64,000 nt of DNA. Source: Sulfitobacter sp. S190. GTDB taxonomy: Bacteria > Pseudomonadota > Alphaproteobacteria > Rhodobacterales > Rhodobacteraceae. Numbering within the stretch: position 1 is the stretch's first letter; each line of letters begins with the position of its first letter. A model generated the notes under the pieces. The model saw nothing but the letters and a program-made list of their open reading frames with translations. It did not search any database and was not told where the DNA came from. Below are positions 1 through 64,000 of this stretch, piece by piece. The stretch spans positions 2,542,001-2,606,000 of the forward strand of contig NZ_CP081120.1 in NCBI RefSeq assembly GCF_025141935.1, given 5' to 3'. The translations under genes were made by a program, and so were the position numbers.

Positions 1-599
1 TAGGTCGGCTTGATCCCCACGGTGCCTGTAAACGCCGCCGGCTGGCGGATGGACCCGCCCGTGTCGGTGCCGGTCGCCGCCAGACACAGATCGGCGGCCA
101 CGGCAGACGCCGATCCGCCAGACGATCCGCCCGGTGTCAGCGCCGTGTCCTCGTTGCCGCGGCGCCACGGGTTGACCACATCCCCGTACACGGAGGTCTC
201 GTTGGACGATCCCATCGCGAATTCGTCCATGTTGAGCTTGCCCAGCATCACCGCGCCCGCATCCGCGAGGTTCTGGCTCACGGTGGATTCGTACTCTGGC
301 CGGAACCCTTCGAGGATACGGCTGGCGGCCTGGCTCGGCACACCCTTGGTGCAAAACAGGTCCTTGATGCCGATGGGCAAACCGCACATGGCGGGCGCAT
401 CGGCGTCGGACTTCAGACGCGCATCTGCCGCCTCGGCCCGCTCCATCGCAATCTCGGGGGTGTGATGGACAAACGCATTCAGCGCGCCCGCCCCTTCGAT
501 CGCGGTCAGGCAGGCCTGCGTCAGCTCCGTGGCGCTGGTATCGCCCTTGCGCAGTGCATCGCGGGCCTCGGCAAGCCCCATCTTGTTGAGATCAGACAT
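1..599 (-). CDS. gatA: Asp/Glu-tRNA amidotransferase subunit A, 3' end cut by window edge
   Basis: Amidase subunit of the GatCAB complex, which converts Glu-tRNA(Gln) and Asp-tRNA(Asn) to the amidated forms in the cytoplasm. The first 199 residues are in the window. The amidase-signature catalytic residues are visible: Lys79 in GIKDLF, cis-Ser159 within [11 protein letters not shown], and Ser183 in [11 protein letters not shown]. The start ATG (597-599) overlaps the gatC stop by one base (TGATG), so the two genes are translationally coupled. The open frame runs off the left edge, so the C-terminal two thirds are missing only because of the window boundary. Confidence 0.96.
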
Positions 600-886
600 C
601 ATTCCACCACTTTCGGTACGGCAAAAAATCCTTCGCGCGCGTCCGGCGCGTTCTTGAGCACGGCGTCCTGCTGGTTGCCATCGGTCACCACATCGGCGCG
701 ACGGGCCAACCGCTGCGGCGTCACGGAGGTCATCGGCTCGACGCCGTCGATGTCCACTTCGCCCAGTTGTCCGATGAAACCGAGGATGGTGTTGAATTCC
801 TGTGCCAGCCCCGGCAACGCCTCGGGCTCGACCTTGATGCGGGCCAGTTTCGCCACCCGCGCTGCGGTGTTTTCATCAATCGACAT
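599..886 (-). CDS. gatC: Asp/Glu-tRNA amidotransferase subunit C
   Basis: Small subunit (95 aa) that stabilises GatA in the GatCAB transamidosome. The sequence starts [17 protein letters not shown], the usual GatC opening, and length matches the family. An upstream in-frame start would add 18 residues (MRGCAGKGRG...), but the start at 884-886 has a good purine-rich site (AGAGGAC) a few bases upstream and matches family length, so I prefer it. It is followed directly by gatA with a TGATG overlap. gatB is not in this part of the window. Confidence 0.94.
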
Positions 887-1048
887 GCCATGTCCTCTTC
901 TGCTTGTCCGTCCTCTACCTTTCCCTGCGCATCCCCGCAAGAAGCAACGGGAACACCGCCCTGCCCGACCGCCCGCGGCAGGTTTCCGCTGCCTGCGCCC
1001 GCACTTGGGGTTAAGATGGCGCCGTTATGCGTATGAAAGGGACCGAAG

Positions 1049-1747
1049 ATGAACATTATCTGGCTGGGACACGGCAGTTTTCGCATCGAAACCGGGGATC
1101 AGGTGATCCTCGTTGATCCGTGGCTTTCCGGCAATCCGATGCTGCCGGCAGACCGCCACGCCGATGCCGTCGCCGGGGCCACGCACATCCTCGTGACCCA
1201 CGGCCATTTCGACCACACCGCCGATATCGTCAGCCTGTCGGCGCAAGCCGACATTCCCGTCTCGGGCATGGTCGAGCTTGCCCAGCACCTGCACGCACAG
1301 GGCGCCGTCGAAGGGGCCGCGTTCAACATGGGGGGCACGATCCCCATCGGCACCGGCGCGACGGCCAGCATGGTGCCTGCCTCCCATTCCTCCAGCATCC
1401 CCGTCGGGCAGACCAAACACTACACAGGCTCCGAATCGGGCTTTGTCCTGCGGGCGGAAGGGCGGTGCATCTACCTGTCGGGGGATACCGGTCTGATGGC
1501 CGACATGGGCTGGATCGCCGATTACTTCAAACCCGACGTGGGCATCCTGTCGGCGGGCGGGCACTATACGATGGACATGGAAATGGCCGCCTACGCCTGC
1601 CGGACATGGTTCGATTTCAAACTGGTGATCCCCTGCCACTACCGCACCTTCGACGCGCTCGAGCAATCGGCCGACGCGCTGCGCAACGGCGTGATGCCCG
1701 GCACCACCGTGATCGAACCGCAGGTGATGAAGGCGATCCGGCTCTAG
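1049..1747 (+). CDS. UPF0173-type metal-dependent hydrolase
   Basis: A 232-residue metallo-beta-lactamase-fold protein of the UPF0173 type. The N-terminus has WLGHGSF and VDPW, followed by the metal-binding motif HGHFDH near residues 51-56, GDTG near 150 and a late CHYRTFD. These are the family's di-metal ligands. The substrate of this family is not established; it is a cytoplasmic hydrolase with no signal peptide. The gene is divergent from gatCA and convergent with tadA. Its stop TAG and the tadA stop lie on the two strands of one CTAG tetranucleotide. Confidence 0.9.
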   Translation: MNIIWLGHGSFRIETGDQVILVDPWLSGNPMLPADRHADAVAGATHILVTHGHFDHTADIVSLSAQADIPVSGMVELAQHLHAQGAVEGAAFNMGGTIPIGTGATASMVPASHSSSIPVGQTKHYTGSESGFVLRAEGRCIYLSGDTGLMADMGWIADYFKPDVGILSAGGHYTMDMEMAAYACRTWFDFKLVIPCHYRTFDALEQSADALRNGVMPGTTVIEPQVMKAIRL

Positions 1748-2208
1748 CGCCCGGCGTCCTTGCGGCGCGCCGCGAAAAAGGACCGCAACAACTGCTCCGA
1801 CGGGGCCGCGGCGATATCGTCGAACACCTCGGGCGCGTGGTGGCACTGCGGATGGGCAAAGACCCGCGCGCCCTGCGCCACACCGCCCGATTTCGGATCC
1901 TGCGCGCCGTAATACAGCCGCGCAATCCGGGCATGGGCAATCGCACCCGCACACATCGCGCAGGGCTCCAGCGTGACGTAGAGGTCATGCCCCGTCAGCC
2001 GCTCCTGACCCAGCGCGGCACAGGCCGCCCGCAGCGCCAGCATCTCGGCATGCGCTGTCGGATCGTTCAATTCGCGGGTCCGGTTGCCCGCCTGCGCCAC
2101 CACGCCGCCCGCCGGGTCCACCACCACCGCCCCCACCGGCACTTCGCCGCGCGCGGCGGCGGCGCGGGCCTCGGCAAGGGCCTGATCCATGAATGACGTG
2201 AAACGCAT
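1744..2208 (-). CDS. tadA: tRNA-specific adenosine-34 deaminase
   Basis: Zinc-dependent deaminase that converts adenosine to inosine at the wobble position of tRNA-Arg(ACG). The HAEM motif (zinc ligand His and catalytic Glu) and PCAMC (two zinc-ligand cysteines) are intact, and the length (about 154 aa) fits TadA. The start is uncertain: MRFTSFMDQA (ATG 2206-2208) has an AAGGGG stretch very close upstream, while the internal MDQALAEA would leave that site 17 bases away. A longer in-frame extension to 2295 is possible but is not family-like and would overlap the divergent pseudouridine synthase. Confidence 0.93.
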   Translation of the reverse strand: MRFTSFMDQALAEARAAAARGEVPVGAVVVDPAGGVVAQAGNRTRELNDPTAHAEMLALRAACAALGQERLTGHDLYVTLEPCAMCAGAIAHARIARLYYGAQDPKSGGVAQGARVFAHPQCHHAPEVFDDIAAAPSEQLLRSFFAARRKDAGR

Positions 2209-2270
2209 GCCCCTTGATGGCGGCAAAAGCGTCCCTTTCGCAAGTGGGTCGGTGCCGCTATAGGACGGGG

Positions 2271-3296
2271 ATGACACAAAAACCGCCCCCCACACCGCAG
2301 GCCAGCCCCGACGGCGACCGCATCGCCAAAGTTCTGTCGCGCGCAGGCATCGCCAGCCGCCGCGAGGCCGAACGCATGATCGAAGCGGGCCGCGTCGCGG
2401 TAAACGGCAAGGTCATCACCTCGCCCGCGCTCAACGTCACCGACGCCGACCGCATCACGGTGGACGACAAACCCGTCGGCCCCGCCGAGCCTGCCCGCGT
2501 GTGGCTCTACCACAAACCCACGGGGCTGGTGACCACCACCAGCGACGAAAAGGGCCGCGAGACGATATTCGACGCGCTGCCCGAAGACATGCCGCGGGTG
2601 ATGAGCATCGGACGGCTCGACCTCAACTCCGAAGGCCTGCTGCTGCTGACCAATGACGGCGCGATCAAGCGCAAACTGGAACTGCCCTCCACCGGCTGGC
2701 TGCGCCGGTACCGTGTGCGGGTCAACGGCCGGCCCACCGACGAGATGCTCGAGCCGCTGCGCAAGGGCGTCATCGCCGATGGCGAGCCGTTCCAGCCGAT
2801 GGATGTGTCGCTCGACCGCCAGCAAGGGGCGAACGCATGGCTCACGGTCGGCCTGCGCGAGGGCAAGAACCGCGAGATCCGCCGCGCGATGGACGTCATC
2901 GGGCTGAGTGTGAACCGCCTTATCCGCGTCAGCTACGGCCCCTTCCAGCTCGGTCAGCTGCCACAGGGCGAGGTCGAGGAAATCCGCCGCAAGATCCTGC
3001 GCGATCAATTGGGGGCCGAAGCCGACAGCCTGCTTGGCACTCCGGTGGAGCGGCCCCGCACGGTCACCTTCAATCCCAAACGCCGCCCCCCGCGCAAGGG
3101 CAGCTTTGGCGGGCCCGGTCAACCCGGCCGCCCGCGCCCGCCCGCCGAGGACGAAGCAGCGCCCGCGCGGCGCGGCGGCAAACCCGGCCCCCGCGGCGGC
3201 CACAAACCACAGCCCAAATCCGGCGCGAAATCCGGTCCCAGATCCGGCGGCCCCCGCGGCACCGGCCCCGCACGCGGTCCGCGCAAACCGCGCTGA
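2271..3296 (+). CDS. RsuA/RluB-family 23S rRNA pseudouridine synthase
   Basis: Isomerises a uridine in rRNA to pseudouridine. Residues about 15-65 form an S4 RNA-binding domain (RIAKVLSRAGIASRREAERM), then comes the catalytic domain with GRLDLNSEGLLLLTN containing the family's catalytic Asp, and later GKNREIRRAMD. Length is 341 aa, of which the last 90 or so form a low-complexity Pro/Arg/Gly/Lys tail, common in alphaproteobacterial RluB-like enzymes and probably an RNA-binding extension. ATG 2271 is preceded by AGGACGGGG. Whether it is RluB, RluE or RluF cannot be decided from sequence alone; the tail favours RluB. Confidence 0.9.
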   Translation: MTQKPPPTPQASPDGDRIAKVLSRAGIASRREAERMIEAGRVAVNGKVITSPALNVTDADRITVDDKPVGPAEPARVWLYHKPTGLVTTTSDEKGRETIFDALPEDMPRVMSIGRLDLNSEGLLLLTNDGAIKRKLELPSTGWLRRYRVRVNGRPTDEMLEPLRKGVIADGEPFQPMDVSLDRQQGANAWLTVGLREGKNREIRRAMDVIGLSVNRLIRVSYGPFQLGQLPQGEVEEIRRKILRDQLGAEADSLLGTPVERPRTVTFNPKRRPPRKGSFGGPGQPGRPRPPAEDEAAPARRGGKPGPRGGHKPQPKSGAKSGPRSGGPRGTGPARGPRKPR

Positions 3297-3423
3297 TCCG
3301 CCCCGCGGCGGGGAAATGACAAATTTTTCAGCGTCTTCCCCGCGTCTGGCCAATTCACAATTCCCCCGCCCTGCGCTACATCTGCGTCAAACGACCGCAG
3401 TCTAGACATTAGGGGACACATTC

Positions 3424-4242
3424 ATGGCAGACCTGCTGACACTCGAAAATCTGGGCAATCTGGTGATGCTTTGCTTTTTGCAAGCGGTGCTGGGCTTCGA
3501 CAACCTGCTATATATCTCGATCGAAAGCCAACGCGCGCCGGTGGCCCAGCAGGCCGCCGTGCGCAAATGGGGCATCATCCTGGCCGTGGCCCTGCGCATC
3601 GTGCTGCTGTTCGTGATGATCCGCCTGATCGACGCCATGGCCGAGCCGTTCTTCATCCTGAACTGGGAAGGCGTGCTTACCGGCGGCGTCAATTTCGCCA
3701 CGCTGGTGTTCATCCTCGGCGGGGCCTTCATCATGTATACCGCCGTCAAGGAAATCGGGCACATGCTGGCGATCGAACATCTGGATACGGACATCGAGGC
3801 GAAATCCGGCAAATCGGCCGCCAAGGTGGTGGGGCTTATCGTGCTGATGAACCTGATCTTCTCGTTCGATTCCGTGCTCTCGGCGCTGGCGATCACGGAT
3901 GTGTTCGTGCTGCTGGCCACCGCGATCATCCTGTCGGGTCTGGCGATGCTGCTGCTGGCCGAACGGGTGACGCAGTTTCTCGAGGCCAACCGCATGTACG
4001 AGGTGCTGGGCCTGTTCATCCTGCTGATCGTCGGCATCGTGCTGCTGGGCGAAGCGGGACAGGCCGCCGCCCACGCGATGCACGATCCGGAACTCGCCCT
4101 GCGCTTTTTTGGTTATGAAGTTGTACCGATGTCGAAAACGACGTTCTACTTCAGCGTCGTCGTGCTGGTGTTGGTCGAAGTCATCCAGTCGGGCTACACC
4201 CGCAAACTCAACGCGCAGCGCCGCACGGGCCAGCGCCACTAG
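3424..4242 (+). CDS. terC: TerC-family integral membrane protein
   Basis: A 272-residue polytopic inner-membrane protein of the TerC family, implicated in tellurite resistance and, in several bacteria, Mn2+ export or metalation of exported proteins. The two diagnostic intramembrane acidic motifs are present: GFDNLLYISI near residue 25 and FSFDSVLSALAI near 150. I count about seven hydrophobic segments. AGGGGAC lies just upstream of ATG 3424. It heads a plus-strand series leading to XpaC- and TelA-like genes, which are known Ter-system partners. Transport substrate is not readable from sequence. Confidence 0.9.
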   Translation: MADLLTLENLGNLVMLCFLQAVLGFDNLLYISIESQRAPVAQQAAVRKWGIILAVALRIVLLFVMIRLIDAMAEPFFILNWEGVLTGGVNFATLVFILGGAFIMYTAVKEIGHMLAIEHLDTDIEAKSGKSAAKVVGLIVLMNLIFSFDSVLSALAITDVFVLLATAIILSGLAMLLLAERVTQFLEANRMYEVLGLFILLIVGIVLLGEAGQAAAHAMHDPELALRFFGYEVVPMSKTTFYFSVVVLVLVEVIQSGYTRKLNAQRRTGQRH

Positions 4243-4309
4243 AAACACGGGTGTCGGCTGCGTATGTTAGGCTGACACGCGCGCCGTGGGGCGCAAGTAA
4301 CGAGGGACC

Positions 4310-4399
4310 ATGGGACAAACACCGTTTCGCAAGATCTCATACGTGGCGCTGATCATCGTGCTGATCGGCGTCTCCTCCGGCTGGATCGGAGGGCTTTGA
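4310..4399 (+). CDS. 29-residue single-span membrane peptide
   Basis: Small reading frame encoding MGQTPFRKISY followed by a hydrophobic span (VALIIVLIGVSS) and a GWIGGL end. A GAGGGA ribosome-binding site sits at 4302-4307, just before ATG 4310. Its stop (4397-4399) lies inside the ribosome-binding region of the next gene, which suggests coupled translation. Basic residues before the span predict an N-in, C-out orientation. It fills the gap between terC and the xpaC-like gene. I do not recognise a named family; the good start signal, spacing and amphipathic design make it a probable real gene. Confidence 0.6.
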   Translation: MGQTPFRKISYVALIIVLIGVSSGWIGGL

Positions 4400-4401
4400 G
4401 C

Positions 4402-5313
4402 GTGGCAAAACGGTTTGGCGGCAAATACAGCCCCGAGGGCGATACGGCCCAAGGCACGCCGCCCCCGGTGCCCGGCGCGCCGCGTGGCCGCGCGCGGGTC
4501 ACCGTCGATCCCGCAGGGGCGCGCGCCAATATGCTGTTTGTGCCCGCCGTGATCCTTGTCGCGACCAGTGTGCTGGGGGCCGGATCGGCCATCGGCATGG
4601 CGTCGGGGCTTCTGGGCGCGCTGGCGCTGACCAGTGCGGCATGGCTGTTGCGCGGGGGCCTGCGCGCCGAAGCGGCCTTTGCGGCGCGCAAAACCGCCCG
4701 CCGTCCCGCCATTCCGCGCAAACTCTTTGCCGCCGTGCTCAGCGGCGTGGGCGCGACCCTCGCCGTGGGCGCACACACGGGTTTCGCAAATCCGCTCTCT
4801 GCCGTGATCTACGGGCTCATCGCGGGCGGGTTGCATCTGGCGGCCTTCGGGCTCGACCCGATGCGCTCCAAGGGGATGGACGGCGTCGATACCTTCCAGC
4901 AGGACCGCGTCGCCCGCGTGGTGGACGAAGCCGAAAAACACCTCACGACCATGCGCCAAACCATCGAGCGCGCCCGCGACCGCGAAGCCACCGGCAGGCT
5001 GGAGCAATTCGTGCAAACCGCACGTGACCTGATCCAGACCGTCGAGGAAGACCCCCGCGATCTGACCGCCGCGCGCAAGTATCTGGGGGTCTACCTACAG
5101 GGCGCCCGCGATGCGACGGCCAAATTCGCCGACATCTACGCGCGCTCCCGCGATCCGCAGGCCAAGGCCGATTACCTCGCGCTGCTGGACGATCTCGACC
5201 AGAATTTTGCCGCCCGTAACCGTAAATCGCTGCTCGCCGACCGCAGCGATCTGACCGTTGAAATCGACGTGCTGCGCGAGCGGCTGTCACGTGAAGGGGT
5301 GCGGCTGGACTAG
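4402..5313 (+). CDS. XpaC-like (5-bromo-4-chloroindolyl phosphate hydrolysis) protein
   Basis: A 303-residue protein with an N-terminal basic/proline segment, two or three hydrophobic spans between residues about 35 and 155, and a charged helical C-terminal half (residues 160-300) predicted as coiled-coil-like. This layout and its position immediately upstream of telA identify it as XpaC-like. XpaC-TelA pairs are conserved in Firmicutes and Proteobacteria and linked to toxic-anion resistance; the biochemical function is unknown. I chose GTG 4402 because GGAGGG (4388-4393) is 8 bases upstream; TTG 4396 is possible but only 2 bases away. Confidence 0.78.
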   Translation: MAKRFGGKYSPEGDTAQGTPPPVPGAPRGRARVTVDPAGARANMLFVPAVILVATSVLGAGSAIGMASGLLGALALTSAAWLLRGGLRAEAAFAARKTARRPAIPRKLFAAVLSGVGATLAVGAHTGFANPLSAVIYGLIAGGLHLAAFGLDPMRSKGMDGVDTFQQDRVARVVDEAEKHLTTMRQTIERARDREATGRLEQFVQTARDLIQTVEEDPRDLTAARKYLGVYLQGARDATAKFADIYARSRDPQAKADYLALLDDLDQNFAARNRKSLLADRSDLTVEIDVLRERLSREGVRLD

Positions 5314-5346
5314 CGCGCGCCAACCAGAAACAGGGAACACCACATC

Positions 5347-6525
5347 ATGTCCGATACCGTCCGTCAAAAGGCCACCCAGTCGCTCGCATTGGTCGAAGAG
5401 GTCAACGCCGTCGTGCTGCCCGAACCCCAACAAGCCAATGAGGTGGTCGCCCTCGACGACGCCACGCCCGCCCAAAGCGCCGAAATCCGCGCCCGCATGG
5501 ACGAGCTGGACATGGACGACACCCAGTCCATCATCGGCTTCGGCTCTGCCGCACAGGCCGAACTGCAGGAAATCAGCCAGTCGATGCTGGCGGATGTGCG
5601 CAACAAGGATGTCGGCCCCGCCGGCGACAGCCTGCGCAACATCGTGACCACCATCCGCGGCTTTTCGGTCTCCGAACTCGACGTGCGCCGCAAACAGAGC
5701 TGGTGGGAAAAACTGCTGGGCAAGGCCGCGCCTTTCGCGAAATTCACCGCCAAGTTCGAAAAGGTGCAAGGCCAGATCGACAAGATCACGGACAACCTGC
5801 TTAGCCACGAACACACGCTGCTCAAGGACATCAAATCGCTCGACATGCTCTACGAAAAGACGCTGCAGTTCTACGATGAACTGGCGCTCTACATCGCCGC
5901 GGGCGAGGCCAAGCTGGCCGAGATCGACGCCACCGCGATCCCCGCGAAAGAGGCCGAAGTCAACGCCGCCCCCGAGGATGATCAGGTCATGAAAGCGCAG
6001 GAACTGCGCGATCTGCGTGCCGCGCGGGACGATCTGGAACGCCGTGTGCACGATCTCAAACTCACCCGTCAGGTCACGATGCAATCGCTGCCCTCCATCC
6101 GGCTGGTGCAGGAAAACGACAAGTCGCTGGTGACCAAGATCAACTCGACACTCGTCAACACCGTACCGCTTTGGGAAACCCAACTGGCGCAGGCGGTGAC
6201 GATCCAGCGCTCCGCCGAAGCGGCCGGTGCCGTGCGCGAAGCCAACGATCTGACCAACGAACTGCTGACCTTGAACGCGCGCAACCTGCGCGAAAGCAAC
6301 AAGGTGATCCGACAGGAAATGGAGCGCGGTGTCTTCGACATCGAAGCGGTGCGCGCCGCCAACGCCGATCTGATCGGCACGATCGAGGAATCGCTGCAGA
6401 TCGCCGACGAGGGCAAAGCCAAACGCGCCGCCGCCGAGAAAGAGCTGCAGGAGATGGAAAGCAAGCTGCGCGACACGCTCGCTGCCGCCAAGTCGGGCGC
6501 AACATCCGCCCCCGCCGGTAGCTGA
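5347..6525 (+). CDS. telA: TelA/KlaA-family toxic anion resistance protein
   Basis: A 392-residue, soluble, almost wholly alpha-helical protein of the TelA family, whose members are associated with tellurite and other toxic-anion or envelope-stress resistance. Features fitting the family are the central segment WWEKLLGKAAPFAKFTAKFE, the long heptad-rich helices (residues 150-260), and the C-terminal helical region with EANDLTNELL. No signal peptide or membrane span. It lies 33 bases after the XpaC-like gene and 3 bases before the DUF2927 gene, so it is almost certainly co-transcribed. How TelA works is not established. Confidence 0.88.
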   Translation: MSDTVRQKATQSLALVEEVNAVVLPEPQQANEVVALDDATPAQSAEIRARMDELDMDDTQSIIGFGSAAQAELQEISQSMLADVRNKDVGPAGDSLRNIVTTIRGFSVSELDVRRKQSWWEKLLGKAAPFAKFTAKFEKVQGQIDKITDNLLSHEHTLLKDIKSLDMLYEKTLQFYDELALYIAAGEAKLAEIDATAIPAKEAEVNAAPEDDQVMKAQELRDLRAARDDLERRVHDLKLTRQVTMQSLPSIRLVQENDKSLVTKINSTLVNTVPLWETQLAQAVTIQRSAEAAGAVREANDLTNELLTLNARNLRESNKVIRQEMERGVFDIEAVRAANADLIGTIEESLQIADEGKAKRAAAEKELQEMESKLRDTLAAAKSGATSAPAGS

Positions 6526-6528
6526 GCC

Positions 6529-7506
6529 ATGCGGCGCGGCGGCACAGCCATCGGCCGGAGCAGCAGGGCGCTGGTGGCGCTCTGCGCCCTGACGCTTGGC
6601 GCCTGCGCGCTGATGGAGCCGCCGGTCGATCCGGTTCTCAAACCCGTGGCGCGCCCCGCCGAACGCCGCCCCGCGCCCGCGCCGATCATCGTCGCCCAAC
6701 CCACATCACAAGAAAGCGCAGCCCTACGCAGCTATCTCAACGAGGTGCAGCGCGCCCAGCTGAGCCAGGGCCTGCTGCGCCGCGACGGGGGCGGCACCGA
6801 CGCGCCCTTCACCTCCGCGATGCTGGCGCGCAATTTCGAACAGATCGCGTTTTTCAATGAATACGACGGCTCCTTCTCGGGGCGCGGCGGGGCCAGCCCG
6901 ATGCGGCGCTGGGAAAGCCCCGTGCGCATGCAGATCATCTTCGGCGCGGGCGTGCCCCCGTCCCAACGCGCCCGCGACAGCGCCAACATCGCCACCTACG
7001 CCGCACGGCTGGGCCGCGTCACGGGCCACCCGGTCGCCGTCGCCAACAACCCCAATTTCGTGGTCATCGTGGCCAGCGAGGACGACCGCGCCGCCGCCCT
7101 GTCCGAAGCGGTGGCCCGCGTGCCCGGCATTTCCGCCAGCAGCCTCGAGCCGCTCGCGCGCATGCGGCGTGATACCTATTGCGTCGTCGCCGCCTATGCC
7201 GCCGGATCGGGCGCCAATGTCTATACAGCCGCTGTCGCCGTGATCCGCGCCGAAAACCCCGAACTTCTGCGCCTGTCGTGCATCCACGAAGAACTGGCGC
7301 AGGGCATGGGGCTGGCCAACGACAGCCCCGAGGCGCGGCCCTCCATCTTCAACGACGACGATGAATTCGCCCTGCTGACGCGCCACGACGAGTTGCTGCT
7401 CAAGATGCTCTACGACGACCGCCTGCGCCCCGGCCTGAGCGCCGACGAAGCGCGCCCCACCGTCCGCGCCATCGCCTCCGAACTTCTCGATACAGGGCCC
7501 GTCTGA
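6529..7506 (+). CDS. DUF2927-domain lipoprotein
   Basis: A 325-residue exported protein. The N-terminal signal ends in a lipobox LGAC with Cys26 as the acylation site, so a lipoprotein is predicted. The C-terminal half (about residues 210-300) carries the DUF2927 signature, including CIHEELAQGMGLANDSP and LLLKMLYDDRLRPG. The HEELAQ motif looks like a degenerate HExxH metal site in which the second His is replaced by Gln. Function is unknown. It follows telA by 3 bases, linking a periplasmic or outer-membrane lipoprotein to the cytoplasmic TelA/SPFH genes. Confidence 0.85.
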   Translation: MRRGGTAIGRSSRALVALCALTLGACALMEPPVDPVLKPVARPAERRPAPAPIIVAQPTSQESAALRSYLNEVQRAQLSQGLLRRDGGGTDAPFTSAMLARNFEQIAFFNEYDGSFSGRGGASPMRRWESPVRMQIIFGAGVPPSQRARDSANIATYAARLGRVTGHPVAVANNPNFVVIVASEDDRAAALSEAVARVPGISASSLEPLARMRRDTYCVVAAYAAGSGANVYTAAVAVIRAENPELLRLSCIHEELAQGMGLANDSPEARPSIFNDDDEFALLTRHDELLLKMLYDDRLRPGLSADEARPTVRAIASELLDTGPV

Positions 7507-7575
7507 CCGCGCCGCTTGCACGCGCACGGCCCTTTGCCTACCCTTTCCTCCGACACCCAGACCAAAGGACACCCC

Positions 7576-8700
7576 ATGGGCATTTTTGACTTCCTCTCTG
7601 GTGAATTCATCGACGTCATCCACTGGACGGACGACACCCGCGATACGCTTGTCTGGCGGTTCGAACGCGAAGGCCACGCCATCAAATACGGCGCCAAGCT
7701 CACGGTGCGCGAAGGTCAGGCGGCGGTCTTTGTGCACGAAGGCCAGCTTGCGGATGTGTTCACGCCCGGGCTCTACATGCTCGAAACCAACAATATGCCG
7801 ATCATGACGACCCTGCAACATTGGGATCACGGCTTCAAAAGCCCGTTCAAATCGGAAATCTATTTCGTCAACACCACCCGCTTCAATGATCTCAAATGGG
7901 GCACCAAGAACCCCGTGATCGTGCGCGACCCCGAATTCGGGCCCGTGCGGCTGCGGGCCTTCGGCACCTACAGCGTGCGGGTCAGCGACCCCGCGCTGTT
8001 CCTGCGCGAAATCGTCGGCACCGACGGCGAATTCACAATGGACGAAATCAGCTACCAGATCCGCAACATCATCGTGCAGGAATTCTCGCGCACCATCGCG
8101 CGCGCGCAGATCCCGGTGCTGGACATGGCCGCCAATACCCGCGAACTGGGCCAACTGGTGGGCGGTGAGATCGCGGGCCAGCTGGCCGAATACGGTCTGG
8201 CGATGCCCGAACTCTATATCGAGAACATCTCGCTGCCCCCCGCCGTGGAAGAGGTGCTGGACAAGCGCTCGTCAATGGGTGTGATCGGCAATCTCAACGA
8301 ATATATGCAGTTTCAGGCCGCCGAGGCATTGGGCCGCGACGGGGCCGGTGCGGCCGCGATCCAGACGGGGCTGGGCGCCGGGCTGGGGATGCAGATCGGC
8401 GCGCAGGCCGCGCAGGGCGGGCCGTGGGGCGCGCGTCCGCAGATGCAGGCCGCGGCGGCACCGGCAGGGCACCTGCCCCCTCCGCCCCCGCCGGTCGAAC
8501 ACGTCTGGCACATCGCCGTCAGCGGCCAGACCAGCGGCCCGTTTTCCAAGGCCCGCCTTGGCCGCATGGCCGCCGAGGGGGAGCTGTCGCGCGAAACCTA
8601 TGTCTGGACACCAGGACAGGACGGCTGGATGAAGGCCGAAGACGTCGCGGAGCTTGCACAGCTCTTCACCGTTCTGCCGCCGCCGCCGCCGGGCAGCTGA
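7576..8700 (+). CDS. SPFH-domain protein with C-terminal GYF_2 domain
   Basis: A 374-residue protein. Residues about 20-260 form an SPFH (band-7-like) domain of the YdjI/virion-core-like class: it begins GIFDFLSGEFIDVIHW and includes VREGQAAVFVHEGQL and a helical ELGQLVGGEIAGQLAEYGL segment. After a Pro-rich linker the last 65 residues form a GYF_2 (DUF4339) domain (VWHIAVSGQTSGPFSKARLG ... TYVWTPGQDGWMKAEDV). The YdjI homologue of Bacillus is a membrane-domain scaffold for the phage-shock protein PspA. ATG 7576 begins the conserved MGIFDF; a further upstream ATG gives a non-conserved extension. Confidence 0.87.
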   Translation: MGIFDFLSGEFIDVIHWTDDTRDTLVWRFEREGHAIKYGAKLTVREGQAAVFVHEGQLADVFTPGLYMLETNNMPIMTTLQHWDHGFKSPFKSEIYFVNTTRFNDLKWGTKNPVIVRDPEFGPVRLRAFGTYSVRVSDPALFLREIVGTDGEFTMDEISYQIRNIIVQEFSRTIARAQIPVLDMAANTRELGQLVGGEIAGQLAEYGLAMPELYIENISLPPAVEEVLDKRSSMGVIGNLNEYMQFQAAEALGRDGAGAAAIQTGLGAGLGMQIGAQAAQGGPWGARPQMQAAAAPAGHLPPPPPPVEHVWHIAVSGQTSGPFSKARLGRMAAEGELSRETYVWTPGQDGWMKAEDVAELAQLFTVLPPPPPGS

Positions 8701-8704
8701 GCAC

Positions 8705-9127
8705 ATGCGCCGCGGCCTGGTCTCTGCCCTGCACTGGGGCGCGTTCTTTCTGGTGCTGACGATGGTCAAGGGCGGTGTGTCGCACCCGTGGGTTCTGGCG
8801 CTGTTTGTCGCACTCATCGCGGCATGGGGCGCGCTGACACTCCGGCGCGGGATGCAGGCGCGACCGGGCCCGAAACTCTCCGCCCCCCTGCGTCAGGCCT
8901 ACCCGTGGATGCACCGCGCCCTGCATCTGCTGCTGATCCTGACCGCCATCGCCATCGCCGCGCGTCTGGCAGGGCGCAGCCTCCCGCTGCTGGATGCCTG
9001 GACGCTGCTGTTGGTGACACTGGCGGCAGGCACCTTTCACGGACTTTTCCATGTCTGGCGGCACATGGCGCTTTACGACAACGCGCTGCACCTGATCACG
9101 CCGCGCTGGATGCACAAATGGCTCTGA
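8705..9127 (+). CDS. Four-helix b561-like membrane protein (first of tandem pair)
   Basis: A 140-residue inner-membrane protein with four predicted spans and histidines in the positions expected of a di-haem cytochrome b561-type bundle: LHWG in span 1, WMHRALHLLL in span 3 and FHGLFHVWRH in span 4. It shares a cytoplasmic-loop motif RPGPKL and the ending FHxWRHxxLxDNAL with the following gene, so the two are tandem paralogues. Starts 4 bases after the SPFH stop. Haem binding is inferred from His spacing only; a non-haem membrane protein is possible. Confidence 0.7.
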   Translation: MRRGLVSALHWGAFFLVLTMVKGGVSHPWVLALFVALIAAWGALTLRRGMQARPGPKLSAPLRQAYPWMHRALHLLLILTAIAIAARLAGRSLPLLDAWTLLLVTLAAGTFHGLFHVWRHMALYDNALHLITPRWMHKWL

Positions 9128-9690
9128 AACCATCCGCCCTGACGCGGCTGCGGGCGCGGCTGCCGCACCCGCGTACCCGGCTGAAATGGCTGCACGGCGT
9201 GATGATCCCGCTGTTTGCGTGGTTCGTGCTGGTGACCCCCGATATGGTGGTGCCGATGGGAAAAGGCTGGTTCGCGCTGCATTCAAATCTGGCGCTGGTG
9301 TTCGTGTCGCTGTGCCTGTTGTGGACGGCAGGTCTGATGCGGCGTGGGCTGGCCTCGCGGCCCGGACCCAAGCTGCAGGGCTGGGCCCGCAGGCTGCACC
9401 GGCCCTTGCACCTGACAATCATCTGGGGGCTGTTCGTGGTGGCCGTGGGCGGCTTTCTTCTGGGGCTCAGCTCGACCGTGATGTTGCGGGCGGGCACGTG
9501 GCTGCCCATCGCGCCACCGATGGGCTGGCGGGCGGCCAACGACCTGATCGGCACGCTGCACATCGCACAATTTTACCTGCTGGGCCTTGTGATCGTGGGG
9601 CATGCGGGGTTTCATATCTGGCGTCACGTCCGGCTGGGCGACAACGCGTTGCGCATCATGGCCCCCAAGGCGCTGCACCGCTTTTTGTGA
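9118..9690 (+). CDS. Cytochrome b561-like membrane protein (second of tandem pair)
   Basis: A 190-residue four-span protein with His residues in or next to the spans (KWLHGVM, FALHSNLAL, RPLHLTIIWGL, GHAGFHIWRH), consistent with cytochrome b/b6-type haem ligation. ATG 9118 overlaps the previous gene by 10 bases, and the frames share the motif RPGPKL and the FHIWRH...DNALRIM end. Compared with its neighbour it has a longer third-fourth loop. It probably moves electrons across or within the inner membrane, but the partner and substrate are not evident. Confidence 0.72.
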   Translation: MALKPSALTRLRARLPHPRTRLKWLHGVMIPLFAWFVLVTPDMVVPMGKGWFALHSNLALVFVSLCLLWTAGLMRRGLASRPGPKLQGWARRLHRPLHLTIIWGLFVVAVGGFLLGLSSTVMLRAGTWLPIAPPMGWRAANDLIGTLHIAQFYLLGLVIVGHAGFHIWRHVRLGDNALRIMAPKALHRFL

Positions 9691-9762
9691 CCGACCCCTT
9701 GACCGCCGCGACCGCGGCAACACCCTTGAACCCCGACACCGGCCCATCGCCAAGGATCCGCT

Positions 9763-10875
9763 TTGCCCGCTTCTGCCCCCCCCACCACCATTCTGCAAGA
9801 ACACCGGTTTCCCTGTGACACCTGCGGCTCTGACCTGCGCTATGATCCGCAAACGGGCCACCTGCAATGCGACCACTGCGGCAATACCCAAACCATCGCA
9901 AGCCCCTGGGCCGCCCCCCACCAGATCGCCGAAATCGACCTGCGCCGCGGGCTGGCCAAAGATCTCGCACTGGCCGAAATGGAAGAGACCCGCGTCAGCA
10001 AATGCCCCAACTGCGCGGCCGAGGTGGAATTCGACCCCGACAGCCAATCCACCGAATGCCCCTTTTGCGCCACGCCGGTCGTCATCGACAGCGGGGTGCA
10101 CCGGCACATCAAGCCACGCGGCGTGATGCCCTTCGGCCTGCCCGAAGAAACCGCGCGCGCGGCCATGAACGACTGGCTGGGGGGCCTGTGGTTCGCGCCC
10201 AACGGTCTGCAACAATACGCCCGCAAAGGCCGCCGGATGGAAGGGATATACGTCCCCTACTGGACCTTCGATGCCCAGACCGATACCCGCTACCGCGGCG
10301 AACGCGGCACGGTCTACTACGAAACCCGCACCGTCATGCGCGATGGCAAACGCCAGCAGGTGCGCGTGCCCAAAGTGCGCTGGCGGGGCGTATCGGGACG
10401 CGTTTCGCGGTTCTTCGACGATGTGCTGGTGCTGGCCTCCCGCTCGCTGCCCAAACGCTACACCGATGCGCTGGGGCCGTGGGACATGGCCGATCTGTCG
10501 CCCTATGCGCCCGAATACCTCGCCGGATTTCGCGCCGAAGGCTACACCGTGGGGCTCGAAGAGGGCTTTGACGAGGCCAAGGTCCACATGGATGCGATGA
10601 TCCGGCGTGACGTCACCTTTGACATCGGCGGCGACCGCCAGCGCATCCACGCGATGGATGTGGACATGTCCGCCATGACCTTCAAACACGTGCTGCTGCC
10701 GGTCTGGCTCGCGGCGTACAAGTACCGTGGCAAAAGCTACCGCTTCGTGGTGAACGGCCAATCCGGGCGCGTGCAGGGCGAACGCCCGTTCTCGGCCATC
10801 AAGATAACGCTGGCGGTGATCGCCGGCCTGATCCTCGCCGCCATCGCCGGCTATATCTACGCAGTGAACCAATGA
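9763..10875 (+). CDS. Double zinc-ribbon membrane-anchored protein
   Basis: A 370-residue protein with two N-terminal zinc ribbons (Cys18/21 with Cys36/39; Cys81/84 with Cys99/102), a central beta-rich region (residues 115-340) and a single C-terminal span (about 345-365, IKITLAVIAGLILAAIAGYI). It is often annotated as TFIIB-type zinc finger or primosomal-protein-N'-like, but no helicase motifs are present. Bacillus YdjG/YdjH, partners of the SPFH protein YdjI, have a comparable ribbon-plus-span design. The start is TTG 9763 preceded by AAGGA; it is 72 bases after the b561-like gene. Confidence 0.75.
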   Translation: MPASAPPTTILQEHRFPCDTCGSDLRYDPQTGHLQCDHCGNTQTIASPWAAPHQIAEIDLRRGLAKDLALAEMEETRVSKCPNCAAEVEFDPDSQSTECPFCATPVVIDSGVHRHIKPRGVMPFGLPEETARAAMNDWLGGLWFAPNGLQQYARKGRRMEGIYVPYWTFDAQTDTRYRGERGTVYYETRTVMRDGKRQQVRVPKVRWRGVSGRVSRFFDDVLVLASRSLPKRYTDALGPWDMADLSPYAPEYLAGFRAEGYTVGLEEGFDEAKVHMDAMIRRDVTFDIGGDRQRIHAMDVDMSAMTFKHVLLPVWLAAYKYRGKSYRFVVNGQSGRVQGERPFSAIKITLAVIAGLILAAIAGYIYAVNQ

Positions 10876-11549
10876 CCCAGCTTGATACCTTGTACCAGAT
10901 CATGACCGCCCGCCATTCGTGCCGCGCCTTCCGGCCCGATCCCGTCTCCCGGACGGTGCTCCAACAGATCGTGCAGACCGCACAGCGCGCCCCGTCGTGG
11001 TGCAACGCGCAGCCGTGGCGGTTGAGCCTGACCGAAGCGGAGGGCACCGAGCGGTTGCGCCGCAAACTCGCGGCCGCCGCCGCCGAAGGCACCCCGCCGA
11101 CCCCCGATCTCGACTGGCCCACAGGCTACAGCGGCGCGTACGCCGAACGGCGGCGCACCTGCGGCTTTCAGCTCTACGAGGCGGTGGGCATTGACCGGTC
11201 GGACCGGGCCGGACGACAGGCCCAGATGCTGCGCAACTACGCGCTGTTCGATGCGCCCCACGTGGCCATCGTGCACAGCCCCGCCGAGCTTGGCCCCTAC
11301 GGCGCGATGGATTGCGGCGGCTTTGTCACCGCCTTCACACTCGCGGCCACGGCGGCGGGTGTGGCGAGCATCCCGCAAGCCGCGATCGCCGCCTACGCGC
11401 CGCTCTTGCGTACCGAGCTGGGCATCGGCGACGACCGCCTGATCCTTTGCGCCATCTCGCTGGGCTACGCCGATACCGACCACCCCGCCAACGGCTTTCG
11501 GACCCACCGCGCCGATCCCGCCGATGTCGTCGATTGGGTCACCGCATGA
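10872..11549 (+). CDS. Nitroreductase-family flavoprotein
   Basis: A 225-residue FMN-dependent oxidoreductase fold. The N-terminus [15 protein letters not shown] and [12 protein letters not shown] are the FMN-phosphate and ring-contacting motifs of the family; [13 protein letters not shown] and the final ISLGYAD complete it. The physiological substrate (nitroaromatic, quinone or other) cannot be told. ATG 10872 overlaps the zinc-ribbon stop (ATGA), so it is translationally coupled to the preceding stress-type genes, and it is coupled in the same way to dtd. Confidence 0.88.
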
Positions 11550-11992
11550 GGGCGGTGATCCAACGCGCGGGCGCGGCAAGCGTCACGGTCGGGGGCCGCG
11601 TCATCGGTGAAATCGACGCCGGTCTGGTCATTCTCGTCTGCGCCATGCCCGGTGACGACACTGCCACCGCCGAGGCTTTGGCGCTCAAGATTTCCAAACT
11701 GCGGCTGTTCAAGGACGACGCGGGCAAGATGAACCTGAGCCTTGCACAAACCGGCGGCAGCGCGCTGGTGGTCAGCCAGTTCACCCTTGCCGCCGATACC
11801 TCCCGCGGCAACCGTCCGGGGTTTTCCGGTGCAGCCAAACCCGACGTGGCCAAGGCGCTTTACCTGCACTTTGCCGCCCACCTCGAAACACTGGGCGTGC
11901 CGGTGGCCACGGGCGAATTCGGCGCGGACATGTCGGTGGCACTGGTCAACGACGGGCCGGTGACCATCTGGCTCGACACTGACGCGCCCTAG
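11546..11992 (+). CDS. dtd: D-aminoacyl-tRNA deacylase
   Basis: Cytoplasmic proofreading enzyme that removes D-amino acids from tRNA. Family motifs are present: [15 protein letters not shown] at the start, [17 protein letters not shown] in the middle, and VNDGPVT with the cross-subunit Gly-cisPro near the end. Length 148 aa is typical. ATG 11546 overlaps the nitroreductase stop (ATGA). Its TAG stop and the stop of the convergent HlyD gene share one palindromic CTAG. Confidence 0.95.
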
Positions 11993-13182
11993 GGTTCGCG
12001 GAACGCTTCCTTGGATTTGTAGAGCGGCTTCATCAGGTATTGCAGCACCGTCTTGGACCCGGTGTGCAGCTCGACCGAGGCCTGCATGCCGGGGCGAATT
12101 TCCAGCGACGCCTGCCGCGCGCTCAGATTGTCGGTATCCACCGCCAGCGTCACCTTGTAGTGCGGATCGCCATCGGGGTCACGGGCGCGGTCGTCCTTGA
12201 ACGTATCGGCCGAAATCAGCTTCACCTCACCGCTCAGGCTGCCGAATATCGTGTAGTCATAGGCCGACAGCTTGACCGTCGCGGTCTGTCCGGGGCGCAC
12301 ACCGGCAATGTCCTCGGGCCGGATGCGCGCCTCGACAAACAGCTCTTCGTCGAGCGGGATGATCTGCAATATCTCCTCGCCGGGGCGCACGACGCCGCCA
12401 ATGGTGGTCACACTCAGGTTGTTGACGATGCCGCGCATGGGGCTGCGCAGAACCGTGCGGTTCAACTGGTCGGTGCTGGCCTTGAGGTTCTGGCGCAGGG
12501 TCGCGAGTTCCTTGAGCACATCCGAATACTCCTGCGCGCGGTCCAGCTCGGTGCGGGTCACGACCTCGTCGTATTTTATCTTGGCATCGGCATAGGCCTT
12601 GCGCGCGCGCGTCGCCTCGATCAGCGAGACGATCTTGTTCTTGAGCAACCGCTCCAGAAGGTCGCGCTCGGTGGCGGCCTGCGCCAGCACCTGCCGCGCG
12701 CCCTCCACGCTCGACACGAAATCCGACTGGCGGGCCTGCAAGAGTGCGGCCTCCGATGCCACGATGTCGGGCGTCCGGCGCGCCCACTGGTCCGGCACGT
12801 CAAACGTGTGGTTGCCGTCGATCTCCGCCTCCAGCCGCAGCCGGCGGATTTCAAAGGCGCTGATCTGGTCCTGCAAGTCATCGACCGACGACTGGAACTG
12901 CGTCCCGTGCAGCCGCGCCAGCACCGCACCGCTTTCGACAACATCGCCCTCGCCCACGGCCAGCTCCGCCAGAATACCCCCTTCGAGGTTCTGGATGATC
13001 TGCGGGCGCGAACTGGATATCATCGACCCTTCGGCCCGCACGATCTCGTCGACCCAAGCAAAAGCCGCCCACAGCACGAAAACCAGAACCGCCGCTCCGG
13101 ACAGCCAGACCACCATCGACGGGCCGCGCATCTGGCGCGCCAGATGGGCATCCATGTCGGTTTCTTGCGGCGTGGCCGTCAT
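11989..13182 (-). CDS. HlyD-family type I secretion periplasmic adaptor
   Basis: Membrane-fusion protein (397 aa) bridging an inner-membrane ABC exporter and TolC. One span near residues 24-46 ([21 protein letters not shown]), a lipoyl/barrel half-motif ([21 protein letters not shown]), a long coiled-coil hairpin (residues 105-260), the second half ([21 protein letters not shown]) and a C-terminal beta-barrel. It overlaps the ABC exporter start by 4 bases (ATGA), giving an exporter-adaptor unit downstream of tolC and the adhesin on the minus strand. It is LapC-like by context. Confidence 0.9.
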
Positions 13183-15401
13183 GCGGCGCCCTCCTTGATG
13201 GTGTTGAGATGGGCCAGCACCTGATCCTTCGGCCCGTCCACGCTCAGCCGTCCGTTGGCCAGCACCAGCGTGCGGTCCGTCAGGCCGAGGATTGGCGCGC
13301 GGTGGGTGGCAATCACCGCCGTGCGGCCCGCCATCCAGGTCTCCAACCTGCCGACAAGCGCGCGCTCCAGCGTCTGGTCCAGCGCGGCCGTCGGTTCATC
13401 CAGCAAACAGATCTTGGGGTCCTGCAGCCACAACCGCGCCCAGCCGATGGACTGGCGCTGCCCGATCGACAACCCCTGCCCCGCGTCCAGTATCTCCAGA
13501 TCGAGCCCTCGCGGGTGGTTCCTGACAAAATCGCCAAGCCCCGCGAAATCAAGCGCCGCCATCAACCGGTCGTCGTCGCGCTCCAGCATCGTGAGGTTGA
13601 GATTGTCGCGCAGCGTACCGGCAAAAAGCCGCACGTCCTGACCCAGATACCCGATCAACCGGCGCAGATCGCGCGGCTCGATCTGACCCATCTCGGTGCC
13701 GTCGATCAACACCCGTCCGGTCGTGGGCGCATAAAGGCCCGACATCAGCTTCAAAAGCGACGACTTGCCCGACCCGTTGGCCCCCAGAACCGCGATCCGC
13801 TGGCCGGGTAACACGTTGATCCCCGGCAGATCGAGCGTCGGTGCCCCCTCTTCGATATAGCGGAACGTGACATCGCGCAGCTCGAACCGGCCGCTCAACT
13901 GGTCACGCCGCAAATAACTGCGCTCGGGGTCGGCATCCTGCGCCGCACCGGCCACATGCTCCAACCCGTCCAGCGCGGATTTCACGTTGCCCCAGCGCGC
14001 CATCGTGCCGGCCAGCTGTGTCAGCGGAGCCAGCGTGCGGCTGGTCAAAATCCCCGTCGCGATGATGGAGCCGACGGTAAACTGCCCCGCAAACACCAGA
14101 TAAGTTCCCATGATCACGGCCGCGACATAGGTCGCCTGCTGCACGCCCTGGCTCCAGAACGTCAGGGCCGAGGCCAGCTTGCGCTGCTGGGAAGACTTGA
14201 CCGCCGACAGGGTCGTCAGCTCGTGCCAAAGCCGCGCCACACGGTCCTCGCCGCGCTGGGTCTTGATCGTGTCCAGCTCGAAGATCGCCTCGTGCAGCAG
14301 GCGCGAGGATTTGGCATTGGCGCCCTGCGTTTCCTGCGTCAGGCGGATCATCCGGCGCTGCATGAAGAACCCCGGCACCACCATCAGCACCCCGCCCAGC
14401 ACCAGCACCCACACCACATTGCCTGCAATCGACGCCACCAGCGCCAGAAAGACAAAGATGAACGGAATATCTGCCAGCGTACCGATGGTCGAGGCGGTGA
14501 AAAATTCGCGCACACTGGAGAATTCGCGCATCGACGAAAAAAGATCCGACGGCGACTGCGTCCGCCGGTCGCTGCGCATGCCCAGAATGCGCCGCATCAG
14601 GATCTCGAGCACCGACAGTTCGATCTGGCGGCCCGCGCCATCCATCAGCTGCGCGCGCGCCACCTTGATGAACGCCTCCATCAGCAGCGCCAGACCGGCC
14701 CCCGCCGCCAGCACCCAAAGCGTCGCTTCGGACTGGTGCGGGATCACCCGGTCATAAACCTGTAGCGAAAACAGCGCGACCGCCACGGCCAGCAGGTTCG
14801 CCACGAAAGACCCCAGCGCCACTTCGGCCAGCTGGCGACGGAAGCGACCGAATTGACCCCAGAACCAGTGCTGCGGTTTTTGCGCGGTCTTGTGCAGGGC
14901 CGCAACCGTGTCGATGGGCATCTCGGCCCGCACGGCCAGCCCGCCAAAGAACGGCGCAAAATCGGCCAGCGGCACCAGCGCGCGGTTGTCGGGACAGGTG
15001 GTGTCATAGACCACCAGGTCGTCGCGGTTGCGCCCTATGACCAACAGCAACTGCCCCGACGACATATACAAAAGCGCCGGCAGCGCCTGATGGGCCAGAT
15101 CGGTATCGGCCTGCAAGGTGACCACCAGACCCGCCTGCCGCAACAGCGTGGCAATGACCTGCGCCTCTTGCGCCTTGTCGCCCTGCGCGGGCAGACGCTG
15201 CTGCATGGTTTCGGCCACGTCGGTCTGCGCAATGCCCATGCCGAGCAGGCTGGCATAGGTCGCCACCAGACCCGCGCGCGCGCCAACCCGTGCGGCGTGG
15301 TCGTCCACCGCTACGGGCGTCTGCGGCGCGACCGCCGCCTCGATCCTGGCGCGGTTGCCGTTGACGATGGTCAGGGTGAAAGGCTTGGCTGCGGCACTCA
15401 C
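13179..15401 (-). CDS. Type I secretion ABC exporter (LapB-like)
   Basis: A 740-residue permease-ATPase. Residues 30-180 are a C39-peptidase-like domain lacking the catalytic Cys of bacteriocin exporters, then six spans (about 195-470), then the nucleotide-binding domain with Walker A GANGSGKSS, Walker B ICLLDEPTAALD and H-loop ATHR. The signature reads LSIGQ instead of LSGGQ, a notable change. A peptidase-like domain without Cys is the hallmark of exporters of RTX/LapA-type proteins. It is coupled to HlyD (ATGA) and lies 2 bases after the TolC-like gene, supporting secretion of the adjacent adhesin. Confidence 0.9.
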   Translation of the reverse strand: MSAAAKPFTLTIVNGNRARIEAAVAPQTPVAVDDHAARVGARAGLVATYASLLGMGIAQTDVAETMQQRLPAQGDKAQEAQVIATLLRQAGLVVTLQADTDLAHQALPALLYMSSGQLLLVIGRNRDDLVVYDTTCPDNRALVPLADFAPFFGGLAVRAEMPIDTVAALHKTAQKPQHWFWGQFGRFRRQLAEVALGSFVANLLAVAVALFSLQVYDRVIPHQSEATLWVLAAGAGLALLMEAFIKVARAQLMDGAGRQIELSVLEILMRRILGMRSDRRTQSPSDLFSSMREFSSVREFFTASTIGTLADIPFIFVFLALVASIAGNVVWVLVLGGVLMVVPGFFMQRRMIRLTQETQGANAKSSRLLHEAIFELDTIKTQRGEDRVARLWHELTTLSAVKSSQQRKLASALTFWSQGVQQATYVAAVIMGTYLVFAGQFTVGSIIATGILTSRTLAPLTQLAGTMARWGNVKSALDGLEHVAGAAQDADPERSYLRRDQLSGRFELRDVTFRYIEEGAPTLDLPGINVLPGQRIAVLGANGSGKSSLLKLMSGLYAPTTGRVLIDGTEMGQIEPRDLRRLIGYLGQDVRLFAGTLRDNLNLTMLERDDDRLMAALDFAGLGDFVRNHPRGLDLEILDAGQGLSIGQRQSIGWARLWLQDPKICLLDEPTAALDQTLERALVGRLETWMAGRTAVIATHRAPILGLTDRTLVLANGRLSVDGPKDQVLAHLNTIKEGAA

Positions 15402-15403
15402 GA

Positions 15404-16720
15404 TCAGATCTTGCTCCCGTCCGCCAGAACGCCGAGGATTTCGGCCATCTGAGTGCGCAGGCGGACCGCTTCGAATGTCAGGCGCACTTCGTCCTCCTGC
15501 TGGCGGGCAAACGTCTCATAGACCCCCACCACATCCATCACCTGCCGCTGTCCGGCGTCATATTGCTGCTGGAACAGATCGAGGTTCCGTTTCGCCTGCG
15601 CCGTCAGCTGCGCGGCCTCGTCGGCCTGCCGCTGTGTCGCGGCGATCTGCCCGTCGAGCCTGCGCAGCGTGCGGTTGGCATCCTCGTCGGCCTGCGCGAC
15701 CTTGCGGCCCGCCGCCTCTGCCGTGGCCTCGATCGCGCGCAGCCGGTCCGCCGTGCCCAGCCCCAACAGGCTGTCCGACTTGACCTGCACGCCAAAATTG
15801 CTGTCATCCCCGACGATGCCCCCCGCCGACAGACCCGGCAGCTGGCCGGCACGCTCGACTTTCGCCGCGGCAATGGCCCGTGTCTTTTCCGCCTCGGCCC
15901 GCGTCACGCTCAGCGGTTGGGCCAGATCGGCGCGCACCGGCACCGGCCCCAGCGGGCCAAACTGCGTCACGTCGCCCACCGCCATCGCGCCCAGTTCGGC
16001 CAGCGCGGTCTGCGCGGCCTCTGCGCTGGCGGTCTCGCGGGACCGGATCTCGGCCAGTTTTTGTCGCAGGATGTGCAAGTCGGACATGTCCGATACTCCG
16101 CCCTGCACCCGCTGGGTCATGATCCACTCGAAATGCTGCATATCCTTGAAGGTCTGGCGGGCCAGCGCATGGCGCGCCCGCGCCTCGGCGGCATCGGTAT
16201 ACAGATCCAGCCCCTGCCGGACCCGCGCATTGGTGTCTGCCGCCAGTGCCACGGCGGCCACCTCGACATCCGCCACCGCAAAGGCGCGCTCGCCCTTCTT
16301 GCGGCCGTTGTCATAGATCACCTGCTCGACCACGATGTTGGTTACCACGGTTCTGAGCGAGGTCAGGCTGACCTGCGGGCCGATCTGCGGCAGCCAGTTC
16401 TTCGACGCGGCCTGCGCCCGCAACTGCGCCGCGCGCAAATCGCTTTCCGCCGCGCGGGCGTTGGCCGCCAGAACGGCCGTGGCCACACGGTCCGACGCGC
16501 TGCCTTCGGGCAGCACCGACCGGCGCGCCTGTAAATTCTGGATGATCACGCTTTGCGCATTGAGCTTTTCGGCATGGGTCGGCTTGGGCGCATCAAGCGT
16601 GTCGGCCGGGCGCATGCGGGCCACGAAATCCTGCGCGCCGCCCCCCGCATCCGATAGACACCCTGCAAGGCCCAGCGCCGCGGCGCACAGCCCTGCTGTC
16701 CTTGTTACACACTGCCCCAT
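15404..16720 (-). CDS. TolC-family outer-membrane channel, predicted lipoprotein
   Basis: A 438-residue outer-membrane efflux protein with the repeat architecture of TolC: long helices with QLRAQAASKNWLPQIG and QVSLTS in the first half, and RNLDLFQQQYDAGQRQVMDVVGVYETFARQQ in the second. The leader ends LGLAGC, so Cys21 is a probable lipobox Cys. It lies between the adhesin and the ABC exporter on the minus strand. By context it is the LapE-like exit duct for the adhesin. Confidence 0.88.
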   Translation of the reverse strand: MGQCVTRTAGLCAAALGLAGCLSDAGGGAQDFVARMRPADTLDAPKPTHAEKLNAQSVIIQNLQARRSVLPEGSASDRVATAVLAANARAAESDLRAAQLRAQAASKNWLPQIGPQVSLTSLRTVVTNIVVEQVIYDNGRKKGERAFAVADVEVAAVALAADTNARVRQGLDLYTDAAEARARHALARQTFKDMQHFEWIMTQRVQGGVSDMSDLHILRQKLAEIRSRETASAEAAQTALAELGAMAVGDVTQFGPLGPVPVRADLAQPLSVTRAEAEKTRAIAAAKVERAGQLPGLSAGGIVGDDSNFGVQVKSDSLLGLGTADRLRAIEATAEAAGRKVAQADEDANRTLRRLDGQIAATQRQADEAAQLTAQAKRNLDLFQQQYDAGQRQVMDVVGVYETFARQQEDEVRLTFEAVRLRTQMAEILGVLADGSKI

Positions 16721-16802
16721 ATCCTGCCCTTAACGTGCCGGTATTTCATTTGCCTGCCTGTGGTGCGGCGATGATTGAGCCCCGCCGCATCCACCTGTCC
16801 TG

Positions 16803-16820
16803 CCCCCGCCGACGCGGGGG
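16803..16820 (-). terminator. GC-rich hairpin after the adhesin gene
   Basis: A perfect 7-bp stem (CCCCCGC / GCGGGGG) with a 4-base loop, 8 bases past the adhesin stop codon on the minus strand. No run of T follows it in that direction, so it is more likely an mRNA 3'-end stabiliser or a partial terminator that lowers tolC/ABC expression relative to the adhesin than a full intrinsic terminator. Confidence 0.4.
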
Positions 16821-16828
16821 ACCGGCCC

Positions 16829-19800
16829 CTAGATGATGACCGGAATTTCGCTGTCGATGATCAATGTACCTTCGGCGCCCACGGCATAGACATTGTAGGT
16901 CTGGCCACCCACATCCTGCGTGCCCTGCAGCGTGCCGTTCTCGATGGTCACCTGATCTTCGGAAGAGCCGTGAATGGTCAGCGTGTTGCTCTGCGTCGAC
17001 AGCGCCAGCAGGCTGGCTTCGTCGATCACGACACTGGCCGCTTCGGCGAAATCGAGATCGAGGTTCTCGATCTGGTACTCGCCCAGCGCCAAACTGCTCA
17101 GATCCACCGCACTGGTGGCGCTTTCATCGTCGAGCACCAGATAGGTGCCGCTGGTGTTGCCCGCAGCATCGGTGGCATTCACGATCAGCTGCGATCCGTT
17201 CGGCACATTGTCGTCAAAGGCGAAATCGGTCTCGCCGCGCAGGGTGTTGAACCCCGACATGCCGTCGACATCGCTGATCGATCCGTTTTCGGCCACCTGC
17301 ACGATGGACACATCATCGGTGCTGTCCATCTCGGCCTCGATCGAAATGCCGCGGATGCCGTCGCCGCCGCGCGTGAAGGACGCGATCACCGGCCCGTCCG
17401 GCGCATCGGTATCGATGGCCAGTGTGTCGGAAATGGTGGCCACGTTGCCCACCGCATCCGTCGCCGTCACGGTAATCTCGGCCGCGTATTCGCCCGCGCG
17501 CACGGCGCTCGCCGGAATGGCCAGCGACCAGTTGCCAGCCGCATCGACCTGCGCCGCATAACTCGTGCCGTCAAAGGTCACCTCGACGGTCGATCCCGCT
17601 TCGACCGCGCCGCCCAGATCAATGCCGGTGGCAGCCTCGGCCGCGTTCAGCGTGTTGTCCGCGCCCGCGCTGTTGCTGGTCAGGGCCAGCGGATCAACCT
17701 GCGTATCGACGGCAACGGTATCGGTGATCGTGGCGACATTGCCCGCCGCATCGGTGGCGGTCACGCTGATATCGGCGTCATAGGTGCCTGCCGCCAGCGC
17801 AGAGCTGTCGAAGGTGGCGGTCCAGTTGCCCGCGGCGTCCACAGGCGCGTTCACCGTCTGGTTGCCCAGCGTGACCGAAACCGAAACGGAGCCCACTTCG
17901 GAGGTGCCGCTGACCGCAAAGCCCGCCGCACTTTCGGCGGCGTTGACGATACCGTCCGCCGTCACCGCATCGGCGGCCACCGACAGGTTGTCGACACGGG
18001 TGTCGACCTGCACGCTGTCGCTCGCCGACCGGCTGTTGCCATAGGCATCCGTGGTCGTTGCCGTGATATCGGCGGTGTATACGCCCGCGGCCACATCAGA
18101 GGCGGCAAAATACGCTTCCCAGTTGCCCGATCCGTCGGCAACCACGGAATGCGTCACACCCGCCATCGTAACGTCGACAACAGCGCCCGCATCCGCGGTG
18201 CCCGTCAGAACCACACCATCGCTGGCTTCGGCTTCGTTGACGACATCGTCGCCCTCGACCGGCGCGCTGTCGATCGTCAGAACGCCGGCTTCGGTATCCA
18301 CCGTAACTGTCGTGCTGGCCGTGTCGGAGTTGCCCGCCGCATCCGTGGCGGTGGCGGTCATGGTGGTGGTGTAGGTGCCGCCCGCTACGCTTCCGGCGGC
18401 AAATGTGGCGGTCCAGCTGCCGTCGGCGGCCACAACCGCGCTCTGGCTGACGCCGCCCAGTTCGACAACCACGGTCGACCCCGCTTCGGTCTGGCCCGAA
18501 ACGACGAGCGGCTGACCCGCCTCTTCTGCATTGATGACGCCATCGCTGCCGCCGTGGGTCGACGTGATCGCATGGGCATTGACCAATGTGTCGACCTCGA
18601 AACTGCCCGAGGTGGACGCGGTGTTGCCCGCGGTATCGGTGGCCACGACGCTGACGCTGCCGTCATATTCGCCCGTGGCAATCTCGCTGGAGGAGAATTC
18701 CGCGCTCCACGTGCCCGAACCGGTCGCGGTGACAATGTGGGTCACGCTGCCCACGGTCACCTCGACGGTCGATCCCGCCTGCGCGGTGCCGGTAAAGCTG
18801 ACGCCGCCCGACCGCTCGACACCGTTGATGACACCGTCGCCGCCCACGCTGGCGGTATCGACGGTCACGGATGTCACCGTGTCGACCACAAGCGTTTCGG
18901 TCGCGGTCGAACTGTTGCCAAAGCTGTCGGTGCTGACCAGCGTCACGTCGGTGCTGTATTCACCGCCCTGCAAGACACCGGCCTCCCAGACCACGTTCCA
19001 CGTGCCGTCCGCGCCCACGACCGTGCTGCGGGTCTCGCCCGCGATCGTGACGTCCAGCTGTGCGCCCGCTTCGCCGGTGCCCGAAATGCTGACACCGCTG
19101 CCAAAGCTGTCTTCGTTGAAGAAATCTCCTGTGGATTCAGTGCCTTGCGTGACCGTAACGGTCGGCGCCGTGGTGTCGATCACGAATGCGGGTCCGTCCA
19201 GCACCGTGTCGTTGCCATCGGGGTCCGTGACAGTCACGACCGCCTCGTAATTCCCGTCGACGGGAAAGTTGTCGCCCTCGAATGTGCCGGTGAACCTGCC
19301 GTCTTCGTCGATCACGGTCGACACGACCTTGTCGCCCACCGTGATATCGACGGTCCAGCCCGGCTCGCCGCCGCCCGAAATCGTCAATGTCGGCTCGCCG
19401 ATGCCGTTGATGTCTGCAGAGCTGTCGGCGTCGTCGACAAACGGCGCGTTCGTGGCGTCGCCGTCACTGCCGCTGCCGCCCGCGATCCCGCCGACAATCG
19501 CCGCACCGCCCAGACCGGCCGCCACTGCCGCGCCGCCGCCCAGAAGGCTGCCGCCCCCCAGAAGAGCCGCACCCAGCATCGACACCTCGTCACCGTCCTG
19601 TGCCAGTTCGACACCGGCAACTTCGGTATTGCCCAGAAAGATCAGATCGTCGGACGGGCTCCACTTGCCCCATTCCTCGGTCGGGCCGTACTGCGCATAA
19701 AGGTTGCCTTCGCCGGCTTCGACAAAGCTCACTTCGTTGAGATAGCCATCGGCCGATACGAACAGGCGGTTCGCCTCGCCCGTCTCGTTGAAGAAGTTGT

Positions 19801-20005
19801 CGATGGTGATCACGCGGCCATCGGCCATGGTGATGATCAACTGATCCCCGTTGCGGATCTGGCTGGCAAAATCGGATTGCCGTGCGTTGATGGAAATTTC
19901 CTGACCCGCGCCTGCCACGATCGTCTGGTTCTGCGTTTCCGCCGCGATCTCGCCACGTTGCAAACCGCCCGCTTGATCGCGGACGACGAAATTAATCGCC
20001 TTCAT
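16829..20005 (-). CDS. LapA/BapA-like secreted adhesin with seven Ig-like repeats
   Basis: A 1058-residue acidic cell-surface protein. Residues 1-140 resemble the BapA/LapA N-terminal retention module (MKAINFVVRDQAGG, DQLIITMADGRVITIDNFF). A Gly/Ala-rich hydrophobic stretch (about 145-178) contains VAAG, comparable with the AAG site cut by LapG proteases. Seven Ig-like repeats of about 98 residues span 200-866, each ending in a V(D/A)xDT-type motif. Residues 867-1058 form a C-terminal domain with LTIHGSSEDQVTIENG and a hydrophobic IPVII end, as in type I secretion targets. No Sec signal and no obvious RTX nonapeptides. The TolC, ABC and HlyD genes follow on the same strand. Confidence 0.85.
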   Translation of the reverse strand: MKAINFVVRDQAGGLQRGEIAAETQNQTIVAGAGQEISINARQSDFASQIRNGDQLIITMADGRVITIDNFFNETGEANRLFVSADGYLNEVSFVEAGEGNLYAQYGPTEEWGKWSPSDDLIFLGNTEVAGVELAQDGDEVSMLGAALLGGGSLLGGGAAVAAGLGGAAIVGGIAGGSGSDGDATNAPFVDDADSSADINGIGEPTLTISGGGEPGWTVDITVGDKVVSTVIDEDGRFTGTFEGDNFPVDGNYEAVVTVTDPDGNDTVLDGPAFVIDTTAPTVTVTQGTESTGDFFNEDSFGSGVSISGTGEAGAQLDVTIAGETRSTVVGADGTWNVVWEAGVLQGGEYSTDVTLVSTDSFGNSSTATETLVVDTVTSVTVDTASVGGDGVINGVERSGGVSFTGTAQAGSTVEVTVGSVTHIVTATGSGTWSAEFSSSEIATGEYDGSVSVVATDTAGNTASTSGSFEVDTLVNAHAITSTHGGSDGVINAEEAGQPLVVSGQTEAGSTVVVELGGVSQSAVVAADGSWTATFAAGSVAGGTYTTTMTATATDAAGNSDTASTTVTVDTEAGVLTIDSAPVEGDDVVNEAEASDGVVLTGTADAGAVVDVTMAGVTHSVVADGSGNWEAYFAASDVAAGVYTADITATTTDAYGNSRSASDSVQVDTRVDNLSVAADAVTADGIVNAAESAAGFAVSGTSEVGSVSVSVTLGNQTVNAPVDAAGNWTATFDSSALAAGTYDADISVTATDAAGNVATITDTVAVDTQVDPLALTSNSAGADNTLNAAEAATGIDLGGAVEAGSTVEVTFDGTSYAAQVDAAGNWSLAIPASAVRAGEYAAEITVTATDAVGNVATISDTLAIDTDAPDGPVIASFTRGGDGIRGISIEAEMDSTDDVSIVQVAENGSISDVDGMSGFNTLRGETDFAFDDNVPNGSQLIVNATDAAGNTSGTYLVLDDESATSAVDLSSLALGEYQIENLDLDFAEAASVVIDEASLLALSTQSNTLTIHGSSEDQVTIENGTLQGTQDVGGQTYNVYAVGAEGTLIIDSEIPVII
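17410..19408 (-). repeat. Seven tandem Ig-like protein repeats inside the adhesin
   Basis: Repeat boundaries fall at VDT/IDT-type motifs near residues 275, 375, 471, 570, 668, 767 and 865, giving periods of 96-100 residues. Five inner repeats share an acidic D(G/N/D)xxNxxE loop (for example GGDGVINGVE, GSDGVINAEE, EGDDVVNEAE, TADGIVNAAE, GADNTLNAAE), a candidate Ca2+ site. Similarity is at protein level; the DNA copies are diverged, so this is not a recent expansion. Confidence 0.8.
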
Positions 20006-20362
20006 TGTACTACCACTCTACCTCGAAGTGCCCGTCTTGCGCGGGTCACCGCTTCTTTGATTTGTTTTACTGCTTTCCGGACCGTTCGAGCGTTCCGTGA
20101 ATTCACCGTTATTGCGCTTTACATAGGCAGCAAACTGCCGAACGGTCTAGTATTTTATTACACAATATTTCCCCTCGACCGGCACAGTGTTGGCGAATGG
20201 CAACAAATCCACCCTCGCGTTGGCCGGCCCTCTCCCCCAGATTGCGGAAACCGGATTTTCGCGCCTTTCCAGCGCGGTAACGGCGGTGCGCGTCTGTTTT
20301 CATTGACACACGCCGCCGCCACCCATCACGATGCGCGCAATGTGCATAAAGACGGTGCTGCC
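20006..20362. promoter_or_regulatory. Divergent intergenic region with a 9-bp inverted repeat
   Basis: 357 bases without a supported gene, between the adhesin (minus) and the CocE-like gene (plus). It must hold promoters for both. A perfect inverted repeat GACCGTTCG (20080-20088) / CGAACGGTC (20139-20147) is separated by 50 bases, next to an AT-rich stretch (20148-20172). A TTGACA lies at 20303-20308 on the plus strand, but I see no convincing -10 partner. No riboswitch or small RNA is recognisable. Confidence 0.5.
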
Positions 20363-22345
20363 ATGAATACCCTGCCCGACGTGATCGAATACCCCGACGA
20401 GGCCATCGTGCTGGCCTGCGGGACGCGGCTCTCGGCGCGCGTCTGGCGCCCCGCGGGCAGCGATAACACCCCCGTGCCCGCGATCCTCGAATATCTGCCC
20501 TACCGCAAGCGCGACGGCACCTGCGCGCGCGATGCGCTGACCCACCCCTATTTTGCCGCGCGCGGCTATGCCTGCCTGCGGGTGGACATCCGCGGCAACG
20601 GCGACAGCCACGGCATCATGACGGATGAATACACCGAACAGGAACTGTCGGACGCCGAAGAGGTGATCGCATGGATCGCGGCGCAGCCGTGGTGCAGCGG
20701 CAAGGTGGGGATGATGGGGATCAGCTGGGGCGGTTTCAACAGCCTACAGGTCGCCGCCCGCGCGCCCGAGCCGCTGGCCGCGATCATCACGCTGTGCTCG
20801 ACCGTCGACCGTTTCGCCGACGACATCCACTACAAGGGCGGCTGCCTGCTGAACGAAAACCTCGGCTGGGGCGCGACCATGTGGAGCTATTCCAGCCGCG
20901 CGCCCGATCCCGCCCTGCGCCCCGACTGGCGCGAAATGTGGCTGCAACGGCTGGAGGCGGAACCCTTCCTGCCCTCGGTCTGGCTGCGCCATCAACGGCG
21001 CGATGCCTACTGGCAGCACGGTTCGGTCTGCGAGGACATCAGCGCCATCAAGGCCAAGGTGCTGGCCATCGGGGGCTGGGGCGACGCCTACAAGAACGCG
21101 GTGCCGCACCTGGTCGAGGCTCTGCCGGGGGCCAAGGGCATCGTCGGCCCGTGGGTGCATAAATATCCCCATTTCGCCGTGCCCGAACCGCGCATCGGGT
21201 TCCTGCAAGAGGCCCTGCGCTGGTGGGACCGCTGGCTGCGCGACATCGACACCGGCGTGGAGGACGACCCCGATTACCGCGCCTACCTGATGGACGGAGT
21301 GCGGCCCGCGACATGGTACACCACACGACCGGGGCGCTGGATCGCCGAAGACAGCGGCGCGACCAGCCACCTGCCGCGCAGAACGCTGCACCTGACGGAC
21401 ACGGGCCTGCACGACAGCGCCGCACCGCTCACGCGCACCGTGGCCTCCCCCGCCCACTGCGGCGCACAGTCGGGCGAATACTGCGCCATCTGGCTCGGCC
21501 CCGAAATGCCCGGCGACCAACGTCCCGACGATGCCCTCTCGGCCTGTTTCGACAGCGCCCCGCACGACAGCGACCTCGATATCGTCGGCGCGCCGCAGGT
21601 GACGCTGACGCTGGCCGCGTCGCACGCTCAGGCACAGGTGGCGGTGCGGCTCAACCACGTGCATCCCGACGGGGCCAGCACCCGCATCACCTACGGCGTG
21701 CTCAACCTCAGCCACCGCGACGATCCGGTGACACCCGCGCCGATGACGCCGGGGGCCGCCACGACCCTGACAATCCCGCTCGATCATATCGCCTACCGGC
21801 TGCCCGCGGGGCACCGGCTGCGGGTGGCCGTCTCCACCGCCTACTGGCCGCTGATCTGGCCCGCGCCGCAGGCGACCGAACTGACGCTCACCGCCGGACA
21901 CCTCGATCTTCCCTTGCGCGCGCCCGCCACCTCGGACGAGGCGCATTTTCCGCCGCCCGAAGCCGCCGATCCGTGGCAAACCGAAGAAATCCGCCCCCCC
22001 GCCCATGTGCGGCGACAGGAAACCGACATGACCACCGGCGTTGTATCTTTGGTGATCGAGGACGATTTCGGCAAACTGCGCGACGGCGACCACGGGCTGA
22101 TCACCGGCAGCGTGGCGCGTGAGCGCTGGGACATCCACCCCGACGATCCGCTCTCGGCCCGCGGCCAGTGCCACTGGAGCGACGAGCTGCAGCGCGGGTC
22201 CACATCCCTGCGCACCGAAACCCGCTGCGAGATGTGGTCGGACGCCACGCATTTCCACATGACCGCACGGCTGGAGGCATGGGAAAATGGCGCGCTGATC
22301 TACGAACGCGACGTCGAAGACCGCGTGCCGCGCGATCACATGTGA
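20363..22345 (+). CDS. CocE/NonD (X-Pro dipeptidyl-peptidase S15) family hydrolase
   Basis: A 660-residue alpha/beta hydrolase. The nucleophile elbow is GMMGISWGGF with Ser121; the preceding RVDIRGNGDS (about 73-82) and a His in GPWVHKYPH near residue 263 fit the catalytic set. The second half is a beta-rich jelly-roll domain as in cocaine esterase. Family members cleave acyl esters, glutaryl-cephalosporins or X-Pro peptides. ATG 20363 starts MNTLPDVIEYPDEAI; the frame is open far upstream, but that part is antisense to the adhesin and not real. It lies 134 bases before a peptide-type ABC importer, probably working on its substrate. Confidence 0.88.
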   Translation: MNTLPDVIEYPDEAIVLACGTRLSARVWRPAGSDNTPVPAILEYLPYRKRDGTCARDALTHPYFAARGYACLRVDIRGNGDSHGIMTDEYTEQELSDAEEVIAWIAAQPWCSGKVGMMGISWGGFNSLQVAARAPEPLAAIITLCSTVDRFADDIHYKGGCLLNENLGWGATMWSYSSRAPDPALRPDWREMWLQRLEAEPFLPSVWLRHQRRDAYWQHGSVCEDISAIKAKVLAIGGWGDAYKNAVPHLVEALPGAKGIVGPWVHKYPHFAVPEPRIGFLQEALRWWDRWLRDIDTGVEDDPDYRAYLMDGVRPATWYTTRPGRWIAEDSGATSHLPRRTLHLTDTGLHDSAAPLTRTVASPAHCGAQSGEYCAIWLGPEMPGDQRPDDALSACFDSAPHDSDLDIVGAPQVTLTLAASHAQAQVAVRLNHVHPDGASTRITYGVLNLSHRDDPVTPAPMTPGAATTLTIPLDHIAYRLPAGHRLRVAVSTAYWPLIWPAPQATELTLTAGHLDLPLRAPATSDEAHFPPPEAADPWQTEEIRPPAHVRRQETDMTTGVVSLVIEDDFGKLRDGDHGLITGSVARERWDIHPDDPLSARGQCHWSDELQRGSTSLRTETRCEMWSDATHFHMTARLEAWENGALIYERDVEDRVPRDHM

Positions 22346-22479
22346 CCCGCGCGCACCCCCCCGCCACGGGAAAAAAAGGGTTATTCACCTTGCCGATAGG
22401 CCGCAAATGCGCAACCCTCCGGCATCATCGAAGAAACGCGCCCGCCAACGAGGTGCGATTCCAACACGGGAGACACACT

Positions 22480-24084
22480 ATGAAAGATCAACTGCAATCC
22501 ATGACGGCCAAGGTGGCCGCCGGTGCCATGACGCGCCGTGATTTCATCGCACGTGCCGCGGCCCTCGGCGTGACCGCCGCCGTCGCCAACTCCATGCTCG
22601 CGCAGGCCGCGCAGGCCGATGGCCACGCAAAACCCGTCGCGGGCGGCACGTTCCGCATGGGCGCGCAGGGCGGCGAAAGCACCAACACGCAAGATCCCGC
22701 AAGCTGGGCCTCGGACGTGCCGATCCTGATTGGCCGCCTCTGGGGCGAGACCCTCGTGCGCGTCGAACCGACGGGCGAGCTCTCCGGTCTGGTCGCCGAA
22801 AGCTGGGAAGGCTCGGCCGACGCCAAGACGTGGACCTTCACGGTGCGCAACGGGATCACCTTCTCCGATGGCAGCGAAGTGACCGGCGACGACGTGCTGA
22901 AAACGATGGAGCGTCACTCCAACGAAGAATCCAAATCCGGTGCTCTGGGCATCATGAATGGCATCGAGAGCATGTCCGCAGATGGTCGGACATTTACCGT
23001 CAACCTTGGGACCGGCAACGCCGACCTGCCCTATCTGATGGCTGACTATCACCTGATGATCCAGCCGGGCGGCGGTTTCGACAATCCCACGGCGGCCATC
23101 GGCACCGGTGCCTACACGCTTGAGTCCGATGAACCGGGCGTGCGTGCGGTCGCGAAGCGCCGCGAAGGGTACTGGGGCGGCGATCAGACTGAAACCGCCC
23201 ATTACGATACCGTCGAGGTACTCACGCTGAACGATGCAACCGCGCGCACTGCGGCCCTGCAATCGGGTCAGGTCGACGCCATCAACCGCGTGGAGCCCAA
23301 GATCGCCAAGCTTCTGGACCGGGCACCTACTGTCAATGTCGTGAACGTATCGGGTCGGGGCCACTACGTCTTCATTATGCACATCGATTCGGCGCCATTC
23401 GACAACAACGAGCTTCGCCTCGCGCTCAAGCACGCGATCAACCGGCAGGAAATGGTCGACAAGATCCTGCAGGGCTACGGCGGCGTCGGCAACGACATGC
23501 CCATCAATGCGGCCTATCCCCTGTTCGATGAGACGATCCCCCAGCGTGAGTTCGATCTGGAAAAAGCCAGCATTCACTACAAGAAATCCGGCCACGATGG
23601 CTCGCCCATCATCCTGCGCACCGCCGATGGCGCCTTCCCGGGTGCGGTCGATGCCGCCGCCCTCTTCCAGCAGTCAGCGCAGGCCGCAGGCATCCCGCTG
23701 GAAATCAAGCGTGAGCCAAACGACGGGTACTGGTCGGAAGTCTGGAACGTGCAGCCTTTCTGCGCCTCCTACTGGGGTGGCCGCCCCGTGCAGGACCAGA
23801 TGTACACCACCGCCTATCTGTCCACCGCGGACTGGAACGACACCCGCTGGAAGCGCGATGAATTCGACGCGATGCTGCTGGAAGCCCGTGCCGAGCTCGA
23901 CATCGAGAAGCGCAAGGAGATCTACTCCAAAATGGGTCGCATGCTGAACGAAGAAGGCGGTCTGATCCTGCCGATGTTCAACGATTTCATCGACGGTGTA
24001 TCTGCCGAAGTGCAGGGCTACGAAGGCGATCCGAACGGCGACCTGATGAACTACTACGCTTTCAAAGAGACCTGGAAAGCGTAA
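22480..24084 (+). CDS. Oligopeptide-type ABC transporter substrate-binding protein (family 5)
   Basis: A 534-residue periplasmic binding protein of the DppA/OppA class. The leader begins with a twin-Arg motif (TRRDFIARAAALGV) and ends AQAAQADG, suggesting Tat export and cleavage near residue 47. Family-5 landmarks include GTFRMG at the mature start, LVAESWEGSADAKTWTFTVR and a FYFKVE-like end region. Ligand could be a di/oligopeptide or another small amide, not decidable. ATG 22480 follows GGGAGA; the permease gene starts 7 bases after the stop. Confidence 0.9.
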   Translation: MKDQLQSMTAKVAAGAMTRRDFIARAAALGVTAAVANSMLAQAAQADGHAKPVAGGTFRMGAQGGESTNTQDPASWASDVPILIGRLWGETLVRVEPTGELSGLVAESWEGSADAKTWTFTVRNGITFSDGSEVTGDDVLKTMERHSNEESKSGALGIMNGIESMSADGRTFTVNLGTGNADLPYLMADYHLMIQPGGGFDNPTAAIGTGAYTLESDEPGVRAVAKRREGYWGGDQTETAHYDTVEVLTLNDATARTAALQSGQVDAINRVEPKIAKLLDRAPTVNVVNVSGRGHYVFIMHIDSAPFDNNELRLALKHAINRQEMVDKILQGYGGVGNDMPINAAYPLFDETIPQREFDLEKASIHYKKSGHDGSPIILRTADGAFPGAVDAAALFQQSAQAAGIPLEIKREPNDGYWSEVWNVQPFCASYWGGRPVQDQMYTTAYLSTADWNDTRWKRDEFDAMLLEARAELDIEKRKEIYSKMGRMLNEEGGLILPMFNDFIDGVSAEVQGYEGDPNGDLMNYYAFKETWKA

Positions 24085-24091
24085 CCGGATC

Positions 24092-25048
24092 ATGGGTCCC
24101 ATACTCTCACTGGTTGCCCAGCGCCTCGCGCTGGGCATCCTGCTCCTCTTTGCCGCCTCGATCCTCATCTTTGCCGGGACCACCATGCTGCCCGGCGACG
24201 TGGCGCAACAAATCCTCGGTCAGGGGGCCACACCGCAGGCGCTCGAAAACCTGCGCGCCGCACTGGGCCTGAACGACCCGCCGGTCACCCGCTACTTCAA
24301 CTGGCTGGGCGGCGTGCTGCAGGGCGATCTGGGCACCGCACTGACCAATGGCCGCGACATCGCCGAAAGCATCGGCGGGCGGCTCAAGAATACCATGTTC
24401 CTCGCCTTCTGGGCCGCCGCCGTTTCGGTGCCGCTGGCCATCTTTCTGGGCCTTCTTGCCGTACGCTACAAAGACCGCTGGCCGGACAAGCTGATCTCCG
24501 GGGTCACGCTGACCACCATCTCGATCCCCGAATTCATGATCGGCTACATCCTGATCTACTGGCTGGCGATCAAGCTGCGCTGGTTCCCTTCCGTGGCGCT
24601 GATGAACGATTCCATGAGCCTTGGCGAAAAGCTCAACGCCATCGCCATTCCGGTTATGGTGCTGACGCTGGTGGTGCTGGCCCACATGATGCGCATGACC
24701 CGCGCGGCCATCCTCAACGTGATGCAATCGGCCTATATCGAAACCGCCGAGCTCAAGGGGCTGCGGCTGCTCACGGTGATCCGCAAACACGCCTTTCCCA
24801 ACGCGGTCGCGCCCATCGTCAACGTGGTGATGATCAACATGGCCTATCTCGTCGTGGGGGTCGTGGTGATCGAAGTGGTCTTTGCCTATCCCGGCATGGG
24901 GCAATACCTCGTGGACCACGTCAGCAAACGCGATGTGCCGGTGGTGCAGGCCTGCGGGCTGATCTTTGCCGCCGTCTATATCGGGCTTAACCTGGTGGCC
25001 GACATCGTGTCGATCGTGACCAACCCGCGGCTGAGGCACCCCAAATGA
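24092..25048 (+). CDS. Oligopeptide-type ABC transporter permease (DppB-like)
   Basis: A 318-residue inner-membrane permease with about six spans. The N-terminal region ALGLNDPPVTRYFNWLGGVLQGDLG is the signature of DppB/OppB proteins, and RAAILNVMQSAYIETAELKGL with AVAPIVN is the EAA loop that contacts the ATPase. The start ATG is 7 bases after the binding-protein gene. Its stop codon TGA lies within a perfect 11-bp hairpin, see the separate entry. Confidence 0.93.
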   Translation: MGPILSLVAQRLALGILLLFAASILIFAGTTMLPGDVAQQILGQGATPQALENLRAALGLNDPPVTRYFNWLGGVLQGDLGTALTNGRDIAESIGGRLKNTMFLAFWAAAVSVPLAIFLGLLAVRYKDRWPDKLISGVTLTTISIPEFMIGYILIYWLAIKLRWFPSVALMNDSMSLGEKLNAIAIPVMVLTLVVLAHMMRMTRAAILNVMQSAYIETAELKGLRLLTVIRKHAFPNAVAPIVNVVMINMAYLVVGVVVIEVVFAYPGMGQYLVDHVSKRDVPVVQACGLIFAAVYIGLNLVADIVSIVTNPRLRHPK

Positions 25049-25070
25049 AAAATCCCCGAATTTTTCATTT
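25043..25070 (+). other. Perfect 11-bp stem-loop spanning the DppB-like stop codon
   Basis: AAATGAAAAAT (25043-25053), loop CCCCGA, ATTTTTCATTT (25060-25070). The TGA stop of the permease is part of the left arm. It is followed by CGTGCG rather than a T run, so it is not a typical intrinsic terminator. It sits in the only long gap (103 bases) of an otherwise tightly packed operon, which fits an mRNA-processing or 3'-protecting element between the two permease genes. Confidence 0.6.
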
Positions 25071-25151
25071 CGTGCGACCACGCGTCTTTGCATCGCAAAG
25101 GTGCCGGGAGGCACTCGGTAGCTATTCCGGGAACCATAGGACCCGTACCCC

Positions 25152-25967
25152 ATGATCCGCATTCCACCCGCCGCCCTGATCGGGCTGTTCTTCACCGCCG
25201 TGTTCTTCTTCTGCGCCATCTTCGCGCCCTTCATCGCCCCCTACGGCATGGCCGAGGTCGTGGGCGACGTGTGGGAGCCGCCCTCGGACCGGTTCCGCCT
25301 CGGCACCGACAGCATCGGGCGCGACCTGCTCAGCCGGATGATCTGGGGCGGGCGCACCACCATCTTCATTGCCACCGCCGCCACCGTGCTGAGCTTCGTG
25401 ACCGGATCGGTGCTGGGCTTCTTCGCCGCCGTGTCGGGCGGCTGGATCGACCAGCTGCTCAGCCGCTTTGTCGATCTCATCATGTCGATCCCCTCGCTGA
25501 TCTTCGCGCTGGTGGTGCTGTCGGTGATGCCGACCACCATCGTGACGCTGATCGTGCTGATGGGGCTGCTGGACAGCACGCGGGTCTACCGGCTGGCCCG
25601 GGCTGTGGCGGTGGACATCACGGTGATGGACTACGTCGAGGCCGCGCGCCTGCGGGGCGAAAAGATCTGGTGGATCATCTTCCGCGAAACCCTGCCCAAT
25701 GCGCTGTCGCCGCTGGTGGCCGAAATGGGGCTGCGGTTCATCTTCATGGTGCTTTTCGTGTCGACACTGTCGTTTCTGGGGCTGGGCGTGCAACCGCCGC
25801 AGGCCGACTGGGGCGGCATCGTGAAAGAAAACAAGGAAGGCATCAACTACGGCATTTCCGCCGCCCTCTATCCGGCGGTGGCCATCGCGGTGCTGTGCAT
25901 TTCGATCAATCTGGTGGCCGACTGGATCCTCAGCCGCACCACCTCGCTGAAAGGGGGCCGGGGATGA
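25152..25967 (+). CDS. Oligopeptide-type ABC transporter permease (DppC-like)
   Basis: A 271-residue inner-membrane permease. DppC/OppC features: FRLGTDSIGRDLLSRMIWGGRTTIF after the first span, then the EAA loop DYVEAARLRGEKIWWIIFRETLPN. It follows the first permease by 103 bases and overlaps the ATPase gene by an ATGA. It pairs with the DppB-like protein to form the import channel. Confidence 0.93.
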   Translation: MIRIPPAALIGLFFTAVFFFCAIFAPFIAPYGMAEVVGDVWEPPSDRFRLGTDSIGRDLLSRMIWGGRTTIFIATAATVLSFVTGSVLGFFAAVSGGWIDQLLSRFVDLIMSIPSLIFALVVLSVMPTTIVTLIVLMGLLDSTRVYRLARAVAVDITVMDYVEAARLRGEKIWWIIFRETLPNALSPLVAEMGLRFIFMVLFVSTLSFLGLGVQPPQADWGGIVKENKEGINYGISAALYPAVAIAVLCISINLVADWILSRTTSLKGGRG

Positions 25968-27604
25968 ACGACACACCCCTTCTGCAGGTACGCGGGCTCA
26001 AGATCGGGGCCACCATCTACCCCCCCGGCGAACGGGCGCGCGACATCGAAATCGTGCACGGGGTCGATTTCGACCTCGAGGCGGGCAAGGTGCTCGGGCT
26101 CATCGGCGAATCCGGTGCGGGCAAATCCACCATCGGTCTGGCGGCCATGGCCTACGGGCGCGGCGGGGTCGAACTCACCGGCGGCGAGGTCATCGTCAAC
26201 GGCCGCGATATCCTGCAATCGCGGCCGGGCGACGTGCGAAGCCTGCGCGGGGCCGAAGTCACCTACGTCAGCCAATCGGCGGCGGCCTCGTTCAACCCGG
26301 CAAAACGGATCATGGAACAGGTCACCGAAGCCGCGATCAGCCAGGGCAAATTCAGCCGCAAACAGGCCGAGGACCGCGCGGTCGCGCTCTTCGACAAACT
26401 CGGCCTGCCCGATCCGCAAAACATCGGCAACCGCTACCCCCATCAGGTCTCGGGCGGCCAGCTCCAGCGCTGCATGACGGCGCTGGCCCTGTGCCCGCAA
26501 CCCGATCTGGTGGTCTTTGACGAACCCACAACGGCGCTCGACGTGACCACGCAGATCGACGTGCTGGCCGCGATCAAGGAAGCGATCCGCGACACCGGCG
26601 TGGCCGCCCTCTACATCACCCACGATCTGGCCGTCGTGGCACAGGTCAGCGACCACATCATGGTGCTGCAACAGGGCGCGATGGTCGAATACGGCACCAC
26701 CGAGCAGATCATCAACGCCCCGCGCGAAGACTATACCAAGGCGCTCGTCTCCGTGCGCTCCATTGAACACGCCGAAAAACAGCCCACCGACAGCCCCGTT
26801 TTGCGGGTCAGCGGCGTGACCGCGCGCTACAAGGGTACGAATTTCGACGTGCTCAAGGATATCAACGTCGATCTGCACCCCGGCCAGACACTCGCCGTGG
26901 TGGGCGAAAGTGGCTCTGGCAAATCGACGCTGGCGCGGGTCATCACCGGCCTGCTGCCGCCCTCGGCGGGCACCATCACCTTTGACGGCCGTCCCCTGAC
27001 CCCCGATCTGGCCACCCGCCCGCGCGAGGATCTGCGCGAGTTGCAGATGATCTACCAGATGGCCGATACCGCGATGAACCCGCGCCAGACCGTGGGCACG
27101 ATCATCGGCCGGCCGCTCGAATTCTACTTCGGGCTCAAGGGCAAGGCAAAACGCGACCGCATCCAGGAACTGCTCGACGAAATCGAACTGGGCGACGGCT
27201 TCATCGACCGCTACCCCGCCGAGCTGTCGGGCGGCCAGAAACAGCGCGTCTGCATCGCCCGCGCGCTGGCGGCCAAACCCAAACTCATCATCTGCGACGA
27301 AGTCACCTCCGCGCTCGACCCGCTGGTCGCCGACGGCATCCTCAAACTGCTCTTGAACCTCCAAAAGATCGAGGACGTCGCCTATCTCTTCATCACCCAC
27401 GATCTGGCCACGGTCAAAGCCATCGCCGACAGCATCGCGGTGATGTATCAGGGCGAGGTCGTGCGCTACGGGCCGAAATCACAGGTCCTGTCGCCCCCCT
27501 TCGACGCCTACACCGACCTGCTGCTCAGCTCGGTGCCGGAAATGAAGATCGGCTGGCTCGAGGAAACGATCGAAAACCGCCGCATGGAAAGCGCTGGCAA
27601 CTGA
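25964..27604 (+). CDS. Fused double ABC ATPase of oligopeptide importer (DppD-DppF type)
   Basis: A 546-residue protein with two complete nucleotide-binding domains. Domain 1 (about 1-265): Walker A GESGAGKST, signature VSGGQLQR, Walker B DLVVFDEPTTALD. Domain 2 (about 280-546): GESGSGKST, LSGGQKQR, LIICDEVTSALD. It replaces separate DppD and DppF proteins. ATG 25964 overlaps the permease stop (ATGA). The usual DPYASLNPR-like Q-loop region of DppF reads QMADTAMNPR here. Confidence 0.93.
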   Translation: MNDTPLLQVRGLKIGATIYPPGERARDIEIVHGVDFDLEAGKVLGLIGESGAGKSTIGLAAMAYGRGGVELTGGEVIVNGRDILQSRPGDVRSLRGAEVTYVSQSAAASFNPAKRIMEQVTEAAISQGKFSRKQAEDRAVALFDKLGLPDPQNIGNRYPHQVSGGQLQRCMTALALCPQPDLVVFDEPTTALDVTTQIDVLAAIKEAIRDTGVAALYITHDLAVVAQVSDHIMVLQQGAMVEYGTTEQIINAPREDYTKALVSVRSIEHAEKQPTDSPVLRVSGVTARYKGTNFDVLKDINVDLHPGQTLAVVGESGSGKSTLARVITGLLPPSAGTITFDGRPLTPDLATRPREDLRELQMIYQMADTAMNPRQTVGTIIGRPLEFYFGLKGKAKRDRIQELLDEIELGDGFIDRYPAELSGGQKQRVCIARALAAKPKLIICDEVTSALDPLVADGILKLLLNLQKIEDVAYLFITHDLATVKAIADSIAVMYQGEVVRYGPKSQVLSPPFDAYTDLLLSSVPEMKIGWLEETIENRRMESAGN

Positions 27605-27894
27605 GGAACACACGCAACGCATTCTGCCCGCCCGCATTCACGCGGCACGCTCGACGCGGGGCACACCGGGCGGCTTCATCTTGCCTTTAAACTCACCTGC
27701 GCACGGTCTGTTTACCCCGCCCGGCCCGTGATTTCCGTGCACGTTTGGTGCACAGGCTGTGTACAAACTGTGCCAGCTGTTTCACCCTTCAAAATATACG
27801 TAAACCGCCGCTGCGAATCGCCGGGGCGGTGCACAGCCTTCCTGCGTTGCCCCGCCCCACCCGACGCAACACCCCGAACCCGGAGACCCGCACC
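27605..27894 (+). promoter_or_regulatory. Intergenic region with three GTGCAC hexamers
   Basis: 290 bases between the ABC ATPase and the phosphodiesterase-like gene, without a supported gene. Self-complementary GTGCAC occurs at 27737-27742, 27748-27753 (5 bases between the two) and 27829-27834. They may be protein-binding sites or form a small hairpin. No strong terminator is seen after the ATPase, so read-through into the next gene is possible. Confidence 0.35.
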
Positions 27895-28731
27895 GTGAAA
27901 CCCAAACTCCTGCTCATCATTCTCGACGGCGTCCCATGGCGCAACTGGCGGCGCTTGTTCGGCAATCTCGAAGGCTGGGTCGACAGCGGCGATGCCCGCG
28001 TCTGGAAAATCCGCTCGGTGCTGCCGTCGATCTCCGCGTCCTGCTATGCCTCCATCCACACAGGCGTCGCACCGGCCGTGCACGGCTGCACCGGCAACGG
28101 CAATGTTTTCCGCCTGTCACAGCCCGATGTGTTCTCGCAGGTGGCCGCCTCCGGTGGGGTCACGGGGGCGGTGGCGCACAGCTTCTGGTCCGAGTTTTTC
28201 AACCGCGCACCCTTCGATTTCGTGCGTGACATCGAATACGACGAACCCGACAGCACCACCATCCACCACGGCCGTTTCCACACGATGACGGGCTACGGGC
28301 TGATCAACCAGATGACCCCGTCCGACGTGGACCTGTTCGCCACGCTGACCAACCTGTGCGGACGATTTGGGTTGAATTACGGGATGTTACATACCTGCAC
28401 GCTGGACAGCATGGGACACAGGTTCTTCCATGACAGCCAGGAAATGGACCACGCCTGCGCGGTGATGGACGAAATGCTTGCCCCCTTCATCCCGAAGTGG
28501 CGGGCGATGGGGTACGAGGTGATCGTCACCGCCGATCACGGGCAGGACGCGCGCGGCCACCACGGCGGGCGCGATCCGCTGCAACAGGACGCGGCGCTCT
28601 ACTACTTCGGGGACGCGCAGGGGCCCGCGTCCGATACCCTGCTCGACCAGCTCCAGCTTGCGCCGACCATCCTGTCGCTGCTGGGCGCCGACATACCGGA
28701 TACGATGGCCGCAGACCCCTTCTTGCGGTGA
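27895..28731 (+). CDS. Type I phosphodiesterase/nucleotide pyrophosphatase-family hydrolase
   Basis: A 278-residue alkaline-phosphatase-superfamily enzyme. Metal ligands are recognisable: Asp11 in LLIILDGVP, the nucleophile region VLPSISASCYAS, LDSMGHRFFHD and TADHGQDARGHHGG. No signal peptide, so probably cytoplasmic. Start chosen as GTG 27895 (after CGGAGA) because it gives the conserved MKPKLLLIILDG opening; the longer frame adds 50 unlike residues. Substrate unknown; phosphodiesters or phosphonates are family options. It may complete the CocE-ABC importer unit. Confidence 0.82.
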   Translation: MKPKLLLIILDGVPWRNWRRLFGNLEGWVDSGDARVWKIRSVLPSISASCYASIHTGVAPAVHGCTGNGNVFRLSQPDVFSQVAASGGVTGAVAHSFWSEFFNRAPFDFVRDIEYDEPDSTTIHHGRFHTMTGYGLINQMTPSDVDLFATLTNLCGRFGLNYGMLHTCTLDSMGHRFFHDSQEMDHACAVMDEMLAPFIPKWRAMGYEVIVTADHGQDARGHHGGRDPLQQDAALYYFGDAQGPASDTLLDQLQLAPTILSLLGADIPDTMAADPFLR

Positions 28732-28734
28732 CGC

Positions 28735-29679
28735 TCAAAAGGGCCAGTCGCCCTGTCCCAGATCGGTGATGGCCGCGATGACGCGGCCGAAAAGCTTCGC
28801 CGCCCGCGCGCTCGAATGGCGCGCGCGCAGGCACCCGTGCACCAGCCCGTCCTCGTTGAACCACACGGCCTTGCCGCCCGCCGCCAGCACCCTGTCGCGA
28901 TAGGTTTCCCCGTCGCTGGCCAGCGGATCGCAGGCAGCGGTGATCAACACGCTGGGGGGCATGTTTCCGAAATTCAGATCAGACAGCGGCGCGTAGCGCG
29001 GATCGAGTTCCACCTCATGCGCACCGCCCGCCCGGATGCGATCGTATTTGACGATATCGGCCAGCGTCAATTCGGGCGCATGCGCGTGGGTGACATAGCT
29101 GCCGGTCGTCCTGTCGCCGCCCAGACCGGGATAGATCAGCACCTGCCCCGTAATCCGGTTGTCGACGCGGCTCGCTCCGGTCACCGCCGCGCCGAGGGTG
29201 CCACCGGCGCTGTCACCTGCAATGATAATCGGGCCCGACGTCTCGCGCCGCAGAGCATCGTAGGCCGCATACGCATCGTTGTAGCAGGCCGGAAAGGGGT
29301 TTTCGGGGGCAAGGGCGTAGTCGACCGACAGCACAGTGTAGCCGCTGCGCGCACAGATTTCCGCACAGATGTCATCATGGCTGTGAAGCCCGCCCACGAC
29401 GAACCCGCCGCCGTGGAAATACAGGACGACGGCATCGGAGCCGCCGCAGCTGTATCTGCGGCAGGGCACACCGCCATAGATCGTATCGTGTGATCTGACA
29501 CCGTCGGGATAGGGCGCATGGAACGCCTCGCACATGGTGTCGTAGAGCGCGCGCTGAACCTTGATGTCGAAATCGACAGCGCCCTCTGGGTACAGGGACG
29601 CGGAGAGGTCCAGATAGGCCTTAATCTCCGCGTCCAGCAGCGTCGTGTAATCCGGCTTAGAAATCAGGCAGCTTCCCAC
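28735..29679 (-). CDS. HSL-family alpha/beta hydrolase
   Basis: A 314-residue esterase of the hormone-sensitive-lipase type. HGGGF (oxyanion hole) is at about residues 90-94, GDSAGG carries the nucleophile Ser, ACDPLASD the acidic residue, and GLVHGCLR the His. Start is GTG 29677-29679, overlapping the acyl-CoA synthetase stop by 16 bases, so the two are coupled. It could release a fatty or branched acid for the neighbouring synthetase. The 3-base gap to the convergent phosphodiesterase leaves no room for a terminator. Confidence 0.87.
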   Translation of the reverse strand: MGSCLISKPDYTTLLDAEIKAYLDLSASLYPEGAVDFDIKVQRALYDTMCEAFHAPYPDGVRSHDTIYGGVPCRRYSCGGSDAVVLYFHGGGFVVGGLHSHDDICAEICARSGYTVLSVDYALAPENPFPACYNDAYAAYDALRRETSGPIIIAGDSAGGTLGAAVTGASRVDNRITGQVLIYPGLGGDRTTGSYVTHAHAPELTLADIVKYDRIRAGGAHEVELDPRYAPLSDLNFGNMPPSVLITAACDPLASDGETYRDRVLAAGGKAVWFNEDGLVHGCLRARHSSARAAKLFGRVIAAITDLGQGDWPF

Positions 29680-31541
29680 TGGTTCACAAAATCACCCAGC
29701 ACCTTGCCGACGTCTTTCTCGTCGGTGCCGTTCATCGCGACACAGGCCACGAGCCCGCGCTTTTTATCATCGATAACGTGGTCAACACGCGCATCCAGCC
29801 CCGCTTTTTCCAGCGCGCCGTCGTAGATGCGTGTGATCGCGTGGCGGCGCAGATCGGGCTTGAAGATCTTGCCCACAGCCGTTTTGGGCAGCTCGTCCAT
29901 GATGGTCATATGCTTGGGGTGCGCCGCGCGTTCGTGCACGTGCTCCTTGCAATAGCCCATCAGCTCCTCGGTCGTGACGCTCGCGCCTTCGACCAGTTCG
30001 ACAAAGGCACAAGGGACTTCGCCTGCATGCGCGTCGGGCTGCCCGATGGCGCCCGCAAAGGCGACGGCCTCGTGGCCCAGAAGCGCCTCTTCGATCTCGG
30101 CGGGATCGATGTTGTGACCGCCACGGATAATGAGGTCCTTGGCACGGCCGGTGATCCACAGATACCCGTCATCGTCACGACGGCCCAGATCGCCCGTGCG
30201 CAGGTAATCGCCGTGGTAATACAGGTCCTTGTTCTTTTCGACCTCGGTATATGTCGCACCCGCGTTGATGCCGGGGTTCGAGATACAGATTTCGCCGATC
30301 TCGTCCGTGCCGGCATCGACGGGGCCGTTTTCGGTGCCCTTGATGATGCGCACGTCGGTGTACGGGAACGGCAGGCCGATGGAGCCGACCTTGCGCAGCC
30401 CGTCCGTGGGGTTGACGGAAACGAGACAGGTCGCTTCGGTCAACCCGTAGCCCTCGATCAGGGTAATGCCGGTGGCCGCCTCGAACCGCTTGAACAACTC
30501 CAGCGGCAAAGGCGCGGAGCCTGAAAAAGCCGTTTTCACGGTCGAGATATCGGCGTCGATCGGGCGCTGCATCTTGGCGGAAATGGCCGTGGGTACGGTG
30601 ATGATGAAGGTCACCCCCCAGCGTTCGATCAGCTTCCAGAAATTGTCGAACACGCCGTCGCCGCGGTAACCCTGCGGCGTTGGGAAAATGACGTGCGCGC
30701 CTGTTGCGATGGCCCCCATCAGGACCGGATGGCAGGCAAACACGTGGAACAGGGGCAGCGGGCACATCAGCACGTCTTTTTCGGTGTAAAGAAGCTCACC
30801 GCCCAGCCAGCCGTTGTAAACCATGCCGGAATACTTGTGCTGCGCCACTTTCGGCATGCCCGTCGTGCCGCCCGTGTGGAAATAGCACGCAACGCGGTCT
30901 TCGGTGCTGTCCGCAAAGGTGAGTGTCTTTGGCTGCTTGTCCAGTTCCGCGTTGAGGTTTTTGTAGGTCGCGTGGTTCTGCGCGGTCCGCTTGGGACGGA
31001 CCAGCGGCACGATCCACGATTTGGGCGGCGTCAGATAGCGCAGCAAATCGACCTCGAGCACTGTCTCCACATTTGGAGCGAGCGCCACGGCTTCGGCGGT
31101 TTTATCCGCCACATCCGTTTTCGGAAAAGGCCGCAGCGTGACGACAACCTTTGCACCAGTCTCGCGCAGGATCGCACCGATCTGTTCGGCATCCAGCAAG
31201 GGGTTGATGGGGTTGACGATACCCGCGATCGCCCCGCCCATCAGGGTGATCGCCGTCTCGTTGGCATTGGGCAGCACATAGGCCACCACGTCTTTCTCAC
31301 CGATGCCAAGGCTGCGGAACAGATTTGCCGCCTGCACGGATTTGTCGTGGAACTGCTGCCACGTCAGCGTTTCGGCCTTGTCCTTAGGACCCGAAAACAA
31401 CTGGTAGCTGATGGCCTTGTGGGACGGGTATTTGGCCGTCGTGTTCGATAACATCTGGTAAAGTGTCGTGGGCAGATCGCGCTCGCCATAGGCGCCTTGC
31501 GCCTCGATTGCCTTGCTTGTTTCGATTCCCGAAAACGCCAT
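29664..31541 (-). CDS. AMP-forming acyl-CoA synthetase
   Basis: A 625-residue adenylate-forming enzyme that activates a carboxylic acid to its CoA thioester. Motifs: P-loop-like HTGGTTGMPK, GYGLTEAT (A5), YLRTGDLGRRDDDGYLWITGRAKDLIIRG hinge area, and the C-terminal catalytic Lys in PKTAVGKIFK. Chain-length preference is not readable. ATG 31539-31541 follows a strong GGAGGAG; an upstream start would add only 8 residues. It is co-directional with the downstream HSL esterase and with the LysM gene 190 bases upstream. Confidence 0.92.
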   Translation of the reverse strand: MAFSGIETSKAIEAQGAYGERDLPTTLYQMLSNTTAKYPSHKAISYQLFSGPKDKAETLTWQQFHDKSVQAANLFRSLGIGEKDVVAYVLPNANETAITLMGGAIAGIVNPINPLLDAEQIGAILRETGAKVVVTLRPFPKTDVADKTAEAVALAPNVETVLEVDLLRYLTPPKSWIVPLVRPKRTAQNHATYKNLNAELDKQPKTLTFADSTEDRVACYFHTGGTTGMPKVAQHKYSGMVYNGWLGGELLYTEKDVLMCPLPLFHVFACHPVLMGAIATGAHVIFPTPQGYRGDGVFDNFWKLIERWGVTFIITVPTAISAKMQRPIDADISTVKTAFSGSAPLPLELFKRFEAATGITLIEGYGLTEATCLVSVNPTDGLRKVGSIGLPFPYTDVRIIKGTENGPVDAGTDEIGEICISNPGINAGATYTEVEKNKDLYYHGDYLRTGDLGRRDDDGYLWITGRAKDLIIRGGHNIDPAEIEEALLGHEAVAFAGAIGQPDAHAGEVPCAFVELVEGASVTTEELMGYCKEHVHERAAHPKHMTIMDELPKTAVGKIFKPDLRRHAITRIYDGALEKAGLDARVDHVIDDKKRGLVACVAMNGTDEKDVGKVLGDFVNQWEAA

Positions 31542-31688
31542 GGTGTCTCCTCCCCGAGATGCCATTTTTATATATGTAGCCTTGGGCGGGCACGATGGAG
31601 ATGTTGGGGGGGAATTTCAAGCGCACTCGGCCCAAGACGCAGCGTCAATATCGGGCACGCGGGCCCGCCCCTGCCCCGCCGCGAAGTC

Positions 31689-31713
31689 GCGGCCCGACAA
31701 AGCATCGGGCCGC
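31689..31713 (-). terminator. 9-bp GC hairpin after the LysM gene
   Basis: GCGGCCCGA / TCGGGCCGC with a 7-base loop, about 19 bases beyond the LysM-gene stop on the minus strand. No T tract follows, so termination would need Rho or the hairpin acts as a 3' protector. It separates the LysM gene from the acyl-CoA synthetase gene. Confidence 0.4.
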
Positions 31714-31731
31714 AGCTCAAAAGTCATCCGC

Positions 31732-32163
31732 TCAAAGCGTTGGAATACGCAGAACCTGACCGGGATAGATTTTGTCGGGGTCCGACAGCATCGGCTTGTT
31801 GGCTTCGAAAATCTTCTGGTAATGCGCGCCGTTGCCGAGCGTTTTTTCCGAGATCGCCCAGAGCGTATCGCCTTTTTCGACCGTGTGGAATGTCGGATCG
31901 CCGTCGCCGCCCGATACGTCGTCCTCGACCTCGGCCACGCCTTCGACGTTGCCCACCGCGAGAATGACCTTTTCCTTCATTTCCTGACTGGCCGCGTTGC
32001 CGGTCACCTTGACCTTGTCGCCGTCCACCGAAATGTCCAGACCCTCGGCATCGAGCCCCAGTTCCTTCAGTTCGTCCTTGAGCGCGGCACCGGAGACTTC
32101 GGCGTCATCGCCGCCGCCGAATACTTTCTTGCCCGCGCCTTTTACAAAACTCCACAAACCCAT
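31732..32163 (-). CDS. kbp: BON-LysM protein (Kbp/YgaU-like)
   Basis: A 143-residue protein with a BON domain (residues about 25-85, LDISVDGDKVKVTGNAASQEMKEKVILAVGNVEGV split over helices and strands) and a C-terminal LysM domain (about 93-142, HTVEKGDTLWAISEKTLGN ... IYPGQVLRIP). This matches Escherichia coli Kbp/YgaU, a soluble K+-binding protein of similar length. No signal peptide. Role here is inferred from the family. Confidence 0.85.
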   Translation of the reverse strand: MGLWSFVKGAGKKVFGGGDDAEVSGAALKDELKELGLDAEGLDISVDGDKVKVTGNAASQEMKEKVILAVGNVEGVAEVEDDVSGGDGDPTFHTVEKGDTLWAISEKTLGNGAHYQKIFEANKPMLSDPDKIYPGQVLRIPTL

Positions 32164-32236
32164 TCTGATCTCCCTTTTTCATTGTCGTATGTGTGCGCCG
32201 ATTGTTTCGACCCGCGCACCATACCGCAAGGGGGAA

Positions 32237-34039
32237 TCATTCAGCCGCAATGCCATCGGTGAACTGCAACCGCGCCAAACGGGCGTAAAGCCCGCCCTTG
32301 GCGACCAGCGCGTCGTGGGTTCCCGTCGCCACGACACGGCCCTGCTCCAGCACGATAATCCGGTCTGCCTTTTTCACAGTGGCAAGACGGTGCGCCACAA
32401 TCAACGTCGTGCGGCCCACCGACAATTCGTCCACCGCCCGCTGCACCGCCCCTTCGCTTTCGGCGTCAAGCGCGCTGGTCGCTTCATCGAGCAGCAGCAC
32501 CGGCGCGTCGCGCAGGATGGCGCGGGCGATTGCGATCCGCTGCTTTTGGCCACCCGACAACATGACACCGCGTTCGCCCAGATAGCTGTCGTATCCGTCC
32601 GGCAAGGCGGTGATGAAGTCATGGGCCGCGGCAGCACGCGCGGCCGCGTCGATCTCTGCATCGCTGGCGTCGGGACGGCCGAACCGGATGTTTTCGCGCG
32701 CGGAGGTGGCAAAGATCACGGGGTCCTGCGGGACAAGCGCGATATGCCGTCGAAACGCGTTGCGGCTCAGGTCACGCAGATCGACCCCGTCAAGCGTGAT
32801 GCGGCCGGACTGCGGATCGTAAAAGCGCAGGATCATCTGGATGATCGTCGTCTTGCCCGCGCCCGAAGGCCCGACAAAGGCGACCGTTTCGCCCGGTTCG
32901 ATCCGGATATCCACCCCGTCGAGCGCGGCAACCTTGGGCCGCGCGGGATAGTTGAAGCTGACGTTTTCGAACGCGATCTGTCCGCGCACGGGTGTGACCA
33001 ATGCGGTCGGTGTATCGGCGTCGCGCACGGGATCATCGGCCTGCAACAGTTCGACCAACCGTTCCGTGGCCCCCGCGGCGCGTTGCAGTTCCGACCAGAT
33101 TTCCGACAGCGCGGCCACGGCCCCTGCGACCATCACGGCGTAAATGACAAACTGGACAAGGGCGCCCATGCTCATCACATCCGACCGCACATCCCGCGCG
33201 CCGATCCAGAGGACGCCCACGATGCCGCTGAACACGAGGAAAATCACAATCGCGGTCAGGTAGGCGCGGGTGCGAATGCGGCTGCGTGCCGCGACATAGG
33301 AATTTTCGGTCATGTCCGCGAACTGGCCGCGGCTGGCGACTTCGTGGGTGAAGGCCTGTACGGTCTGCACGGCACTCAGGCTTTCGGAGGCATTGCCCGA
33401 GGACGCCGCGATCCAGTCCTGGTTTTCACGGCTCAGCACCCGCAGCCTGCGCCCCAGGAGCAGGATCGGAACGATCACCGCGGGCACCAGCAGCAAAACC
33501 AGCGCTGTCAGCTTGGCCGATGTCAGCATCATGAATGCCAACCCGCCGATAAAGATCAGGATGTTGCGCAGCGCGATGGAAACGGATGATCCGATCACGC
33601 TCAAGATAAGGGTGGTGTCTGTCGTGATGCGGCTGAGGACTTCGCCTGTCATCAATTGCTCAAAAAAGACGGGGCTCATCCCGATGACCCGGTCGAACAC
33701 GGCCTTGCGAATATCGGCCACGACCCTTTCGCCCAGACGCGTGACCAGCGCATAGCGCAGAGCCGTGCCCAGTGCCAGAAATCCCGCAATGGCCAGCGCC
33801 GCGATGAAATATTGATCAAGCAGATGGGCTTCGGCGGTGTTGAAATTGTCGATCACACGGCGCACGGCCAGCGGCAGGGTCAGCGATATGATTGCCGTCA
33901 GGACCAGCGCCAGCAGTGCGGCCACCATCAGGCCGCGGTACGGCAACATGAACGGGGCGAGCGCCCGCAAGGCACCGATCTTGCGCGACTTGGCACGCTC
34001 TGCGTCGGCGGGCGGTGGGGGCGTGGGTGTGTCAGCCAT
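32237..34039 (-). CDS. MsbA-like ABC exporter (fused permease-ATPase)
   Basis: A 600-residue half-transporter with six N-terminal spans (about 30-310) and a nucleotide-binding domain: Walker A GPSGAGKTT, signature LSGGQKQR, Walker B VLLLDEATSALD, H-loop VAHRLATV. It probably works as a homodimer exporting a lipid or drug. ATG 34037-34039 (MADTPTPPPP) follows GAAGGA; the upstream extension is not family-like. Substrate cannot be predicted. Confidence 0.88.
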   Translation of the reverse strand: MADTPTPPPPADAERAKSRKIGALRALAPFMLPYRGLMVAALLALVLTAIISLTLPLAVRRVIDNFNTAEAHLLDQYFIAALAIAGFLALGTALRYALVTRLGERVVADIRKAVFDRVIGMSPVFFEQLMTGEVLSRITTDTTLILSVIGSSVSIALRNILIFIGGLAFMMLTSAKLTALVLLLVPAVIVPILLLGRRLRVLSRENQDWIAASSGNASESLSAVQTVQAFTHEVASRGQFADMTENSYVAARSRIRTRAYLTAIVIFLVFSGIVGVLWIGARDVRSDVMSMGALVQFVIYAVMVAGAVAALSEIWSELQRAAGATERLVELLQADDPVRDADTPTALVTPVRGQIAFENVSFNYPARPKVAALDGVDIRIEPGETVAFVGPSGAGKTTIIQMILRFYDPQSGRITLDGVDLRDLSRNAFRRHIALVPQDPVIFATSARENIRFGRPDASDAEIDAAARAAAAHDFITALPDGYDSYLGERGVMLSGGQKQRIAIARAILRDAPVLLLDEATSALDAESEGAVQRAVDELSVGRTTLIVAHRLATVKKADRIIVLEQGRVVATGTHDALVAKGGLYARLARLQFTDGIAAE

Positions 34040-34136
34040 GCGCTGTCCTTCAGAATGTCGTGACGGCTTCATGGCCCGCAAGGCGCAGGGGGTCAAGCGC
34101 AGCAAAGGTCGCAGTTTGCAATGACACAGGGAGGAT

Positions 34137-34210
34137 TGGAGCGGGCGACGGGAATCGAACCCGTATCATCAGCTTGGAAGGCTGAGGTCTTACCATTACA
34201 CAACGCCCGC
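34137..34210 (-). tRNA. tRNA-Gly (anticodon TCC)
   Basis: Complete cloverleaf on the minus strand: acceptor GCGGGCG pairs with CGCCCGC, the anticodon arm has CTTCCAA with anticodon TCC, and the T arm carries GGTTCGATTCC. The discriminator is T and the CCA end is encoded (34137-34139). Length 74 including CCA. Confidence 0.97.
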
Positions 34211-34303
34211 GTCGCGTTCAGATGGGGTAAGCGATGCTGCGCGGGGCGTCAAGATGTTCGCGGTCGATCGGCGGCGCGTTTTTCGCGCAAATTCCGATAC
34301 GCC

Positions 34304-35023
34304 CTACAATCGGCCCAGTGCACCCGGCAGATTGGCGGCCGGTGCGCCCATGTGCCAGCCCAGCACAAGGTTGCTCGATAGACAGATCAATCCGGTATCG
34401 CGCTCGACCGCGTCGATGATATCGAGAGTTCTGAGGTTCGTGCAGGACAGAAAGATCGCATCGGCCTGTGCGTCTCGCGCCAGCTTCACCGCCGCCTCAA
34501 GGGTCGATTCAGGTGCAATCCGCGCGACACGGGCCTCGACCGCTTCGTCGAAAGACCCCATGACAGGCGTTTGCACACCTTGGTCGCCCAGAGCATGGCG
34601 CAGCGTATCGGAGACCGATGCCACGTAGGGAGACAGAAGCACCAGCCGCCCGAGATCCAGCGCCCGGCACGCGGCGACGAGCGCAGAAAGCGGGTCGGTC
34701 ACCCGCGCGGCATTGCACCCTGCGGATATGCGTGTCGATACCTGCTCTGCCCCGATCTGAGCCGTGGCCGACGTACAGCCATAGCCCACACAGGAGAACC
34801 GCGCTGCAGGCGGCAGAAGAGATGCGGCGTCGGTCAACCGGTCCGCCATCGCTTGCAGGCTGGCTTGGGACACCTCCGCACCGCTGGCCACACGGGTGAT
34901 GTGCAGGGGCACCGACGCCGGCAGCATCCGGCGCATGTCGCCTTCGATCGTTTCATCGACCTGAAGCGCGATCAGCCCGAGCGCCGGATCAGATTGCGTT
35001 ACCGTGTAGGGCAGCACGGTCAT
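34304..35023 (-). CDS. Asp/Glu racemase-superfamily protein (EutA/maleate isomerase-like)
   Basis: A 239-residue protein with the two cysteine motifs of the arylmalonate decarboxylase/maleate isomerase group: GYGCTSAT and LSCTNLRT, the paired catalytic Cys of cofactor-independent racemases and isomerases. EutA of ectoine-utilisation operons belongs here. ATG 35021-35023 overlaps the M24 gene stop (ATGA). Last gene of a coupled three-gene unit; the reaction catalysed is inferred only from the superfamily. Confidence 0.78.
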   Translation of the reverse strand: MTVLPYTVTQSDPALGLIALQVDETIEGDMRRMLPASVPLHITRVASGAEVSQASLQAMADRLTDAASLLPPAARFSCVGYGCTSATAQIGAEQVSTRISAGCNAARVTDPLSALVAACRALDLGRLVLLSPYVASVSDTLRHALGDQGVQTPVMGSFDEAVEARVARIAPESTLEAAVKLARDAQADAIFLSCTNLRTLDIIDAVERDTGLICLSSNLVLGWHMGAPAANLPGALGRL

Positions 35024-36168
35024 ATTTGCACCAGTTCCCGCGATGCGCGCGGCGACAGGAACCGACAGCCTTCTTGCGTGATGGCGATCACCTCCTCGTG
35101 CACCATGATACGGCCGGCGGCCACATCCATGCCCGGCTCGAGCGTGATGACCATGCCGGGTTTCAGTGGCGTGTGATCGGCAGGCACCAAGGATAATCCT
35201 TCGGTCAGTTGCATGCCAAGCCCGTGGCCCAGCCTGCCCGCATCCGACCCGCCTGCGCCGCCGGTGACGATCCTGTCCATCGCATGAAACAGCTCTGCAG
35301 CGGTCGCGCCGGGGGCCGCGATATCCGCGGCTGCGTCGACCGCATCGATCAGGCGGGCGTGCGCCTCCCGCGCAGCGGTATCCGGCGGGCCAACCGAAAA
35401 ATTGCGGTCAAAGTCGCAAAAATAGCCATCCCAGACCAAACCGGTGTCGAGCATTAGCACATCACCGCGTGCCAGAGGGGTATCGGCCGCGGGGGAAATG
35501 ACATCACTGTACCCGCTCGGCCCGGCGCCCCCCGCAAGATACGGCACCCAATCGGCCCCATGCCCCAGACAGGCGGCCTGAAATTCACGAAACACCTGCG
35601 ATAGCGGCGTTCCTTGCGCCGCGATACGCGGTACATCGGCGAAAGCAGCCGCCGCAATATCACATGCCCGCGCAATCTTGGCGATTTCGCGGTCGCTCTT
35701 GATCGCGCGCAGGCGGCGCATGATGCCGTTTGCGCTACCGATCGTGCCGTCACAGCCCGCAACGACGCGCGCCCAGTCGGCCAGCGGCATGCGGATGTGG
35801 GTTTCCGGCCCCGACGGGACACCGATCCGCCCTGCCCCGGCCACCTGATTGAGGGTGTCAATCAGAAGGCTGACCCCGTCGTCGTGCGGATCAGGGGCGC
35901 GCCATGTGCGGATATCGCTCAGCCACGTCTGCGCCATGAGCGCGGCACCGATGCTGGGGATCACAGCGATCGGGTCGCCCGCGGCGGGAACGATCACGAA
36001 CCACGGACGGGTCGGGCTTTCCCAGAAACGGGTCAGGAAACCGGTGAAATAGCGCACGTCGGCTTCGGTTGACAGCAGCAGGGCTTCGATACCGGCGCTG
36101 GCCATGTCTTTTTGTGCATGGGCGACGCGGATTTCGAATTCGTCCTGGGGAAATCCGCGTTCCTGCAT
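35020..36168 (-). CDS. M24-family metallo-hydrolase (EutD/DoeA- or Xaa-Pro peptidase-like)
   Basis: A 382-residue pita-bread-fold hydrolase. The five metal ligands are visible: Asp in LMLDTGLVWDG, Asp in CDFDRNF, His in GHGLGMQLTEG, Glu in ITLEPGM and Glu in MVHEEVI. The N-terminal creatinase-like domain has DVRYFTGF. The family includes Xaa-Pro aminopeptidases, ectoine hydrolase DoeA/EutD and the DMSP lyase DddP. The start ATG 36166-36168 overlaps the upstream PLP-lyase stop (TGATG), which I prefer over the longer in-frame ATG. Context favours an EutD-like amide hydrolase over a peptidase. Confidence 0.8.
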   Translation of the reverse strand: MQERGFPQDEFEIRVAHAQKDMASAGIEALLLSTEADVRYFTGFLTRFWESPTRPWFVIVPAAGDPIAVIPSIGAALMAQTWLSDIRTWRAPDPHDDGVSLLIDTLNQVAGAGRIGVPSGPETHIRMPLADWARVVAGCDGTIGSANGIMRRLRAIKSDREIAKIARACDIAAAAFADVPRIAAQGTPLSQVFREFQAACLGHGADWVPYLAGGAGPSGYSDVISPAADTPLARGDVLMLDTGLVWDGYFCDFDRNFSVGPPDTAAREAHARLIDAVDAAADIAAPGATAAELFHAMDRIVTGGAGGSDAGRLGHGLGMQLTEGLSLVPADHTPLKPGMVITLEPGMDVAAGRIMVHEEVIAITQEGCRFLSPRASRELVQI

Positions 36169-37208
36169 CAGGCGGGCCCTTCGCTGAGCACGCACAAAAC
36201 GCGCGAGGCGGCGGTTATGCCCAGCGCCTCTTTCTGCGCGTCGTCGAGGGACGCAAGGGCCGCCAGCCCGGCCGCACCGGACGGGGATGCAGGCATGCCC
36301 GCGACCATTGCGAGCCCCGCACCCGCCTGCCCTTCGGCTTCGGATATCAGGGCAAAGTCATCGGCATCACGGGCCAGCCCCTTGAGCGCAATCAGCGAGG
36401 GGGTCTTGCAATCGAGCCGCCCCATATCGGAAACGGGTCCTGCCGTATCCACGCATTTGCCTGCCTTGATCGACGCATGCAGCGCGGGGGCGGCATCGGG
36501 TTCGACCACCACGATGCGCGGGCCATCCCCCCACGCCTCGCGGGCCAGAGCCGCACAGGAAGCGGCAAGACCGCCCACGCCGGCCTGCAGAAAAATATGG
36601 GTCGGCATGTCCTCGATCTCGGCAATGACCTCGGCCATCAGCGCCAGATACCCTTCCATCAAACGATGCGGCCGCTCGGTGTAGCCGGGCCATGAGCTGT
36701 CGGACAAAAGCTGCCAGCCGTTATCGTCGGCGGCGCGGGCAGCCGCGGCCATGCTTTTTTCGTAGGTGGCCCCTTCGCGCACGACGGTGGCACCCTGCTC
36801 TTCGAGCCGCCCGGCAAAGCTTTCGGGTACGGATTGCGCGATGTAGACCACTGATTGCGCCCCGAATGCAGAAGCCCCTGCCGCCACGGACATGCCGTGG
36901 TTGCCCGCACTAGCGGTCACATAGGTATGTCCTGTGACACCCGCCGGGCTTTGGGCATCGGTCGCGATGACATAGGCGGCCCCCAGCGCCTTAAAGCTGC
37001 CCAGCCCCATGCGACCGCGTTCGTCCTTGATCCACACGGTCGTGACACCGGTTTCAGTGGCGATCGCTTCGGAATGGACAAGCGGTGTAGCGGCGGCGAC
37101 GGGGCATCGCGCGAGCAGAGCCTGCGCAGTGGCGGCATCCCGGCTGGGAAGCGGTATGTCATCGACGCCTTGCAGCGCTGCGGGACGGGTGATGTGATGA
37201 ATTTCCAT
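36168..37208 (-). CDS. PLP-dependent diaminopropionate ammonia-lyase-like protein
   Basis: A 346-residue fold-type II PLP enzyme. The cofactor Lys is in GLGSFKALGAAYV, with the Asn/Gly loops ASAGNHGMS and QAGVGGLAAS. The closest family pattern is diaminopropionate ammonia-lyase (WIKDERGRMGLGSFK); EutB, a threonine-dehydratase-like enzyme of hydroxyectoine use, is an alternative. First gene of a coupled trio with M24 and racemase-like genes. Start ATG 37206-37208 (MEIHHITRP) chosen by family length; ribosome-binding site is weak. Confidence 0.8.
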   Translation of the reverse strand: MEIHHITRPAALQGVDDIPLPSRDAATAQALLARCPVAAATPLVHSEAIATETGVTTVWIKDERGRMGLGSFKALGAAYVIATDAQSPAGVTGHTYVTASAGNHGMSVAAGASAFGAQSVVYIAQSVPESFAGRLEEQGATVVREGATYEKSMAAAARAADDNGWQLLSDSSWPGYTERPHRLMEGYLALMAEVIAEIEDMPTHIFLQAGVGGLAASCAALAREAWGDGPRIVVVEPDAAPALHASIKAGKCVDTAGPVSDMGRLDCKTPSLIALKGLARDADDFALISEAEGQAGAGLAMVAGMPASPSGAAGLAALASLDDAQKEALGITAASRVLCVLSEGPA

Positions 37209-37281
37209 AGGCGGATCAAGACAAGCCCGCACCGTCGCGGTCAAGCACATTCGCGGCGTCCATCACCCGAATGCGACGCCT

Positions 37282-37860
37282 TTAGCCTGCGTTGTCACAA
37301 GGGGTTCCGGCAGCGACCCAGATATCGAGGTTCTCCAGAAGCTGCGCAAGAGTACCCGGCGCTGCATCGCGGCCGCCACCGGGCGTAAAGCCCCAGTTGA
37401 CGAAAGCGCTTTGCGCCAGATGATCGGATAGCGCGGCCATGTCGAAGCCATCGTTGGTGTCGGGGTTGCGCAATTGGCGGCAGACCTCCGCGCTGGATTT
37501 GCCGCGCCACGCCAGTTCAACGGGGGGCAAGCGCCACGCATCATCGATCTGCGGCGCCGCGTGGGGCCGGTCATTGGCGCCCGCCGCGCCGATGTGGCAG
37601 GTTCGACAGGGCACGCTTTCGGCCCCGATGCGGCTTTCTCCCGCAATGATATTCATCGCATGCAGCCGGTCAGGCCCGTAGCCCAATCCGGCCCACCCGG
37701 GACGCCCCGCCGCGCCCACATGGCAGTTGGTACAGCGCGGGTGCGACGCGACCGCGTAGATATCCGCCCAAGCGGCGAGCCCGGCGTCGCGGTCGGTATC
37801 CTGAGCCAAGACCCCCGTGGCAGACAGGGCGAGACCCAAGCCAAGTGCGAGGCGCTTCAT
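37282..37860 (-). CDS. Periplasmic dihaem cytochrome c
   Basis: A 192-residue secreted protein. A signal peptide (about 1-19, LALGLGLALSATGVLA) precedes two haem motifs: CTNCH (Cys43-His47) and CRTCH (Cys85-His89). ATG 37858-37860 overlaps the stop of the molybdenum-subunit gene (ATGA). It is thus the likely electron acceptor for the IorAB-type dehydrogenase, taking the place of an FAD subunit. Axial Met or His ligands were not assigned. Confidence 0.9.
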   Translation of the reverse strand: MKRLALGLGLALSATGVLAQDTDRDAGLAAWADIYAVASHPRCTNCHVGAAGRPGWAGLGYGPDRLHAMNIIAGESRIGAESVPCRTCHIGAAGANDRPHAAPQIDDAWRLPPVELAWRGKSSAEVCRQLRNPDTNDGFDMAALSDHLAQSAFVNWGFTPGGGRDAAPGTLAQLLENLDIWVAAGTPCDNAG

Positions 37861-40091
37861 ACAAAGTCCACCGTGTTCCAGAACGGCATTTCGCGCAGCC
37901 GCGTGCCGGTGGCCACATAGATCGCGTTGGCCAGGGCCGCGGGTGCGGGCGGCACAGGAGGCTCGCCCACGCCGCGGATCTGGCTGTTGTTCTCAAGTCC
38001 GCGCACTTCGATTACGGGGCACTGGTGCAATCGCATGCCTTCGGCCATATGGAAATTCGTTTGCTCGGGTACCCCAGCGTCATAGGTGATTTCGGAGTTC
38101 ATGGCATGGCCCAACCCCCAGATAACACCGCCCGCGACGACATTTTCGAATGTCACCGGATCCACCACGCGGCCCACTTCGGCGGCCACCCAGACGCGGT
38201 CGATGCGAATGCCGTCAGGTGTATTGGTCACCTCGACCACCTCGGCCGTTGGCACCCCGAACGACGTGACAAGCGCCACGCCCCTGCCGCTTCCCGGCGC
38301 AAGCGGCGCGCCCCAGTCCGACATCTCGCCGACCGCCTCGAGCACGTGCCGCGCGTCGGGATCGTTGGCCAGCCGGAGGCGTTCTTCCAACGGGTCCGCC
38401 CCTGCGGCGTGGATCACCTCGTCCATGAACCCTTCCGCGAAAAACCCCGCGGTCGACGCGCCTACAGACCGCCAGGATGATGTGGGGGCAAGCTCAGGCA
38501 CCGCATAGGCACGCACCCGCAGGTCTGGAATGGCATAGCGCATGTTCCACGCGCCTGCCGCGATCTGCGTATCGGGACCGGGCAGCGGCTGGCCCAGACG
38601 CGCGGCCTGGCTGCGGGCGGCGGAGACTGTCGCGATATCGAGATCGAGCGCGGTGACCTGCCCCTGTGCCACGGCCCCGCGGCCCCGCGCCATGCCGATC
38701 TGGCGCATGTAGTCCTGCACAAAATCCTCTTCGCGCCGGAAGGTCAGTTTGATCGGCGTGCCCGGCATCTGGCGCGCCACGTCCACTGCGCGGTCGATGT
38801 TATCAAATTCCAGACGGTGGCCAAAGCTGCCGCCCGCATACTGGTTGTGCAGATGTATGTCTTCCGCATCACGCCCGAGCGCCGCTGCCACGCGTTGTTG
38901 GACAAACCGGGGGAGCTGATGCGCGGCCCAGATATCCACACGGTCGTCACCGACCTTCACCACGGCGCTGAGCGGTTCAAGAGGTTGGTGGGCAACGTAA
39001 GGCGCGCGGTACTCTGCTTCGATGACCTGCGCGCCATCAAGGGCGGCGTCGACATCGCCGTCGGCGCGCCATTCCTTGTCCAGCCTTTCGGGCGTAAAGG
39101 ACGCGGCCACTTCGGCCCAATGGTCGGCTTGCTGGGCAGGGTATGGCCCATCCCCCCAAGTGATATCGATCTCTTCGAGCGCGCGAAATGCCCGCCACGT
39201 GTTATCGGCGATCACCGCCACGCCGCCGTCAAGCGCCACGATCTTCTGCACGCCACGCATGTCCTTTGCGCCGCTCGCATCAAAGCTTTGCATTGCGCCG
39301 CCCTTGTACGGGTTCATCCGGACGGACGCATGCAACATGCCGTCCATTTCAAGATCGATGCCATAAGTCTGCGTGCCTGTGGACTTTGCCTTGATATCAA
39401 GCCGTTGCACGTCTTGGCCGATAAGACGCCATTGCGCGGGATCACGCAGCGGCACATCCGTGACAGGCTCAAGCGTTGCGGCGGTTGCGGCCAGATCGGT
39501 ATAGGCGCGCTTGGTGCCATCGGGCAGGATCACCTGCCCGGCTTCGGTGCGCATGTCTGCGACGGCAAAGCCGGTCTCCTGCGCCGCTGCCAGCTTGAGC
39601 GTTTCGCGGGCTGTCGCCCCTGCCGCACGCAGCTTGTCGAAACTGTCCGGCACGGAGGTGGATCCGCCCGTCACCTGAGCGCCGAGCAATTTGATCGCAG
39701 CGGACATCACCCCACGCATCGTCTGTGCGCCAAAGCCGTCATCGTTGAATTTAAAGGGCACCGCATCACCGGCCAGCGCGGTATTGTAGTAGGCCGCCGC
39801 CGGAACCCCGGGCGCGGTGGTGATCTGGTCCAGCTCGACGTCGAGCTCTTCGGCGATCAACGTGGCCTGCATGTGCGCCGCACCCTGTCCGATATCGGTA
39901 TGTGGCGTGATCAACGTGATCCGGTCCGCGTCAATCTTGACCCAAGGGTTGAACACCGCCTCGCCCGCGTCTGCGGTCAGCGGGTTGTCGTGGGGTTTGC
40001 GCACCATGTAGGCGCCGAAGGCCACGCCGCCGGCGATGGCGGCCGATCCGATGATGAAGCTGCGCCGTGCAATTGTTCTGGCTCGACCCAT
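37857..40091 (-). CDS. iorB: Xanthine-dehydrogenase-family Mo-cofactor subunit (IorB-like)
   Basis: Catalytic 744-residue subunit binding molybdopterin cytosine dinucleotide. It starts with a twin-Arg signal (ARRSFIIGSAAIAGG), so the complex is exported folded, as in isoquinoline 1-oxidoreductase and periplasmic aldehyde oxidases. Features: TDIGQGAAHMQATLIAEEL, NQYAGGSFGHRLEFD and the late WVAAEVGRVVDP. It lies 3 bases after the 2Fe-2S subunit gene and overlaps the cytochrome c gene. Substrate (aldehyde, N-heterocycle or other) is not determinable. Confidence 0.88.
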   Translation of the reverse strand: MGRARTIARRSFIIGSAAIAGGVAFGAYMVRKPHDNPLTADAGEAVFNPWVKIDADRITLITPHTDIGQGAAHMQATLIAEELDVELDQITTAPGVPAAAYYNTALAGDAVPFKFNDDGFGAQTMRGVMSAAIKLLGAQVTGGSTSVPDSFDKLRAAGATARETLKLAAAQETGFAVADMRTEAGQVILPDGTKRAYTDLAATAATLEPVTDVPLRDPAQWRLIGQDVQRLDIKAKSTGTQTYGIDLEMDGMLHASVRMNPYKGGAMQSFDASGAKDMRGVQKIVALDGGVAVIADNTWRAFRALEEIDITWGDGPYPAQQADHWAEVAASFTPERLDKEWRADGDVDAALDGAQVIEAEYRAPYVAHQPLEPLSAVVKVGDDRVDIWAAHQLPRFVQQRVAAALGRDAEDIHLHNQYAGGSFGHRLEFDNIDRAVDVARQMPGTPIKLTFRREEDFVQDYMRQIGMARGRGAVAQGQVTALDLDIATVSAARSQAARLGQPLPGPDTQIAAGAWNMRYAIPDLRVRAYAVPELAPTSSWRSVGASTAGFFAEGFMDEVIHAAGADPLEERLRLANDPDARHVLEAVGEMSDWGAPLAPGSGRGVALVTSFGVPTAEVVEVTNTPDGIRIDRVWVAAEVGRVVDPVTFENVVAGGVIWGLGHAMNSEITYDAGVPEQTNFHMAEGMRLHQCPVIEVRGLENNSQIRGVGEPPVPPAPAALANAIYVATGTRLREMPFWNTVDFV

Positions 40092-40094
40092 CGC

Positions 40095-40553
40095 TTAGCC
40101 CTCCTGCAAGGATGCGGCGGCGGTCTTGATCGCCGCGCGGATGCGGGGGTAGGTCCCACACCTGCACAGGTTCCCGCTCATCGCGGCGTTGATCTGTGCG
40201 TCGGTAGGATCGGGATTGAGGTCGAGAAACGAGGCCGCCTGCATGATCTGGCCCGACTGGCAGTAGCCGCATTGCGCGACTTGGTGATCGACCCACGCCT
40301 GTTGCACCGCGTGCAGGCTGTCGGGGCTGCCGAGCCCTTCGATCGTGGTAATATCGCCGTCCACATCCCCTGCCGCGAGCTGGCAGGACCTGACAGCCAC
40401 ACCGTCCACATGCACCGTGCACGCGCCGCATTGGGCGATGCCGCAGCCGTATTTTACGCCCTTGATGTCCAGTTCATCGCGCAGCACCCACAGCAGGGGC
40501 ATGTCATCTTCGACATCCACGTCGTGGACGGTCCCGTTCACGTTCAATTTCAC
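40095..40553 (-). CDS. iorA: 2Fe-2S subunit of molybdenum hydroxylase (IorA-like)
   Basis: A 152-residue protein with two [2Fe-2S] clusters: plant-type Cys37, 42, 45, 57 ([17 protein letters not shown] ... SCQ) and Cys95, 98, 130, 132 (QCGYCQSG ... NLCRCGTY). It relays electrons from the Mo site to the cytochrome. Start is GTG 40551-40553 preceded by AAGGGG. It lies 30 bases after the SDR gene, so it is probably in the same operon. Confidence 0.92.
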
Positions 40554-40583
40554 TGCTTTGTCCCCTTTCGCCCCGCAGAGCGC

Positions 40584-41360
40584 TTATTTCTTCTGCATGC
40601 CTTCGACCATTTTCAGCACCGCCCGGCGGGGCAGCAACGGCACGATCCAGTTGACAAGAAAACCGAGCGGCCCTTCGTTCACGGTCACCAGCGCACCGCG
40701 TGTCATTGCCTCATACCCGTGTTTGGCGACCGACGCGGGCGATTTGCCACCGCCCTTGACCAGATTGGTGCCGTGAAGATCAGCGGCATCGGCAAAGCCG
40801 GTCTCTACGTAGCCGGGTGCCAGCACCGTGACGGTCACGCCGCGGGGGCGCAATTCGTGGTCCAGCGCTTGCGAGTAGGACTGCACGAAAGCCTTGGTCG
40901 CGAAATAGACGTTCTGCAACGGGCCGGGCATGAACCCTGCGGTCGATCCGACGTTGAGAATGCGCCCGCTGCCCCTTTCGGCCATCTGTGCCCCGAACTG
41001 GTGGCTCAGCGTGACGAGCGCCTTGACGTTGAGGTCGATCATCGACAGCTCTTTGTCCAAATCGCGGTCGACGTGGGGCCCATGCCCGCCAAAACCGGCA
41101 TTGTTGATCAGGATATCAACGCCAAGCCCGGCTGCGGCGACCTGATCGACAAGATCTTGTGCACCACCGTCGGCGCCGAGATCGAGTGCAAAGACATGCG
41201 TTTTCACGCCGTGCGTGTCGCGCAGTTCGTCCGCCAGTTTGTCCAGCTTGTCGCGGCTTCTTGCCGTGAGGATCACGTCGCCGCCCTTGCGGGCATGCAA
41301 ATGCGCGAAGGCTTCGCCGATCCCGGAGGAGGCTCCGGTGATGAGTGCAGTTTTGGCCAT
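40584..41360 (-). CDS. Short-chain dehydrogenase/reductase
   Basis: A 258-residue NAD(P)-dependent classical SDR. TGASSGIG (cofactor loop, residues 8-15), NNAG, Ser in NVGSTAG and YFATK (catalytic Tyr-Lys) are intact. AAGGAG is 6 bases before ATG 41358-41360. It is the first gene downstream of a promoter with two palindromic operators, ahead of iorA-iorB-cytochrome c, so it may make or use the substrate of that enzyme (for example alcohol to aldehyde); substrate is inference. Confidence 0.9.
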   Translation of the reverse strand: MAKTALITGASSGIGEAFAHLHARKGGDVILTARSRDKLDKLADELRDTHGVKTHVFALDLGADGGAQDLVDQVAAAGLGVDILINNAGFGGHGPHVDRDLDKELSMIDLNVKALVTLSHQFGAQMAERGSGRILNVGSTAGFMPGPLQNVYFATKAFVQSYSQALDHELRPRGVTVTVLAPGYVETGFADAADLHGTNLVKGGGKSPASVAKHGYEAMTRGALVTVNEGPLGFLVNWIVPLLPRRAVLKMVEGMQKK

Positions 41361-41381
41361 GGGCTTCTCCTTCCGAAAAGT

Positions 41382-41395
41382 TCAACAAGCGTTGA
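41382..41395. promoter_or_regulatory. Operator 1: TCAAC-N4-GTTGA palindrome
   Basis: TCAAC AAGC GTTGA, perfect 5-bp arms with a 4-base spacer. It overlaps the predicted transcription start of the SDR gene. The core is identical to operator 2, whose centre is 43 bp away, about four helical turns. Best candidate for the binding site of the adjacent TetR protein. Confidence 0.65.
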
Positions 41396-41400
41396 CGTTC

Positions 41401-41440
41401 AATCTACGCCCTGCGCGGCCCATGTCAACGCATGTTGACA
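41401..41440 (-). promoter_or_regulatory. SDR promoter with operator 2 over the -35 box
   Basis: Minus-strand TTGACA (41428-41423), 16-bp spacer, TAGATT (41406-41401). The -35 box is contained in an 18-bp perfect palindrome TGTCAAC-GCAT-GTTGACA (41423-41440), whose core TCAAC-N4-GTTGA matches operator 1. A repressor on this site would block RNA polymerase. The palindrome lies 29 bp upstream of the tetR start, so autoregulation is likely too. Confidence 0.65.
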
Positions 41441-41469
41441 AAAATCGGGAGGGCGATAATGAAGGATGC

Positions 41470-42006
41470 ATGAACAAAGCATTGGCCACACGCGAAAAAC
41501 TGCTGATCGAGGGCACGCGACTGTTGTGGGCGCGTGGATATTCGAATGTGCCGCTGCGCGAAATCGCGCTTGGTGCGGGGGTCGATGTGGCGCTGGTGTC
41601 GCGCTATTTCGGCGGCAAACGGGGATTGTTCGAAGCCACGCTCGACGGTGCGTTCGAAACACCGCCGGTGGCGCATGCGGATGACCTGATCGAAACGGTG
41701 GTGCGCATGTTTGTCGATGCCCCCCGCACGGGCGAGATGCCGTCGATCCTGCAGATGATGCTGATGAACGCACATGATCCGGAAGTCGGCCCGATGGTGC
41801 GCGACCAGCATGCGCGGATCATGCAGGCCAAGCTGGAGCAGTTGATCGGCGACGCCCCGCGCGCGGCGCTGTTCATGGCGGCAATCCTCGGGATGAGCGT
41901 GGCGGAAAAGACATTGCACCTGTCGGGCATTGCCGCGCCGACGACCCGCGCTTACGCGGACCAATTGCGCCATATGTTGCGCGCCGCACTCAGCTACGAA
42001 GGCTGA
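41470..42006 (+). CDS. TetR-family transcriptional regulator
   Basis: A 178-residue regulator. The N-terminal HTH is typical: LREIALGAGVDVALVSRYFGGKRGLFEATLDG (quoted here as the region 33-62) with the recognition helix ending SRYFGGK. The C-terminal ligand domain is diverged, ligand unknown. Start ATG 41470 has AAGGA only 3 bases upstream, but an upstream start would run into the operator region. Divergent from SDR-iorAB-cytochrome c, its presumed target operon. Confidence 0.88.
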   Translation: MNKALATREKLLIEGTRLLWARGYSNVPLREIALGAGVDVALVSRYFGGKRGLFEATLDGAFETPPVAHADDLIETVVRMFVDAPRTGEMPSILQMMLMNAHDPEVGPMVRDQHARIMQAKLEQLIGDAPRAALFMAAILGMSVAEKTLHLSGIAAPTTRAYADQLRHMLRAALSYEG

Positions 42007-42024
42007 ACGCGGCGCGGCGGATCA

Positions 42025-43137
42025 TCAGAATTCGACGACAGCGCGGATCGATTTGCCCTCGTGCATCAGATCGAAACCGTGGTTGATCTCGTCAAGCGTC
42101 AGCTTGTGGGTGATCATCGGATCAATCTCGATCTTGCCGTTCATGTACCAGTCAACAATCTGCGGCACATCCGTGCGTCCCTTGGCACCGCCAAAGGCCG
42201 TGCCCCGCCAGACCCGGCCGGTCACAAGCTGGAAAGGACGGGTAGAGATTTCCGCTCCGGCGGGTGCGACGCCGATGATGATGCTTTCGCCCCAACCCTT
42301 GTGCGCGGCTTCCAGAGCAGTGCGCATCACCGTTGTGTTGCCCGTTGCATCAAAGGAGTAATCCGCGCCCCCGCCTGTCAATTCCACAAGATGCGCGACC
42401 ATGTCGCCATCGACATTCTTGGGGTTCACAAAATCGGTCATGCCGAAATAGGTGCCGATCTCGGCCTTGTCGTCGTTCAGGTCTACGCCGACGATCTGGT
42501 CCGCACCGGCCAGCCGCAGGCCCTGAATGACGTTGAGCCCGATGCCGCCCAGACCGAACACAACGCAACGCGCGCCGATTTCGACCTTGGCGGTGTTGAT
42601 CACAGCGCCGATGCCGGTGGTGACGCCACAACCGATGTAGCAGATCTTGTCGAAAGGCGCGTCCTTGCGGACCTTTGCCAGCGCAATTTCGGGCACCACG
42701 GTGTGGTTGGCGAAGGTCGAACAGCCCATGTAGTGATGGATCGGTGTGCCGTCGAGCATGGAAAAGCGGGTCGTGCCATCCGGCAACAGCCCCTGCCCCT
42801 GTGTCACGCGGATTTTCTGGCACAGGTTTGTCTTGCCGCTCAGGCAATATTCGCACTCACGGCATTCAGGCGTATAAAGCGGGATCACGTGGTCGCCGGG
42901 TTCGAGTGTGGTGACCCCTTCGCCGACCTCCAGCACGACGCCTGCGCCCTCGTGTCCGAGGATTGCGGGGAAAATGCCTTCGGGATCATCGCCGGACCGG
43001 GTAAATTCATCGGTGTGGCACAGGCCTGTGGCCTTGATCTCGACCAGCACCTCGCCTTTTTTGGGTCCTTCGAGGTTCACCTCCATGATTTCGAGCGGTT
43101 TACCTGCTTCGACGGCGACGGCGGCACGGGTTTTCAT
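42025..43137 (-). CDS. frmA: S-(hydroxymethyl)glutathione dehydrogenase / class III alcohol dehydrogenase
   Basis: A 370-residue zinc alcohol dehydrogenase oxidising the formaldehyde-glutathione adduct with NAD. Catalytic zinc ligands are in GLCHTDEFT and GHEGAG, the structural zinc site is [15 protein letters not shown], and the NAD site is GLGGIGLN. Class III traits include [26 protein letters not shown] lies just upstream of the ATG at 43135-43137. Convergent with tetR with an 18-base gap. Confidence 0.94.
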
Positions 43138-43211
43138 CGGGGGATCCTCCTTGGGTGATTTGTTTCAAAAGGCCCAAGCAGGCGTGGCTTGTCAAGCAAC
43201 GTGGCGCATGG

Positions 43212-44180
43212 CTACTCGGCGGCGGCCATCGGGCGCAGGGGCTGTCCGGCCGCAGGCGCGCCAAGAAAAACATCATCCATTGCCGCGCCAAGGGGGGTCG
43301 CGGTGAACCGGGGCAGGAAGGCGCGCAACTTGCTGTCCGCCAGACGGTGGGGCACGTCCCACAGATAACGCATTTCGGCCACCTCGCGCATCAACGGAGA
43401 GGCGATGCCCATCACCCGGATCAATGGCCAGGGAATGGTCTTGTGCCGCAGGCTGCCCCCGATCTGTGCTTCGATGGCCGACTGAAGCTCTGCCCCGGTC
43501 AGGCTGAACCCTTCAAAATTGAATTGCTCGAAGCCGCGCAGCGTCTCGCGCCGCTCTGCCAGACCGACGAGCGCGCGTGCCATATCCGGCAGGTAAGCCC
43601 AGGCGTGCATCGCATCCACGCGCCCGGGATAGGTGAAAATGCCCCTATCCACGCGGTTGATGATCTGGCTGTCAAACCAGTTTCCCGTTTTCGCGGCTTC
43701 GATGAAATCCCCGCCCCGCAGCACGATGGTACGCAGCCCGCGGGATGCTGCGTCGGCGAAAGCGTTTTCCATCTCGACCCGCAGCACCCCTTTGCGCGAA
43801 GTCGGCACGAAGGGCGTGTCTTCGGTCAGATCCGCGGGGGCGTCCGCGCCGTAGTTGTAGACATTGCCCGGCACCATGACCGTGGCCTTGGCGGCAAGTG
43901 CTGCGCGGATCACGTTTTTGGTTGTCACCGGCAGCAGGGCTTTCCATGCCGGATAGGGCGGATTGACCGCATGCACGATGACATCGGCAGGCGCACATAT
44001 ATGTTCGAGAGCAGCTGCATCGGTGACGTCGCAGGCGATCGTTTCGACCTGTGCGACACCGGGCACCGGGAGCCCGTCGCGGCTGACGGCGACGACACGC
44101 CAGCCCGCATTTGCGAATGCTGTGGTGGCGGCACGGCCAAAGCGGCCCTTGGCGCCGAGTATGAAGACAGTTCTACTCAT
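43212..44180 (-). CDS. NAD(P)-binding epimerase/reductase-like protein
   Basis: A 322-residue atypical/extended SDR. The nucleotide loop is GAKGRFG near residues 8-14, and VPGNVYNYG corresponds to the catalytic-region strand; the Tyr-x3-Lys pair is not clear. Substrate unknown. ATG 44178-44180 follows AAGGA; a longer in-frame start adds 14 non-conserved residues. Divergent from a LysR-type gene that is its probable regulator. Confidence 0.82.
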   Translation of the reverse strand: MSRTVFILGAKGRFGRAATTAFANAGWRVVAVSRDGLPVPGVAQVETIACDVTDAAALEHICAPADVIVHAVNPPYPAWKALLPVTTKNVIRAALAAKATVMVPGNVYNYGADAPADLTEDTPFVPTSRKGVLRVEMENAFADAASRGLRTIVLRGGDFIEAAKTGNWFDSQIINRVDRGIFTYPGRVDAMHAWAYLPDMARALVGLAERRETLRGFEQFNFEGFSLTGAELQSAIEAQIGGSLRHKTIPWPLIRVMGIASPLMREVAEMRYLWDVPHRLADSKLRAFLPRFTATPLGAAMDDVFLGAPAAGQPLRPMAAAE

Positions 44181-44213
44181 GATGGCAATCCTTCGCTCTG
44201 TTAGGTGATATAG

Positions 44214-44230
44214 ATTTCGCATCGCGGAAT
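44214..44230. promoter_or_regulatory. Candidate LysR operator
   Basis: Near-perfect palindrome ATTTCGC-ATC-GCGGAAT (one mismatch), with the T-N11-A spacing common for LysR-type regulators, in the 91-bp divergent region between the epimerase-like gene and the LysR gene. Confidence 0.45.
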
Positions 44231-44271
44231 TGAATGGCGTAGTCCTAAAAAACCGATACAGTCATTCAAAT

Positions 44272-45156
44272 ATGGATAGCAGCACGCAGATACCCTGGCA
44301 CTTGTTGCAAAGCTTTGCCGCGATGACACGGCACAAATCGCTGTCGGCCGCAGCAAGCGCGACCGGAGCGAGCCAGCCCACGCTCAGCCGTCATCTGTCC
44401 CAGTTGGAAGAACGCGTGGGCCACCGCCTGTTTTACCGCGACACAAGCGGGTTGGAACCGACGCCCGAGGGGTTGAACCTGCAAGTCTATGCCGAGCGGA
44501 TGCTTGAGGCGGCGGCGGGCATTTCGGTGGAGGATACATCCGACGGACCAGTCGCAGGCACCGTGCGCATCACCGCGAGCAGGGTGGCGGCCAGCTACCT
44601 GCTGCCGCCGATGTTGCAGGCGTTGCGGCTGCGTCACCCGCGGCTGTCGGTCGAGCTTGTCGCATCGGATGAAACGCACAACCTTTTGCGCAGGGAGGCC
44701 GATCTGGCCATACGCATGTACCGTCCTACGCAGAGCGATCTGATTGCGCGCAAGGTGGCCGAACTGCCCTTGGGGGTCTTTGCCGCGCGCAGCTATATTG
44801 CGCGGCGCGGATTGCCCGAACACATCGGGGATCTGCACCGGCATGACGTGATCGGATACGACCGCAGCACATTGATCATCGACGGCATGGCCCGCATGGG
44901 CATGAAAGTGGAGCGGTCATTCTTCGCGTTTAGATCGGACGATCAGGTCGCCTGCTGGAACATGATCCGCGCGGGGTGCGGGATCGGGTTTGGACAGGTT
45001 GCAATTGGCCGCGACGATCCCGACCTGGTGCAAATTCAGCCGACGCTTGACATCGGCAGTCTGCCTGTCTGGCTGGCGGCCCATGCCGAATTGCGATCAA
45101 GCCCCCGCGTGCGGCGCAGCTTCGACGCGCTCGCCGAGGCGTTCAAAGCGTTTTGA
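44272..45156 (+). CDS. LysR-family transcriptional regulator
   Basis: A 294-residue regulator with N-terminal winged HTH (HKSLSAAASATGASQPTLSRHLSQ region, about residues 18-48) and a periplasmic-binding-like effector domain (IRITAS-like start near 90). Start ATG 44272 (MDSSTQIPW) gives the usual length before the HTH; the earlier ATG at 44230 would lie in the candidate operator. Its 3' end overlaps the convergent mrpG gene by 14 bases. Effector unknown. Confidence 0.88.
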   Translation: MDSSTQIPWHLLQSFAAMTRHKSLSAAASATGASQPTLSRHLSQLEERVGHRLFYRDTSGLEPTPEGLNLQVYAERMLEAAAGISVEDTSDGPVAGTVRITASRVAASYLLPPMLQALRLRHPRLSVELVASDETHNLLRREADLAIRMYRPTQSDLIARKVAELPLGVFAARSYIARRGLPEHIGDLHRHDVIGYDRSTLIIDGMARMGMKVERSFFAFRSDDQVACWNMIRAGCGIGFGQVAIGRDDPDLVQIQPTLDIGSLPVWLAAHAELRSSPRVRRSFDALAEAFKAF

Positions 45157-45544
45157 GCGGTTTGTCCGTCGTGTCGGGGATGGTTTCGTACCCGTCAGGA
45201 CGGTCCAGCGTTGCCCAGTCTTCGCCTGTGGGCAGATCGGGAGGCGTGTCGCAGGAGCGCACGTGGATGTTCACCTTGGCCATGAAGTTCGCGGAAATCG
45301 GCGCGGTCACGAAAAGGAAGGCCATGATAAGCACCTCGTGCATCGCACCGTCACCGAACACATAGCTGTGGATCATCGATGCCATCAGCAACGAGCCGAT
45401 CCCGATGGTACCCACCTTTGTCGGCGCGTGCAGACGCGTCATGCTGTCGTTGAATTTCAGCAGACCGATGGCACCGACAAGGGTGAACCCCGCGCCGACA
45501 AGCAACCAGAAGACAACGGCGTAAACGGCGATTGTTTCCATCAT
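45143..45544 (-). CDS. mrpG: Mrp Na+/H+ antiporter subunit G
   Basis: A 133-residue membrane subunit with about three spans and the MrpG motif LLKFNDSMTRLHAPTKVGTIG. Its start overlaps the mrpF stop (ATGA). Last gene of the six-gene Mrp operon. It overlaps the convergent LysR gene at the 3' ends. Confidence 0.92.
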   Translation of the reverse strand: MMETIAVYAVVFWLLVGAGFTLVGAIGLLKFNDSMTRLHAPTKVGTIGIGSLLMASMIHSYVFGDGAMHEVLIMAFLFVTAPISANFMAKVNIHVRSCDTPPDLPTGEDWATLDRPDGYETIPDTTDKPLKTL

Positions 45545-45828
45545 TCGATGATGTCCCCCCGTAGCACAAACCGCGCATAGGACACGGTCGACACGAACCC
45601 GAGCATGGCGATGATCAGTGACGCTTCGAAATAGATGCGGCTGCCTTGCGACAACCCCATCAACACGATCAGGCCGATGGCATTGATGACCATGGTGTCG
45701 AGCGCGAGGATCCGGCTGCCGGTATCCGGCCCGATGACAAGCCGCGTCATGGCCATGATCTGGCTGATCCCCACCGCGATGAACGCAACGATGATCGAGA
45801 TGTTCATGATTTCTGTCGCAAGGCTCAT
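45541..45828 (-). CDS. mrpF: Mrp Na+/H+ antiporter subunit F
   Basis: A 95-residue, three-span subunit with the conserved region MTRLVIGPDTGSRILALDTM. ATGA overlaps with both mrpE and mrpG. Part of the multisubunit cation/proton antiporter complex in the inner membrane. Confidence 0.92.
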   Translation of the reverse strand: MSLATEIMNISIIVAFIAVGISQIMAMTRLVIGPDTGSRILALDTMVINAIGLIVLMGLSQGSRIYFEASLIIAMLGFVSTVSYARFVLRGDIIE

Positions 45829-46325
45829 CGGAAAATCTCCTTCAGGCGTCGCTCGTAGCGGTTCTTGATGTTTTCGACTTCTGCCTCCGGGTCATCGGTA
45901 TCGAGCACATGCACCAGAAGGTAATGCCCGCTCGCGGATAGATCGGCGGAGACCGTACCGGGCGTCAGGGTGATCGTACCGGCAAGCACGGTGATCGCCT
46001 CGGGTTGGCGCAACTCGAGCGGAACAATGATCCACGCCGGCCGCAGATTGGCGTTCGAGCGCGTCAGAACGATCCAGGCGACCTGCAGGTTCGCGACGAT
46101 GATATCCCACAGAACCATGGCGGAATAGGTGAGCATTTTGCCCATATTGAAACCGGTTGGCCGTTCGGGCCACCACGCCGCCGTCAGGCGCGGGATGATG
46201 ATGCCGAGGATGACACCGAATACGACCATCCCCGCGGAAACATTGTTTTGCAGCAGGGTCCAGACAACCGCCAGCAACAGGGTCAGCAACGGATGCGGAA
46301 AGAGCCATTGGAACAGGCGTACCAT
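45825..46325 (-). CDS. mrpE: Mrp Na+/H+ antiporter subunit E
   Basis: A 166-residue subunit with two N-terminal spans and a cytoplasmic domain: ITVLAGTITLTPGTVSADLS and LLVHVLD are MrpE hallmarks. The start ATG 46323-46325 overlaps the mrpD stop (TGATG); an extra TTG codon upstream is less likely. Confidence 0.92.
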   Translation of the reverse strand: MVRLFQWLFPHPLLTLLLAVVWTLLQNNVSAGMVVFGVILGIIIPRLTAAWWPERPTGFNMGKMLTYSAMVLWDIIVANLQVAWIVLTRSNANLRPAWIIVPLELRQPEAITVLAGTITLTPGTVSADLSASGHYLLVHVLDTDDPEAEVENIKNRYERRLKEIFR

Positions 46326-47926
46326 CAATGCGTCTCCCCTTCGGTCTTGGTCTCGTCTCCGGTTTTGCCGTCCGTGTCGTAGTCGGCCTTGGCGTCTCCG
46401 GCGCGGCCGAGCTTGCCCGGTGTGTTCATCACGGTGTCGATATAGGGCTGCGGCGCATAGAGCTGTGCCGCGGTCGCCGTGTTGTACTCATATACCCGGC
46501 CCGCAAATCCCGTGAGCGCCAGAAGAAGGGCCAACAGCCCGCCTACGGCCACGTAGGACAGCGTTGCGGGAGGTGCCGCAGGTTCGGCGGTCTCGTCCAC
46601 CTCGACCGATTGCGCCTTCCAGAAGATCGTGCTGCCCGCGCGGGCAAAACCCACGACGCTGACAAGGCTCGACACCAGTATCAGGGCCCAGGTCCAGACC
46701 GGCAATGGCCCGTCCAGCGCGGCCTGCAGGATCATCAGTTTGCCCACAAAGCCCGAAAGGGGCGGCAGGCCGGTCATCGCAATCGCGGCGGCCATGAATA
46801 CACCCGCGGTCAGCGCGGCCCCCGCAACGGGTGCCGCCGTTTTGAGCTTCACGTGACCACGGCTCTGGCGCACCAGATCTACGATCAGGAACAGGCTCGC
46901 TGCCGCCAGGGTCGAATGGATCATATAGTAAAGTGCCGCCGCAAGGCCTGCTTCGCTGAACAATGCGACGCCGATCATGACCATGCCCATCGAACTGATC
47001 ACGGCGAACGCAACAAGACGGTCGAGTTTCTTGGCCGCCAGAACACCGACCGCGCCCACCGCCATCGACAAGAGCGCCGCTGGCAGCAACCACACATCGT
47101 GCAGACCTGCCGTCAGTTCCAGATCGGCGGGGAAGACCAGTGTATAGACCCGGATAATGGCGTAGCCGCCGACCTTGGTCATGATCGCAAAGAGTGCTGC
47201 GACGGGCGCAGGCGCTTCGGCATAACTTGACGGGAGCCAGAAATGCAGCGGCACGATTGCAGCCTTGATCGCGAAGACGAGGATCAACAGCACGGCGGCC
47301 ACGCGGATGCCCGCGCTCGCGTCCGGGTCGATCAGCTGGGTACGCTGCGCCAGATCCGCCATGTTGAGCGTACCGGTTTCGGCATAGATGGCGCCGAGCG
47401 CAAACAGGAACAGGGTCGAGCCCAAGAGATTGAACAGCACGTATTGCACACCCGCCCGCAGGCGCGCATTGCCGCCCGAATGGATCATCAACCCGTAGGA
47501 CGCGATCAGCAACACCTCGAAAAAGACGAACAGGTTGAACAGGTCGCCCGTCAGGAACGCGCCCGAGATGCCCATGATCTGGAACGCGAAGAGCACGTGG
47601 AAGTGTCGGCCCCTTTCGTCCCATTTCGATCCGATGGCATAGAGCAGGACGAACAGCGACAAAACGGCCGTCAGCAGCACAAGCATCGTTGACAGCCGGT
47701 CCCCCACCAGCACGATCCCGAAGGGCGCGGCCCAGTCGCCGAGCTGGTACAGCAGCACGGTGCCGTCAGAGGTCCGCAATGCAAGTCCGAGGGCGATCGC
47801 GATCTGGACCAGAACACCTACAACGGAAAACACCCGCTGGATGCCGATGTGATAGCGCGCGGCCAGAATGATAAAGGGCGCCACCATCGCAGGCAGCACG
47901 ACAGGCGCAATCAGCCAATGGGTCAT
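46325..47926 (-). CDS. mrpD: Mrp Na+/H+ antiporter subunit D
   Basis: A 533-residue polytopic protein homologous to NuoN/NuoM proton-channel subunits, with about 14 spans. Conserved parts include ISGAFLTGDLFNLFVFFEVLL (broken here as region 128-148), the Lys of VFAIKAAIVPLHFWLP and a hydrophilic acidic C-terminus. ATGA overlap with mrpC. Confidence 0.94.
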   Translation of the reverse strand: MTHWLIAPVVLPAMVAPFIILAARYHIGIQRVFSVVGVLVQIAIALGLALRTSDGTVLLYQLGDWAAPFGIVLVGDRLSTMLVLLTAVLSLFVLLYAIGSKWDERGRHFHVLFAFQIMGISGAFLTGDLFNLFVFFEVLLIASYGLMIHSGGNARLRAGVQYVLFNLLGSTLFLFALGAIYAETGTLNMADLAQRTQLIDPDASAGIRVAAVLLILVFAIKAAIVPLHFWLPSSYAEAPAPVAALFAIMTKVGGYAIIRVYTLVFPADLELTAGLHDVWLLPAALLSMAVGAVGVLAAKKLDRLVAFAVISSMGMVMIGVALFSEAGLAAALYYMIHSTLAAASLFLIVDLVRQSRGHVKLKTAAPVAGAALTAGVFMAAAIAMTGLPPLSGFVGKLMILQAALDGPLPVWTWALILVSSLVSVVGFARAGSTIFWKAQSVEVDETAEPAAPPATLSYVAVGGLLALLLALTGFAGRVYEYNTATAAQLYAPQPYIDTVMNTPGKLGRAGDAKADYDTDGKTGDETKTEGETH

Positions 47927-48276
47927 GCGGCGTCTCCCTTCTTGCGGGCCTGTTTGGCGGGCACGTCATCCACGTGGTCGTCGTCGGTGCCAAGGTAGGC
48001 ACCAAGCGCAATCATCACGATTACGGCCGTCATCCCGAAGGAGATCACGATCGCCGTCAGGACAAGCGCCTGCGGCAGCGGATCAGTGTAGGTGGTGGCA
48101 TCCGTAAGGATCGGTGGTGCCTGTGTCGTCAGACGCCCCGACGCGAACAGAAAGACGTTCACGGCATAGGTCAGCAGCGACACACCTAGGATCACGGGAA
48201 ACGTGCGCAGGCGCGTGACCAGATACAGACCCGCGGCGGTCAGGATACCGATGGCAGAAGCGACGAGAAATTCCAT
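47923..48276 (-). CDS. mrpC: Mrp Na+/H+ antiporter subunit C
   Basis: A 117-residue, three-span NuoK-like subunit: GILTAAGLYLVTRL at the start and the conserved PLPQALVLTAIVISFG. The acidic/basic tail after residue 100 is typical. It lies 2 bases after the mrpA/B gene. Confidence 0.94.
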   Translation of the reverse strand: MEFLVASAIGILTAAGLYLVTRLRTFPVILGVSLLTYAVNVFLFASGRLTTQAPPILTDATTYTDPLPQALVLTAIVISFGMTAVIVMIALGAYLGTDDDHVDDVPAKQARKKGDAA

Positions 48277-48278
48277 GC

Positions 48279-51146
48279 TCAGCCCCCCTGCTCTTGCGGT
48301 TTGTCCGTACGCGGACGCGCGGGGTTGATATCCATTGCATACTCACTGTCTTTGACATGGGCGCGGCGGGCCAGACGGCTGAACCCGTCGATTGACAACA
48401 TGACCGCACCGACAACCGCAAGGAACACGCCAAGATCGAACAGCGCCGCGGTGGCCAGTTCGAATTCCTGGAATGGCGGGATGCGCACGTAGGTAAAGTC
48501 GGATGTCAGGAAGGGCTTGCCTACGAACCACGATCCGATCCCCGTCAGCCCCGCCACCAGCACACCTGCGCCGATCACCCCGTGATGGGGGTAGCGTTGC
48601 CGGTCCGTGGCCCAGTTGTACCCCGAGGCCATGTACTGCATCAGCAGGCCGATCGACACGACAAGCCCCGAGATGAAGCCGCCGCCCGGCTCGTTGTGTC
48701 CGCGCCAGAAGATGTAGAAGCCCACCATGATCACCACCGGCATCAGGACGCGCGTCAGCACGACCATCATCATCGGGTGCATGTCCCCCGCCAGCTGTCT
48801 GCCGGGTTTTCGGTTCAGCAGGCGCGCGCGAACAGGCCCGCCGAGCAGGCTTTCCGTAAGCGCGTAGATCAGCACCGCCGCGATGCCAAGAACGATGATT
48901 TCGCCGAAAGTGTCGAAACCACGGAAATCCACGAGGATCACGTTGACGACGTTTGTACCGCCGCCGCCCTTGTAGCTGTTGGCCAGATGGAATTCTGAGA
49001 TCGGCGAGGACACCGCGTCGCGCAGTAGATAGTGATAGCTCAGCGCGAATGCCGCGACACCGCCTGCCACCGCCAGCGCCCCGTCGCGCAACCTGCGCAA
49101 AACAGTCGATTCCACCGGCGTGCCCGTGGGCAGGAAATTAAGCGCCAGCAAGAGCAGCAAGGTGGTGACCACCTCCACCGTGATCTGTGTCATCGCCAGA
49201 TCCGGCGCGCTGAAGAATACGAAGCCGACGGAGACCATCAGGCCGACAATCCCGATCAGGATCAGGGACAAAAGGCGGTTGCGGTGCAAAAGGACCATCC
49301 CGGTCACGGCCGCCACCAGCATCAGCCAGCCCGCGATTTCGATTGCTCCTACGGGCTGAAGCTGCCGGGTCGCGGGACCGATGGTGCCGGACGCAAACGC
49401 ATAATACCCCGCCAGAATGACGGTTATTGCCATAATCGCGCCGTAGCGGGAAAACGCGCCATTGTGGATCGGATGGGTCAGGCCCTTGGCTGTTGATACA
49501 GCGCCTGCGATGACCGCGTCGAAGAGCGTCTTGGCTTCGGGCCGCGGCGCGGCATCCCACGCGCGCAGGAGCGGTTTGAACACTGCAAGTACGATCAGGC
49601 CGCCGACCACCGCGGCGATGGACATGTACAGGGCCGGGACCAGCCCATGCCAGATCTTGATATAGGCTTTGGGCATGTCTGCCGTTCCGGCAAGCACGGC
49701 CTGCGTGATGCCACGCACCGCCGGCTCCGCGATAAAGGGCGCCACACCGATGGCCACCACGAGGACGGCCAGCAATGCGGGCGGCCCCCACATGCCGACG
49801 GGGGGATCGTGGGGATGGGCCGGGTAGTCATCCCGCTGCGGCCCCAGAAACGTGTGGCTGATGAGCCGGAAACAATAGGCCGCCGAGAACAGAGAGCCGA
49901 TCACCGCGAGCGTCGGCACAAGCCACGGCGCACCGAAAAGGGTCGTGTGCGTTGCTTCTTCCAGCATCATTTCTTTTGACAGGAAGCCATTAAGCAGCGG
50001 GATACCCGCCATCGACAGCGCCGCGATCACGACGATCACAAAGGTGATCGGCATCAGCGTGCGCAGCCCCCCGAGGCGGCGGATGTCTCGGGTTTTGGCC
50101 TCGTGATCCACAATGCCCGCCGACATGAACAAGGCCGCCTTGAACGTCGCGTGGTTCATGATGTGGAACATCGCCGCCATCACACCAAAGGCGGTACTGG
50201 TCCCCAGCAGCATCGTGATGAGACCCAGATGGCTGACCGTGGAGAAGGCCAGCAAGGCTTTCAGGTCATGTTTAAAAAACGCGATGACGGCGCCCAACAC
50301 CATCGTGACCAAACCGGCTGTCGTGACGATCACGAACCATTCAGGTGTGCCGGACAGAACCGGCCACAGACGGGCCATCAGGAAAATCCCGGCCTTCACC
50401 ATCGTTGCGGAGTGCAGATACGCCGAAACCGGTGTGGGGGCGGCCATGGCGTGTGGCAGCCAGAAATGGAACGGAAACTGTGCCGATTTCGTGAAACAGC
50501 CCAATAGGATGAGGATGAGCGCGGGCAGATACAGTGGGCTGTCCTGAATAAGATCGCGGTTTTGCAAGATGACGCTGAGATCGTAGCTGCCTGCCGCCTG
50601 CCCCAGAAGCAACATCCCCCCGATCAGCGCGAGCCCTCCCATCCCCGTGACGGTCAGGGCCATGCGGGCGCCTTGCCGGCCTTCGGGCAGGTGCTTCCAG
50701 TATCCGATCAACAGGAAGGACGACAGAGACGTCAGCTCCCAGAAAACCAGCAGTAACAGGATGTTGTCGGACAGCACGATACCCACCATCGCGCCCTGAA
50801 ACAGCAACAGATAGGTAAAGAATTCGCCCATGTTGTCTTCGCGGGCGAGATAGAAGCGCGCATAGGTGATGATCAGCAACCCGATGCCCAGAATGAGCGT
50901 TGCAAAGAAGAAGCCAAGTGCGTCCAGCATCAGCGTGAGGTTCAGGCCCAGCGACGGTATCCAATCGACCCGCATCATGACCGTGTCGCCCGCCATGATC
51001 GCAGGCAGGTTGGTTATCAGCCCGACAAAGGCGGCGAGTGTCACGGTAAATGTAATGCCAGCACAGGCTGCACGTCCGGCCGAATTCATCAGCCCCGGTA
51101 GCAGTGCCCCAAGGAACGGCAAAGCGACGATCAGAAAAAGGGACAC
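48279..51146 (-). CDS. mrpA: Fused Mrp Na+/H+ antiporter subunits A and B
   Basis: A 955-residue protein. Residues 1 to about 760 are MrpA: NuoL-like proton-channel region with FFKHDLKALLAFSTVSHLG and an MbhD/MbhE-like part. Residues about 800-940 are MrpB-like (VIMVGFYIFWRGHNEPGGGFISG). So A and B are one chain, as in the fused six-gene Mrp/Pha type. Start is GTG 51144-51146 preceded by AAGGAG. First gene of the operon. Function: Na+ (or K+)/H+ exchange for pH and salt homeostasis. Confidence 0.94.
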   Translation of the reverse strand: MSLFLIVALPFLGALLPGLMNSAGRAACAGITFTVTLAAFVGLITNLPAIMAGDTVMMRVDWIPSLGLNLTLMLDALGFFFATLILGIGLLIITYARFYLAREDNMGEFFTYLLLFQGAMVGIVLSDNILLLLVFWELTSLSSFLLIGYWKHLPEGRQGARMALTVTGMGGLALIGGMLLLGQAAGSYDLSVILQNRDLIQDSPLYLPALILILLGCFTKSAQFPFHFWLPHAMAAPTPVSAYLHSATMVKAGIFLMARLWPVLSGTPEWFVIVTTAGLVTMVLGAVIAFFKHDLKALLAFSTVSHLGLITMLLGTSTAFGVMAAMFHIMNHATFKAALFMSAGIVDHEAKTRDIRRLGGLRTLMPITFVIVVIAALSMAGIPLLNGFLSKEMMLEEATHTTLFGAPWLVPTLAVIGSLFSAAYCFRLISHTFLGPQRDDYPAHPHDPPVGMWGPPALLAVLVVAIGVAPFIAEPAVRGITQAVLAGTADMPKAYIKIWHGLVPALYMSIAAVVGGLIVLAVFKPLLRAWDAAPRPEAKTLFDAVIAGAVSTAKGLTHPIHNGAFSRYGAIMAITVILAGYYAFASGTIGPATRQLQPVGAIEIAGWLMLVAAVTGMVLLHRNRLLSLILIGIVGLMVSVGFVFFSAPDLAMTQITVEVVTTLLLLLALNFLPTGTPVESTVLRRLRDGALAVAGGVAAFALSYHYLLRDAVSSPISEFHLANSYKGGGGTNVVNVILVDFRGFDTFGEIIVLGIAAVLIYALTESLLGGPVRARLLNRKPGRQLAGDMHPMMMVVLTRVLMPVVIMVGFYIFWRGHNEPGGGFISGLVVSIGLLMQYMASGYNWATDRQRYPHHGVIGAGVLVAGLTGIGSWFVGKPFLTSDFTYVRIPPFQEFELATAALFDLGVFLAVVGAVMLSIDGFSRLARRAHVKDSEYAMDINPARPRTDKPQEQGG

Positions 51147-51347
51147 GCGTGCTCCTTAAAATCAGTTGTCGGGTGGTCGCCCCACCGCCCGGATGTGCCT
51201 TAGTCGAAAAAACGACTGCAATTGTCAAACGATCAATCACCTCCCGCACGCTGCAAAGCGGCGAAATTCACATCGGTAACTGGCCTGACTGACCCCCTAG
51301 ATAGATCGTAAAACCGTAGCTTAAAGAGATGTCACAGTTTATATTAC

Positions 51348-51365
51348 AAAAACCCTGAGGTTTTT
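51348..51365 (-). terminator. Hairpin at the end of the ROK gene
   Basis: Perfect 7-bp stem AAAAACC / GGTTTTT with loop CTGA, starting at the ROK stop codon on the minus strand and ending in T5. It is AT-rich, so modest in strength. Probable intrinsic terminator for the ROK regulator gene. Confidence 0.5.
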
Positions 51366-52576
51366 CACGCAACCGACAAACCTGCATTCGTATTGAGCAG
51401 AAATTGCGAGAAGATCGGCGCGCTTGCCGCACCGATCGCACGGGCGTTGCCGCCGATGTTGCCACTTTCGATCTGCGGTGGCAGCAGGCCGCGCGTGTCC
51501 TGGGTCACGATGTACCTGCGCACCCTTTCGACCAGTTCATTGCGTATTTCCGCAGGAAAGGCACCGTCGATCAGGATCGCCTCGAAATCGATCACCGAAC
51601 AAATCGACAGGCTGGCCTTGGCCAGTTCCTGTGCCGTCTGGCCCAGCCACGGGTCGACGTAGCGGCTGATCCCGCGCCAGTCTTGCGGGGACTTCCAGAT
51701 GACATTGGGGTCGATGTCGACTTCGGCCAGTCGCGCTTCCAGCAAATGGATCGACGCCATATCGATGAGCCGTTTGCTTTCGCCCAGCGGGCTGATTGTG
51801 GGCAGCGATCCCAGCGCACCGGCATTGCCCTGCCGCCCTTCGAACACCGAATGGTTCAGGACGATACCGCCCCCGACGAACGCGCCCACGAAGAAATATG
51901 CGTAATCGCGGAATTCCTTGCCCCGACCGAAAACCTGTTCGGCCTGACATGCCGCGGTCGCGTCATTCAACAGGCTGACGGGGAGCGTACTGAAGGCGCT
52001 GATCCTTGCGCGGATGTCGATGTCTTTCCAAAGTTCATAGGGCCCGATCGCATCGGCCCCGTGCGCGCCCCAGTTCCACATCTCGAAGGGGGCCGCCACA
52101 CCCAGTCCGCAAACACGTCGGGCTTCGGCCGGCGTAATCGAGGCCATGATTTCGGCGATGCCCTGTTCAAGAAAGGCAAAAACGGCACCCGGTTCGGGGT
52201 GATCGTAGCGCAGTACGCGCTGCTGGCGCAAAGCGCCCGTGAAATCCATCAGAAGCAGATCGGCAGACCGGCGGCCAATTTTCAGGCCAAGCGACAGCAC
52301 ACCGCCCGGCGCAAGACGCATCGGGACCGACGGTTTGCCCACCTTCCCGCGCATAGGATCACCCCGAAGCAGCAACCCCTCGTTTTCCAACCGCTTCAGA
52401 ATCGCGGAGACCGCGGGCGGCGACAGTCCGGCCAGCTTTGACACATCACTGCCCGGCATCGCGCCGTGGCGCTGCAACAATGACAGGATCAGCCGTTCGT
52501 TGTGATTGCGCACGCCGCGTTGGCTGAGGCCCGCGCTGATTGATCTGACGACAGAATTTTCCATTCCGGCCTTCAT
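51365..52576 (-). CDS. ROK-family transcriptional regulator of frcBCA (FrcR-like)
   Basis: A 403-residue repressor/activator with an N-terminal winged HTH (about 20-80, GSDVSKLAGLSPPAVSAILKRL area) and a ROK sugar-kinase-like domain. The domain has GGIVLNHSVFEGRQGNAG, but the usual ROK zinc Cys cluster is absent. Start ATG 52574-52576 has GGAGG 8 bases upstream; a GTG at 52597 would lie upstream of that site. Divergent from frcB, so it probably responds to a hexose or its phosphate. Confidence 0.87.
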   Translation of the reverse strand: MKAGMENSVVRSISAGLSQRGVRNHNERLILSLLQRHGAMPGSDVSKLAGLSPPAVSAILKRLENEGLLLRGDPMRGKVGKPSVPMRLAPGGVLSLGLKIGRRSADLLLMDFTGALRQQRVLRYDHPEPGAVFAFLEQGIAEIMASITPAEARRVCGLGVAAPFEMWNWGAHGADAIGPYELWKDIDIRARISAFSTLPVSLLNDATAACQAEQVFGRGKEFRDYAYFFVGAFVGGGIVLNHSVFEGRQGNAGALGSLPTISPLGESKRLIDMASIHLLEARLAEVDIDPNVIWKSPQDWRGISRYVDPWLGQTAQELAKASLSICSVIDFEAILIDGAFPAEIRNELVERVRRYIVTQDTRGLLPPQIESGNIGGNARAIGAASAPIFSQFLLNTNAGLSVA

Positions 52577-52747
52577 ATCGACATCCTCCGCGTTCACAAA
52601 TACACATTTTTGATTAATAAATAAAGTTAACTAATTAATTGACAGGCGCGGTAGAATCACGTTTTTTAAGCGACATTCGCCGTGCATCACGATGCGGTGA
52701 TCGTTCGGGGCACACCGGACACACATGAAATTTTCTGGGAGGAAACC
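52577..52747. promoter_or_regulatory. Divergent frcB/ROK regulatory region
   Basis: Contains an AT island (52606-52640) with only 3 G/C in 35 bases, two ATTAAT palindromes 21 bp apart (52613 and 52634) and GTTAAC between them, resembling the AT-rich sites of ROK repressors. TTGACA (52639-52644) overlaps the right edge, but no good -10 box at 16-18 bp follows. A further inverted repeat ATCAC-N6-GTGAT is at 52686-52701 in the frcB leader. Confidence 0.5.
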
Positions 52748-53767
52748 ATGAAGAAGCTGCTTATCGGCACCGCACTTGCGGCCATCGCATCCGCCACGAC
52801 CGCCATGGCCGACGGACATGCGACATCCGCGTGCCTGATCACCAAGACCGACACGAACCCGTTCTTTGTCAAAATGCGCGAAGGTGCGACGGCCAAGGCC
52901 GAAGAGCTTGGCATCTCGCTCAATTCCTATGCCGGTAAGGTCGACGGTGACCACGAAACGCAAGTGCAGGCCATCGAGACCTGCATCGCGAACGGCGCGA
53001 AGGGCATCTTGCTGACGGCCTCCGACACCGCGTCGATCGTGCCCGTCGTGCAGCAGGCCCGCGATGCCGGTATCCTCGTGATCGCGCTGGACACCCCGCT
53101 CGAGCCGATCGACAGCGCCGACATGACGTTTGCAACCGACAACTTTCTCGCAGGTGAGCTGATCGGTCAGTGGGCCGCGGCGCAGCTTGGTGACGAGGCC
53201 GCGAATGCGCGTATCGGCATGCTCGATCTTGCTGTCTCGCAGCCTTCGGTCGGTGTCTTGCGTGACCAGGGCTTCATGACGGGTTTCGGGATCGATATCA
53301 AAGACCCCAACAAATGGGGTGACGAGGACGATGCCCGGATCGTGGGCCATGACGTGACTGCCGGTAACGAAGAAGGTGGCCGCAAGGCGATGGAGAACCT
53401 GCTGGCCAAAGATCCTTCGATCAACGTGGTCTATACGATCAACGAGCCTGCGGCAGCCGGTGCCTATGAGGCGCTCAAGGCAATCGGTCGCGAGAACGAC
53501 GTGCTGATCGTTTCCGTGGATGGTGGCTGTCCCGGTGTGCAGAATATCGCGGACGGGGTCATCGGTGCCACGTCGCAGCAATATCCGCTGCTGATGGCGT
53601 CCAAGGGGATCGAGGCGATCGCTGCCTGGGCCAAGGACGGTACGAAACCCGAAGCCACGGACGGCAAGGCGTTCTTTGATACCGGTGTGGCGCTGGTGAC
53701 GGACCAGCCGGCCGACGGTGTCGAGTCCATCTCGGTTGCCGAGGGTACGGAGAAGTGCTGGGGCTGA
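52748..53767 (+). CDS. frcB: Fructose ABC transporter substrate-binding protein
   Basis: A 339-residue periplasmic binding protein of the ribose/xylose type (PBP1 fold). A Sec signal (about 1-20, ending TTAMADG) precedes the mature protein. Motifs [26 protein letters not shown] and ALDTPLEP are sugar-contact regions. The C-terminal [16 protein letters not shown] is as I recall it from Sinorhizobium FrcB. AGGAGGAAACC precedes the start at 52748. A strong hairpin with T4 follows the stop. Confidence 0.85.
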
Positions 53768-53818
53768 GGCCTCTGGTGCCGGTCCGGCTTGTCTGAACCG
53801 GCATTTCACAGTCTGATC

Positions 53819-53846
53819 GGGGTGGGCCCACACGCCCACCCCTTTT
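53819..53846 (+). terminator. Terminator-like hairpin between frcB and frcC
   Basis: GGGGTGGGC / GCCCACCCC, a perfect 9-bp stem with a 6-base loop followed by TTTT. A smaller stem (TGCCGGT / ACCGGCA, 53777-53803) lies upstream. Partial termination here would give more binding protein than membrane components. Confidence 0.75.
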
Positions 53847-53879
53847 CATAACACCCGCCATTCAGCGGCCGGAGGAACC

Positions 53880-54944
53880 ATGTCACAATCCGACGAATAT
53901 GAAACCGCAGCCAACCGGGCCAATGACATCGCAGCCTTTGAGCCGCACAAGAAGGGCTTCATCGGCCACTTCCATCACGCATTGCACACCAACCCTGCCC
54001 TTGTCCCGCTGATCGTGCTGATCGCGGCGGTTGTGGGTTTTGGTCTCTACCTCGGCAGCCGTTTTCTGTCTCCCTTTGCGATGACGCTCATCCTGCAGCA
54101 GGTCCAGATCGTGGGCGTGCTGGCAGCGGCGCAATCGCTGATCATTCTGACCGCTGGCATTGACCTGAGTGTGGGTGCGCTGGCCGTGCTGACGTCGGTG
54201 GTGATGGGCCAGTTCACCTTTCGCTACGGCATTCCCGCGCCCATCGCGGTGGGCCTGGGGCTCGCCGTGGGTACGGCGCTGGGGGCTGTGTCAGGCTGGC
54301 TCGTCAGCCGGGTGAAACTGCCCCCCTTCATCGTGACGCTGGGCATGTGGCAAATCGTGCTGGCGGCGAATTATCTGTATTCGAACAACGAAACGCTCCG
54401 CTCTCAGGACATCGAGGCACAGGCGCCGTTCCTGCAGTTTCTGGGGACCAAATTTAATGTGGCGGGGGCCGTCTTTACGCTGGGCGTGCTGCTGATGGTT
54501 ATCCTGGTCATCGCGCTGGCTTATGCGCTCAAGCACACAGCCTGGGGGCGACACGTCTACGCGGTGGGCGATGACCCCGAGGCGGCAGAGCTGGCAGGCG
54601 TCAATGTCCACGGCACGCTCATGTCTGTCTATATGCTTGCGGGCTTCATCTGTGCGCTTGCCGGATGGGTGATGATCGGAAGGTTCGGATCGGTCTCTCC
54701 TTCCGCGACGACGGGGGTTATCGGCAACATTCAGGCAATCACCGCCGTGGTGATCGGGGGCATATCGTTGTTCGGGGGGCGCGGATCGATACTGGGTGCG
54801 TTCTTCGGGGCCCTGATCGTCGGCGTGTTCGAACTGGGTCTGCGCATGGCGGGGGCCGATCCGCAGTGGACCTTCCTTCTTATCGGTGTGTTGATCATTG
54901 CCGCTGTCGCCGTCGACCAGTGGATCCGGGAGGTATCATCGTGA
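53880..54944 (+). CDS. frcC: Fructose ABC transporter permease
   Basis: A 354-residue inner-membrane protein with about 9-10 spans; the N-terminal 40 residues are cytoplasmic and charged. RbsC/FrcC traits: ILTAGIDLSVGALAVLTSV and GRHVYAVGDDPEAAELAGVNV (EAA-like loop). GGAGGAACC precedes ATG 53880. Overlaps frcA by one base (TGATG). Confidence 0.9.
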   Translation: MSQSDEYETAANRANDIAAFEPHKKGFIGHFHHALHTNPALVPLIVLIAAVVGFGLYLGSRFLSPFAMTLILQQVQIVGVLAAAQSLIILTAGIDLSVGALAVLTSVVMGQFTFRYGIPAPIAVGLGLAVGTALGAVSGWLVSRVKLPPFIVTLGMWQIVLAANYLYSNNETLRSQDIEAQAPFLQFLGTKFNVAGAVFTLGVLLMVILVIALAYALKHTAWGRHVYAVGDDPEAAELAGVNVHGTLMSVYMLAGFICALAGWVMIGRFGSVSPSATTGVIGNIQAITAVVIGGISLFGGRGSILGAFFGALIVGVFELGLRMAGADPQWTFLLIGVLIIAAVAVDQWIREVSS

Positions 54945-55708
54945 TGGAACCCATTCTCAAAGGCCGCAATCTGACCAAGCGCTACGGCAAGGTCACGGCA
55001 TTGGACCAGTGTGATTTCGACCTGATGCCCGGCGAAATTCTCGCTGTGATCGGCGACAACGGCGCGGGCAAGTCATCGCTGATCAAGGCGGTGTCAGGGG
55101 CCGTCACACCCGATGAGGGGGAGGTTTTCCTCGATGGCGAAAAGGTCAATTTCCGCTCGCCGATCGACGCACGCGATGCAGGGATCGAAACGGTCTACCA
55201 GACACTTGCCATGTCCCCTGCCCTATCGATCGCGGACAACATGTTCATGGGCCGCGAACTGCGCAAACCCGGCTGGCGCGGCACCCTGTTCAAGCAACTC
55301 GACCGCAAGCGCATGGAGGATTTTGCCCGCGACAAGCTGTCGGAGTTGGGGCTGATGACCATTCAGAACATCAATCAGGCGGTGGAGACACTGTCGGGTG
55401 GTCAGCGCCAGGGTGTTGCGGTGGCGCGCGCGGCCGCTTTCGGATCAAAGGTGATCATTCTGGATGAACCGACTGCCGCGCTTGGCGTCAAGGAATCGCG
55501 CCGCGTGCTGGAGTTGATACTCGACGTTCGCTCGCGCGGTATCCCGATCATCCTGATCAGCCACAACATGCCCCACGTGTTCGAGGTAGCAGACCGCATT
55601 CACGTCCACCGCTTGGGCAAACGGCTGTGTGTCATCGACCCCAAGGATTACACCATGTCCGACGCGGTGGCGTTCATGACCGGGGCCAAGGACGCGCCGG
55701 TGCAGTAA
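54944..55708 (+). CDS. frcA: Fructose ABC transporter ATP-binding protein
   Basis: A 254-residue single-domain ATPase (unlike the double RbsA type), typical of FrcA. Walker A GDNGAGKSS, signature LSGGQRQ, Walker B VIILDEPTAALGV and H-loop ISHNMPH. The conserved tail MSDAVAFMTGAK ends it. ATG 54944 is taken; a GTG at 54941 is possible and has the better spacing to GGGAGG (54928-54933). No kinase gene (frcK) follows. Confidence 0.92.
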   Translation: MEPILKGRNLTKRYGKVTALDQCDFDLMPGEILAVIGDNGAGKSSLIKAVSGAVTPDEGEVFLDGEKVNFRSPIDARDAGIETVYQTLAMSPALSIADNMFMGRELRKPGWRGTLFKQLDRKRMEDFARDKLSELGLMTIQNINQAVETLSGGQRQGVAVARAAAFGSKVIILDEPTAALGVKESRRVLELILDVRSRGIPIILISHNMPHVFEVADRIHVHRLGKRLCVIDPKDYTMSDAVAFMTGAKDAPVQ

Positions 55709-55710
55709 CG

Positions 55711-56610
55711 CTACATCCGCCATTCGGGAGGAAGATCGCGCATGATGTCGGGCAAATGCTTGGCACAGAACGCCATGAACCCCCGGATGAGCGGATCGGC
55801 GTGGCCCGCGCGGCTGGTGACCAGCCAGAGCCCCTGTTTCAGCGCCGGATCGCCAAAACAGAACTCCAGGAGCGGATCGATATCGCCTTCGGCCCGCGGC
55901 GCGATTCCCACCCCTTCGCCCGCATGGATCAGACCGATCATCCCGTCGAGTGAGGATATATCGGTGATCTCGGTGGTCTGTGGATAGCGGGCCTGCGTCG
56001 AGGCCATAGGTTCGGAAAAGGAATATTCCCCCGTACAGCGCACGAGCCTGTGTGTCGCAAGATCATCAAAGGACCGCGGCGCACCATGCTGCGCGATGTA
56101 CGGTTTCGACGCGTAGAAGCCCCACGGATGATCCATAAGCTTGCGCGCCACGAGCGTGTCGCCCTCAAGCTGGACCGCGGGGCGCAAAGCGACATCGGCC
56201 TCCCCGTCCTCGAGGGAAAGTGTGCGGGGTTGGCTGTCGATCTCGAAGCGGGCCTCTGGATGTTGTTGCCGGAACCGTGCGGTCAGCCCTGCGGCATACC
56301 GGATCGCGATGGGATTGGCCGTCAGCCGTATTGTCCCTGACAGGCGGCGCGTCATGTCACGCGCGCGCACATCGAGCGCGTCTGCTGCCGCTTCCATCGC
56401 CTCGGCATCGGCCAGAAGACGGCGCGCCGCTTCGGTCGGAATGGCCCCGCGCGCCCCGAAATCAAACAGCGTGAGCGAAAGCGCCGCTTCGAGACGCGCA
56501 ATACGGCGACTGACCGTTGTCTGGTTCGTGCCCAGATGACGGGCCGCTTCGGCGGCAGACCCGTGACGGACCACCGCAAGAAACATCCGCATATCGGACC
56601 ATTCGAACAT
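55711..56610 (-). CDS. LysR-family transcriptional regulator
   Basis: A 299-residue regulator with HTH (ARHLGTNQTTVSRRIARLE) and effector domain. ATG 56608-56610 is preceded by AGGAGG. Convergent with frcA (2-base gap). Divergent from the small secreted-peptide gene; that intergenic region contains palindromes. Effector and targets unknown. Confidence 0.88.
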   Translation of the reverse strand: MFEWSDMRMFLAVVRHGSAAEAARHLGTNQTTVSRRIARLEAALSLTLFDFGARGAIPTEAARRLLADAEAMEAAADALDVRARDMTRRLSGTIRLTANPIAIRYAAGLTARFRQQHPEARFEIDSQPRTLSLEDGEADVALRPAVQLEGDTLVARKLMDHPWGFYASKPYIAQHGAPRSFDDLATHRLVRCTGEYSFSEPMASTQARYPQTTEITDISSLDGMIGLIHAGEGVGIAPRAEGDIDPLLEFCFGDPALKQGLWLVTSRAGHADPLIRGFMAFCAKHLPDIMRDLPPEWRM

Positions 56611-56644
56611 CTCGGCCTCCTGTCAGCGCTGCGTTTTTGCAGAT

Positions 56645-56662
56645 GTGATCTCCATCAATCAC
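56645..56662. promoter_or_regulatory. Candidate LysR binding site (GTGAT-N8-ATCAC)
   Basis: Perfect 5-bp arms with an 8-base spacer, lying within a wider inverted repeat CCTGTCAG (56619-56626) / CTGACAGG (56667-56674). Located between the LysR gene and the small secreted-peptide gene, so it could control both. Confidence 0.45.
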
Positions 56663-56738
56663 GGTTCTGACAGGCGCACAAGTGGGTCACCCTCAATGGC
56701 GTGGCAGTTGACCTGCCCAACGCGAAAAGGAGCGAGAG

Positions 56739-56885
56739 ATGAAACTGATGTATGCTTTGGCGATGTTATTGCTGATGGGGGTGGGCACTGCCGACGCATT
56801 TGGCGCGCCGGTGACGGACTTATTTCCGCCCGTTGATTATCCGGCCCCCGAAGCGCCCGAGCCGTCATCCGGCACGGAGGATTAG
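56739..56885 (+). CDS. 48-residue secreted Pro/Glu-rich peptide
   Basis: Reading frame beginning MKLMYALAMLLLMGVG with a signal-peptide pattern and predicted cleavage after TADA, leaving about 28 residues rich in Pro, Glu and Asp (PPVDYPAPEAPEPSS). AAGGAG is 5-10 bases before ATG 56739. No family recognised. The 3' end lies 10 bases from the convergent M56 gene. A periplasmic or lipid-free export product is predicted. Confidence 0.6.
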   Translation: MKLMYALAMLLLMGVGTADAFGAPVTDLFPPVDYPAPEAPEPSSGTED

Positions 56886-56895
56886 GCGCCTTCCG

Positions 56896-58041
56896 TCAGT
56901 TGCGGATACGGCCAAAAGTCGACAGGCGGTTGATTTCGTCGAGCCGTTCCAGATTGACAACTGTCGACAACATCAGCCGATCCTGGCTCCAGTCCGCCGG
57001 GCGCTGTATCGCAACGGCGGTCAGGAAAATCGCGGCAGCCATCGGCATGACGGTCACGGCATACAAAAGGCGGGGCCGCCGCAGATGTCGCAGATCCAGC
57101 AGCGCCGTTATCCGGTGCTGCAGAAAGCTCATCTTGCCGTCCCGCAGCGCCGACCGGTCCGCAGTCACAAGTGTGACCTTCGGAACGGCGACCACAAACA
57201 TACGGTCCTTGCGCAGCGTCTGCTGGCACACCGACAGCAGCGTGTCACAATAGGCACGCACGTCGATCCTGCCCCGGCGCAGGACTTCGGCATCACAGCT
57301 GAGTTCACGCAGGTTTTCGACCTGCCTTTTCCACGCGTGATAGGCCGGGTTGAAGAAGAAAAACGGTTTGAGCGCTTCGAGAATGATTTCCCACTCGATG
57401 TCGCCCTGCCGCAGATGCTGGAATTCATGCGCGAGCGACACGGCCAGTTCCTGACGTTGCCCCAGCATATGCGAAGGGATTACCACATAGTAGTTGCGCA
57501 GCCCCCGTGTGGAGAAGGGCACCAACGTCCGGTCCGACAGGCGCAGATGGATCCGGCCGATCCGGCGCCACGTATAGCCCGCCGATACGATGCGAAAGAG
57601 GCAGATGACCGAATAACAAAGCCGCAGCGTCCCGATGGCCATGCTGACCAGAAAGGCCGCGATGGCGCACAGCGCGACCCAACCTGCCGCGTTGATGACG
57701 TTGTTCATGAAGGTGTGGCGCAGATTGACCAGCCGTTCAAATTCGGTCGCCTGCATCTCGAACCCGCCGTTCAGGTAATAGGCGACCACCATGTCCGACA
57801 GGTTGACGTTGACGCTCTTGGCGTAGCCATTCGATTGCAGCGTTCCCAGCGCCAGCACCAGAAACGGCGATAAGATGATTGCGACGAATACGGTGTTGAG
57901 CAGCTTGAGCTGTGTGGCGTGACTGTGCTGCAGGCCGCCGCGGTTCAGGGCAAACCGCACCGCCAGCCACAACAGGTAGGCGACAAATATGAGGATATTG
58001 GCATTGATGAACGCATTGAGAAGGGCTTCACCCGGTATCAT
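56896..58041 (-). CDS. M56-family membrane metallopeptidase (BlaR1-like, no sensor domain)
   Basis: A 381-residue membrane protein with four or five N-terminal/central spans. The zinc motif HEFQH (His205-His209) and the third ligand region ENLRELSCD (Glu246) mark it as an M56 (BlaR1/MecR1) peptidase. A last span at about 325-345 is followed by only 35 residues, so the usual periplasmic penicillin-binding sensor is absent. It overlaps the blaI-like gene by 14 bases. The signal it senses is unknown. Confidence 0.85.
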   Translation of the reverse strand: MIPGEALLNAFINANILIFVAYLLWLAVRFALNRGGLQHSHATQLKLLNTVFVAIILSPFLVLALGTLQSNGYAKSVNVNLSDMVVAYYLNGGFEMQATEFERLVNLRHTFMNNVINAAGWVALCAIAAFLVSMAIGTLRLCYSVICLFRIVSAGYTWRRIGRIHLRLSDRTLVPFSTRGLRNYYVVIPSHMLGQRQELAVSLAHEFQHLRQGDIEWEIILEALKPFFFFNPAYHAWKRQVENLRELSCDAEVLRRGRIDVRAYCDTLLSVCQQTLRKDRMFVVAVPKVTLVTADRSALRDGKMSFLQHRITALLDLRHLRRPRLLYAVTVMPMAAAIFLTAVAIQRPADWSQDRLMLSTVVNLERLDEINRLSTFGRIRN

Positions 58042-58423
58042 TTTTCAACCTCCGATCCACTAAGGCCCGAATTTTCCCCAATGCCTCTGTGCTGAGATCC
58101 TCGTCGTTGACGAGCCGCGCCACCAATGACACCGGCGTGTCATCGAACAGCTTAACGGATAAATCCCTGAGCGAGCGGGTCTGGTAGGCGTCTTTGCCCA
58201 GCGTCGGTTTGAAGACATGGCGCTTGCCGTCTTTCTTGCTGGTGACGAATTCCTTTTGTTCGAGTATGCGCAGGATCGTCGCGCCTGACGTATACGCCAG
58301 ATCACGGCCTTCGGGCAGTTGGTCCAGCACATCGCGTACCGTCCCCTCGCCCAAGGCCCAGAGTTCGTTCATGAACTCCAGTTCGACTTCGGTCAGCAGT
58401 TCACTTTTCTTCTTCTGTCTCAT
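58028..58423 (-). CDS. BlaI/MecI-family repressor
   Basis: A 131-residue winged-helix repressor. LTEVELEFMNELWALGEGTVRDVLDQLP and YTSGATILRILEQKEFV (regions 10-60) match the BlaI DNA-binding fold, followed by a dimerisation helix. It is normally inactivated through the partner M56 peptidase encoded downstream. I did not find a clear TACA-N-TGTA operator upstream. Confidence 0.88.
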   Translation of the reverse strand: MRQKKKSELLTEVELEFMNELWALGEGTVRDVLDQLPEGRDLAYTSGATILRILEQKEFVTSKKDGKRHVFKPTLGKDAYQTRSLRDLSVKLFDDTPVSLVARLVNDEDLSTEALGKIRALVDRRLKNDTG

Positions 58424-58484
58424 GCAGACCTATCCAACACGCATCGCCCACTCGTTACACAGGGTTGAGTAGATACGAAATTAC

Positions 58485-58500
58485 GGGTTTCGCAAAACCC
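58485..58500 (-). terminator. Hairpin after the glp operon
   Basis: GGGTTT / AAACCC stem with a 4-base loop, a few bases after the DUF2160 stop on the minus strand and before the blaI-like gene. Weak, without a proper T tract on that strand, so it may only partly separate the two transcription units. Confidence 0.4.
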
Positions 58501-58504
58501 TTTC

Positions 58505-58903
58505 TCAAACCTTCCAGAAACAGAAGACCCCCCAAGCCATCGACAATCCCAATGGCGCCCACAGCGGTTGCCCCATCAGACCAAGCCATGCAAGGAAGAT
58601 GTAGGCCGTTCCCAGAAGCGTGATGAACAGCCGGTCCCCCAGCGTGGTGGTGAGGCCCAACACGCCCACCCGTTCAATTCCGTCCCGGTATTTCGTGATT
58701 TCCAGAACCGCGATAATCGCGATCGCGCCGAAAATTCCGCAAAACAGGACAAAGGTGACCGGCGTCCACGCCATCCAGAAGCTCGGCCAGAGCGGGTCAG
58801 TCCACGAAAAACCCTTTTCTTCGGCTTCTTTTGCGACGTTGCCCCATCCTTGGGCCCAGGCATGGCCCGGCATCAACAGGGCAGGCAATAGCAGACGTTT
58901 CAT
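58505..58903 (-). CDS. glpU: DUF2160 membrane protein of glycerol ABC operon
   Basis: A 132-residue small membrane protein (signal-like N-terminus ending HAWAQG, then three spans) of the DUF2160 type. It is linked to glpSTPQ-type glycerol importers. ATG 58901-58903 overlaps the glpQ stop (TGATG). Role in the transporter unknown. The gene name follows the rhizobial glpU order. Confidence 0.72.
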   Translation of the reverse strand: MKRLLLPALLMPGHAWAQGWGNVAKEAEEKGFSWTDPLWPSFWMAWTPVTFVLFCGIFGAIAIIAVLEITKYRDGIERVGVLGLTTTLGDRLFITLLGTAYIFLAWLGLMGQPLWAPLGLSMAWGVFCFWKV

Positions 58904-59700
58904 CAAACTCTCCCCAGGGCAAAGCCCTTCGCGATGTAGTTGCGTACGAAATAGATCACGATGGCCCCCGGTATGATCGTCAGCGTACCGGCAGCCGCCA
59001 GCAGCCCCAGTTCGTAGCCCGCAGAAGACGCCGTTTTCGTCATGGTCGCGGCGATGGGTTTGGCCGCCACGGCCGTCAGCGTCTTGGCCAAAAGCAGTTC
59101 AACCCATGAGAACATGAAACAGAAGAACGCGGCCACGCCGACACCCGCCTTGATCGTGGGAAGGAAAATGGTCACGAAAAAGCGCGGAAAGGAATAGCCG
59201 TCGACATAGGCTGTCTCGTCCAGCTCCTTGGGGACGCCCCCCATGAACCCTTCGAGAATCCAGACGGCAAGCGGGATGTTGAACAAACAGTGGGCCAGCG
59301 CCACCGCGAGGTGCGTGTCAAACAGCCCGACTGACGAGTAAAGCTGGAAGAACGGCAGCGCGAAGACGGCAGCAGGCGCCATGCGATTGGTCAGCAGCCA
59401 GAAGAAAAGCTGCTTGTCGCCCAGAAACCGGTAACGCGAGAAGGCGTAGGCTGCGGGCAAGGCGACGGCCACCGAAATTACGGTATTGAGCGAGACGTAG
59501 ATGATCGAGTTGATGTAGCCCCAGTACCACGTCGGGTCGGTAAAGATGACGCGGTAGTTTTCGAGCGTGAATGTCTGCGGGAAAAGCGAAAAGCCCGACA
59601 GGATCTCGTTCGTTGTCTTGAAGCTCATCGCGACGAGCCAATAGATCGGCAACATCAGGAACGCGATATAGAGGATCGGAATGAGGGAGCGTTTTCTCAT
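58903..59700 (-). CDS. glpQ: Glycerol ABC transporter permease
   Basis: A 265-residue MalG-type permease. Six spans, with the EAA loop GVPKELDETAYVDGYSFPR and the final NYIAKGFALGRV typical of carbohydrate permeases. ATG 59698-59700 overlaps the glpP stop (ATGA). Confidence 0.88.
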   Translation of the reverse strand: MRKRSLIPILYIAFLMLPIYWLVAMSFKTTNEILSGFSLFPQTFTLENYRVIFTDPTWYWGYINSIIYVSLNTVISVAVALPAAYAFSRYRFLGDKQLFFWLLTNRMAPAAVFALPFFQLYSSVGLFDTHLAVALAHCLFNIPLAVWILEGFMGGVPKELDETAYVDGYSFPRFFVTIFLPTIKAGVGVAAFFCFMFSWVELLLAKTLTAVAAKPIAATMTKTASSAGYELGLLAAAGTLTIIPGAIVIYFVRNYIAKGFALGRV

Positions 59701-60560
59701 TGCGCATCGTCCTTTGTCATCAGTGTGTAGAACAGCCACGACACCAGAAGCGTGATTGCAAAGTAGATCAGGCTCATGGCCGCCGCAGGACCCAGATCGA
59801 ACTGACCCAGCGCGATCTTGACCAGATCAATCGACAGCAGCGTGGTCGAATTGCCCGGCCCGCCGCCCGTCAGCACGAAGGGTTCGGTGTAGATGTTGAA
59901 ACTGTCCATGAAGCGCAGCAGGATTGCGATGGTCAGCACCGTCTTCATCTTGGGCAGCTGGATATAGCGAAACACCTTCCAAGGGCTTGCGCCGTCGATC
60001 TTGGCCGCCTGATAATAGGCGTCGGGGATCGATACCAGACCGGCATAGCTCAGCAGTACAACAAGCGATGTCCAGTGCCACACGTCCATCACGATGATCG
60101 TGATCCACGCCGAAATCGGTTGCTGCGTCATGTCATAGTTAATGCCCAGCACATCGTTGAGGAAATATCCCAGCAGACCGATCTTGGGCAGCGTGAGGAT
60201 GTTCCACATGGAGCCGACGACATTCCACGGGATCAGCATGGGCAGCGCCATCAGCACCAGACAGACGGGCACCCAGAACCCTTTGCGCGGCATCGACAGC
60301 GCTATGATGATACCGAGCGGGACCTCGATGATGAGGATAAGGAAGGTGAAGAGGAACTGTCGCCCGAGTGCCGCCTGAAAGCGGTCAGAGCGCAGGATCT
60401 GTTCGAACCAGTCCAGCCCTTGCCAGAAGAAGATGTTGTTGCCGAACGTTTCCTGCACGGAATAGTTCACGACAGTCATGATCGGCACGAGCGCGTTGAA
60501 GGCGACCAGCAACAGCACCGGAAGCACAAAGAACCATGCCTTCTGATTTTCGGTTTTCAT
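59697..60560 (-). CDS. glpP: Glycerol ABC transporter permease
   Basis: A 287-residue MalF-type permease with six spans; EAA-like loop SIPDAYYQAAKIDGASPWKVF. Start ATG 60558-60560 overlaps the upstream ATPase stop (ATGA). Pairs with glpQ as the import channel. Confidence 0.88.
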   Translation of the reverse strand: MKTENQKAWFFVLPVLLLVAFNALVPIMTVVNYSVQETFGNNIFFWQGLDWFEQILRSDRFQAALGRQFLFTFLILIIEVPLGIIIALSMPRKGFWVPVCLVLMALPMLIPWNVVGSMWNILTLPKIGLLGYFLNDVLGINYDMTQQPISAWITIIVMDVWHWTSLVVLLSYAGLVSIPDAYYQAAKIDGASPWKVFRYIQLPKMKTVLTIAILLRFMDSFNIYTEPFVLTGGGPGNSTTLLSIDLVKIALGQFDLGPAAAMSLIYFAITLLVSWLFYTLMTKDDAQ

Positions 60561-61630
60561 GCCCCTGCCTCCGTTGCGAGCCATCCATCACGGTAAAGTC
60601 GGGTCTGATCGGGACGGAAGGCCAGATGCACCTCTGCCCCCCGTTCGGGCACGGCGCCTTCGACGATGGCCTTGACCGGCGTGTCGCCCACCATCGCCTC
60701 CACCACCGCGTGGCGGCCGATGTCCGACACCTTGCGGACGCGCGCGGCCAGACCGTCATCGGCGAGCGACACAAATTCGGGCCTGATGCCCAATTGCGTC
60801 TGCCCCCCGCTTCCCACAATCCGCCCTTCGAGCCTGACAGGTTGGCCTTCGAAAAGCGCGCTGTCGCCATGTTGCGATACCGGCAGCACGTTCATCCCCG
60901 GTGATCCGATAAAGTGCCCGACAAAGGTGTGCTGAGGCCGCTCGAACAGCTCGACCGGCGTGCCGATCTGGACGATTTCACCCTCCTGCATCACCACCAC
61001 CTGATCGGCGAAGGTGAGCGCTTCGGTCTGGTCGTGCGTCACGTAGATCATCGTGGCCTGCACCCTTTGATGCAGTTCCTTCAGCTTTGATCGCAGTTTC
61101 CATTTCAGATGCGGATCGATCACGGTCAGCGGTTCGTCAAACATCACCACGTTCACGTCGTCGCGCACCAGCCCGCGGCCCATCGAGATTTTCTGCTTGT
61201 TGTCAGGCGACAGGTGCGCCGCGCGAATGTCGAGCATGTCTTCGACTTCGAGCATGGTAGCAATTTCACCCACCCGCGCCTTGATGCGCGCTTCGTCGAC
61301 ACCGCGGTTGCGCAAGGGGAACGCAAGGTTCTCGCGGACGGTCATCGTATCGTAGATCACCGGAAACTGGAAAACCTGCGCGATGTTGCGCTGATCGGGC
61401 GGCAGCGCCGTGACATCGCGATCATCGAACAGGATCCGGCCCTCGGACGGGGTCAACAGGCCCGAGATGATGTTGAGCAGCGTTGACTTTCCGCATCCCG
61501 AAGGCCCCAACAGGGCATAGGCACCGCCGTCTTCCCAGTCGAGGTCGATTTCCTTGAGCGCGTAGTCGGCGGGGGATGCGGGATTGTCGAGATAGGAATG
61601 CCGCAAGTTTGAGAGTGTGATTTTCGCCAT
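60557..61630 (-). CDS. glpT: Glycerol ABC transporter ATP-binding protein (second)
   Basis: A 357-residue MalK/UgpC-type ATPase with C-terminal TOBE domain. Walker A GPSGCGKST, Walker B VNVVMFDEPLTVID. The signature reads LSPDNKQKISMGRGL, replacing the canonical LSGGQ, as I recall for glycerol-importer ATPases of this type. It starts by overlapping the upstream stop (TGATG). Confidence 0.87.
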   Translation of the reverse strand: MAKITLSNLRHSYLDNPASPADYALKEIDLDWEDGGAYALLGPSGCGKSTLLNIISGLLTPSEGRILFDDRDVTALPPDQRNIAQVFQFPVIYDTMTVRENLAFPLRNRGVDEARIKARVGEIATMLEVEDMLDIRAAHLSPDNKQKISMGRGLVRDDVNVVMFDEPLTVIDPHLKWKLRSKLKELHQRVQATMIYVTHDQTEALTFADQVVVMQEGEIVQIGTPVELFERPQHTFVGHFIGSPGMNVLPVSQHGDSALFEGQPVRLEGRIVGSGGQTQLGIRPEFVSLADDGLAARVRKVSDIGRHAVVEAMVGDTPVKAIVEGAVPERGAEVHLAFRPDQTRLYRDGWLATEAGA

Positions 61631-62694
61631 CAGGCCACGAGCCTCCCGTCGGGTGCGAAGTAGAATGCGTTGTCAGGGTTCATGAAAAAGGCATGGTCCG
61701 CGCCAACCTCGTAGGGGTGCACGCCATGTGCCAAAGAGACCCACCCATCGTCACCCATCTGGAAATGCGCGCTCGACTCCGATCCGGACAATTCGGTCAC
61801 AAGGACCGTCCCGTTGAGCGCCACACGGTCCGATGGTCCTTGCACGGGGCTGACATGGTGGGGTCGGATCGCGACGGTATAGCTGCCATCGGCGAGAGAC
61901 GCGGCGGCACCGGTCAGGGTCCACTCCACACCATTGGGAAGCCGCGCAACGGTACCCGTCTTGGTGATCGCGGCGGCATTGATCGGCGGGTCAGAAAACA
62001 CCCGCGCCGCGGTCAGATTGTCCGGTTTGCGGTAGATCTCGGCCGTGGGCCCGAATTGCGTCACGCGCCCATCGTCCATCAGGGCCGTCCGCCCGCCCAG
62101 CAGCAATGCCTCCTCAGGCTCGGATGTCGCATAGACCACGACGGCGCCGCGCCCGGCAAAAAGCTCCGGCAATTGCTCACGCAGTTCTTCGCGCAGTTTA
62201 TAGTCCAGATTTGCCAGCGGTTCGTCGAGGAAAACGGCCCGGCTTTCCTTGGCAATGGCGCGCGCCAGCGCACACCGCTGCTGCTGGCCGCCCGACAGTT
62301 CCTGCGGACGCCGTTTCAGCATCGGACGCAGTTGGAGAATGTCGGCGGCCTCTTCCACGCGGCCCTGTATTTCCGATTTCGCCATGCCCGCAACCCGCAG
62401 GGGCGAAGCGATATTGTCGTAGACTGTCATCTGCGGGTAGTTGACGAAAAACTGGTGAACAAGACTGATGTTGCGTTTCTGCGTCGACAGGCGCGACACG
62501 TCCTGCCCGTCCATCCAGACCTCGCCGGAGGCCAGCGGATCAAGCCCCGCCATCAGTTTGATCAGGGATGTCTTGCCCGCCCCGGTCTGGCCCAGCAGCA
62601 CGTTGAAATGCCCGGTCTCCAACACCAGCGAGGTCGGCTTGATATGGGTGATCCCGCGGGTCACTTTGCTGGCCTGCTTCAGCTCGATTGTCAT
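61630..62694 (-). CDS. glpS: Glycerol ABC transporter ATP-binding protein (first)
   Basis: A 354-residue UgpC-type ATPase with TOBE domain. Walker A GQTGAGKTS, signature LSGGQQQR, Walker B AVFLDEPLANLD. ATG 62692-62694 gives MTIELKQASK, the family opening; the upstream extension is not conserved. Together with glpT it forms a heterodimeric motor in which only this subunit has a canonical signature. Confidence 0.87.
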   Translation of the reverse strand: MTIELKQASKVTRGITHIKPTSLVLETGHFNVLLGQTGAGKTSLIKLMAGLDPLASGEVWMDGQDVSRLSTQKRNISLVHQFFVNYPQMTVYDNIASPLRVAGMAKSEIQGRVEEAADILQLRPMLKRRPQELSGGQQQRCALARAIAKESRAVFLDEPLANLDYKLREELREQLPELFAGRGAVVVYATSEPEEALLLGGRTALMDDGRVTQFGPTAEIYRKPDNLTAARVFSDPPINAAAITKTGTVARLPNGVEWTLTGAAASLADGSYTVAIRPHHVSPVQGPSDRVALNGTVLVTELSGSESSAHFQMGDDGWVSLAHGVHPYEVGADHAFFMNPDNAFYFAPDGRLVA

Positions 62695-62714
62695 GGGGGT
62701 GATGTCCTGCGTGT

Positions 62715-62744
62715 AAAAAGGCCGGGGCAATCTGCGCCCCGGCC
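62715..62744 (-). terminator. Terminator-like hairpin between glpV and glpS
   Basis: On the minus strand GGCCGGGGC / GCCCCGGCC, a 9-bp stem with 7-base loop followed by TTTTT (plus-strand A5 at 62715-62719). It lies after the binding-protein gene, so partial termination would raise glpV over the membrane genes. Its first four bases also belong to an alternative hairpin (62741-62755). Confidence 0.78.
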
Positions 62745-62789
62745 AGTGGCTGGCCCGAAAGAGGTATCCGGCGGGCCAGCCGTTGGGAG

Positions 62790-64000
62790 TTATTGCTGCC
62801 AGCGTGCGACGAGTTCGTCGTAGTTGACGGTTTCACCCTGCGGTTTTTCGTTGTCCAGCTTGGGCTTGGCGCCGCCATTGGCGAACCAGTACTCGGCATC
62901 ACGCTCTTCGTTCAGGCGTGGACCACAACCGCCATAAATGTTCTGCGCCTCATCGGCGGATTGCATCCGGGCCATGGTGATGTCCATCTCCTCGGCCAGA
63001 CGGTCCATCGCTTCCTGCGGAGTGAAGGCACCGGAGTTCACGTCACCGATTTGCTGCCACCAGATCTGCGCAAGCTTTGGATAGTCGGGCACGTTGATGC
63101 CTGTTGGCGACCATGCCACGCGATCTGGCGAGCGGTAGAATTCGACCAGACCACCCAATTTGGGCGCGCGCTCGGTGAAGCTTTCGTGGTTGACCGAACT
63201 GTCGCGGATGAAGGTCAGACCCACGTGGGATTTCTTCACATCAACAGTTTTGGATGTCACGAACTGGGCGTAGAGCCAGGCCGCTTGTGCACGGTCGGAG
63301 GGTGTGGACTTGAGGAATGTCCAGGAGCCCACGTCCTGATAGCCGACCTTCTGGCCTTCTTCCCAGTAGGGGCCATGCGGGCTGGGTGCCATACGCCACA
63401 GTGGGTTGCCTGCATCGTCGACAGTGTTGTTGCCTTCGGACTTGGGCTTGACCATGTCGGCGGTAAAGGCGGTGTACCAGAAGATCTGCTGGGCCACGTT
63501 GCCTTGCGCCAGTGCGGGCAGCGATTGGTAGAAGTCATAGGACGCCGCACCGGGAGGTGCGTATTTGCGCAGCCATTCGTCCCATTTGCGGATCGCATAG
63601 ACCGCCGCAGGACCGTTCGCCGCACCACCGCGGGATACGGATGCGCCTGCGGGGTTGCACGAACCCTCTTCCATGCGGATGCCCCATTCGTCGATCGGCA
63701 CGCCGTTTGGCTCGCCCTTGGAGCCTGTGCCCGCCATCGACAGCCACGCGTCCGTCATCCGCCAGCCCAGATCGGGCGCACGCTTGCCGTAATCCATGTG
63801 GCCGTAGATCGCGACACCGTCGACTTCTTTTACGTCGTTGGAAAAGAAATCAGCGATGTCTTCATAGGCCGACCAGTTGACCGGAACGCCCAGATCGTAG
63901 CCGTATTTTTCCTTGAACGCGGCTTTGTTGGCCTCGTCATCGAACCAGTCCTTGCGGAACCAGTAGAGGTTCGCGAACTGCTGGTCGGGCAATTGGTAGA
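62790..64000 (-). CDS. glpV: Glycerol ABC transporter substrate-binding protein, 5' end cut by window
   Basis: The C-terminal 402 or so residues of a periplasmic extracellular solute-binding protein; the frame stays open to the right edge, so the signal peptide and N-terminus are outside. Family-1 binding-protein features include FRKDWFDDEANKAAFKEKYGYDLG and DITMARMQSADEAQNIY near the end. The set of two ATPases, two permeases and DUF2160 downstream identifies it as the glycerol-type importer. First gene of the operon as far as visible. Confidence 0.85.
   Translation of the reverse strand, partial: YQLPDQQFANLYWFRKDWFDDEANKAAFKEKYGYDLGVPVNWSAYEDIADFFSNDVKEVDGVAIYGHMDYGKRAPDLGWRMTDAWLSMAGTGSKGEPNGVPIDEWGIRMEEGSCNPAGASVSRGGAANGPAAVYAIRKWDEWLRKYAPPGAASYDFYQSLPALAQGNVAQQIFWYTAFTADMVKPKSEGNNTVDDAGNPLWRMAPSPHGPYWEEGQKVGYQDVGSWTFLKSTPSDRAQAAWLYAQFVTSKTVDVKKSHVGLTFIRDSSVNHESFTERAPKLGGLVEFYRSPDRVAWSPTGINVPDYPKLAQIWWQQIGDVNSGAFTPQEAMDRLAEEMDITMARMQSADEAQNIYGGCGPRLNEERDAEYWFANGGAKPKLDNEKPQGETVNYDELVARWQQ

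Follow-up and report, generated by a model that had tools for sequence, protein, structure and literature searches.

Background

Two of the systems closest to the locus described here are stress-protection systems that are known separately from other bacteria. In Bacillus subtilis, the pspA-ydjGHI system is built round PspA, and PMC8581546 states that YdjI forms membrane foci only with the help of YdjG/H and interacts with PspA in the two-hybrid assay. The other system consists of adjoining XpaC and TelA (YaaN) genes in Firmicutes, such as Listeria lmo1966-lmo1967. According to PMC12791056, the exposure that induced the Psp response in Listeria also brought a modest up-regulation of the XpaC-TelA genes (log2 about 0.6), and an lmo1967 mutant is cited there for increased sensitivity to nisin and tellurite. 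Other reports record a 7-fold increase of xpaC in an E. faecium liaR mutant (PMC10269926), list telA of Rhodobacter sphaeroides among the tellurite determinants (PMC6955997) and describe TelA as expressed by Paracoccus (PMC11962581).

A search of the open-licence literature found no paper that treats TelA, XpaC and SPFH together, and open-licence searches found none on a toxic anion resistance protein with SPFH or on DUF2927. In the main text of Ravi 2024 (PMC11237479), a term search found no TelA, TerC or SPFH; band-7 and zinc ribbon were present. The present study concerns a gene run of Sulfitobacter sp. S190 in which members of both systems lie side by side. Rhodobacter sphaeroides belongs to the same bacterial order as this host. 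Although TelA and XpaC were named long ago, neither is known to have been given a mechanism.

Organization of the gene run

The window, the whole stretch of 64,000 nucleotides that was analyzed, carried the following genes at 3424-11549, all on the plus strand.

3424..4242, +, TerC-family membrane protein (PF03741, 1.3e-34), a facultative neighbour
4310..4399, +, 29-residue small protein with a single TM segment; its stop lies 2 nt before the xpaC start
4402..5313, +, XpaC-like protein (PF10112, 4.6e-27), GTG start, two TM-like segments
5347..6525, +, TelA, soluble and helical (PF05816, 1e-107)
6529..7506, +, DUF2927 predicted lipoprotein (PF11150, 7.1e-64), a lineage-specific insertion in the cassette
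7576..8700, +, SPFH protein (Band_7_1, 2.5e-101) with C-terminal GYF_2 (1.5e-20), no TM-like segment
8705..9127, +, mem1, small multi-TM protein without a family match, paralogue of mem2, facultative
9118..9690, +, mem2, multi-TM protein with weak cytochrome b561 resemblance, facultative
9763..10875, +, double zinc-ribbon protein with a beta-rich domain and C-terminal TM segment
10872..11549, +, nitroreductase-family protein (PF00881, 3.3e-27), facultative

All the Pfam matches given with a value in this list were above cut-off. A sequence-only reading of this DNA had given the same order and strand for its genes, and both proved to be real. The gaps were 67 nt between terC and the small ORF, 2 nt between the small ORF and xpaC, and then 33 nt (xpaC-telA), 3 nt (telA-DUF2927), 69 nt (DUF2927-SPFH), 4 nt (SPFH-mem1) and 72 nt (mem2-zinc ribbon), with overlaps of 10 nt (mem1/mem2) and 4 nt (zinc ribbon/nitroreductase), in agreement with the earlier statement that the genes from the end of xpaC onward are mostly separated by less than 75 bases or overlap. 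Two genes had been absent from that reading, the 29-codon ORF at 4310-4399 and the nitroreductase gene overlapping the 3' end. No riboswitch was found upstream of terC.

The run shares with pspA-ydjGHI an SPFH/band-7 protein that lacks a TM segment, but here this protein ends in GYF_2 rather than a zinc ribbon, XpaC-TelA and the small TM peptide are additional, and at E 0.1 none of the nine proteins scanned from the run matched the TPM domain of YdjH. Moreover, the Bacillus system has PspA as its centre, whereas no PF04012 match was found in the S190 genome, and of 61 family genomes only 11 gave a match above the cut-off of this model. Because no PspA was found in the genome, the locus is better described as a PspA-independent variant than as YdjGHI-PspA, and the direct parallel drawn in the sequence-only reading fails at this point. 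As in the two Firmicutes loci inspected, the XpaC and TelA families adjoin with XpaC first (PF10112 and PF05816 are adjacent and over cut-off here too); unlike the present run, those loci list no SPFH or zinc-ribbon gene alongside, and Vescimonas has a TPM gene. TelA is held in common with the R. sphaeroides tellurite locus. TerC is shared with the Ter stress systems but is facultative, and TerB, TerD and TerZ were not found among the nine proteins of the run that were scanned.

Conservation of the core genes

TelA was present in 133 of 149 genomes of the family; 99 TelA-positive genomes, with their loci, were examined and compared with 16 TelA-negative genomes. XpaC was found in all 99, split operons included, and the SPFH/zinc-ribbon pair in 98, the remaining one being at a contig end. 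In the TelA-negative genomes, XpaC never exceeded the cut-off (0/16, with one weak match), while SPFH was found in two, one of them weak (27.9 bits), and the zinc ribbon in three, near contig starts. Constant co-occurrence with telA, the check suggested in the sequence-only reading, was thus observed for these genes, and they were mostly absent where TelA is missing. All five large genes occurred together in 87 of the 99 family loci, with identical strand and order in 85, and xpaC was upstream of telA in 97. Rearrangement did not remove the partners: six genomes had no SPFH/zinc-ribbon pair beside telA and two had no xpaC there, and the missing genes were found elsewhere in all eight.

Outside the family, three further families of the same class have xpaC, telA, SPFH and zinc ribbon side by side with DUF2927 missing; the zinc-ribbon model used for this comparison had one single-residue row. 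The four-gene cassette was also seen more widely, in families of both the alpha- and the gammaproteobacteria. Among 50 named loci of the non-DUF2927 type with more than 2.6 kb downstream, SPFH was present in 28 and SPFH together with the zinc ribbon in 23, and 17 of 30 telA-SPFH gaps measured -1 to 3 nt.

The conservation and co-occurrence of the set appear to be more than chance would produce, and relatives seem to keep or lose it almost as a whole. At the level of sequence, the comparison showed a conserved core comprising the predicted small TM peptide, XpaC, TelA, the SPFH-GYF protein and the double-zinc-ribbon membrane protein. The central idea of a joined XpaC-TelA and YdjGHI-like SPFH/zinc-ribbon system would therefore stand as a gene set, with strong comparative support from gene order, joint presence and absence, and survival after rearrangement; the core is smaller than was proposed. 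Distances among TelA, SPFH, zinc ribbon and XpaC were correlated (0.81-0.90), a comparison that included no control genes and was given no weight. In one TelA-negative genome, the SPFH gene lies at 110 and the zinc-ribbon gene at 1360 from the contig start.

Facultative and lineage-specific neighbours

TerC, which had been counted as part of the set, adjoins xpaC in only 18 of the 99 family loci and 12 of 30 genus loci, and in 4 of the 20 loci that lack rluB directly upstream. The suggested redox branch is likewise facultative: mem1 occurs in 18, mem2 in 16 and the nitroreductase in 26 of the 99 loci. Mem1 and mem2, always located between SPFH and zinc ribbon, are paralogues (34% identity over 152 columns, E 3.9e-15); no Pfam family matched mem1, and mem2 scored 26.0 bits against cytochrome b561 (PF01292), under the 30.1 cut-off. 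DUF2927 is found in 93 of the 99 loci, but the four-gene cassettes seen in other families lack it and 9 of the 16 TelA-negative genomes carry it; therefore, the reach to the lipoprotein layer is a lineage add-on. By these distributions, DUF2927, TerC, the b561-like pair and the nitroreductase are lineage-specific or facultative.

In 38 DUF2927 sequences, the lipobox C26 was nearly invariant, C218 and C251 were invariant, and the pattern E254-E255-x-x-Q258-x-x-G261-L262-x-N264-D265 was invariant except for N264, which was nearly so. The spacing of this pattern equals that of the metzincin motif, HExxHxxGxxH. DUF2927 was rejected as a zinc-less metzincin, as Pfam gave no peptidase and the PDB sequence search was empty.

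A small peptide encoded before xpaC

Of 98 rows, counting that of the window, 85 had a TM-like small ORF with an ATG start upstream of xpaC, and a GTG or TTG start recovered it in 11 of the 13 rows missed. The same scan gave 0/100 for telA, 0/94 for DUF2927, 1/93 for SPFH, 4/91 for the zinc ribbon and 1/27 for the nitroreductase. All 30 genus loci, window included, had the ORF, and its pN/pS was 0.37 in frame, compared with 1.02 and 2.19 in the other frames, a pattern that shows purifying selection on the predicted peptide. In both genomes where xpaC is away from telA, the small ORF accompanies it, so the putative peptide moves with xpaC when the latter relocates. Gene finders can easily miss a microprotein of 29 residues, and it offers a small, testable handle on the system.

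Alternative explanations

The reading preferred here, with a probability of about 0.6, is that the locus is a PspA-independent inner-membrane stress platform, a function that we infer from the work on Firmicutes. It must be weighed against the view that XpaC-TelA and SPFH-zinc ribbon are two independent stress systems that are neighbours only because gene order in the family is conserved in general. Flanking genes do stay in place as well (of 99 loci, 84 have rluB and 79 have tadA), XpaC-TelA is found with no SPFH-zinc ribbon nearby in two Firmicutes and many gammaproteobacteria, and SPFH-zinc ribbon with no XpaC-TelA nearby on Vibrio and Tsukamurella plasmids. However, 14 of the 20 loci that lack rluB as immediate upstream neighbour retain the full five-gene core, distant families have the same four genes side by side, split operons keep both halves, and TelA-negative genomes mostly lack both, which makes mere neighbourhood unlikely, if still worth serious consideration.

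That the run is chiefly a Ter-type tellurite/metal resistance operon, in which TerC and TelA export or handle toxic oxyanions, is considerably less plausible. Both proteins are encoded in the run, and PMC6955997 lists R. sphaeroides telA as a tellurite determinant, but the rarity of TerC (18/99 loci) and the scarcity of TM-like segments, none in TelA and SPFH and one in the zinc-ribbon protein, argue otherwise, and a gene present in 133 of 149 family genomes would better fit a housekeeping stress role than an acquired resistance. Hardly credible is the composite originally envisaged, which would span cytoplasm to lipoprotein layer and include a redox branch: DUF2927 (93/99 loci), the paralogous b561-like pair and the nitroreductase gene are all in the run, but the last three occur in only a minority of loci (18/99, 16/99 and 26/99), and DUF2927 is absent from the cassettes of other families and present in 9/16 TelA-negative genomes.

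A possible mechanism

In the proposed PspA-independent platform, the zinc-ribbon protein would tether the soluble SPFH protein to the membrane through its C-terminal helix, in the way that YdjI is tethered by the membrane proteins YdjG/YdjH. A scaffold would be formed by SPFH oligomers, perhaps zipped by GYF domains that bind their own flanking poly-proline stretches, an idea suggested by the conservation of these stretches (PPPP occurs in 88 of 93 tails and in as many of the 93 linkers). XpaC and the small peptide may act as a membrane anchor or sensor recruiting TelA, which would take the place held by PspA in Bacillus. Upon damage by oxyanions, e.g. tellurite, or membrane-active peptides, the platform would stabilize or repair the membrane, and DUF2927, as an addition of this family, would be a lipoprotein facing the periplasm.

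A more specific proposal, to which we give slightly less than even odds, is that the role of PspA at a YdjI/YdjG-like SPFH-zinc-ribbon platform is filled by TelA and XpaC together with a single-helix microprotein that is obligate and almost unannotated. The resulting envelope-repair machine would work without PspA, would be all-or-none in Rhodobacteraceae-type bacteria and would recur across alpha- and gammaproteobacteria. If this is true, bacteria without PspA would own an alternative envelope-stress device. The genetic tie of TelA/XpaC to the SPFH/zinc-ribbon platform gives the membrane-repair field a concrete partner list, and the set, apparently joining the two systems, is a testable candidate for membrane defence.

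Features of the core proteins

The predicted model of TelA (mean pLDDT 70.7) contains a long helical hairpin; a fold search with it, in which likeness to PspA, Vipp1 or ESCRT-III was looked for, gave only helical matches among the 50 matches listed. The proline-rich N-terminus of XpaC was rejected as a conserved GYF ligand, PP being present in only 31 of 98 family rows and in 2 of 27 non-DUF2927-type loci with SPFH.

No zinc-ribbon model scored above its Pfam cut-off on the protein encoded at 9763..10875, and Foldseek with its predicted model returned no matches at E 0.001. The protein has eight cysteines in four CxxC knuckles, six invariant and two nearly so across 37 aligned sequences, that of the window among them, and its single TM-like segment is C-terminal. 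Its model weakly resembles YpeB, a likeness that has also been published for YdjG.

The gene run in the window

The composite gene run described by the sequence-only reading is real: it lies on one strand of a 3.97 Mb genome, with intergenic gaps of -10 to 72 nt, and matches to TerC, PF10112, TelA, DUF2927, Band_7_1, GYF_2 and nitroreductase exceeded the Pfam cut-offs.

3424-11549, + strand: terC, a 29-codon ORF, xpaC (GTG start at 4402), telA, DUF2927, SPFH-GYF, two small membrane proteins, double zinc-ribbon protein, nitroreductase

The two small membrane proteins (mem1 and mem2) are paralogues of each other; one matched b561 below the Pfam cut-off and the other was unmatched. For two products of the window, the closest proteins with a named source come mostly from Sulfitobacter. 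The DUF2927 protein (6529-7506) has a conserved EExxQxxGLxND motif with metalloprotease-like spacing, in which the zinc ligands are absent, and an invariant cysteine pair.

Conservation in the Rhodobacteraceae

TelA was matched in 133 of 149 sampled genomes, the window's own included (one genome per genus, except two for Sulfitobacter). Ninety-nine of the 132 other TelA-positive genomes, picked mainly for room on the contig, were examined, and gene presence in the fetched stretches was scored by tblastn (E 1e-3). The stretches contained xpaC in 97 cases, DUF2927 in 93 and the SPFH and zinc-ribbon genes in 92 each. All five were found together in 87/99 loci, with order and strand kept in 85; the zinc-ribbon gene was displaced or inverted in L073 and L089. 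The flanking genes rluB (84/99) and tadA (79/99) were conserved too, so synteny by itself is weak proof. The five genes were intact in 14 of the 20 loci where rluB was missing, reversed or far away.

Beside the run, 41 of the loci L060-L159 have, between the zinc-ribbon gene and dtd, what we take from the look of the sequence to be a PfkB-type sugar kinase; a Paracoccus record has a carbohydrate kinase at the same place. The rluB-xpaC interval of eight loci (L084 and seven others) holds a second, XpaC-like-looking protein ahead of xpaC.

Presence and absence as a set

The seven loci lacking SPFH were exactly the seven lacking the zinc-ribbon gene. One contig (L076) stops 219 bases past telA; in each of the other six genomes an SPFH gene and a zinc-ribbon gene sit side by side at another site, their order unchanged. 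Both genomes with an xpaC-less telA locus likewise encode XpaC elsewhere. Counting these relocated genes, XpaC was present in 99/99 examined TelA-positive genomes and the SPFH-zinc ribbon pair in 98/98 resolvable ones. Among 16 TelA-negative genomes, XpaC was over the cut-off in none (one weak match) and Band_7_1 in two (G177 clearly, G117 at 27.9 bits). The zinc-ribbon protein occurred in three, where the first SPFH or zinc-ribbon gene begins 110 (the SPFH gene of G177, whose zinc-ribbon gene lies at 1360), 495 and 240 bases into the contig, positions that may reflect assembly breaks. Fisher tests of co-presence, in which the XpaC row was the adjacency count (97/99), were extreme but ignored phylogeny.

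That the XpaC-TelA and SPFH-zinc ribbon halves belong together, as had been guessed, is the best-supported reading of these gene distributions. The set is smaller than proposed, includes one extra member, a small protein, and lacks PspA. TerC (18/99 loci) is accessory, as are the supposed redox parts: nitroreductase (26/99), mem1 (18/99) and mem2 (16/99), the last two always in the SPFH-zinc ribbon interval. The DUF2927 lipoprotein also occurred in 9/16 TelA-negative genomes and is therefore accessory, not bound to the set.

Distribution beyond the family

TelA was rare in class-wide sampling (17/191 genomes, 15 over the cut-off). One of 14 class-wide loci, from a further member of the window's own family, had the whole set, and three, all from other families, had xpaC, telA, SPFH and zinc ribbon adjacent without DUF2927. 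By our models, the remaining ten had TelA and XpaC (4), TelA alone (5) or neither (1). The alphaproteobacterial loci L157, L162 and L170 have another layout, telA followed by gene-sized room of ~1.4-1.6 kb and then xpaC; a predicted lipoprotein fills this interval in L162.

The named-genome scan covered the best 80 of 548 confirmed matches, mainly alpha- and gammaproteobacterial and many cut by contig ends; the samples overlap, L163 and L203 seeming to be one genome. Of these best 80, 20 had the four genes, 11 the four plus DUF2927, 9 xpaC, telA, DUF2927 and SPFH, 24 only xpaC and telA, and 16 other combinations. SPFH was present in 28/50 non-DUF2927-type loci with >2.6 kb downstream, and the zinc ribbon as well in 23/50. 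On a quick TelA tree (66 rows, 62 scored; DUF2927-type rows reduced to 12, fragments removed), SPFH presence needed six changes, and well-supported branches force no fewer than four of them, so the pair has repeatedly been acquired or lost.

Five Competibacteraceae loci with telA-SPFH (L175, L177, L181, L186, L237) gave no zinc-ribbon match; a BON-LysM-looking protein comes next in L181, L186 and L237. Plasmid SPFH-zinc ribbon pairs with no TelA listed beside them occur in Vibrio coralliilyticus (L256:5001-7154), near a TIR-domain gene, and Tsukamurella (L259:4501-6908). The clostridium Vescimonas has the order XpaC-TelA-TPM (L254:6158-8564), TPM being a domain also of YdjH.

A small protein ahead of xpaC

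TM-like ORFs of 20-50 codons with an ATG start, ending near the next gene's start, were looked for in 98 xpaC rows (the window plus 97 loci) and found in 85, a few of which, such as L104, may be chance ORFs. The frequencies at other gene starts were 0/100 (telA), 0/94 (DUF2927), 1/93 (SPFH), 4/91 (zinc ribbon) and 1/27 (nitroreductase). Allowing GTG or TTG recovered 11 of the 13 missed rows, the control starts being counted for ATG only; L109 and L149 had no such ORF at xpaC even then. The protein has 29 residues in 30/30 Sulfitobacter loci, the window counted, drawn from 36 genomes of the genus with TelA. Pooled pN/pS was 0.37 in frame versus 1.02 and 2.19 in the other frames, from pairs that are not independent.

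Small-ORF counts in the named loci, tighter search window (DUF2927-type; others)
xpaC: 18/22; 28/48
telA: 0/21; 0/52
SPFH: 0/16; 0/30
zinc ribbon: 1/10; 0/23
random ATGs: 6/460; 12/1140

In the two genomes whose xpaC lies outside the operon, the ORF is found alongside the relocated gene. For a Paracoccus plasmid cassette that has no XpaC next to telA, the gene table, which is incomplete, shows no such small gene. The small protein is taken as a putative obligate partner of XpaC. A protein-database search with its gammaproteobacterial counterpart returned three proteins, the named one being called 'hypothetical'.
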